NCBI GenBank assembly: GCA_021774695.1
Contig: JAJFIU010000068.1
Location: forward strand, 1 to 32,989
Direction: 5' to 3'
From: Alphaproteobacteria bacterium
GTDB lineage: Bacteria; Pseudomonadota; Alphaproteobacteria; Sphingomonadales; Kordiimonadaceae
DNA length: 32,989 bases
In this document: positions 1 to 32,989 of the stretch, in pieces
How positions within the stretch are numbered: the stretch's first letter is position 1
Layout of the letters: each line of letters opens with the position of its first letter
Position numbers and translations under genes: made by a program
The notes under the pieces: model-generated
What the model was told of the DNA's origin: nothing
What the model saw: only the letters and a program-made list of their open reading frames with translations
The model's database searches: none

Positions 1-147
1 GTGCCGATTGTTTTGGCCTATCTGGATGCCGACAAGCGTGAGCTGGGTTTTGGCGATGTTTTTTACCCTACGGGCGATAGAAATGCGGACATGGAAAAAA
101 TCAAGACTTTCTATGCTCAAAAGCGTGGTTTAGGCCAGCCAAAGTAA
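1..147 (+). CDS. C-terminal end of a probable lysophospholipid/glycerol acyltransferase (5' truncated by window)
   Basis: An open frame enters from the left edge and stops at TAA (145-147), leaving 48 residues. The tail has the pattern PIVLAYLD....GFGDVFYPTGD...DM.KIK.FYA, which I recognise from the C-terminus of small PlsC-like 1-acylglycerol-phosphate acyltransferases, where PTGD and DM..I..FY follow the last core strand. These enzymes acylate lysophosphatidate at the inner membrane. The catalytic HX4D box would lie upstream, outside the window, so the call rests on the tail alone. The GTG at position 1 is an internal valine codon, not a start. The gene converges on the leftward FAD-dehydrogenase gene with only 20 bases between them and no visible terminator. 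Confidence 0.55.
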   Translation: MPIVLAYLDADKRELGFGDVFYPTGDRNADMEKIKTFYAQKRGLGQPK

Positions 148-167
148 CAGGGAAGGTCGTTAACAAC

Positions 168-1586
168 TCAATCGAACAGGCAGCGCGGGTTCATAATTGA
201 GTTTGGATCAAAAGCCTTCTTTATCGCCTTCATAGCTACCATTTCTGCCGCCGGTTTGGTGCGCAAAAGCTCAGCTTTTTTCAGTACGCCGATGCCGTGC
301 TCTGCGGATATCGAACCGTCATGGGCAATAACTTGATCGTGCACCAACCGGTTCATCGCTTCCCATTGCTCGAGGAACGCCACTTTGTCCGCGTCTTTGG
401 GCTGCATGACATTGAAGTGAAGGTTGCCGTCGCCCAAAAGCCCAAACGGCGAGACACGTACGCCAGGAAAAGTCCCCAGCAATGCCTCGGTAGCGGATTT
501 AATAAAGGCTGCAATCTGGCCTAGCGGCACCGATACATCATGTTTGATGCTGCCGCCTTCCAGTTTTTGTGCTTCCGAAATGCTTTCGCGGTTTCGCCAG
601 AACAAACTTCGCTGATCAAGTGATTGAGCGACCGCCCCATCCGTAATCAGGCCGTCAGTAAGGGCAGTTTCAAGCAGGGTTTGCATGCGCTGACCAACCG
701 CGCTGTTCAGGGCGCTGGATGCCGTCTCAAGGAGAATATACCAAGGGCTGATGTCGTTTAGCGGATCGCGTGTTCCGGGAATGTGCCGGTAGGTAAATTC
801 AAGCGCTGACCGATCCATCAGTTCAAACACGCTTACCTGATCTTCACTAACCTCGCGGGCTTTGCCCAACAGCGTCAACGCCGCTTGCGGGGTTGGTACC
901 GCCAGCCACGCCGTGGCGCGCGAAAGCTCGGGTGGGAACAATCTGAAACAGACCTTGGTGATTAGGCCCAAGGTACCCTCTGCGCCGATCAAGAGCTGCG
1001 AAATCGGGTAGCCGGTGTTGTCTTTGCGCAGACCAGATAGCTCGTCGATAACCGTGCCGTTCGGTAATATCGCCTCTACACCCAGCACCATTGCACGGGT
1101 GGTGCCGTAGCGGATCACATGAACGCCGCCGGCATTTGTTGCGGTTATCCCGCCGGCTGTGCAACTTCCCTCGGATGCCAGCGACAGCCCGAACAATCTG
1201 TCTTGGTTCGCGGCGGCTTCCTGCATTGCGGAAACAGTGCAGCCAGCTTCTGCTACCATCGTGAAGTCCGAGGAATTAACCACTGGCTTCGCGTTCATTC
1301 TGCGGGTGCTCAATAATATTTCTTGCGCATTTTTCAGTCCAGGAATGCCGCCGCCGACCAGGCCTGTGTTGCCGCCTTGGGGCACAATCGGTATTTTGTG
1401 CAGGTTGCAATAGCTTATTATTGCGGCCGCTTCGCCGGTGGTTTTTGGGGACAGCATCAACGGCGTTTGACCGATAAATTTGTCGCGCCATTCGGTGACA
1501 AACGGCTCTAAATCAGCAGCTTTCGTCGTTGCACCGTTTGCTCCAACCATTTGTTGCAATGCGGAAATGTGATGCGGATCAATCAT
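168..1586 (-). CDS. FAD-binding D-2-hydroxyacid dehydrogenase (GlcD / D2HGDH-like)
   Basis: 472 residues, normal length for the VAO-type FAD-linked oxidase family (D-lactate, D-2-hydroxyglutarate and glycolate dehydrogenases). The N-terminal FAD domain has the pyrophosphate loop PQGGNTGLVGGG (about residues 69-80), and SEGSCTAGGITATNAGG lies near 140-155. The C-terminal substrate/cap domain ends with SAEHGIG and FDPNSIMNPR. Such enzymes oxidise D-2-hydroxyacids to 2-oxoacids and pass electrons to a quinone or electron-transfer flavoprotein. One oddity is that the metal-binding signature usually written HxGDGNxH reads LLGDGNLH here, so the first histidine is leucine. The ATG start overlaps the end of the upstream Sua5 gene by 8 bases, implying translational coupling. 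Family assignment is firm; the exact substrate is not. Confidence 0.85.
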   Translation of the reverse strand: MIDPHHISALQQMVGANGATTKAADLEPFVTEWRDKFIGQTPLMLSPKTTGEAAAIISYCNLHKIPIVPQGGNTGLVGGGIPGLKNAQEILLSTRRMNAKPVVNSSDFTMVAEAGCTVSAMQEAAANQDRLFGLSLASEGSCTAGGITATNAGGVHVIRYGTTRAMVLGVEAILPNGTVIDELSGLRKDNTGYPISQLLIGAEGTLGLITKVCFRLFPPELSRATAWLAVPTPQAALTLLGKAREVSEDQVSVFELMDRSALEFTYRHIPGTRDPLNDISPWYILLETASSALNSAVGQRMQTLLETALTDGLITDGAVAQSLDQRSLFWRNRESISEAQKLEGGSIKHDVSVPLGQIAAFIKSATEALLGTFPGVRVSPFGLLGDGNLHFNVMQPKDADKVAFLEQWEAMNRLVHDQVIAHDGSISAEHGIGVLKKAELLRTKPAAEMVAMKAIKKAFDPNSIMNPRCLFD

Positions 1587-2559
1587 TAGCTACCTGTTTA
1601 TTGTCGTTGGTCCGCGGTGCCGCTGCTCTTTTCAGCCGGTCGTTGATTGCAATGCCAACACCCCTTTGGGGAATGGGGGCAATTACAATATCACCGTCTG
1701 TGCGGGCATCTGCAATCCGCAAAAACTCAAATAGATTATGGGCGGCTTCCTTAAGGTCACCATCCGGGCTGAGGTTTAGGTCCTCGTCGCCCTCAATACC
1801 GGCAAAACCTATCATTACTTGGCCGTTTGGCTGGTCACAGTTCAATAGAATTCTGGAATTTGGTGCATAGTGGCTGTTGATTTGGCCCGGTGCTGTGATG
1901 ACAGAGGTGTCTCGGTCGTGAACCGGCAGTGATACGCAGTCGGAGATTTCGTCGGCGGATACTGACCCGGGACGCAGCAATGTAATTCTATCCCCGTCCA
2001 CAGCGACGATGGTTGATTCTATGCCCACTGAAGTTTGGCCGTCGTCGACGACGAGTGGAATTTCCCCCGACAATGATTTGTATACGCTTTCCGCTGTGGT
2101 TGGAGACAGTTTACCAGAAAGGTTTGCACTGGGCGCTGCAATTGGGCGATTGAGGGCCGTAATGACGGCGCGTGTTGCCTCGTTGTCAGGACAACGCACA
2201 GCAAGTGTGCCCAGGCCAGCCGAAACAGCATCCGCAATTTTACACTCGGGTTTCCTGGCACATACGACAGTGAGCGGGCCGGGCCAAAATATATCCATCA
2301 ATTTTCTGGCGGTAGAGGATACATTCACATAACGGGCGGCCATCTCGGGGCCGCTAACATGGCAAATCAAGGGATTGTAGCTGGGGCGGCCTTTGACCCT
2401 GTATATTTTTTCGACTGCCAATTCGCTGTGCGCGTCGGCGGCTAAACCGTAAACCGTTTCGGTCGGCAGCCCAATAACTTCGCCGAGCAATAATTTCTCG
2501 ACAGCCAAAGCAATCGCTCCATCTTGTGAGGCAGAAACTATTGATGTTTTTATTGGCAT
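1579..2559 (-). CDS. L-threonylcarbamoyladenylate synthase, two-domain Sua5 form
   Basis: 326 residues, the long Sua5 form rather than the short TsaC. It makes threonylcarbamoyl-AMP from threonine, bicarbonate and ATP, the first step of t6A37 modification of ANN-decoding tRNAs in the cytoplasm. The YrdC domain shows GLPTETVYGLAADA near residues 30-43, KGRPSYNPL near 56-64 and SANLSGKLSPTT near 143-154. The linker PGQINSHYAPNSR (about 224-236) introduces the C-terminal Sua5 domain. TGA at 1579-1581 overlaps the next leftward gene's ATG. The gene is divergent from the acyl-CoA dehydrogenase at 2739, with 179 bases between them. The link with the FAD dehydrogenase looks positional rather than biochemical. 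Confidence 0.93.
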   Translation of the reverse strand: MPIKTSIVSASQDGAIALAVEKLLLGEVIGLPTETVYGLAADAHSELAVEKIYRVKGRPSYNPLICHVSGPEMAARYVNVSSTARKLMDIFWPGPLTVVCARKPECKIADAVSAGLGTLAVRCPDNEATRAVITALNRPIAAPSANLSGKLSPTTAESVYKSLSGEIPLVVDDGQTSVGIESTIVAVDGDRITLLRPGSVSADEISDCVSLPVHDRDTSVITAPGQINSHYAPNSRILLNCDQPNGQVMIGFAGIEGDEDLNLSPDGDLKEAAHNLFEFLRIADARTDGDIVIAPIPQRGVGIAINDRLKRAAAPRTNDNKQVAND

Positions 2560-2637
2560 AATGCAGCAAGCCGAGTTGGTTTATGTCATTTCCTATGTCG
2601 ATCAGGTTATATACATAGCCGCCGGGAAAGGAAATGC

Positions 2638-2652
2638 CCTGAAATGATCAGG
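2638..2652. promoter_or_regulatory. Short inverted repeat, possible operator
   Basis: A CCTGA arm, a 5-base spacer and a TCAGG arm lie in the 179-base region between the divergent Sua5 and acyl-CoA dehydrogenase genes. The motif GATCAGG also occurs once more, at about 2600-2606. A TetR- or GntR-type regulator could bind such a site, but the arms are short and no regulator gene is nearby. The rest of this intergenic stretch shows no convincing sigma-70 promoter to my eye. Confidence 0.2.
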
Positions 2653-2738
2653 AACAAACCAACTTAGAGAACAGGTATCTGGTTGAACCAAATCGCTGGC
2701 TGGTAAATGATAACATTGAAAAATTGGAAGAATGACTA

Positions 2739-4532
2739 ATGAGTTACTACCGCGCCCCGCTTGAGGAAATAAGTTTTACCCTGGAAACAGTCGCTAGTAT
2801 GCGTGATTGGTCTGGAATACCCGAATTTGAAGAGGCTGGAGAGGATATTGTGCAGGCCGTCCTGGAGGAAGCCGCCAAACTCGCCAACGATGTTATTGCT
2901 CCTACAAATCAAATCGGCGACGAAATAGGCTCGGTTCTCACTGACGGTGAAGTAAAAACTCCAGACGTTTTCAAGCCAATGCACCAGCAATTTGTAGAGG
3001 GTGGCTGGTCAACACTGGCAGCAAGCCCGGAATTGGGTGGGCAGGGGCTTCCGGCGACACTGGAAATTGCAGTTACCGAAATGGTTACGTCGGCCAATAT
3101 GTCCTACAGTTTGCTGCCTCTTTTAACCAGCGGCGCTATTCAAGCCATTAACGCGCATGGCAACGAGCAAATTCGCATGACCTATTTGCCAAAAATGATC
3201 TCTGGTGAATGGTCCGGCGCCATGAACTTGACCGAGCCCAGCGCAGGCTCGGATGTGGGCGCGCTGCGGTCAAAAGCAGAAAAGCTGCCTGATGGTACTT
3301 ACAAAATATCTGGTCAGAAGATTTTTATCACCTGGGGCGAGCATGATCTATGCGAAAATATTGTGCATCTGGTTCTTGCCAGGCTTCCCGGTGCACCGCA
3401 AGGTACCAAGGGCATATCCATGTTTATCGTGCCCAAATTTATGGTTAATGCAGACGGTAGCCTTGGGGACCGAAACGATGTGAAATGTGTCAGTACCGAG
3501 CATAAACTGGGCATTCACGCCAGCCCCACATGCACTATGGCGTTCGGCGACAATGATAACTGCATTGGCTATTTAGTGGGCGAAGAAAACTTCGGTATGC
3601 GTAATATGTTTACCATGATGAACCACGCGCGCATCGGCGTGGGACTGCAGGGCGTCGCCATCGCTGAACGCGCCTACCAACATTCGGTGATGTTCGCCAA
3701 AGACCGCGTTCAATCTGGCGCCATCGGTGCCAAAACAACTGAGGCAGTGCCAATCATCAATCATCCGGATGTTCGCCGCATGTTGATGACGATGCGGGCA
3801 ACGGCAGAGGCAGCAAGGGCAATCGTCTACAGGAATATTTGGGCTATAGACAGGGCTCATACCGCGACCAACTCTGATGCGCGGCGGCGAGCGTTCGGCG
3901 AAGCTGATCTGTTAACGCCGATTTCCAAGGCCTACGCAACCGACATAGGAGTGGAGGCCGCCTCATTGGCAGTGCAGGTGCACGGCGGTATGGGTTTCGT
4001 GGAAGAAACAGGCGTGGCCCAATATTACCGCGATGCGCGAATCGCACCGATATATGAAGGCACAAACGGCATTCAGGCGCTTGACCTGGTGGGGCGCAAG
4101 CTTAATTCGGACGGAGGTGCTCATTGGCGTGCTTTGATCGTTGAAATGCGCGGCTTTGCTTCTGGTTTGGGGCGCTCGATGGCAAACGCAAAACCGGCGC
4201 TTGAGGCTGGAATTGATGCGCTGGAAGACGCCGCGACGACATTGTTTGCAAACGGGTTTGATAAAATTGTTGATACAGCGGGTGCCGCCACGCCTTACCT
4301 GCGGTTGTTTGGAACGGTGCTCGGTGCGCATTTGCTGGCGCAACAAGCCGTGGAAGCAGAAAGGCGGCTCGCCTCCAACGAGGGTAATCCTTCCCTGCTG
4401 AAAAGCAAAATTTCTGTTGCGCAATTCTATATTGAACAGATATTGCCGTCAGCAACTGCGCTGTCTGGTCCCGTAAAGGCGGGTGCCCATAGTCTGATGG
4501 CGATGGAAACTGCTGATTTTGAGAGGGCATAA
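2739..4532 (+). CDS. Acyl-CoA dehydrogenase, long (about 600 aa) DmdC-like subfamily
   Basis: 597 residues, about 200 longer than classical acyl-CoA dehydrogenases. It has an extra N-terminal segment (SYYRAPLEEISFTLE) and a C-terminal extension typical of the DmdC/AidB-like branch. The core shows AMNLTEPSAGSDVG (about residues 160-173, FAD/substrate contact), VHGGMGF near 415 and the catalytic-base motif IYEGTNGIQ with Glu440. It should oxidise an acyl-CoA to the trans-2-enoyl-CoA, reducing electron-transfer flavoprotein. The subfamily includes 3-methylmercaptopropionyl-CoA dehydrogenase of DMSP demethylation, but many members use other acyl-CoAs. No dmd genes are visible here, so I do not assign dmdC. 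It ends 2 bases before the GTG of the metallo-hydrolase, implying an operon. Confidence 0.9.
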   Translation: MSYYRAPLEEISFTLETVASMRDWSGIPEFEEAGEDIVQAVLEEAAKLANDVIAPTNQIGDEIGSVLTDGEVKTPDVFKPMHQQFVEGGWSTLAASPELGGQGLPATLEIAVTEMVTSANMSYSLLPLLTSGAIQAINAHGNEQIRMTYLPKMISGEWSGAMNLTEPSAGSDVGALRSKAEKLPDGTYKISGQKIFITWGEHDLCENIVHLVLARLPGAPQGTKGISMFIVPKFMVNADGSLGDRNDVKCVSTEHKLGIHASPTCTMAFGDNDNCIGYLVGEENFGMRNMFTMMNHARIGVGLQGVAIAERAYQHSVMFAKDRVQSGAIGAKTTEAVPIINHPDVRRMLMTMRATAEAARAIVYRNIWAIDRAHTATNSDARRRAFGEADLLTPISKAYATDIGVEAASLAVQVHGGMGFVEETGVAQYYRDARIAPIYEGTNGIQALDLVGRKLNSDGGAHWRALIVEMRGFASGLGRSMANAKPALEAGIDALEDAATTLFANGFDKIVDTAGAATPYLRLFGTVLGAHLLAQQAVEAERRLASNEGNPSLLKSKISVAQFYIEQILPSATALSGPVKAGAHSLMAMETADFERA

Positions 4533-4534
4533 GC

Positions 4535-5725
4535 GTGGGCGCACCTAAAGTAATGGAAGTCAAAATCGTTGATAGTCTGACGATGGATCACCGGCTTAGC
4601 TCTGTCGAACCAAGTGATGATGGTTTGACCTATCCATACGGTGAAGCTGTACCGGACGGTGTCAATGTCATCAAAGTCGCAGATAAGATATTCTGGGCGC
4701 GAATTCCGCTGCCCTGGTCTTTGGACCATATCAATGTTTATTTGTTTGATGAGGGCGAAGGCTGGACGGTTATCGATACCGGTGCCAACGGCAAGACCGG
4801 CATAGAAACCTGGAAAGCATTTGCAGATACTGCGCTGGCAGGCAGGCCGATCAAGCGCGTTATTGCAACCCATATGCACCCAGATCATTTGGGCTTGGCC
4901 GGGTGGTTGGTAGAACAACACCAAGCGGAGTTTTGGACCACTCAAACCGAATATATGCTGGCAAGTACCTTGTGGAATAGTGCAGGTACTGAATTTCCGC
5001 AAAATGAGCTAGACTATCTGTTCCGTTCCGGGGTCGATCGCTCGTTCGAGCCCATGATCAGGGCCGCGGGTTACGGCAATTATAAAAAAGGCGTTTACGC
5101 GCTACCACCAAGCTATAAGCGCATTGAAGATGGTTCTGAATTTGAATTGGGCGGGCGCAACTGGCGCGTGGTGATTGGCCGAGGCCATTCACCCGAGCAT
5201 GCGTGTCTTTATTGTTTGGACGAACCGCTTTTCATTGGCGGTGACCAAGTGTTGCCGGCAATCACATCCAATGTTTCGGTTTATGGGCGAGAACCAATGG
5301 GCAATCCCTTAGCTCACTGGCTTTCAAGCCTTGACCGGATGAAGGCGTTGCCAGGCAGTCCGCTTGTTTTGCCTTCGCATGGCAGGGTGTTTTTCGGCCT
5401 GCATGCTCGCCTTGATGCGCTTATTGACGGTCATCTAGCGAAGTTGGGTAAACTGCATGAATGGTGCAGGGAACCGCGCACAGTAGTGAAAACATTTAGA
5501 GCATTATACCGGCGTAAAGTTGAAGGAATGGATTTTTATCTTGCTTTGGGCGAGGCGGTAGCCCATCTGCATTTGCTCGAATCGTTGGGGCTTATGTCGC
5601 GGTCATTTGACGGTGATGTATATAGTTTCACGTCTGAAGGTGAATACCAGTTAGATACTGTGCTTTCTGCCGTTAATGCTCAGCCTGGTATCATGCTGCG
5701 AGATCTTGGGGATTTCTTTGCCTAA
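4535..5725 (+). CDS. MBL-fold metallo-hydrolase (glyoxalase II / LACTB2-like)
   Basis: 396 residues. The metal site shows THMHPDHLG near residue 112, a further ligand in GRGHSPEHACL near 215, and a late histidine in PSHGRVFFG near 285. The last 100 or so residues resemble the winged-helix tail seen in LACTB2-like and related hydrolases. The family hydrolyses thioesters, lactones or phosphodiesters. Tight coupling to an acyl-CoA dehydrogenase suggests a thioester or lactone substrate, which is inference. The start is GTG at 4535, 2 bases after the upstream stop, with GAGAGG about 10 bases before it. An in-frame ATG at 4553 is the alternative. Confidence 0.82.
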   Translation: MGAPKVMEVKIVDSLTMDHRLSSVEPSDDGLTYPYGEAVPDGVNVIKVADKIFWARIPLPWSLDHINVYLFDEGEGWTVIDTGANGKTGIETWKAFADTALAGRPIKRVIATHMHPDHLGLAGWLVEQHQAEFWTTQTEYMLASTLWNSAGTEFPQNELDYLFRSGVDRSFEPMIRAAGYGNYKKGVYALPPSYKRIEDGSEFELGGRNWRVVIGRGHSPEHACLYCLDEPLFIGGDQVLPAITSNVSVYGREPMGNPLAHWLSSLDRMKALPGSPLVLPSHGRVFFGLHARLDALIDGHLAKLGKLHEWCREPRTVVKTFRALYRRKVEGMDFYLALGEAVAHLHLLESLGLMSRSFDGDVYSFTSEGEYQLDTVLSAVNAQPGIMLRDLGDFFA

Positions 5726-5740
5726 ACTGGCACAATGACC

Positions 5741-5770
5741 TTTACCTTAATGGGTTTCGCACCCTATAAA
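5741..5770 (+). promoter_or_regulatory. Possible sigma-70 promoter of the xseB-ispA-dxs operon
   Basis: TTTACC (5741-5746) and TATAAA (5765-5770) are 18 bases apart and lie about 46 bases before the xseB ATG. This is the only plausible pair in the 90-base gap after the metallo-hydrolase gene. Because the genes run the same way, readthrough from upstream is also possible. Confidence 0.3.
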
Positions 5771-5815
5771 GTGTTTCACTATATTGGGTTTTGATAGATT
5801 TTGACGGGGTTGACC

Positions 5816-6073
5816 ATGAGTGACGTGGACACGGCTGGTGCAGTGGAAAAAATGAGTTTTGAGGAGGCTATGGCCGAGCTTGATCAGGTTGTCGCACGGC
5901 TGGAATCGGGCGCAGCACCGCTTGAGCAATCTATTGAGCTATACACTCGCGGTACCGCCCTTAAGGCACACTGCGAAGGTTTGCTGAAAAACGCCCAGGT
6001 CAAAATCGAGAAGATAACTCTTGATGAAAAAGGCAAGCCTGCAAGCACAGCGCCGTTTGACGCTGACGATTGA
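5816..6073 (+). CDS. xseB: Exodeoxyribonuclease VII small subunit
   Basis: 85 residues, the usual size. The XseB signature MSFEEAMAELDQVVARLESG, followed by LEQSIELYTRG and an acidic or polar C-terminus, is clear. Several copies of this helical protein bind the XseA large subunit to form the ATP-independent single-strand exonuclease VII. I chose the ATG at 5816 because GGGG (5806-5809) sits 6 bases upstream. The frame is open to a TTG at 5801, but that has no ribosome site. The stop TGA shares its last base with the ispA ATG (TGATG), so the two are translationally coupled. The xseB-ispA-dxs order is widespread in proteobacteria. Confidence 0.93.
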   Translation: MSDVDTAGAVEKMSFEEAMAELDQVVARLESGAAPLEQSIELYTRGTALKAHCEGLLKNAQVKIEKITLDEKGKPASTAPFDADD

Positions 6074-6981
6074 TGCCCGAAAAATCTTTTGATAATAAGC
6101 CGCTGAAGGATGCGTTGACGGCAACTTCCCAGGCAGTTGAACGGCTGATGGATCCGATCCTCGCGGTTCCCAGCGGGCCTGAAGCCAAAGTTGTTGAGGC
6201 CATGCGCTATTCTTTTTTTTCGGGCGGCAAGCGTTTGCGCCCGTTTTTGGTTTTGGCTAGCGCGGAACTATACGGTGTTAACAAAAAACAGGCACTGCGA
6301 GTAGCTGCGGCCGTTGAGTGTGTTCATTGCTATTCGCTAATACATGATGATCTGCCTGCCATGGACGACGATGATATGCGCCGGGGCAAACCTGCGGTTC
6401 ACAAGGCTTTTGGCGAAGCTACTGCGATCTTGGCGGGTGATGCTCTCATGACATTGGCGTTTGAGATATTGAGCGAAGAAGCGTCGCACCCTGATCCCAA
6501 TATTCGCTTGAAACTTATCAAAAACTTGGCACAGGCTTCCGGACACCACGGGATGGTTGGTGGTCAGATGATTGACTTGTCGGCAAGCGACCATAATCTG
6601 GGCGAGGCAGAAATTTATCGGCTTCAACAGATGAAAACCGGTGCTTTAATCAGTTTTTCGGTCGAAGCAGGTGCTATTTTGGGTCACGCCAGTGAAAAAG
6701 CTCTGTCCTCGGTCCACGGATACGCTCGTGATTTAGGCTTAGCGTTTCAAATTGCCGACGATTTGCTGGATGTTGAAGGCGACGCGGACGAAATTGGTAA
6801 GGCCACCAACAAGGATGCAGATGCCGGAAAGGCAACCCTTGTAGGGATTATGGGTGTCGAGCGGGCACGAAAACAGGCTAATATTCTTGCCAATCAAGCT
6901 ATTGAACATTTGAGCGATTTCGACGATAAAGCTTCTCTTTTGCGCGCTGTGGCACACTTTGCTATATTTCGTCGCACCTGA
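6073..6981 (+). CDS. ispA: Farnesyl diphosphate synthase (short-chain polyprenyl synthase)
   Basis: 302 residues, typical IspA length. It condenses IPP with DMAPP and GPP to make FPP for quinone, undecaprenyl and hopanoid synthesis. The first aspartate-rich motif is DDLPAMDDDDMRRGKP (about residues 92-107). GGKRLRP near 51 binds IPP, and the second Asp motif is in FQIADDLLDVEGD near 225. The chain ends in the family-typical LRAVAHFAIFRR. The ATG at 6073 overlaps the xseB stop by one base; a TTG three bases earlier is possible but unnecessary. It has no strong ribosome site of its own, so translation probably relies on coupling. It supplies the step downstream of the dxs product pathway encoded next door. 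Confidence 0.93.
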   Translation: MPEKSFDNKPLKDALTATSQAVERLMDPILAVPSGPEAKVVEAMRYSFFSGGKRLRPFLVLASAELYGVNKKQALRVAAAVECVHCYSLIHDDLPAMDDDDMRRGKPAVHKAFGEATAILAGDALMTLAFEILSEEASHPDPNIRLKLIKNLAQASGHHGMVGGQMIDLSASDHNLGEAEIYRLQQMKTGALISFSVEAGAILGHASEKALSSVHGYARDLGLAFQIADDLLDVEGDADEIGKATNKDADAGKATLVGIMGVERARKQANILANQAIEHLSDFDDKASLLRAVAHFAIFRRT

Positions 6982-7043
6982 AGACACTGTATTAATGGTG
7001 CCATTATGTTGACAAAGGCCGACGAAGGCGAAAAGAGTATCTC

Positions 7044-8969
7044 GTGAGCAATCGACCAGAAACACATTTACTGGATAAAGTTCAGTCCCCGAAAGACCTG
7101 CGAAAGCTGCCGAAGGCAGATTTGCGGGAAGTTGCGGACCAGTTGCGCAGCGAGATTATCGATGCGGCGTCGGTTTCAGGCGGGCACTTTGGTGCCGGGC
7201 TGGGCGTGGTTGAACTGACAGTGGCGCTTCACTATGTGTTTGATACCCCAGATGACCGGTTGATCTGGGATGTCGGCCACCAGGCATACCCCCATAAGGT
7301 GCTGACAGGTCGCCGTGACAAGATACGCTCGATACGCCAACCAAATGGCCTTTCGCCTTTTACCAAACGCGGCGAAAGCGATTATGACCCCTTTGGCGCG
7401 GGGCACTCTTCCACCTCCATCAGCGCCGCACTTGGAATGGCTGTTGCAAACAAGCTGGCCGACAAGCCGGGCCGGGCCATTGCTGTAATCGGTGACGGTG
7501 CCATGAGTGCCGGCATGGCCTACGAGGCAATGAATAACGCAGAGCAAGCCGGCAACCGATTGATTGTTATTCTGAATGATAACGACATGTCGATTGCCCC
7601 TGCAGTGGGCGGACTAAGCGCTTACTTGGCGAAAATAATCAGTTCAGAAACATTTCTGAGTTTACGTGGTTTTGGCAAGAAAATCATCGAAATGCTGCCA
7701 AAACCATTGGCTGACCGTGCCCGTTTGGCCGAAGAAACCGCTCGCGGTATGGCGGCTGGTGGCGGCACCCTGTTTGACGAGTTGGGGTTTTATTATGTAG
7801 GCCCCATTGATGGCCACAATTTGGATCACCTGCTTCCAGTGCTGGAAAATGTGCGTGATGCATCGGACGGCCCCATGTTGGTGCATGTTGTCACCGAAAA
7901 AGGCCGTGGGCATCCCTTTATCGAGCCCAACCAGGAAAAATATCATGCGGTACCGCAGTTTAATCTGGTAACAGGCGAGCGGAAAAAATCGACACCTAAA
8001 GCCCCAACTTTCACCAATATATTTGCCGAAGCCTTGATTGACGAGGCCGGCCGTGACGAAAAAATCGTCGCGATTACTGCCGCTATGCCGTCAGGTACCG
8101 GTATTGATAAGTTTGCAAAGGCATTTCCGGATCGCTCGTTTGATGTTGGTATCGCTGAGCAGCACGCCGTTACTTTTGCCGCGGGCATGGCGTGCGAGGG
8201 CTACAAGCCGTTTGCCACAATATATTCCACATTCCTGCAGCGGGCATATGACCAAATTGTTCACGACGTGGCGGTCCAAAACCTCCCTGTTAGATTTGCA
8301 ATAGACAGGGCAGGGCTTGTGGGGGCGGACGGCCCAACACACGCAGGTAGTTTTGATGTTACTTATCTGGCGAGCTTGCCCAATATGGTGGTTATGGCGG
8401 CAGCTGATGAGGCCGAGTTGAAGCATATGGTGGCAACCTGTGTGTCGATAAACGACCGACCGTCGGCTGTGCGTTATCCCCGCGGTGAAGGGTCTGGCGT
8501 TGAAGTGCCTGCCCGCGGCGAGGTGTTAGAGATCGGCAAGGGTCGTATTGTCAAACGCGGCACCAAAGTGGCCATATTGTCGTTGGGAGCGCGTTTGGGC
8601 GAGGCGATGGCAGCTGCGGAACAGCTCGAAGCGCGCGGACTGTCTACAACGGTTGCGGATGCCCGCTTCGCCAAACCCATTGATCAGCAGCTCATCCGTG
8701 ATTTGGCAGCAACCCATGATTTGGTACTAACGGTGGAAGAAGGATCCATCGGTGGATTCGGCGCGCACGTTATGGATTTTTGTGCCGACGAAGGCATTTT
8801 GGACGGGCGTGTTCGGGTAAGAGCGCTGAAATTACCTGATGTGTTTATCGACCACGGCAAACCTGAGCAAATGTACGAAGACGCGGGCCTTAATGCGTCT
8901 GGCATTGTTTCAGCTGTTTTGAAAGCCTTGGGGCACAACAGCTTTGGCCAGTCGGCAGCCAACACCTAA
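7044..8969 (+). CDS. dxs: 1-deoxy-D-xylulose-5-phosphate synthase
   Basis: 641 residues, full length. This thiamine-diphosphate enzyme joins pyruvate and glyceraldehyde 3-phosphate to make DXP, the entry to the MEP isoprenoid pathway and a precursor of pyridoxal phosphate and thiamine. Seen: [11 protein letters not shown] near residue 74, [13 protein letters not shown] with the downstream NDN (ThDP/Mg motif, about 151-180), DGHN near 258, and the central-domain [15 protein letters not shown] near 367 with its catalytic Glu. The C-terminal transketolase domain has [11 protein letters not shown] near 563. GTG is the start, with AAAAGAG 6 bases upstream. It lies 62 bases after ispA, in the same operon. 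Confidence 0.96.
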
Positions 8970-9004
8970 TCCCAGGATTTAACGCCTGTTAGGGAAGTCA
9001 TTTC

Positions 9005-9748
9005 GTGACAAAAATCAGAGTAGATGTAGCGCTTGTTGAACGCGGCTTGGTCAGTACGCGCACTAAGGCACAAGCGTTGATAATGGCCGGTGTGGTTTAT
9101 TCTGGTGAGATAAAAATTACCAAAGCTGGCCACCAAATTAAAGAAGACACAGCGCTTGATGTCCGAGGCAAAGATCATCCTTGGGTGAGCCGTGGCGGAC
9201 TGAAGCTGGAAAAGGGCCTTAAAGAATTTTCGGTGGATGTGAACGGCGCGGTGGTGATTGATGTTGGCGCGTCAACGGGCGGGTTTTCCGATGTTGCTTT
9301 GGCAAACGGCGCTGTAAAAATTTACGCTGTTGATGTGGGCCGCGGCCAGTTGGCGTGGAAACTTAGAAACGACGAGCGCGTGGTTGTTTTGGAAAAAACA
9401 AACGCACGGTATCTAACCCACGAGCACATTCCCGAGCCGGTTGATTTGGTGGTGTGTGATGCCAGCTTTATTTCATTGAAAACCGTGTTGCCAGCAGCGC
9501 TTTCGTTTGTGAAGCCAGGCGGCGCGTTGATCGCGCTGATCAAACCGCAATTTGAAGTGGGCAGGGGAAATGTCGGTAAGGGCGGTGTTGTTCGTGACCC
9601 TGACTTGCATGCGTCAGTTTGCGAAGATATTCGGCAGTGGCTTGAGGATATGCCCAATTGGCGAGCAGTCGGCGTGACCGAAAGTCCGATCAAGGGGCCA
9701 GAAGGCAACATTGAATTCCTGATTTGCGGATTAAAAGACAGTGCCTGA
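9005..9748 (+). CDS. tlyA: TlyA family rRNA (cytidine-2'-O)-methyltransferase
   Basis: 247 residues. An N-terminal S4 RNA-binding domain (about residues 4-60, RVDVALVERGLVSTRTKAQALI) is followed by WVSRGGLKLEKGL. The FtsJ/RrmJ-type methyltransferase domain has the SAM loop VIDVGASTGGFSDV near 82-95, VVCDASFISLK near 150 and LIKPQFE near 178. Family members methylate 16S C1409 and/or 23S C1920 ribose; some annotations keep the old name haemolysin A. The GTG start has AGGGAAG (8990-8996) upstream at good spacing. Its 3' end overlaps the next gene by 8 bases. Confidence 0.92.
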   Translation: MTKIRVDVALVERGLVSTRTKAQALIMAGVVYSGEIKITKAGHQIKEDTALDVRGKDHPWVSRGGLKLEKGLKEFSVDVNGAVVIDVGASTGGFSDVALANGAVKIYAVDVGRGQLAWKLRNDERVVVLEKTNARYLTHEHIPEPVDLVVCDASFISLKTVLPAALSFVKPGGALIALIKPQFEVGRGNVGKGGVVRDPDLHASVCEDIRQWLEDMPNWRAVGVTESPIKGPEGNIEFLICGLKDSA

Positions 9749-11015
9749 AACAATTAATGTGACAATCGATAAGCTGGGTGCACAGGGCGACGGCATCGGC
9801 GAGCACGAGGGTCTGCCGGTATATGTGCCGTTGGCGCTGCCGGGCGAGCGGGTGACTGTTAGCATTACCGAAAAAAAACGCGGCGGGCTATATAGCCAAC
9901 TAGTATCAATTGACCAACCAAGCGCTAGCCGCCGGGAACCAGCATGCAAGCATTTTGGCAGTTGCGGCGGTTGTCAGTTGCAGCATTTGAACACCGATTA
10001 TTACCAGCAATGGATACGAGACAGGGCAGGGTTGGCATTAAGCCAGCATGGATTTGAAGATGTGACAATTCTTAAGCCATTTTTTGCCCCGGTTACCAGC
10101 CGGCGGCGAGCAGCCTTTAAAGTCCATAAAGGTGGATCCGGGGTTATTTTGGGCTTCAATGCCAAGAACAGTCACCAAATTATAAACTTGAGCGAGTGCC
10201 CGGTTTCCAGCAATAGCATTATGCAAATTATACCTGCGCTAAAGCGTGTGTTGGATAAAATTTTACCTACTAGATCGGTTGCTACAGTTCATTGTACAGC
10301 TGCATCGAACGGGCTTGATATTCTTGTGGATTCGAATTTGAAGTTGGGCCTTGAAGCGCGTGAACTGCTGGCAGAATTTGCCGATACACACGATATCGCC
10401 AGCCTGCATTGGCAACAAGACGGGTTTATGGACCCGGTGGCAATCAGGCGTGAGCCCGTGATGGATTTTGCCGGAGTAAAAGTGCCCTTGCCGCCAGCAT
10501 CCTTCATTCAGGTCAGCGCCGAGTGCGAAAGCGAAATGGTCAAGCATGTGGTTGAAGCCTGCAAGGGTTATCGCCGTGTTGCAGACCTATTTTGCGGCAT
10601 CGGTACTTTTAGCTTTCCGCTGGCGCGCGACCATCAGTTGTTAGCGGTTGAAGGCGCGCAGGCGGCAATACAAAGCTTGGAGTTGGCGCGTAATGCCAGC
10701 GCAGCGCAGGGCGTTCGTTTGAAGCAAATAGTTACCAAGCACCGTGATTTGTTCCGTCGCCCGCTTACGGCCGGGGAATTGACCGGGTTTGAAGCTGTGG
10801 TGATCGACCCGCCGCGCGCTGGTGCGCAGGCGCAGATGACAGAACTTGCCAAGTCTACGGTCGAGCGAGTTGTTTCGGTGTCTTGCAACCCCAACACATT
10901 TGCCCGCGACGCGCGCATTTTGGCCGATGGTGGCTATATTTTAGACAGGGTTTTGCCCGTCGACCAGTTTTTGTGGTCATCGCACCTTGAGCTGGTTGGC
11001 GTGTTCACCAGATAG
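9741..11015 (+). CDS. RumA/TrmA-family 23S rRNA (uracil-5-)-methyltransferase-like enzyme
   Basis: 424 residues. An N-terminal TRAM-like domain (about residues 3-58) precedes the [4Fe-4S] motif CKHFGSCGGC near residue 70, with a fourth cysteine in NLSECPVSS near 153. The SAM site is VADLFCGIGTFSFPLA near 277, and DPPRAG near 355 and the catalytic SCNPNTFARD near 385 follow. The enzyme transfers a methyl group to C5 of a uridine in rRNA or tRNA. RlmD (U1939) is the closest well-known function, but in alphaproteobacteria the target may be RlmCD-like, so I give no symbol. GTG start, 8-base overlap with tlyA, TAG stop. It converges on the alpha/beta hydrolase gene with a 23-base gap. Confidence 0.88.
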   Translation: MPETINVTIDKLGAQGDGIGEHEGLPVYVPLALPGERVTVSITEKKRGGLYSQLVSIDQPSASRREPACKHFGSCGGCQLQHLNTDYYQQWIRDRAGLALSQHGFEDVTILKPFFAPVTSRRRAAFKVHKGGSGVILGFNAKNSHQIINLSECPVSSNSIMQIIPALKRVLDKILPTRSVATVHCTAASNGLDILVDSNLKLGLEARELLAEFADTHDIASLHWQQDGFMDPVAIRREPVMDFAGVKVPLPPASFIQVSAECESEMVKHVVEACKGYRRVADLFCGIGTFSFPLARDHQLLAVEGAQAAIQSLELARNASAAQGVRLKQIVTKHRDLFRRPLTAGELTGFEAVVIDPPRAGAQAQMTELAKSTVERVVSVSCNPNTFARDARILADGGYILDRVLPVDQFLWSSHLELVGVFTR

Positions 11016-11038
11016 TTGTGGCAGTTTCTGCGTTCGTC

Positions 11039-12001
11039 TTAGGGTAGTTCCGCGACAAATTCGGCAACAGCGGCGGCGGTTTCGCTCGGCACTTCCTCCA
11101 TCGGTAGATGCCCGACACCCTTGAATATCATCAATTTGCTGTTGGGCAGGCGGTCATGCAGCGCCTGTCCGGCTTCAACCGGGATTAACCTGTCCTCATC
11201 GCCCCAAATAATAAGGGCAGGTTGGGTAATCGATTCCACTTGTAAATCCCGACGTCCCCCGGCTCGGTACCAGGCGAAACGCAGGCCAGTCGCGCGCCGA
11301 TTACCAGGATGGCGCACCAATTCCCAGTATCGGTCGACCGCTTTTTCGGTAACGATATTTTTCACGCTGACGCTTTTCGATAGCCCTTCAGATGCCAGAT
11401 TTCGGGGGGTTACATTTTCAATAATCCAGTTGGTATACCAGCGGCCCGCCAAATCAAAGGCCAAGGGGTAATCAACTTTATCGGCCGCTGCAGCGGGCAG
11501 GCGGGTGCCCGCTGCATCAACCAAAATAAGGGCTGAAACATCATCAGGATGCGCGAGTGTGTAGGCCAACGTAACACCGCCGCCCATACTGTTGCCGCCC
11601 AGAATAAAATCTTCTAAATCAATATGTTCAACAAACTCGTGTAGAAATTCAACCATGCCATTATAGGTATAGTCATCGCTAGGAATCGGCCCGGTGAGGC
11701 CGTGACCGGGAAGGTCCAGCGTTACGATAAAATGGTCATCAGAAAGTGTTGCCACCCACGGTTCCCACGTGTGCAGTGAGGAATTGGAACCGTGAAGAAG
11801 TACGATAGTTTTACCGTCCCGATTGCCCTGCATACGGTAATGGGCGCGCGCGCCGGACGGCAGTTCGGCAAAATCCGAGGCACCCGTTGCGTATTTTTCA
11901 GCCAAGGTTTCGTGCGGGATGTCGGATGCCCAACCCACGTAAAATAGCAGGCCAAAAATAACACAAAATGCACCAGCGAGGTATTTTAGCCATCTAATCA
12001 T
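11039..12001 (-). CDS. Membrane-anchored alpha/beta hydrolase
   Basis: 320 residues. One N-terminal hydrophobic helix (about residues 5-25, YLAGAFCVIFGLLFYVGW) looks like an uncleaved anchor, placing the catalytic domain in the periplasm. The fold is marked by the oxyanion motif LLHGSNSSLHTW near 68, the nucleophile elbow GGNSMGGGV with Ser near 140, the acid in IIWGDEDRLIP near 265 and the histidine in GVGHLPMEE near 295. The substrate is unknown; the family includes esterases, haloalkane dehalogenases and C-C hydrolases. It stands alone, convergent with the RNA methyltransferase and divergent from the aldo/keto reductase. No marked ribosome site precedes the ATG beyond AGAAAGAG. Confidence 0.82.
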   Translation of the reverse strand: MIRWLKYLAGAFCVIFGLLFYVGWASDIPHETLAEKYATGASDFAELPSGARAHYRMQGNRDGKTIVLLHGSNSSLHTWEPWVATLSDDHFIVTLDLPGHGLTGPIPSDDYTYNGMVEFLHEFVEHIDLEDFILGGNSMGGGVTLAYTLAHPDDVSALILVDAAGTRLPAAAADKVDYPLAFDLAGRWYTNWIIENVTPRNLASEGLSKSVSVKNIVTEKAVDRYWELVRHPGNRRATGLRFAWYRAGGRRDLQVESITQPALIIWGDEDRLIPVEAGQALHDRLPNSKLMIFKGVGHLPMEEVPSETAAAVAEFVAELP

Positions 12002-12225
12002 GGGGGACTCTTTCTGAGGATTTATCCACGGCAGGATTGCGTTCTTAACTGTATTGTTTGCTTCATGAATACCACGGCTTGCAAACTACGGTACCGATTT
12101 CAGTGCTTAAAATACTGTTTCGTTAGCTTTTTAACAAGTGAATTGCCCTTCGTAATAAATTTGCAAATGGCAGGGCTTGAATCACAAAATATTGTCAGCC
12201 GTTGACGTTTGAGGGTGCTGGTTAG

Positions 12226-12255
12226 TTGTATGTGGAGTCTTGTTTTTTATATAAT
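12226..12255 (+). promoter_or_regulatory. Possible sigma-70 promoter of the Tat-aldo/keto reductase operon
   Basis: A perfect -10 hexamer TATAAT (12250-12255) lies 18 bases after TTGTAT (12226-12231), a weak -35. The ATG is 35 bases beyond the -10. The -10 falls inside a 19-base palindrome, so a repressor binding there would block it. Confidence 0.35.
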
Positions 12256-12266
12256 GTTATTATATA
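12248..12266. repeat. A/T-only palindrome over the -10 element
   Basis: Eight-base arms TATATAAT and ATTATATA are separated by GTT, a perfect inverted repeat 24 bases before the aldo/keto reductase ATG. It could be an operator or simply low-complexity AT sequence. Confidence 0.4.
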
Positions 12267-12290
12267 TCTTTTCTGACTGCCGGGGGAAAG

Positions 12291-13223
12291 ATGATAAAAT
12301 CAAATAAAATGATCAGCCGTCGAACTTTTACAACCCTTTTTGCTGCGAGCTTACCATCCTTACTTTATTCTCCCCAGTCCTCTTGGGCACAGCAGGGTAT
12401 CTTGGCTAAACCGGTACCGTCGACGGGCGAACTGCTGCCAGTTGTTGGACTGGGAAGCTGGATTACATTCAATGTCGGGCGCGACCAGCAAGGGGTTGAA
12501 AACTGCGCAGAGGTGATCCGTGCTTTTGTTGCGGCGGGCGGCACACTGATTGACAGTTCGCCTATGTATGGTTCTTCGCAAGCAACTATCGGCTATGCTT
12601 TGAAATCCTTGAGATATCCGGGGAAGATTTTCGCCGTCGACAAGGTCTGGACAAATGGAAAGACGAATGGGCGGGACCAGATTAACAGTAACCTGTCACT
12701 GTGGGGAATTCCCAAGTTCTCCCTATTGCAAGTCCATAATCTGCGAGATTGGCAAAATCATTTACCTACTCTATTGGAGATGAAACGGTCCAACCAGTTG
12801 AACTATGTTGGCATAACAACATCGCATCAACGACGCCATAGCGATGTTGAAGCCATATTGAATTCACAGCCGATTGATTTTGTTCAACTGACATATAACG
12901 CGGGACAGCGGGCTGCCGAGCGCGGGCTTTTGCCTTTGGCGCGTGAACGGGGCATAGCCGTTATTTTAAACCGGCCATTTGGTGGTGGCCGCTTAATTAG
13001 AATGGCCAAACGACAGCCGTTCCCGGACTGGGCACGTTCAGAAGGTTTGCAGGGGTGGGCGGACTTTTTGTTAAAATCTGTGATCTCCCATCCCGCAGTT
13101 ACCTGCGCAATTCCGGCGACATCCCGCGTAGACCATGTGCGTGAAAATATGCAGGCATGCCGGGGAATGCTCCCCTCAGCCAGGTTGCGGCAGCGCATGC
13201 TCCGCCACATTGAGGCACTGTAA
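12291..13223 (+). CDS. Tat-exported aldo/keto reductase
   Basis: 310 residues. The N-terminus carries a twin-arginine signal: SRRTFTTLF near residues 9-17, a hydrophobic stretch, and a likely cleavage after SWA near residue 33. The mature part is an aldo/keto reductase. The catalytic Asp and Tyr sit in LIDSSPMYG, five residues apart as expected, the Lys in AVDKVW and the His in LLQVHN. Family members reduce carbonyls with NAD(P)H; a Tat substrate would be exported folded with cofactor bound, which is inference. GGGGG (12282-12286) is 4 bases before the ATG; an ATG at 12309 would still keep the SRR motif. The stop TAA overlaps the next ATG by one base. Confidence 0.85.
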   Translation: MIKSNKMISRRTFTTLFAASLPSLLYSPQSSWAQQGILAKPVPSTGELLPVVGLGSWITFNVGRDQQGVENCAEVIRAFVAAGGTLIDSSPMYGSSQATIGYALKSLRYPGKIFAVDKVWTNGKTNGRDQINSNLSLWGIPKFSLLQVHNLRDWQNHLPTLLEMKRSNQLNYVGITTSHQRRHSDVEAILNSQPIDFVQLTYNAGQRAAERGLLPLARERGIAVILNRPFGGGRLIRMAKRQPFPDWARSEGLQGWADFLLKSVISHPAVTCAIPATSRVDHVRENMQACRGMLPSARLRQRMLRHIEAL

Positions 13224-13885
13224 TGCCGGAGTGGATGAGCTATGAACTCGTCGATTTCCTGATGTTTTCGCCAGCCACCTATTATCGCATGATTGAGTTA
13301 TATCATGGCTCGCTTTGGCCCCTGCATTTATTAATTTTTGCTATAATTATCTTCCTGCTGGTTAAATGGCGTCAACCTCCCGGTAAGTCGGTAATTTTGT
13401 TATTTGCATGTGCTTGGCTGCCGGTAGGTGTCGCCTTTTTCTACTATCAGTTCGCGCCTATTTTCTGGGGGGCCTATTATATTGCGGCAGCGTTTGTCGT
13501 GCAGGCTTTGTTACTTGTCGCTACTATTTTTTTAAAATATGATTCTGTTGAAGGGCGCAAGCAAGTTTGGAAGTTACCGGTTTATTTTATGGCAGCGGTT
13601 GCTCTGGTCGCTCCTCCTTTGCTGACGATGGCTTCCGGTCGTCCGCTTGCCACCAGTGACCTGGTGTTTGCTACGCCTGACCCAACCGTGGTAGCTACAT
13701 TTTCACTGCTATGTACATTTCGATCGCCATGGTGGTTGTTTCCTATCCCAATTCTCTGGTCGGTGTTTTCCGGTCTGCTGTTGTATGCAATGGAAACACC
13801 TTGGTTTTGGCTGATGCCTGTAATTTCGGCGCTTGCCGTCGCAGGTCGGTTGATATCGTTTAAATTGGGGCGAGCTGCCGACTAA
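13223..13885 (+). CDS. Multi-pass membrane protein, DUF6064-like
   Basis: 220 residues, strongly hydrophobic, with about six or seven membrane segments (near 30-48, 56-74, 78-100, 115-135, 155-175 and 180-212). The opening MSYELVDFLMFSPATYYRMIELYHGSLWP matches what I remember of the DUF6064 family, whose function is unknown. It starts at ATG 13223 inside the aldo/keto reductase stop (TAATG), so the two are co-translated and may act together at the inner membrane. Codon use here seems somewhat more AT-rich than in the flanking housekeeping genes. Confidence 0.7.
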   Translation: MPEWMSYELVDFLMFSPATYYRMIELYHGSLWPLHLLIFAIIIFLLVKWRQPPGKSVILLFACAWLPVGVAFFYYQFAPIFWGAYYIAAAFVVQALLLVATIFLKYDSVEGRKQVWKLPVYFMAAVALVAPPLLTMASGRPLATSDLVFATPDPTVVATFSLLCTFRSPWWLFPIPILWSVFSGLLLYAMETPWFWLMPVISALAVAGRLISFKLGRAAD

Positions 13886-13909
13886 ACTGCATGCTCTGTT
13901 TGACTATGG

Positions 13910-13935
13910 ACAATTACTCAACTTGCAGTAATTGT
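13910..13935. promoter_or_regulatory. Perfect 9-base inverted repeat in the leader of the Na/Pi transporter gene
   Basis: Arms ACAATTACT (13910-13918) and AGTAATTGT (13927-13935) are separated by 8 bases. The repeat lies 24 bases after the DUF6064 stop and 12 bases before the transporter ATG. No T-run follows, so it is a poor intrinsic terminator. It could be a transcription-factor site or an RNA hairpin near the ribosome site. It does not resemble a Pho box. Confidence 0.5.
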
Positions 13936-13947
13936 TAAGTTTGAAAA

Positions 13948-15552
13948 ATGACAGCAAGTATATTGATCGCTATCGGTGGTGTTGGATTGTTCCTTCTTGG
14001 CATGCAGATGCTGACAGACGGACTACGTCAACTCGCCGGTGGCACCATGCGCCGCACGCTGGCTAAATTCACCCGCACACCGGTTTCCGGGGCAATTGCC
14101 GGGGCCGCCACAACCGCCTTAATTCAATCTTCAAGCGCGACGACGGTAACGGCAGTCGGCTTTGTTGGTGCCGGGCTTCTCAGCTTTTCGCAGGCGCTCG
14201 GTATTATTTTTGGTGCAAATATTGGCACCACGATCACCGGTTGGCTTGTGGCTTTTTTGGGATTTAAGCTGAATATCGGGCTCGCGGCGATGCCATTGTT
14301 GCTGGTTGGTGCGTTGCTTAGAATGTTCGCAACCGACCGCCTTAAATTGGTCGGCACGGCAGTTGCCGGATTTAGCCTTTTGTTCATCGGCATTGGCACA
14401 ATGCAAGAAGGCCTTGCGGCGTTCGAAGGCATGGTTACACCAGCAAGTTTCCCGCCTGATACATGGGGTGGTCGGTTTCTGCTGCTTCTGATCGGGGTTG
14501 CTATCACACTGGTAACCCAGTCTTCCAGCGCTGGTATTGCAACTGCGATGGTCGCGCTAGGGGCGGGTGTTATCTCGTTTCCCCAGGCCGCCGCCATGAT
14601 TATTGGCATGGATGTTGGCACAACCTTCACCGCCGCTCTTGCAACGGTTGGCGGCTCTGCGGCGATGCGCCAAACCGGGTTTGCCCACGTTATTTATAAC
14701 CTGTTGACAGGTATAATGGCGTTTCTGCTGTTGGTGCCCTATACGGGTTTGGTCGGCGCATGGGCCAGTGAGGCGGCGAGCGGTAATGCGCAAATTGCGC
14801 TGGTTGGGTTTCATACGCTTTTTAATATCATCGGGGTTGTGCTTGTTTTGCCGTTCACAAGCCCGTTCGCTCGCTTCATTGTGTATCTTGTTCCTCGAAG
14901 CGGACCGGAGCTTGAGCGCGGACTGGACAAGGGGCTATTGCGCGATCCGGCGGCTGCAACTGACGCAGCAATTACCACAACGCGCCTGATTGCCAATGAA
15001 ACCTTCAAACTTGTTACCGCACTGCTCGAACCAGCACGCGACCGGCATAGCGGCGAAATAAAAGTTCATGAGATTGCGCGCGCCATTGATGTCACGCTGG
15101 ATTATTGTAACCGAATTTCGCCTGACGAAATGCAGCCTTTGTCAAAAGAGCAACATGCATCTGCCATGCATGCGCTTGACCATCTCAGCCGACTGCACCA
15201 TCGCTGTATCCAGACCGAACGCATTGATGTGCTCTATTCGGATCACCGACTAACCAGGCTTGCCAGACTTTTAAGTGAAGCGCTGGCCGCGGACTTTGCC
15301 GATGACGGTCTTGTTGGTGACGATAATGCGATGGACCGGCTTCGGCGCATGATGCGAGACGAGCGCAGTCTGGTGCGAGACCAAACCATACTCGAAGCCA
15401 CCAACGATGGCACCCAGTGGCAGGATATGATGCTACGGCTGGACGGCGCACGCTGGCTGCACAGGGTTTCCTACCATATCTGGCGTATTGTGTATCATCT
15501 GAACGCCATGACGCCGTCAACGGAAACAACCAAAAAAGAACCAGCAGGCTAG
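13948..15552 (+). CDS. Na/Pi-cotransporter family protein (NptA/YjbB type)
   Basis: 534 residues. Two inverted Na_Pi_cotrans repeats carry the hallmark QSSSA motifs: TTALIQSSSATTVTAVGF near residues 56-73 and VTQSSSAGIATAMVALG near 190-206. The opening GGVGLFLLGMQMLTDGL is typical. About eight membrane helices are followed by a 200-residue soluble tail with repeated helices of PhoU-like character. The family exports or imports phosphate with sodium at the inner membrane. The ATG lacks a recognisable Shine-Dalgarno and follows a 9-base inverted repeat. TAG stop. It converges on aroC with 13 bases between the stops. Confidence 0.88.
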   Translation: MTASILIAIGGVGLFLLGMQMLTDGLRQLAGGTMRRTLAKFTRTPVSGAIAGAATTALIQSSSATTVTAVGFVGAGLLSFSQALGIIFGANIGTTITGWLVAFLGFKLNIGLAAMPLLLVGALLRMFATDRLKLVGTAVAGFSLLFIGIGTMQEGLAAFEGMVTPASFPPDTWGGRFLLLLIGVAITLVTQSSSAGIATAMVALGAGVISFPQAAAMIIGMDVGTTFTAALATVGGSAAMRQTGFAHVIYNLLTGIMAFLLLVPYTGLVGAWASEAASGNAQIALVGFHTLFNIIGVVLVLPFTSPFARFIVYLVPRSGPELERGLDKGLLRDPAAATDAAITTTRLIANETFKLVTALLEPARDRHSGEIKVHEIARAIDVTLDYCNRISPDEMQPLSKEQHASAMHALDHLSRLHHRCIQTERIDVLYSDHRLTRLARLLSEALAADFADDGLVGDDNAMDRLRRMMRDERSLVRDQTILEATNDGTQWQDMMLRLDGARWLHRVSYHIWRIVYHLNAMTPSTETTKKEPAG

Positions 15553-15565
15553 AGTAGGAGAATAT

Positions 15566-16657
15566 TTAACCGCACTGGGCGCGGTGCAGCATCATATGAT
15601 CAGCGAGCACAATCGCCATCATTGCTTCGGCGATAGGTACCGCGCGAATGCCAACGCAGGGGTCGTGCCGACCTTTGGTCACCACATCGGTTGCTTCGCC
15701 GTCTTCGGTGATGCTCATGCGCGGGGTTAATATCGAGCTGGTTGGCTTTACCGAAAAGCGCGCGACGATTTGCTGCCCGGTTGATATGCCTCCGAGGATG
15801 CCGCCGGCATTATTTGACAAGAATTCGGGTGGGCCATCTGCGCCATCTGATTTCTTTATACCGGGTCGCATCTGGTCTGCATTTTCTTCGCCGGTCAGTG
15901 CAGCTGCGCCCATGCCTGCGCCTATTTCAACGCCCTTTGCGGCGTTAATGCTCATCATTGCCGAGGCCAGGTCAGCGTCCAGTTTGCCGTAAACCGGCGC
16001 GCCCCATCCTGCGGGTACACCGTCAGCCACAACTTCGATGATAGCGCCAACCGAGCTGCCGCTTTTGCGAATTTTATCCAGCTCGCTTGCCCAGTGCTTT
16101 GCCGCAACCGGGTCAGGGCAAAACAGTGGGTTGTTGCGGGTCGCGTTCCAGTCCAGCCGCTCTCGCTCAATAATGTGATGCCCCATTTGGACCATTCCGG
16201 CTTTGAGGGTGATGCCGTCACCGAGTATCTTGCGCGCGACAGCGCCAGCCGCCACCCTCGATGCGGTCTCGCGCGCGCTGGACCTGCCACCGCCGCGGTA
16301 ATCTCGAATGCCGTATTTGGCATTATAGGTAAAATCAGCATGACCAGGCCGGTAGGACCGGGCGATATCGCCGTAATCTTTTGATCGTTGATCAACATTC
16401 TCGATCATAAGCTGGATCGGCGTGCCTGTAGTTTTGCCTTCAAATACGCCGGACAATATTTTAACTGCATCTGGTTCTTGTCGCTGGGTGGTATATTTGG
16501 ATTGGCCCGGTTTACGTTCGTTCAGGTATTGTTGAATGTCGGCTTCGTCCAGCGACAAAAGCGGCGGCACGCCGTCAATTGTGCACCCTATGGCCGGCCC
16601 GTGGCTCTCACCCCATGTGGTGAAGCGAAATAGGCGGCCAAAGGTGTTGTAAGACAT
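15566..16657 (-). CDS. aroC: Chorismate synthase
   Basis: 363 residues, normal length. It converts 5-enolpyruvylshikimate-3-phosphate to chorismate with reduced FMN, the last common step of aromatic synthesis. Signatures seen: the N-terminal [20 protein letters not shown], then [29 protein letters not shown] near 103-131, and the C-terminal [17 protein letters not shown]. It lies 14 bases downstream of fabI and is probably the last gene of the dnaJ-yihY-fabI-aroC run. Confidence 0.96.
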
Positions 16658-16671
16658 AGAAAATCCAAACT

Positions 16672-17487
16672 CTAGTCGATGTTTGAGACGAATATTTTCA
16701 TAGATTCGTCATCTGTGGGCATGCAGGTTGTGTTAAATCCGGCGTCAACATAGTGAATTTCGCCGGTTACGCCCGAAGACAAGTCCGACAACATATAAAT
16801 GCCAGCCCCCGCCACATCGTCAAGTGTGATGTTGCGCTTCAACGGAGCGTTTTTCTGGTTATATTTCAATAATATGCGGAAATCGCCGACACCGGATGCT
16901 GCGAGCGTTCGCATAGGCCCGGCGGAGATGGCGTTGACCCGAATGTTTTTCTCGCCCAGATCGCGTGCCATATAGCGTGTGCTTGCTTCCAGCGCAGCTT
17001 TGGCAACACCCATCACATTATAGCGCGGTACGACTTTTTGGGCGCCGTAATAGCTGAGTGTCAGCATGCTGCCGCCGTCGGTCATCATTTTTTCGGCGCG
17101 CTGGGCGACCGCTACAAAACTATAGGCCGACACATTCATCGTCATTAGGAAGTTGTCGAGCGAGGTGTCAACATAGCGGCCTTTCAGCTCGCTTTTGTCC
17201 GAGTAGCCAATGGCATGAACGATGAAATCAAGGCGATCCCATTTTTTGTTCAGTTTTTCGAACATCGCATCAATCGATGCGCCTTCGGATACGTTACAGT
17301 CTTCCAGAAAATCGGACCCTAATGAAGCGGCCAGCGGCGCCACTCTTTTTTTCAGCGCGTCACCGACGTATGTAAAGGCCAATTCTGCCCCGTGTTCTGC
17401 ACACGCCTTGGCGATACCCCATGCCATCGATTTGTCATTTGCCACGCCCATGATAAGGCCGCGTTTGCCTTGCATAAGTTTTGTCAT
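16672..17487 (-). CDS. fabI: Enoyl-[acyl-carrier-protein] reductase (NADH)
   Basis: 271 residues from the chosen start, the usual FabI size. It reduces trans-2-enoyl-ACP in the last step of each fatty-acid elongation cycle. Seen: [22 protein letters not shown] (FabI-type nucleotide loop), [16 protein letters not shown] near 90, the active-site pair [18 protein letters not shown] with Tyr-x6-Lys, and [18 protein letters not shown] near 190. The frame extends 21 codons upstream to 17550. I chose the ATG at 17485-17487 because GGGGG (17493-17497) is 5 bases before it and [12 protein letters not shown] aligns with family N-termini. TAG stop. Confidence 0.95.
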
Positions 17488-17572
17488 GCTTGCCCCCTTT
17501 AAAGGTTCTTTTCCGTCGTTGCTGGTACCATAGCCCGAACGGCGACGCATCCTATATATTGTTTTTATTCGA

Positions 17573-18490
17573 TTAATCGGTGTTTGATGCCCCGGCTTCT
17601 GCCCCTGAACTTTGTTTGGTTTCTATATGCCTGTCTCGCTTATTTGCAACTGTATAGGATGCATTCAGTTCGGCACCGATAACGAAGCCAATACTAACAA
17701 AGAAACAAAATAACTGAAGGATTACAACGCCAGCGAGCGAGCCATATGTAACATCATAATTGTCCACATATTTCAGGTAAACAGAAAGACCTTTTGCTGT
17801 GGCAAGCAACACCGCGAGGCTGAGCAGCGTGCCCGGTAATCTGGAGGCTTTTTCAACTTTGCGCGGCGTTAAAGACAGAAACATAGCATAGAGCCCGAGC
17901 AGAATAAGCGCCGGGCTAACCAAAAGGCTCAGGTAGCTCCAGATTGCTTCAACACCGCCAGATACAAAATCAGGGATATGATTGGCCGCTGCTAACAATA
18001 AGGGTGGACCTAAAACCTGTATGGACATGGCTAAAATCACCGAAATGGCACCGAAAATAATGATTGCCAGGCTCTCAAGCCTTCTGATCCATGCGGCATT
18101 TGCGTTCTGGCGCCCAAACGCCTTGATGAGTGCATCGCGCGCGGCTTCAACGCCGAGCGCCGCTGTCCAGACAGCGAATAATATTGACCCTGTTAGAATT
18201 CGGGGGCCAGTGTTGGCTATAATGCCCTTGATCGGGCCGTCAATAACCTCAGAGACCTCAGGTGGCAAAACCGAAAACAGGAAGGTTATCGCCTCTAGGC
18301 CGCGCTCGGTTTGGCCAAGAAAGCCGGACAACGCGACCAGGAAAATAATGAAGGGGAACAAGGAAAGCATGGTCAGAAACGCCATATTTCCTGCAGCGGC
18401 CATGCCGTGGTTCCGGCCAAATTGCTTTAGTGTCCGCCTCCAAGCGAAAGAATGTCGTTCCAGAAATGCAAATTGGAGCTGTTGATTCAA
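17573..18490 (-). CDS. YihY/BrkB family inner-membrane protein
   Basis: 305 residues with about six membrane helices. The family features are NHGMAAAGNMAFLTMLSLFPFIIFLVALSG near residues 28-57, and later PRKVEKASRLPGTLLSLAVLLATAKGLSVYLKYVDNYDVTYGSLAGVV near 210-255. Once annotated as ribonuclease BN, the family is now an inner-membrane protein of unclear role. The start is a TTG at 18488-18490 overlapping the upstream TGA (TTGA), with AGGA 5 bases before it, so it is coupled to the dnaJ-like gene. The short polar tail carries KQSSGAEAGASNTD. Confidence 0.87.
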   Translation of the reverse strand: MNQQLQFAFLERHSFAWRRTLKQFGRNHGMAAAGNMAFLTMLSLFPFIIFLVALSGFLGQTERGLEAITFLFSVLPPEVSEVIDGPIKGIIANTGPRILTGSILFAVWTAALGVEAARDALIKAFGRQNANAAWIRRLESLAIIIFGAISVILAMSIQVLGPPLLLAAANHIPDFVSGGVEAIWSYLSLLVSPALILLGLYAMFLSLTPRKVEKASRLPGTLLSLAVLLATAKGLSVYLKYVDNYDVTYGSLAGVVILQLFCFFVSIGFVIGAELNASYTVANKRDRHIETKQSSGAEAGASNTD

Positions 18491-19419
18491 TTTAATCCTG
18501 CTTTTTTACGCAAGGCTTGGCCGTTGCCGCCGCCCCAGCTCTTGATTGCTTTCTCCAGCTCGGCATCACGCGTTGCTGGCCCCATAATTTTAAGGGCAAC
18601 ATACATGTTACCAGCACCGTCTTTAGTTTCCACGCCCTTGCCCTTAAGTCGCAATTTCTTGCCGCTGGATGCGTTTCGTGGAATGCGCACAGTGAGTTTG
18701 CCGCGCGGTGTCGGAACCTGAATGTCGCCGCCGAGAATGGCTTCATCGAACGAGATGGGTAGTTCCAAATGGATATCATTGGCTACACGGCGGTAATAGG
18801 GGTGCTTTGCCACGCGCACTTCCACCAAGGCGTCCCCTTTTGGCGCAGCCCCTAATCCCGGGCCGCCTTGGCCGCTTAGCCGAATAACCTGGCCATTTTT
18901 TATTCCGGCGGGAATTTTGATGTCGATGTTTCTGTTGTCGTTTAATGTGATCCGGCGGGTACCGCCAGTGATCGACTCTTCAAAACCAATGGTTGCTTCA
19001 TAACTAATATCAAGTCCGCGTGAACGTGCGGAATTGTGGTAAGGGTTTTTGCCACCAGCTCGGCCTTTGCCGCCACCAGTGAATCGAAAAAACTCGGAAA
19101 AAACGCTTTCGGCTTCTTCTTGGTCAAAATCTGCAGCAGTGCGACCCCTGAAACCGCTGCCGTTGCCAAAACCTGATCCGAATGCTGGAGCTTTATCGTT
19201 GCCGTTTTCATCAATTTCGCCGCGGTCGTATTTGCCGCGCCGGGCTTTATTGCCTAAAATGGAATAGGCGGCGGACACCTTTTTGAATTTTTCGGTAATT
19301 TTCTTGTTATCTTTGTTTAGATCAGGATGCAGTTCTTTTGCCAAAGCGCGGTACGCTTTTTTCACCTCGGCTTGCGAGGCCTGTTTTTCTACACCAAGAA
19401 TTTTATAAAGATTTTGCAT
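18487..19419 (-). CDS. DnaJ-type co-chaperone without zinc finger (CbpA-like)
   Basis: 310 residues. The J domain (about 1-65) has the HPD motif in LAKELHPDLNKDNK, which stimulates DnaK ATPase. A glycine/phenylalanine-rich linker (about 75-120, FGSGFGNGSGFRG) follows. The C-terminal substrate-binding domains start with GLDISYEATIGFEESITGG and include RIPRNASSGKKLRLKGKG. There are no CxxCxGxG repeats, so this is a type II, CbpA-like J-protein rather than DnaJ proper. I chose ATG 19417-19419 because MQNLYKILGV is the canonical J-domain opening; the frame runs 12 codons further to a TTG at 19455. The gene is divergent from pdxH. Confidence 0.9.
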   Translation of the reverse strand: MQNLYKILGVEKQASQAEVKKAYRALAKELHPDLNKDNKKITEKFKKVSAAYSILGNKARRGKYDRGEIDENGNDKAPAFGSGFGNGSGFRGRTAADFDQEEAESVFSEFFRFTGGGKGRAGGKNPYHNSARSRGLDISYEATIGFEESITGGTRRITLNDNRNIDIKIPAGIKNGQVIRLSGQGGPGLGAAPKGDALVEVRVAKHPYYRRVANDIHLELPISFDEAILGGDIQVPTPRGKLTVRIPRNASSGKKLRLKGKGVETKDGAGNMYVALKIMGPATRDAELEKAIKSWGGGNGQALRKKAGLN

Positions 19420-19468
19420 GACTATGTTTCTACTGAAAAACCAAATGTTCGGCAAAACCGATTGTTCG

Positions 19469-19501
19469 AACCTGTGAACTCACTATATACTGTAGCAGGT
19501 T
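19469..19501. repeat. Spaced inverted repeat in the dnaJ/pdxH divergent region
   Basis: AACCTG (19469-19474) and CAGGTT (19496-19501) are separated by 21 bases and flank TATACT, a possible -10 element. The self-complementary GTTCGAAC overlaps the left arm. The layout fits an operator, but the arms are only 6 bases. The rest of the 213-base intergenic region shows no other clear element. Confidence 0.25.
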
Positions 19502-19632
19502 ACTGCCACAATCATCTCTTAAATAGAGCATGTGTCGGGCAGTGCAATTGTAAATTATCCCGGAAGTGTTAATTCATATCTAATATTTATGTCTTGGCCA
19601 CAGTTATTAGCCCGCCAGAAAGGATAACATAA

Positions 19633-20229
19633 ATGCAGGAAGCGCCTTTCCAAACACCGTTTTCCCTCTCGCAGCAATGGTTAGCGGATGCCGAATCTTC
19701 AGAAGTCAACGACCCGACGGCAATGTCGCTGGCGACAGCAAACGTAGACGGCCTGCCGAGCTTGCGCATGGTTTTGCTGAAAGGCTGCGATGAGCGGGGC
19801 TTTGTTTTCTTTACAAAATTTGAAATCCGTAATGGTGCTGATATGCTGTAGAACCCAAACGCTGCCCTCTTGTTCCATTGGAAATCGCTGCGCAGGCAAC
19901 TGAGAGTTGAAGGCAGGGTGGAGGTTGTGACTGACGAAGATGCGGACGTGTATTTCGCTTCGCGGCCAAGGGCGGCCCGAATTGGGGCCTGGGCGTCAAA
20001 ACAATCACGCCCCATGGAGGGCAGGTTCGAATTTGAAGCAGAAATTGCCCGCTACACCGCGAAATTTGGTGCAGGGGATATTCCGCGCCCTGATTTTTGG
20101 TCTGGTTTCCGGCTTGTTCCAAAATATTTTGAATTTTGGCGAGACAGGAAGTTTCGCCTTCACGAGCGGAAAACATACAAGTTGAACGACCAAGGGCAGG
20201 GATGGGATATTGAAGAAATCTATCCCTGA
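19633..20229 (+). pseudogene. pdxH: Pyridoxamine/pyridoxine 5'-phosphate oxidase, interrupted by an in-frame TAG
   Basis: Codons 1-72 (19633-19848) and 74-198 (19852-20226) form one continuous PdxH frame, split only by TAG at 19849-19851. The intact enzyme uses FMN and oxygen to turn PNP or PMP into pyridoxal phosphate. Before the stop: [15 protein letters not shown] and [19 protein letters not shown]. After it: NPNAALLFHWKSLRRQLRVEG, YFASRPR, IGAWASKQSRPM, FEFW and RLHER. The ribosome site GAAAGGA is intact. Several normally conserved positions are changed: SRKG reads IRNG just before the stop, and the DSQ or GSQ of SQIGAW reads AAR. The fragment after the stop has no convincing restart. It may be a true pseudogene, a strain mutation or a base-call error. 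Confidence 0.9.
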
Positions 20230-20337
20230 TTCACCGCCCCTGTTACTGACACTTTGTAATCAAACTTGTTTCCGAAGTCTTAATTGGGGCCTTTTCTTTG
20301 ACCCAAGGCTTTTTAGCGTTAGTTTACCCTAAAGCCT

Positions 20338-20353
20338 GTAAGCTTTGGCTTAC
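20338..20353. promoter_or_regulatory. Small hairpin in the aldehyde dehydrogenase leader
   Basis: GTAAGC and GCTTAC arms flank a TTTG loop about 40 bases before the ATG. The overlapping AAGCC/GGCTT pairing (20332-20336 with 20347-20351) is an alternative fold. No T-run follows. It may be a weak leader structure or chance. Confidence 0.2.
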
Positions 20354-20392
20354 CAACGAATTTGCACTGTTTCATCATGAGGGGAGAACATC

Positions 20393-21844
20393 ATGGACGG
20401 AATGCAGTATGTGGAAACACCTGAGCAAGACATCGCCGACATTTTGGCACGCCAACGAGCGGATTATTTGGCCGAGGGCGAAGTAAGCCTTTCAACCCGC
20501 AAGGACCGGCTAGAACGCGCACTCAAATGCCTTCTGGATAATCAAGAAGAATTCATTCGTTTGATATCGGAAGACTTCGGCAATCGGTCAAATGACACCA
20601 CGTTGTTTGCCGATGTAGGGGCAAGCGCCGGTGCAATCAAAGACGCGATCAAACATGTTGCTGGCTGGATGAAACCTGAAAAGCGGTCGCTGCAGTTTCC
20701 TCTCGGGTTGCTTGGTGCAAAAGCGCATGTTGTGCCGCAGCCAAAAGGCGTGGTTGGGTTAATTACACCCTGGAATTTCCCGTTGACGATGGTGTTTGTG
20801 CCGCTGGCGCAGATGTTGGCGGCTGGAAACCGCGTGGTGATTAAACCATCCGAGCATACGCCGCAAACCTCCGCCTTTTTTGCCAAGGTTTTCTCAGAAA
20901 ACTTTAAAGATACTGAAGTTAAAGTGGTTAACGGCGCGGTGGAAACCAGCCAGTCTTTTGCGCGCCAGCCGTGGGACCATTTGATGTTCACGGGTGCGCC
21001 TGTCGTTGGCAAGTTGATCATGCGGGCGGCCGCCGAACATCTGACACCCGTTACTCTGGAGCTGGGCGGCAAAAGCCCGGTAATTGTTGGCGATAGCGCG
21101 GACCTGGACATGGTGGCCGAGCGAGTTGCGACAATGAAACTGTTGAACGCCGGGCAGATATGCTTGGCGCCGGACTATATCAACATTAAGAAATCGAAAC
21201 GCGACGAGTTTGTTAAGTCATACACGAAAACTGTCACCAGCATGTATCCGACCATGCTTGCCAATGATCAATATACCTCAATCATTTCAAGCCGCCATAG
21301 GGAACGCCTTGAGGGCTATCTGGACGATGCTCGGGAGAAAGGCGCTGATGTAAGGATTATCAACCCTGCTGACGAGGATTTTTCTGGCCAGAACCAGAGC
21401 AATAAACTTCCCGCGGCGCTTATTCTAGACCCGACCGACGATATGAAAGTGATGCAGGAAGAAATATTTGGCCCGATTTTGCCGGTTAAAACGTACGAGC
21501 AGACTGAAGAAGTTGTCTCGTACGTCAATGAAAGAGAACGCCCGTTGGCGCTCTATTATTTCGGCAATGATGCTGCGGAAGAAAAAGATATATTAACCTC
21601 GACAACCTCGGGCGGGGTTACGGTAAACGACGTTTTGTATCACGGCGGGCACGATAGTTTGCCCTTCGGCGGCGTTGGCAACAGCGGCATGGGCGTTTAC
21701 CACGGGTATGACGGTTTTCGCGAGTTTAGCCACATGAAGCCTGTGCTAAAACATCCCGCTAAGACCAGCATCAGCCGCTTGCTCGGCGTAGTGCCGCCTT
21801 ACACAGGCAAGTTGAAGAAAAATGTCGATCGCATGATAAAATGA
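20393..21844 (+). CDS. Coniferyl-aldehyde-dehydrogenase-type NAD(P)+ aldehyde dehydrogenase
   Basis: 483 residues. The N-terminal part (ISEDFGNRSNDTT, IKHVAGWMKPEKRSL, PKGVVGLITPWNFPL) matches the coniferyl aldehyde dehydrogenase subfamily. The catalytic base Glu223 lies in TLELGGKSP and the nucleophile Cys257 in NAGQICLAPDY, 34 residues apart as in the superfamily. The C-terminal PFGGVGNSGMG and YHGYDGFREFSH are also typical. It oxidises an aldehyde to the acid; members accept aromatic or medium aliphatic aldehydes, so the substrate is open. GGGGAG sits 8 bases before the ATG. The Fe-type alcohol dehydrogenase starts 30 bases downstream, giving an alcohol-to-acid pair. Confidence 0.87.
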   Translation: MDGMQYVETPEQDIADILARQRADYLAEGEVSLSTRKDRLERALKCLLDNQEEFIRLISEDFGNRSNDTTLFADVGASAGAIKDAIKHVAGWMKPEKRSLQFPLGLLGAKAHVVPQPKGVVGLITPWNFPLTMVFVPLAQMLAAGNRVVIKPSEHTPQTSAFFAKVFSENFKDTEVKVVNGAVETSQSFARQPWDHLMFTGAPVVGKLIMRAAAEHLTPVTLELGGKSPVIVGDSADLDMVAERVATMKLLNAGQICLAPDYINIKKSKRDEFVKSYTKTVTSMYPTMLANDQYTSIISSRHRERLEGYLDDAREKGADVRIINPADEDFSGQNQSNKLPAALILDPTDDMKVMQEEIFGPILPVKTYEQTEEVVSYVNERERPLALYYFGNDAAEEKDILTSTTSGGVTVNDVLYHGGHDSLPFGGVGNSGMGVYHGYDGFREFSHMKPVLKHPAKTSISRLLGVVPPYTGKLKKNVDRMIK

Positions 21845-21874
21845 TCGCTAAACCAGCATTTACGAGTGTGTGCG

Positions 21875-23029
21875 ATGAGTGATTCTTTCGTTTTTGAAGG
21901 CGTAGCCAGCATAGTTGTTGAAGACGGCGGTGCGGCCAAGCTGGGTACGCTTTTGGCGGAGCGTTACGCAGGCACCAAAACCATGCTGGTAACTGACGTG
22001 GGCATCACCCGGTTAGGGCTGGCGGACGCAGCGCTCTCGTCATTGAAGCAAAACGGGTTTGAAACGATTGTTTTTGACGAGGTGGCCGCTGACCCCGCTG
22101 AAAGTATTATTCTCGACGCTGCCAAGTTGGCGATTGAAGAGAATATCGGATTGGTCGTTGGTTTTGGCGGCGGCAGCTCGATGGATGTAGCTAAGTTGGT
22201 GGCGATCTTGGCCAAAGGTGAGCAATCGTTGCCGGATATGTACGGCGTCGGAAAAGTCCGGTCTAGTAGGCTACCACTGGTTTTATTGCCGACAACCGCT
22301 GGAACCGGCTCTGAAGTAACGCCGATATCAGTTGTAACAACCGGTGAACACACCAAAATGGGTGTCTCTGACCGCACGTTGTTTGCTGACCTTGCGGTAA
22401 TAGATGCAACGCTCACGACCGGCCTTCCGCGGCATGGTACTGCGGCAACGGGCATCGATGCTATGGTGCACGCAATCGAGGCTTTTACCTCAAAGATTAA
22501 GAAAAACCTGATCTCGGACACCTTAGCCAAACGCGCGTTGCTTATGCTGGGCGGCAACATCGTGACAGCCTGCGAAAACCCCACCGACATTGAGGCACGA
22601 CGCGCCATGCTAACAGGCGCCATGCTGGCCGGGCAGGCGTTTGCCAACGCTCCGGTGGGTGCTGTGCATGCCTTAGCTTACCCGCTGGGTGGGCGTTTTC
22701 ATATCCCCCACGGCCATTCAAATTCATTGGTGTTGCCGCATGTCTTGCGCTTTAATGCTGCGGTTGCGGCGCCGCTGTACGCCCAACTGGCACGAGAAGT
22801 GGGGCTGGCCGGTTCCACCGATGCGCAGTTGACTGATGCATTCATTCAGTGGCTTGAAGACTTGACCGAGGCGACCGGCATTGAGCGACGCCTGCGCGAT
22901 ATGAACATCACTCAGGCCGACCTGCCAATGCTGGCAAATGATGCCATGGATCAATCGCGGCTGCTGATCAACAACCCACTGGATGTAACTGAAACGGACG
23001 CGCTTAAAATATACCGAGAGGCTTGGTAG
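21875..23029 (+). CDS. Iron-containing (group III) alcohol dehydrogenase
   Basis: 384 residues. The nucleotide site is GFGGGSSMDVAKL near residues 92-104, and LLPTTAGTGSEVTPISV near 135-151 follows. The metal ligands lie in GIDAMVHAIEAFTS near 196 and HALAYPLGGRFHIPHGHSNS near 264-283. The enzyme interconverts a primary or secondary alcohol and its aldehyde or ketone with NAD(H). The frame opens at GTG 21866, but the ATG at 21875 gives MSDSFVFEG and is more likely; no strong ribosome site precedes either. It is followed without a gap by the hotdog thioesterase GTG, after a TAG stop. Confidence 0.92.
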   Translation: MSDSFVFEGVASIVVEDGGAAKLGTLLAERYAGTKTMLVTDVGITRLGLADAALSSLKQNGFETIVFDEVAADPAESIILDAAKLAIEENIGLVVGFGGGSSMDVAKLVAILAKGEQSLPDMYGVGKVRSSRLPLVLLPTTAGTGSEVTPISVVTTGEHTKMGVSDRTLFADLAVIDATLTTGLPRHGTAATGIDAMVHAIEAFTSKIKKNLISDTLAKRALLMLGGNIVTACENPTDIEARRAMLTGAMLAGQAFANAPVGAVHALAYPLGGRFHIPHGHSNSLVLPHVLRFNAAVAAPLYAQLAREVGLAGSTDAQLTDAFIQWLEDLTEATGIERRLRDMNITQADLPMLANDAMDQSRLLINNPLDVTETDALKIYREAW

Positions 23030-23464
23030 GTGACTGAAAAGAAAACACTTTCAAGATACTCATGTCACCGCGAGATACCAACTCGCTGGATGGACAACGA
23101 CATATATGGGCATGTGAATAACGTAAATTATTACAGTTTTTTTGACACCGCTGTGAACGGATTTTTGATCGAAGAAGGCGTTCTCGATATTGAAAACGGT
23201 GCCACGATTGGGCTGGTGGTCGAAACAGGCTGCAAGTATTTCGCGCCGCTGTCGTTTCCTGACACCGTGGAAGCGGGCATCAGTGTCAGCCATATTGGCA
23301 ACAGTAGTGTGCGTTATGAAGTTGGCCTGTTTAGAAAAGGCGACATTGAACCGGTTGCACAGGGCTTTTTTGTTCATGTTTATGTGGACAGGGCAAGCCG
23401 TCGCCCCACTTCAATACCGGAGAAGATGAAAACTGTGCTGAAGGCAATTGAGAGTATCGACTGA
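23030..23464 (+). CDS. Hotdog-fold acyl-CoA thioesterase (4HBT family)
   Basis: 144 residues, one hotdog domain. The family motif RWMDNDIYGHVNNVNYYSFFDTAVNGFL (about residues 18-45) carries the Asp of the DxxGHVNN-type active site. The hydrolase frees CoA from acyl- or aroyl-CoA in the cytoplasm. The GTG start immediately follows the alcohol dehydrogenase TAG, so translation is probably coupled. A 76-base gap to the SDR holds two TTTGATC direct repeats and ends in a strong GGGGGAGGAG ribosome site. Confidence 0.85.
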   Translation: MTEKKTLSRYSCHREIPTRWMDNDIYGHVNNVNYYSFFDTAVNGFLIEEGVLDIENGATIGLVVETGCKYFAPLSFPDTVEAGISVSHIGNSSVRYEVGLFRKGDIEPVAQGFFVHVYVDRASRRPTSIPEKMKTVLKAIESID

Positions 23465-23540
23465 TTTTGGTCAGTCGAGGGATTGCCGACGCCGAAGTTG
23501 ACCCAAATTTGATCATTTTTGATCCTGGGGGAGGAGTTTC

Positions 23541-24344
23541 ATGGACGTTAAAGATAAAATCATCGTAATTACCGGCGGTGCCAGCGGTATTGGCAAAGCC
23601 TTGTCGGAACTTTTTGCAGCTGAAGGCGCTAAATTCATTGCTGTTGCTGACATGGACAAAAGCGGCGCTGAAGCTGTTGCAGCCGGCATCGGGGGTCAGG
23701 CCAAAGCCTATAGCCTTGATGTCACTGACGAAGCTGCAGTTAGCTCAATGGTCGACGACATTGTAGCCAGAGCCGGCCCGGTTGATCTGTATTTCTCAAA
23801 TGCGGGTATATTCTTTTCTGATAGCCCAAGCTGGTCTGCGACACAGCAAACCAACGCTCAATGGGAAAAGATATGGCAGGTGAATGTGTACGCCCATGTC
23901 CACGCGCTCAGGGCTGTGCTGCCCAGCATGCTGGAGCGCGGCGGCTGTGGCTTTATCGTTACTGCTTCTGCGGCGGGATTATTGAGCCAAATCGGTGACA
24001 TTTCCTATTCCACTACCAAACATGCTGCGGTTGGTTTTGCCGAAAGCCTGGCGATTTCCCACGGCGACGATGGCTTGTATGTGGCTGCACTTTGCCCGCA
24101 AGCGGTTAAATCAAAGATGACAGCGGGCGCTGAGGATAGTTCTGCTGCTGGTGACGGTCTGATGGAAGCCGACGAATTCGCCCGACGGGTCCTGAGCCAG
24201 ATGCAGGAAGGTCGCTTTATGATCAGACCGCACCCGGAAGTGGAGGGGTACTTCAAGCATAAGGCCAACGATTATGACCGCTGGATTGGCGGTATGCGTA
24301 AATTCCGCCGTCATCAGTTGGAAACAACCGGTCGCCCCGTTTAG
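23541..24344 (+). CDS. Short-chain dehydrogenase/reductase (classical SDR) 1
   Basis: 267 residues. The Rossmann motif ITGGASGIGKALSE is near residue 10 and SNAGIFF near 87. The catalytic set is Ser in TASAAGLLSQ, then Tyr-x3-Lys in YSTTKHAAVGF near 155. The Asp in VADMDKSG after strand 2 suggests NAD preference. The C-terminus, with MIRPHPEVEGYFKHKANDYDRWIGGMRKFR, is characteristic of SDRs found beside acyl-CoA genes. It probably acts on a hydroxyacyl or keto substrate of the local pathway, which is inference. The ATG follows GGGGGAGGAG. TAG stop, 28 bases before the next SDR. Confidence 0.88.
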   Translation: MDVKDKIIVITGGASGIGKALSELFAAEGAKFIAVADMDKSGAEAVAAGIGGQAKAYSLDVTDEAAVSSMVDDIVARAGPVDLYFSNAGIFFSDSPSWSATQQTNAQWEKIWQVNVYAHVHALRAVLPSMLERGGCGFIVTASAAGLLSQIGDISYSTTKHAAVGFAESLAISHGDDGLYVAALCPQAVKSKMTAGAEDSSAAGDGLMEADEFARRVLSQMQEGRFMIRPHPEVEGYFKHKANDYDRWIGGMRKFRRHQLETTGRPV

Positions 24345-24372
24345 GTGCTCGAATTTTAAACTAGGAAAAACA

Positions 24373-25140
24373 ATGGATTACACGAAATTAATGGACTTTA
24401 CAGGCAAGGTTGTTTTCGTTAGCGGTTCATCGCGCGGTATAGGCGAAGCCGTTGTTCGGGCATTTGCTGCTAACGGCGCTGATGTAATTGTCTCGTCGCG
24501 CGATCAGGGCGCTTGCGAAGTAGTTGCTGAAAGTATCCGCGCAGACGGCGGCAAAGCCAAGGCCAAGGCAGCTCATGCCGGACGCATGGAAGATGTTCAG
24601 GCTGTGTTCGAATGGATACAGGCAGAATATGGCCGCCTCGATGTGTTGGTTAACTGCGGTGGCACAAACCCGTTTTATGGTTTGATCGGGGACACACCCG
24701 AAGCGGCCTTTGACAAAACCATCGATGTAAACCTTAAAGGGCCATTTTACTTGTCAGCCGAGGCGGTGAAAATAATGAAACCACAAGGTAGCGGTGCCAT
24801 TGTCAATGTTGCATCCATCAACGGTATTACGCCGGGCCATCTGCAGGGCATTTATTCGATGACAAAATGCGCGATGATTAACATGACCAAGGCCTACGCC
24901 CGCGAGTACGGCCATGATGGTATCCGTGTGAACGCCATATGTCCGGGTTTAGTTGACACGAAAATGACCGCAGTTTTCACGTCCAATGATGAGTTGCTGA
25001 AATCCCACACCGACAGTTTCCCCATTCCAAGGGCAGGCAAGCCCGAAGATATGGTTGGCGGTGTTTTGTATTTGGCGTCCGATGCTGCGGCCTTCACGAC
25101 AGGGACAACGCTTGTCATGGACGGCGGTCACATAGCTTAA
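24373..25140 (+). CDS. Short-chain dehydrogenase/reductase (classical SDR) 2
   Basis: 255 residues. VSGSSRGIGEAVVRAF near residue 15, VNCGGTNPFYG near 94 (the usual NNAA or NNAG reads NCGG), a serine in NVASINGITPG near 141, Tyr-x3-Lys in IYSMTKCAM near 157, and the closing DGG. The NP.FG pattern resembles the DHRS4-like SDRs often located with acyl-CoA dehydrogenases and ACAD10/11-like kinases. Reduction or oxidation of a keto/hydroxyacyl-CoA is likely. I chose ATG 24373, with AGGA 6 bases before it; the frame is open to 24274 but that would overlap SDR 1. The kinase gene starts 26 bases downstream. Confidence 0.88.
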   Translation: MDYTKLMDFTGKVVFVSGSSRGIGEAVVRAFAANGADVIVSSRDQGACEVVAESIRADGGKAKAKAAHAGRMEDVQAVFEWIQAEYGRLDVLVNCGGTNPFYGLIGDTPEAAFDKTIDVNLKGPFYLSAEAVKIMKPQGSGAIVNVASINGITPGHLQGIYSMTKCAMINMTKAYAREYGHDGIRVNAICPGLVDTKMTAVFTSNDELLKSHTDSFPIPRAGKPEDMVGGVLYLASDAAAFTTGTTLVMDGGHIA

Positions 25141-25166
25141 ACCCACAAATTTGACAGGGCGTATTT

Positions 25167-26240
25167 ATGTCTGATGAACTCAATAAAACAGTCGATGTGC
25201 GCGAAGGTGAAGAGCTAGACGCGGCAATAGTTGACAAGTTGATCAAACAAAACATTGACGGAGTGTCCGGCACGCCGGTGATTAGGCAATTTGCGGGCGG
25301 TAATTCCAACCTCACCTATTCAATTCAATATGGTGACCGGAAACTTGTTCTTCGTCGCCCGCCGTTTGGCACGCGGCCAAAGTCCGGCCACAGCATGATC
25401 CGAGAATTCAAAGTGATGAATGCCTTGAAGCCTGTGTTTGCCGCTGTCCCTGAAACTTATTTTCACGTGAACGATGAAGACAGCCCCTTTGGCGCTGAGT
25501 TTTACGTGATGGAACAAGTGATAGGGCGTAAACTGGAACAGGACATCCCTAAAGAGTGGGGCTTCGGCGAGGAAGAGGGGCGCAAGCTTTGCCTTTCGTT
25601 CTTCGATAAGCTCATTGACCTTCACAAGGTTGATTTCAATGCCATCGGCTTGGGCGATTTTGGCAGACCGGAAGGCTATGTAGAGCGTCAAGTGCTTGGC
25701 TGGAACCGTCGCTTTGAGAAAGCGCTTACCGACGATGTGGAAAGCTTTGAAGATGTACGCAAATGGCTAGAAGACAATATGCCCGACGGTGAAGTAGGGC
25801 ATTCCATTCTCCACGGTGACTACCGTTTGGATAATGTTATTCTTGCCGAGGAAAATCCGTTTGAAATTGTTGCTGTACTGGACTGGGAAATCAGCGCGCT
25901 CGGTGATCCGTTGATGGATCTAGGCAACACGCTCGCTTACTGGAGCCAACCCAGTGACCCTGAAGAGGTCAAAATGATGCGGATGCAGCCTTGCCTTGAG
26001 CCGGGCATGTTAACTCGCGAGGAAATTTGCGACCTATACGCCGAGCGAACCGGCTATGATCTTTCGAAGTTCGATTATTATCACGTATACGGCGTATTTA
26101 GGCTGGCGGTTATTTTGCAGCAAATCTACTACCGCTACTATCATGGCCAGAGCAAAAATCCGGCGTTTGCTTCCTTTGCAGGGCGCACCAATTTGCTTGG
26201 TCGCTATGCACGCCAATTGATCGAGAGTTCAAATATTTAA
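25167..26240 (+). CDS. APH-fold phosphotransferase of the ACAD10/11 (LvaA-like) group
   Basis: 357 residues. N-lobe: FAGGNSNLTYSI near residue 43 and KLVLRRPPFG near 58 (nucleotide-binding region). Catalytic loop: HGDYRLDN near 215, followed by the metal-binding AVLDWEISALGDPLMDLG near 234. This branch includes the kinase domain fused to acyl-CoA dehydrogenase in ACAD10 and ACAD11, and LvaA of Pseudomonas putida. Both are established as phosphorylating the 4-hydroxyl of 4-hydroxyacyl-CoAs so that a dehydrogenase-like partner can remove it. Here the kinase is a separate protein beside SDRs, with two acyl-CoA dehydrogenases 4.4 kb downstream. Aminoglycoside resistance is unlikely. The exact substrate is unknown. 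Confidence 0.85.
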   Translation: MSDELNKTVDVREGEELDAAIVDKLIKQNIDGVSGTPVIRQFAGGNSNLTYSIQYGDRKLVLRRPPFGTRPKSGHSMIREFKVMNALKPVFAAVPETYFHVNDEDSPFGAEFYVMEQVIGRKLEQDIPKEWGFGEEEGRKLCLSFFDKLIDLHKVDFNAIGLGDFGRPEGYVERQVLGWNRRFEKALTDDVESFEDVRKWLEDNMPDGEVGHSILHGDYRLDNVILAEENPFEIVAVLDWEISALGDPLMDLGNTLAYWSQPSDPEEVKMMRMQPCLEPGMLTREEICDLYAERTGYDLSKFDYYHVYGVFRLAVILQQIYYRYYHGQSKNPAFASFAGRTNLLGRYARQLIESSNI

Positions 26241-26391
26241 GCCTGAAGGCCGACTATATAAAATTTACTTACAATTTTTCGTGGTTGTTAGTTCTTGTTT
26301 AACGCGATTGCGCCAAGATTGCTGTTGCGTTGCGATATGGCAGCTATCGTTAATGATGTGATGTCCGCTCAGGGAAAGGGGCGCCAATTCA

Positions 26392-26423
26392 CACTGTGGG
26401 GGCTTTTTACCCCTTAACCAGTG
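26392..26423 (+). promoter_or_regulatory. Nested stem-loop in the leader of the methyltransferase-like gene
   Basis: Outer arms CACTG and CAGTG enclose GGGG (26399-26402) and CCCC (26410-26413) around a T-rich loop. It ends 16 bases before the ATG at 26440. The 199-base region from 26241 holds no other gene. The structure could slow or regulate translation, or be the remains of a terminator, but there is no T-run after the last arm. Confidence 0.3.
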
Positions 26424-26439
26424 AGCGAATGGAACTCTT

Positions 26440-27180
26440 ATGGGTGAAAGTCTGGCTTTTTCTTTGGCTATGGACCTTATGTTCAACGGCCAAAATATTG
26501 ACTATTGCGAGCGACCGCTAAGTCTGGATGTTATCGAGACAATGGCGATGTTTGAGGATTTGCCGGAACGAGCACATATCGGTGTGGTTGGGCCTGGTGG
26601 TGGTCGGTTGGTGAAAACACTGGCCGAACGAGGTTATATTGTTGACGCCTATGAAGGGCGACAGGAATGTCTAACCCATCTGGAATCCATGTTTAAATCC
26701 ACCAGCGCAGTGCGTCTGTATCCTGTTAAACACCTGAATGACCCGATTATGCGCGGCAAGAAACGCTTTCATGCTTTGTTTTGTATGGACGACTTGCGGG
26801 CATTCAGAGAAAATCAGGAATGGACAGAAAATGTTCAGCAGGTGGTGCGCCCTGGCGGTTATTTCATTTACTCACAGGTCTCCAATAAATTGCCAAGCAA
26901 ACAGAACAAGTTAAGCACCTATTTCAACTTGTCTGGAAATTACGATGTTAGCGAACGCACCTCTCAGCAAATTCGGGAATGTTACCTCTCGCTGGCAGAC
27001 TGGGAACCAGACAGCGACAAAAAACAAATGGCGAAAGAAACACTGGGTATCGTGAAATCTGGCTCTGGTCTGCGGCGAAATATTATGAGCGGTGCCGAGG
27101 TACGCTATGTGGTTTGGCGGCGTAAGCTTTCAGCAAAACAGTTGGAAGATGCGTTTGTGCCCATTTCGGTAAAAGTATAA
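26440..27180 (+). CDS. Unassigned protein with a class I methyltransferase-like (Rossmann) core
   Basis: 246 residues, not recognised as a named family. A SAM-type glycine loop VGVVGPGGGRLVKTLAERGY-like segment lies near residues 46-65 (seen as IGVVGPGGGRLVKTLA). YIVDAYEG follows near 67, where an acidic strand-2 residue would bind ribose. FHALFCMDDLRAF near 110 fits motif IV, and VVRPGGYFIYSQV near 130 fits the post-motif strand. The C-terminal 100 residues are polar and unfamiliar. There is no signal or membrane segment. GGA 7 bases before the ATG is a weak ribosome site. It sits alone between the rightward kinase and the leftward thioesterase. It could also be a degenerate, non-catalytic fold. 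Confidence 0.6.
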   Translation: MGESLAFSLAMDLMFNGQNIDYCERPLSLDVIETMAMFEDLPERAHIGVVGPGGGRLVKTLAERGYIVDAYEGRQECLTHLESMFKSTSAVRLYPVKHLNDPIMRGKKRFHALFCMDDLRAFRENQEWTENVQQVVRPGGYFIYSQVSNKLPSKQNKLSTYFNLSGNYDVSERTSQQIRECYLSLADWEPDSDKKQMAKETLGIVKSGSGLRRNIMSGAEVRYVVWRRKLSAKQLEDAFVPISVKV

Positions 27181-27198
27181 ATTCTGGTTTCGTGTAGG

Positions 27199-28062
27199 TC
27201 AGGTTTCTTTCTTCAGTCGCAGCAAGCTTTCTTGCGCTGTCGAAGCTATAAGTCTGCCGTCGCGGGCATAGAGAGCACCGCGTGCAAGTCCGCGCCCTTT
27301 ACCAGACCAGTAGCCTTCAGTTTTATAGAAAATCCAGTCGTCCGACCGAAAGCTATCCCGGTGGAACCACATGGCGTGGTCCAGACTCGCCACAGTTTTT
27401 AGCCGAGGGTCGCGCGGGATCATGGCGTGCGGCCGCAAATTGGACGACAGAAAGGCGAAATCCGAAATATAGGCCAGCAGTCTTCGGTGCAGCGCCTGAT
27501 CGTCGCCTATAGGTTCCTTCAATCGCAACCAATAGCCGGTAACCGGGTCTTTGGGCTTCATGTTATCCAGGTCCATGCGGTCGATAGCACGGGTTTCGAA
27601 AGGCCAAAAGGGTCGGGTTTTGTTCCCGGAACTGAAAGCGCGCAGAATTTTTTGATAGTAAGCTTCATCGTCGTCCAGGTCTTCGGGCATTGGTACATCG
27701 GGCATGTCGATCTGGTGAGAAACGCCGTCTTCTCCCACGTGAAATGAAGCCTCGAGCGTGAAAATAGCTTCACTATTTTGTAGCGCCACAACCCGACGGG
27801 TTACAAAACTGCGCCCGTCCCGGATTGGGTCCACATCATAAATAATCGGCTGGCCGGCGATGCCCGGCCGCAGGAAATAGCCGTGCAGGGAATGCAGATG
27901 ATAGTCATCAGAAACCGTTTTTTCTGCAGCCTCCATCGCCTGCGCGACCACATGGCCGCCGAATACGTGCCTATTAGGCCAATCGTTGGGCTGACCGCGA
28001 AACAGAAGGCGGTCCAGTCGTTCGACAGCCAGACTTTCGGTGAATTGAGCGAGAGTTTTCAT
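27199..28062 (-). CDS. Acyl-CoA thioesterase II (TesB-like)
   Basis: 287 residues, the double-hotdog length of TesB. Typical segments are FRGQPNDWPNRHVFGGHVVAQAMEAAEKTV near residues 22-51, LHSLHGYFLRPG near 58 and YDVDPIRDGRSFVTRRVVALQ near 75-95. The C-terminal half has SLDHAMWFHRDSFRSDDW near 228 and SGKGRGLARGALYARDGRL near 255. It hydrolyses medium- and long-chain acyl-CoAs to free acid and CoA. It starts 9 bases after the class II aldolase stop with no ribosome site of its own, so it is probably read by coupling. Confidence 0.92.
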   Translation of the reverse strand: MKTLAQFTESLAVERLDRLLFRGQPNDWPNRHVFGGHVVAQAMEAAEKTVSDDYHLHSLHGYFLRPGIAGQPIIYDVDPIRDGRSFVTRRVVALQNSEAIFTLEASFHVGEDGVSHQIDMPDVPMPEDLDDDEAYYQKILRAFSSGNKTRPFWPFETRAIDRMDLDNMKPKDPVTGYWLRLKEPIGDDQALHRRLLAYISDFAFLSSNLRPHAMIPRDPRLKTVASLDHAMWFHRDSFRSDDWIFYKTEGYWSGKGRGLARGALYARDGRLIASTAQESLLRLKKET

Positions 28063-28071
28063 AAGTTTTTG

Positions 28072-28851
28072 CTACGTTCGGAAACTTGTGTCCATGCGGT
28101 CAAGTTTGCGCAGGATCGCTGGCCACACAAATCTATCAGCACCGTTTGCACCTGCCACTACCCGAAGGTCGCGGAGTGCGTTATCCAGCGATTCCTGACT
28201 TGGGGCGTGCAATTCCATTCCCGTCGCGCGGGTTAAAATTTGCACTTTGCAGGCTTTTTCGAGGAAAAACATCAATTCGAACGCCTGCGCCGTTGTGCTG
28301 GCCGCAGTTAGCGTTCCGTGATTGCGCAAAATCATCGCGTTTTTGTCGCCGAGGTCTGCAACCAGGCGTTCCTGCTCGCCCTGGTTAACCGCGAAGCCTT
28401 CATAGTCGTGGTAGGCCACAACCGACCAAGCGGGAATGGCGCTTTGGCACAAGGGTTCCAGACCACTTTTCAGGTTGGATACCGCAACACCGTAATCTGT
28501 ATGCAAATGCAACACACAACCCGCATCTTCGCGTGCGGCATGAACGGCACTGTGGATAACAAACCCTGCCGCGTTGGGAATAAACGACGTTTCCATTTGG
28601 GCTTTGCCGTTCAGGTCAACTTTGATCAGACTGGAAGCGGTCATTTCCTCAAACATCAGGCCCAGAGGGTTGATCAGGAAATGATGGTCGCTGTTGGGTA
28701 CTCTTGCGGAGATATGGGTATATATCAGATCGTCCCAACCCAAATGAGCGCACATGCGGTATGCGGCAGCCAGATCAACCCTTGCTTGCCATTCTTCTTC
28801 GCTAACTTGGTCTTTAACGGACGGGATATCGAGAACACCGAGGTTGCTCAT
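28072..28851 (-). CDS. Class II aldolase/adducin family protein
   Basis: 259 residues. The fold is marked by LGWDDLIYTHISARVPNSDHHFLINP near residues 34-59, the zinc-ligand pair in VLHLHTDYGVAVS near 114, and NHGTLTAASTTAQAFELMFFLEKACKVQ near 175-202. These zinc proteins include fuculose-phosphate aldolase and ribulose-phosphate epimerases, but this adducin-like branch is mostly unassigned. It is often found among acyl-CoA catabolism genes, as here. GCAGGAG lies 8 bases before the ATG. TAG stop, followed by tesB in the same direction. Confidence 0.85.
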   Translation of the reverse strand: MSNLGVLDIPSVKDQVSEEEWQARVDLAAAYRMCAHLGWDDLIYTHISARVPNSDHHFLINPLGLMFEEMTASSLIKVDLNGKAQMETSFIPNAAGFVIHSAVHAAREDAGCVLHLHTDYGVAVSNLKSGLEPLCQSAIPAWSVVAYHDYEGFAVNQGEQERLVADLGDKNAMILRNHGTLTAASTTAQAFELMFFLEKACKVQILTRATGMELHAPSQESLDNALRDLRVVAGANGADRFVWPAILRKLDRMDTSFRT

Positions 28852-28949
28852 GGACGTGTCTCCTGCATTGACTAATAGAATTTAGGCATCCGGGCCTATT
28901 TGATCATTAAACTAGCGTGAAAGTTGGATTGGTCCAAGCTAAGAAAAGT

Positions 28950-28977
28950 AAAAAAAAGAGGATTGAGCTAATCAATC
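28950..28977 (-). terminator. Likely intrinsic terminator of the MATE gene
   Basis: On the minus strand, GATTGA and TCAATC pair around a 5-base loop, followed by CTC and eight T residues (A-run 28950-28957 on the plus strand). The stem overlaps the MATE stop codon. It is short and AT-rich, so efficiency is uncertain. It would separate the MATE transcript from the aldolase-tesB pair. Confidence 0.5.
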
Positions 28978-30385
28978 AGGGCTTGTTTGATTTTCGGGAA
29001 AAATAGCGTCGTACGGGTGCGCGAACGATGCCAGCAAGGGATTGTATCGAGAGGGGGGCGTGATCCTCTTCGTCCTTGATCCAGCTGTCGGAGCGAAATC
29101 TTAGGACTAGAAGCGTTGCTTTAACCAAATAATCAACGATGATAACCGCGTATATGGCTTCCACCGGTCCTTCAAGCATGATCACAATAAAACCAACACT
29201 AAATCGCACCAGCACAACACCGATAAAGGTAACGAAAAGCGGATAGCGTGTTTCGCCGCCGCCGCGAAGCGCGCTTCCGATGGCAAATTCGATGGCCATT
29301 AACGGCTGAACGATGGCCAGCACAATGATAAAAAATTCGGTATAACGACGAATGTCAGGGTCAATGGAAAGCATCGCTGCCAGCTGCGCCTTAAAGGCGA
29401 AGGTCACCAGCGCGACAACCGACATGCAGGCGATGGCCATTTTCATGGCCATCCATCCGTTGGCGCGGGCTGTTTCCGGGTCGCGAGCACCTAGGTTTTG
29501 CCCGGAAAGGGTCGCGGCTGCCGCGCCGAAACCCATGCCGATGACGATGCAGATACTTAGAATAGTTATGCCAATGCCGTAAGCGGCGAAGGCTGCAGTG
29601 CCGTAGTCTGCAACCAAAATCATGAATAGAACCAAGCTACTTTGCAGCACAACCTGTTCCATCGCTGCGGGCATCCCAATTTTCGCAAGTTGCCTGAGCC
29701 GCGCCATATCAAAAATAGCGTGTGTGGTTGGGAGCAGTTGGTAGCGGCGGGTTAGCCAGCCAACACCGAACCATAAAACCACAATGAGCTGGCCCAACGC
29801 GGTCCCCCAGGGGATGCCGCTCATACCCATTTCGGGTAGACCAAAGCTGCCGTGCACCAGTGTGTAGGACCCCAGTGTGCCAAAAATGGTTGCGATAGCA
29901 CTGAACCTTAGCGGGCGAACCACATCGCCGATTGCCCGAAAGGCCGTGAAAATAGTCAACGCCAGTGCAAAAAATATGTTCAGCAGCGCGGCTGGCCTTA
30001 CATAATCAACCGCCAATTGGCTCGAAACCGGGTCCAGACCAAAAAGACCGACGATCTGGTTTGCAAATATAAATGTAATTGCTCCGAGGCCTAAGGAGAT
30101 TAGCACCGCAAGGGTCAGTGAACTTGTTGTTGCTTCCGATGCTTCCTGAATGTTTTCGCCGCCCCATGCGCGGGCAACAACAGCGGTGGTGGCAACAGAA
30201 AGTGCCATTGCCGCCGACATCAACAGAAAATGGATACGACCACCTGTTACCACCGCAGCGCTTGCCTCCGGGCCAAAGGGTGCAACAATCCATAAGTGGG
30301 CGAAGGAAATCGATACCATAAGGATATTGCTGGCAATATTCGGTCCGGCTAATTGCCAAATGCTTTTGTAGGAAAGCTTGCTCAT
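28976..30385 (-). CDS. MATE family multidrug/cation antiporter
   Basis: 469 residues with about twelve membrane helices in two similar halves, as in NorM-type exporters. Segments include WQLAGPNIASNILMVSISFAHLWIV at the start, ALGQLIVVLWFGVGWL near 195, MGFGAAAATLSGQNLGARDPETARANGW near 282-309, and the terminal half with ALRGGGETRYPLFVTFIGVV near 378. MATE proteins export cationic drugs or metabolites in exchange for Na+ or H+. The substrate is unknown. The gene stands alone, with a likely terminator after it, and is divergent from the acyl-CoA dehydrogenase pair across a 225-base gap. Confidence 0.9.
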   Translation of the reverse strand: MSKLSYKSIWQLAGPNIASNILMVSISFAHLWIVAPFGPEASAAVVTGGRIHFLLMSAAMALSVATTAVVARAWGGENIQEASEATTSSLTLAVLISLGLGAITFIFANQIVGLFGLDPVSSQLAVDYVRPAALLNIFFALALTIFTAFRAIGDVVRPLRFSAIATIFGTLGSYTLVHGSFGLPEMGMSGIPWGTALGQLIVVLWFGVGWLTRRYQLLPTTHAIFDMARLRQLAKIGMPAAMEQVVLQSSLVLFMILVADYGTAAFAAYGIGITILSICIVIGMGFGAAAATLSGQNLGARDPETARANGWMAMKMAIACMSVVALVTFAFKAQLAAMLSIDPDIRRYTEFFIIVLAIVQPLMAIEFAIGSALRGGGETRYPLFVTFIGVVLVRFSVGFIVIMLEGPVEAIYAVIIVDYLVKATLLVLRFRSDSWIKDEEDHAPLSIQSLAGIVRAPVRRYFSRKSNKP

Positions 30386-30610
30386 AAAACCACTTGTTCG
30401 CCCCTAATTTGGGCCCTTTTAATGCACAAAAAAGAGATATTCGCACCCGATCAGGATCATTTATGCGGAGAAACAGTTAAAAATCACTCTTGAGCTTGAC
30501 TTAGGGCATCTCAGACCGATGTCACTGTGGAAACAAACATATTTCCGAATAGTCGCTATAGGGACCGGTGACGCCGCATATAGGTAACTGGACCAGAGTT
30601 GGAGAGAGTA
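30386..30610. other. Divergent intergenic region between the MATE and acyl-CoA dehydrogenase genes
   Basis: No gene is visible. TTGACT (30496-30501) is a good -35-like hexamer for rightward transcription, but the -10 at standard spacing is poor. GGAGAGAG (30601-30608) is the ribosome site of the next gene. Confidence 0.5.
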
Positions 30611-31783
30611 ATGACGGACTTGGAGACATTCCAATCAGAAACCCGGGCTTGGCTCGATGAAAATTGCCCGGCGTCCATGCGGACGCCGATGCTGACCGAT
30701 GTGAATGCATGTTGGGGTGGCCGCAATTTCAAGTTTGAATCCGAAGACCAGAAAAACTGGCTGGACCGGATGGCTTCACGCGGTTGGACCGTGCCCACTT
30801 GGCCAACAGAATATGGTGGCGGCGGCTTGAGCGGAGAACAGGCTAAAATTCTTGCAAGTGAAATGCGCCGTATTAAAGCGCGCTCGCCGCTTACTTCTTT
30901 TGGTATCTGGATGCTTGGCCCAGCTTTGTTAAAGTTCGGCAATGAAGAACAGAAGCTAGAACATCTTCCCAAAATTGCTCGCGGCGAAATTCGCTGGTGC
31001 CAGGGGTACTCCGAACCCAATGCAGGCTCTGATTTGGCGTCACTGGCGACCAAAGCGGAAGACAAGGGCGACCATTATCTGGTTAACGGTCAGAAGGTCT
31101 GGACCTCATACGCCGATCAGGCTGACTGGATTTTCTGCCTGGTACGTACCGATAGTTCGGGCACGAAACACCACGGCGTTAGCTTCGTATTGTTTGATAT
31201 GGAAAGCAAAGGCGTTTCCACCAAGCCGATCAAGCTTATTTCTGGTAATTCGCCGTTTTGTGAGACTTTTTTTGACGATGTTGAAGTTCCCAAAGTCAAT
31301 TTAGTGGGCGAACAAGACAAAGGTTGGACAATAGCCAAATATCTGTTGACCCACGAACGCACCGGCATTAGCGATATGGGCATGCCAACGCCGTTGAGTA
31401 TGCTGGCCAAAGACAAGCTGGGCACAAACGACGACGGTAAACTGGTGGGCGAAATGACCCGCCATCAGATTGCAGAACACGAAATTGACGCTGCCGCTTT
31501 TGTATTCACTTTGGAGCGCGCCAAAGACCAAGCCAAAGCCGGCGGCGATATTGGCGCTTTTTCATCCATGCTGAAATATTACGGTACAGAATTGAACAAG
31601 CAGCGCCATGAGCTTATTGTGAAAGTCAACGGCTCGGACGGTCTGGAATGGGAAGGTCAATATTCCAATAACGGCGACATCGCGCGTAATTGGTTGAGAA
31701 CAAAGGCTAATTCAATTGAAGGCGGTACATCCGAAGTTCAATTGAATATTATTTCCAAACGCATTCTAGATCTACCAGTCTGA
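30611..31783 (+). CDS. Acyl-CoA dehydrogenase, putative catalytic-Glu-bearing subunit of a heteromeric pair
   Basis: 390 residues. The helical N-domain begins MTDLETFQSETRAWLDENCPA. WPTEYGGGGLSGEQAKILASE is near residue 63, and QGYSEPNAGSDLASLATKA near 133 binds flavin and substrate. SIEGGTSEVQLNIISKRILDLP closes the chain, with Glu370 at the usual catalytic-base position. It oxidises an acyl-CoA using FAD and electron-transfer flavoprotein. The ATG at 30611 is favoured by GGAGAGAG just upstream; the open frame reaches a TTG at 30599. It lies 14 bases before a second, complementary acyl-CoA dehydrogenase gene. Such pairs form alpha2beta2 enzymes in steroid side-chain catabolism, an analogy only here. 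Confidence 0.88.
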   Translation: MTDLETFQSETRAWLDENCPASMRTPMLTDVNACWGGRNFKFESEDQKNWLDRMASRGWTVPTWPTEYGGGGLSGEQAKILASEMRRIKARSPLTSFGIWMLGPALLKFGNEEQKLEHLPKIARGEIRWCQGYSEPNAGSDLASLATKAEDKGDHYLVNGQKVWTSYADQADWIFCLVRTDSSGTKHHGVSFVLFDMESKGVSTKPIKLISGNSPFCETFFDDVEVPKVNLVGEQDKGWTIAKYLLTHERTGISDMGMPTPLSMLAKDKLGTNDDGKLVGEMTRHQIAEHEIDAAAFVFTLERAKDQAKAGGDIGAFSSMLKYYGTELNKQRHELIVKVNGSDGLEWEGQYSNNGDIARNWLRTKANSIEGGTSEVQLNIISKRILDLPV

Positions 31784-31797
31784 GGAGTACCCGAGTA

Positions 31798-32934
31798 ATG
31801 GCTTTGATTTTAAATGAAGAACAGCAGCTCCTGAAGGAATCAGCGGACGGCTTTTTTGCGGAAAAAGCGCCGGTTAATCAGCTGCGCGCGCTGCGCGACA
31901 AGTCGGACGAAACAGGTTTCTCGAAAGAGCTTTGGTCTGAAATGGCCGAGATGGGCTTTGCAGGCCTTCTGGTTGATGAAGACAACGGCGGCACGGACTT
32001 TGGCCTTGTAGGCGCTGGTATCGTCGCTGAAGCAATGGCAAAAACCCTCACTGCGTCGCCGTTTTTGGCCAGTTCTGTCATTGGTGCGTCGGTTATCAAG
32101 GCCGCGGCGTCAGACGAGCAGAAGCAGCTTTGGTTGCCGCAAATCGCAGCCGGCGAGAAAATCGTTACGTTGGCAATCGACGAAACAGCGCACCATGCGC
32201 CCGAGCAAACGGCCCTCAAAGCAACAGTCAGCGATGGCGGTTTTGTTCTATCCGGGATGAAGACCTTTGTTTGTGACGGCCATGTGGCAGATACAATTTT
32301 GGTGTTGGCCCGAACTTTTGGTGAGGCTGGTGACCGGCAGGGCCTGAGCCTGTTTGCCGTTGAAAAAGGCGTCGCTGGTTTGATCGTTGACCGCACTGTC
32401 ATGGCCGACAGTCGTAACTGGGCCAAAATAACCTTTGAAGGCGTTAAGGTTTCAGCGGGTGCACTCGTGGGCACTGAAGGCGCTGCTTTGGATGCGATAG
32501 AGCCAGCGCTCGACAACGCACGGATAATCGTAGCGGCGGAGTTGCTGGGCATTTCTCAAGAATGTCTGGACCAAACCGTTGGTTACTTGCAGGAACGCAA
32601 GCAGTTCGGTGTCGTTATCGGCACTTTCCAGGGGCTTCAGCACCGCGCAGCGCATTTGTTTAGCGAGATCGAAGTAACGCGCTCAGCGATATTGAAAGCG
32701 ATGCAAGTTTCTGATGCTGGCGGTGATGTCCGTTGGTTTGCAAGCCTTGCCAAAGCAAAAGCGGCAAAAACCGCAGAGCTTGCCACGAATGAAGCCATTC
32801 AGATGCACGGGGGCATTGGAATGACCGACGAATTTGATATAGGATTTTATATAAAGCGGGCCCGTGTCCTTCAGGCATTGCTTGGCGATTACAACTACCA
32901 CGCTGACAGGTTCGCCGCTTGTTCAAGTTATTAA
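31798..32934 (+). CDS. Acyl-CoA dehydrogenase, putative non-catalytic partner subunit
   Basis: 378 residues. N-domain: LNEEQQLLKESADGFFAEKAP, then EMGFAGLLVDEDNGGTDFG near 55. The middle domain lacks the EPxAGSD flavin motif; the corresponding region reads VTLAIDETAHHAPEQTAL near residues 121-138. The C-domain keeps QERKQFGVVIGTFQGLQHRAAHL near 265 and ALQMHGGIGMTDEFDIGFY-like sequence near 335-350. The end, LLGDYNYHADRF, lacks the E-G-G-T catalytic and FAD-tail motif. These losses are usual in the second subunit of heteromeric acyl-CoA dehydrogenases. GAGGAGT precedes the ATG. It is probably co-transcribed with the gene before and the partial gene after. Confidence 0.85.
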   Translation: MALILNEEQQLLKESADGFFAEKAPVNQLRALRDKSDETGFSKELWSEMAEMGFAGLLVDEDNGGTDFGLVGAGIVAEAMAKTLTASPFLASSVIGASVIKAAASDEQKQLWLPQIAAGEKIVTLAIDETAHHAPEQTALKATVSDGGFVLSGMKTFVCDGHVADTILVLARTFGEAGDRQGLSLFAVEKGVAGLIVDRTVMADSRNWAKITFEGVKVSAGALVGTEGAALDAIEPALDNARIIVAAELLGISQECLDQTVGYLQERKQFGVVIGTFQGLQHRAAHLFSEIEVTRSAILKAMQVSDAGGDVRWFASLAKAKAAKTAELATNEAIQMHGGIGMTDEFDIGFYIKRARVLQALLGDYNYHADRFAACSSY

Positions 32935-32970
32935 TATTTTATGGATCACTGAATTGTTTGGGGAGAAACA

Positions 32971-32989
32971 ATGCTTGATAGTTTAGAAT
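32971..32989 (+). CDS. Start of a further gene, truncated by the window edge
   Basis: ATG at 32971 follows GGGGAG (32960-32965) at good spacing, 36 bases after the acyl-CoA dehydrogenase stop. Only six codons (MLDSLE) are visible, so no function can be given. Position suggests it belongs to the same operon. Confidence 0.5.

Follow-up and report, generated by a model that had tools for sequence, protein, structure and literature searches.

An in-frame amber codon within a small patch of substitutions in the otherwise conserved, single-copy pdxH gene of a Kordiimonadaceae draft genome

Pyridoxine/pyridoxamine 5'-phosphate oxidase (PdxH, family TIGR00558) is well described from Escherichia coli (PDB 1g76) and human (PNPO, PDB 1nrg). 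Human Lys117 is one of four basic residues at the FMN phosphate, according to one report (PMC4856418), and another gives Tyr129, Arg133, and Ser137 of the E. coli enzyme as contacts of the substrate (PLP) (PMC10969823). Deletion mutants of E. coli pdxH are vitamin B6 auxotrophs whose growth is reduced in all tested media despite the presence of PdxK and PdxY (PMC10202323). The gene described here resembles these enzymes in its family match and in its equivalents of Tyr129 and Arg133. It differs by a TAG at codon 73, by the loss of the equivalents of Ser87 and Lys89, and by an alanine at the equivalent of Ser137. A second group of related cases consists of bacterial pseudogenes and single stops in draft genomes, in which, as here, one nonsense codon interrupts a recognizable gene. 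An example is thiD of G009, another draft of the genus. However, the stop in the present gene lies inside a small bunch of changes, without gene-wide decay.

The window, meaning the whole stretch of 32,989 nucleotides that was analysed, is the entire contig 137 of a draft genome of 3.80 Mb, which is divided into 172 contigs and is 90.68% complete. The pdxH frame occupies positions 19633–20229 of the plus strand and consists of 198 codons and a TGA, with one in-frame stop, the TAG at codon 73 (19849–19851). An earlier, sequence-only reading of the window had described the frame as open over 198 codons save for this TAG and had rejected a frameshift. Translation agrees with this description, and the codons align one to one with those of relatives without any indel, which also rules out a pair of compensating frameshifts. 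In searches with TIGR00558 the piece before the stop scores 66.4 bits and the piece after it 158.1 bits, both in one frame. When the stop is read as X the score is 238.2 bits, over a cut-off of 180, and the match identifies PdxH over its whole length. The continuous open frame of a PdxH gene is broken here by the TAG at codon 73. The flanking genes encode a DnaJ-like protein and an aldehyde dehydrogenase, and this order is kept, with an intact orthologue of pdxH, in six genomes of the genus. Elsewhere in the window, an aldo/keto-reductase-like gene and a membrane protein gene (12291–13885) are present also in G015 and are unmatched in the stretches compared from the other five relatives.

We aligned the protein with two sets of sequences. 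The first consists of 29 relatives, fetched from among the 55 other genomes in which pdxH has a match. The second comprises 80 further loci, and at least three of these come from records of genomes already in the first set. The S-R-K motif shortly before the stop reads I-R-N at codons 65–67 (19825–19833, plus strand), as had been noticed earlier, and in the alignments the serine and lysine of this S-x-K element are invariant in 29/29 relatives and 80/80 further loci. Alignment to E. coli PdxH and human PNPO equates codon 67 with E. coli Lys89 and human Lys117, and codon 65 with E. coli Ser87. The position of the FMN-phosphate lysine is therefore occupied by Asn67 in the present gene. In addition, Asn62, which is found in all 29 relatives and in 79 of the 80 further loci, is replaced by lysine. 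When each of the 29 relatives is left out in turn, changes at otherwise invariant sites number zero to two per relative, versus three here (N62K, S65I, and K67N). Two of the relatives have two such unique changes each.

The A-R that precedes IGAW (codons 115–116, 19975–19980, plus strand) had been read as a damaged form of the S-Q of SQIGAW. The letters are correct; the view that they are unusual is not borne out by the alignments. Arginine at codon 116 is the usual residue, being present in 24 of the 29 relatives (counted by eye) and 70 of the 80 further loci, and Ala115 is common to the two nearest intact orthologues, G010 and G015, and to 3/80 further loci. Because these nearest intact relatives have Ala115, A-R is, as judged from the alignments, neither a defect nor a sign of decay. 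Among the equivalents of the E. coli substrate contacts, Tyr107 and Arg111 are kept and Ser137 is replaced by Ala115. The present gene and the two nearest orthologues have in common a change at a PLP-contact site (window 19975–19977; codon 115 of L003 and L004).

The unusual changes of the present gene are concentrated in a patch of codons 60–73 (19810–19851, plus strand), which contains the stop together with all three substitutions at positions where the 29 relatives do not vary (codons 62, 65, and 67). We polarised the differences against the pair G010/G015 plus four outgroups and obtained 34 derived differences on the present branch of pdxH. Eight of these are in the patch (7 transversions; 6 non-synonymous and 2 synonymous), versus 26 in the rest of the gene (10 transversions; 6 non-synonymous and 20 synonymous). 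Patch and rest differ in the share of transversions (Fisher 0.039) as well as in the ratio of non-synonymous to synonymous changes (6:2 versus 6:20, Fisher 0.013). Behind the stop there is one non-synonymous derived change versus thirteen synonymous ones. A scan of non-synonymous changes finds 6/12 of the derived changes within 14/198 codons (P ~0.006, for a width picked post hoc), and a bunching scan restricted to the first two positions of each codon gives no significance (P 0.42–0.44).

Identity to G010 is 49/59 before the patch, 6/14 inside it, and 116/125 after it. The corresponding values for four remoter genomes compared with G010 are 39–45/59, 10–11/14, and 97–106/125. Seven residues of the patch are unique to the present genome among seven genomes, versus zero to three in each of the other six, and codons 1–59 contain four unique residues here versus 2–13 in the relatives. 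Judged by these alignments, pdxH is ordinary outside the patch and odd within it. The comparison was extended to 28 genes of the window, 22 of them with at least two relatives. In pdxH five unique residues fall within 15 codons, which among the 22 genes is the densest such run of the present genome; the next has three. Other genomes, however, have runs over 15 codons that are as dense or denser: ten in a pitA-like gene of G006, six each in dxs and sdr2 of G014, and five in acad2 of G018.

Two other origins of the altered gene were considered and set aside. Gene conversion from a second copy was rejected, as a search of the genome that allowed up to three mismatches places positions 19810–19848 at a single locus. 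A split gene, whose C-terminal piece of 119 residues would restart at a TTG at 19870, was considered on account of the strong conservation behind the stop. This arrangement is less likely, as the piece would be without the first half of the FMN site and codons 1–59 are no more altered than those of relatives.

Codon models were fitted to the branch leading to the present gene. With the patch included and codon 73 excluded, branch omega is 0.124 versus 0.038, a difference that is non-significant (2dlnL 3.5), and fixing omega at 1 does not fit significantly worse than leaving it free (2dlnL 2.35). Without the patch there is no significant rise (0.106 versus 0.034, 2dlnL 2.1). The comparison genes give 0.060 versus 0.030 for aroC (2dlnL 2.6), 0.044 versus 0.036 for yihY, 0.048 versus 0.042 for dnaJ, and 0.095 versus 0.107 for a thioesterase gene. 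The fit with omega of 1 needs a branch length of 0.127, and the free-fit branch lengths of the thioesterase, aroC, yihY, and dnaJ genes are 0.57–2.51; because such branches are long, these models are low in power. The sequence-only reading had argued that several independent hits at near-invariant sites speak for relaxed selection. This argument is weakened. A-R is common to intact relatives, and N62K, S65I, and K67N are hardly independent of the stop because all of them lie within 12 codons of it. Behind the stop the gene is conserved (ratio 1:13), and omega is not significantly raised outside the patch, although power is low and an omega of 1 is not rejected when the patch is included.

We also examined the background of in-frame stops in these drafts. 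A stop was counted when the 30 residues on each side had an identity of at least 0.70 on both sides, with at least 20 residues on each side, a threshold that was set after the list had been viewed. In comparisons with four relatives the pdxH stop is the sole survivor in the window, where it is seen with 4/4 relatives, and no comparable in-frame stop is present in 40 kb of contig C88. The nearest other candidates have identities of 0.62/0.87, for a stop 21 residues into the match and upstream of the dxs start, and 0.57/0.77. It follows from the lack of comparable stops in the window and in the 40 kb of C88 that the assembly is not generally poor. A first-pass homology scan of C88 had given apparent inner stops in 32/56, 29/59, 33/54, and 10/21 matched ORFs with the four relatives, and these, mostly shadow frames or regions ahead of start codons, were discarded. 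In a greedy scan the stop-bearing matches are 7/32, 6/28, 7/25, and 4/13 for C88 and 4/17, 5/22, 9/21, and 6/18 for the window. A codon-usage scan for interrupted genes over 299,897 bases of sampled contigs and the window was powerless, the pdxH stop itself falling outside the best 25, and nothing was drawn from it. Single in-frame stops do occur in drafts of this genus, since thiD of G009 has an isolated TAG at residue 166 of 261 aligned. That codon is at bases 728–730 of L199 (G009:C15:1500-3200), on the minus strand, within a thiD at 443–1225, and has no obvious bunch of changes around it.

Interruption of pdxH is rare among the genomes searched. Counting the present genome throughout, 56 of 59 genomes have a pdxH match, and an inner stop is present in one of these 56. 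Across the order, pdxH is over the cut-off in 138/147 genomes (121/124 of those of good quality), and the present genome is the only one of the 138 with an inner stop. The interruption is more than the ordinary state of the family. A protein search for pdxH finds one place in each of the 17/17 genus genomes with a match, and the family search with TIGR00558 lists a second match for G018; the matches of that search beyond those listed are weak second ones. Three genomes of the order that are more than 90% complete (G022, G065, and G096) have no pdxH match; they are drafts of 370–430 contigs, and the absence may reflect a gap. Our literature search, by title, found no report of a pdxH lesion in Kordiimonas, which is not proof that none has been printed.

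The remaining vitamin B6 genes bear on whether such a loss could be tolerated. Both pdxJ and pdxA, for which the sequence-only reading had advised a search, are intact in the present genome. It had also supposed that the cell should own a second oxidase, take up vitamers, or suppress the amber codon. No second PdxH and no pdxS were found in the 90.68% complete assembly. Pfam PNPOx_N matches number four, comprising pdxH, two more proteins over the cut-off, and one below it. One of the two is an MSMEG_1061-type flavoprotein and the other weakly matches that family only; neither matches pdxH at E 0.01. Pfam Phos_pyr_kin matches only ThiD and a sugar kinase of the PfkB type. For pyridoxal kinase (TIGR00687), 0/19 genomes of the genus, including the present one, exceed the cut-off, and 17/19 have sub-threshold matches (in the present genome, the ThiD gene); this test is strict, as just 2/14 control genomes exceed the cut-off. 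Because pdxJ and pdxA are intact, pdxS was not found, and no pyridoxal kinase is over the cut-off, PdxH looks like the sole source of PLP in this bacterium.

Suppression of the amber codon was considered in the same way. There are 38 tRNA-like places, 36 of which are named by ARAGORN. A CUA anticodon is absent from these 36 tRNAs and from the two places read by eye, one of them a truncated tRNA-Glu copy and the other scoring below the threshold. No suppressor of the kind proposed earlier is thus among the 38, a set that is incomplete because no tRNA-Ile is among ARAGORN's 36. One below-threshold tRNA-like match (L161, G000:C127:20145-20207), uncalled by ARAGORN, has TAT in its anticodon loop by eye. 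TAG is the terminal stop of 6/30 genes of the window. The gene for RF1 is there in two fragments, both at contig ends and neither reaching the family cut-off. Given intact pdxJ and pdxA and the failure to find pdxS, a second PdxH, a CUA tRNA, or a kinase, the cell could hardly survive a fixed loss of pdxH without help from ThiD, from uptake of PLP, or from a gene that the assembly lacks.

At this locus we therefore have a stop, changes bunched around it, conservation behind it, and no substitute for the gene in the assembly. The reading that we favour, with a probability of about one half, is that the lesion is a local consensus or assembly error or a minority allele. The TAG would be part of one lesion of ~42 bases (codons 60–73) in an otherwise constrained single-copy gene, and the lesion would most likely be unlike the working gene of the population, arising either from an error where the sequence was poorly supported or as a minority allele. 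PdxH would still be needed, and living cells would carry an intact copy. Several points speak against an error. A short-read consensus error does not usually look like this, with eight substitutions and no indel within 42 bases. No comparable stop is present in the window or in the 40 kb of C88. The tests of the patch rest on few changes and a post hoc window, with a non-significant scan at positions 1 and 2. Finally, other genomes have equal or denser runs of unique residues, and two relatives have two changes at invariant sites. Some of the same observations suit a genuine, very recent knock-out, a serious contender to which we give somewhat less credence. Such a strain would live on outside vitamin B6, and perhaps ThiD or another enzyme phosphorylates pyridoxal; as a guess, a local burst of substitutions, such as one error-prone repair tract, could have placed the stop and the cofactor-site changes together. 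The co-occurrence of the stop with loss of the FMN-phosphate lysine and the invariant serine agrees with this, as do the neutral-like 6:2 ratio in the patch, the non-significantly raised branch omega with an omega of 1 unrejected, and the absence of other comparable stops from the window and the 40 kb of C88, which is contrary to general error. However, pdxJ and pdxA stay intact, no pyridoxal kinase is over the cut-off here or in 18 other genus genomes, and E. coli lacking pdxH is auxotrophic even with two kinases (PMC10202323). Conservation behind the stop is strong, with no significant relaxation outside the patch, and the short branch that an omega of 1 needs differs from those of the comparison genes.

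Two further explanations find less in their favour. An unrelated oxidase, or one that escaped the searches, may have taken over from PdxH, or a second pdxH may lie in the tenth of the genome that the assembly lacks; the old gene would then be starting to decay. The incompleteness of the assembly, its 172 contigs, and the two other PNPOx-fold proteins leave room for this, yet we consider it unlikely: those two proteins do not match pdxH, the 17 genus genomes have a single place each in the protein search (six in the same neighbourhood), and an old event should leave decay behind the stop, where none is seen. It is very doubtful that translation passes the TAG, by read-through or suppression, to give a full-length, altered PdxH. 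Behind the stop, 125 codons remain open and conserved, as this would require, but no CUA anticodon was found in the incomplete tRNA set, TAG serves to end window genes with an RF1 gene present in two pieces, and the product would still be without Lys67 and Ser65.

Whether assembly error or very recent knock-out, the lesion is probably ordinary, unless reads prove it fixed. We think it quite improbable that this is a bacterium of the DXP route that keeps PdxJ and PdxA, has no recognizable pyridoxal kinase, has just lost PdxH, and takes in PLP or turns PNP into PLP by a novel enzyme. If the lesion is an error or a minority allele, it illustrates that a nonsense codon in a single-copy draft gene needs to be read together with its neighbours, and changes bunched around a stop while the gene behind it stays conserved would be a useful diagnostic. 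If it is real and fixed, the bacterium would be cut off from its sole recognizable way of finishing the vitamin B6 cofactor, and would be a place to seek an unknown PNP oxidase or PLP uptake.
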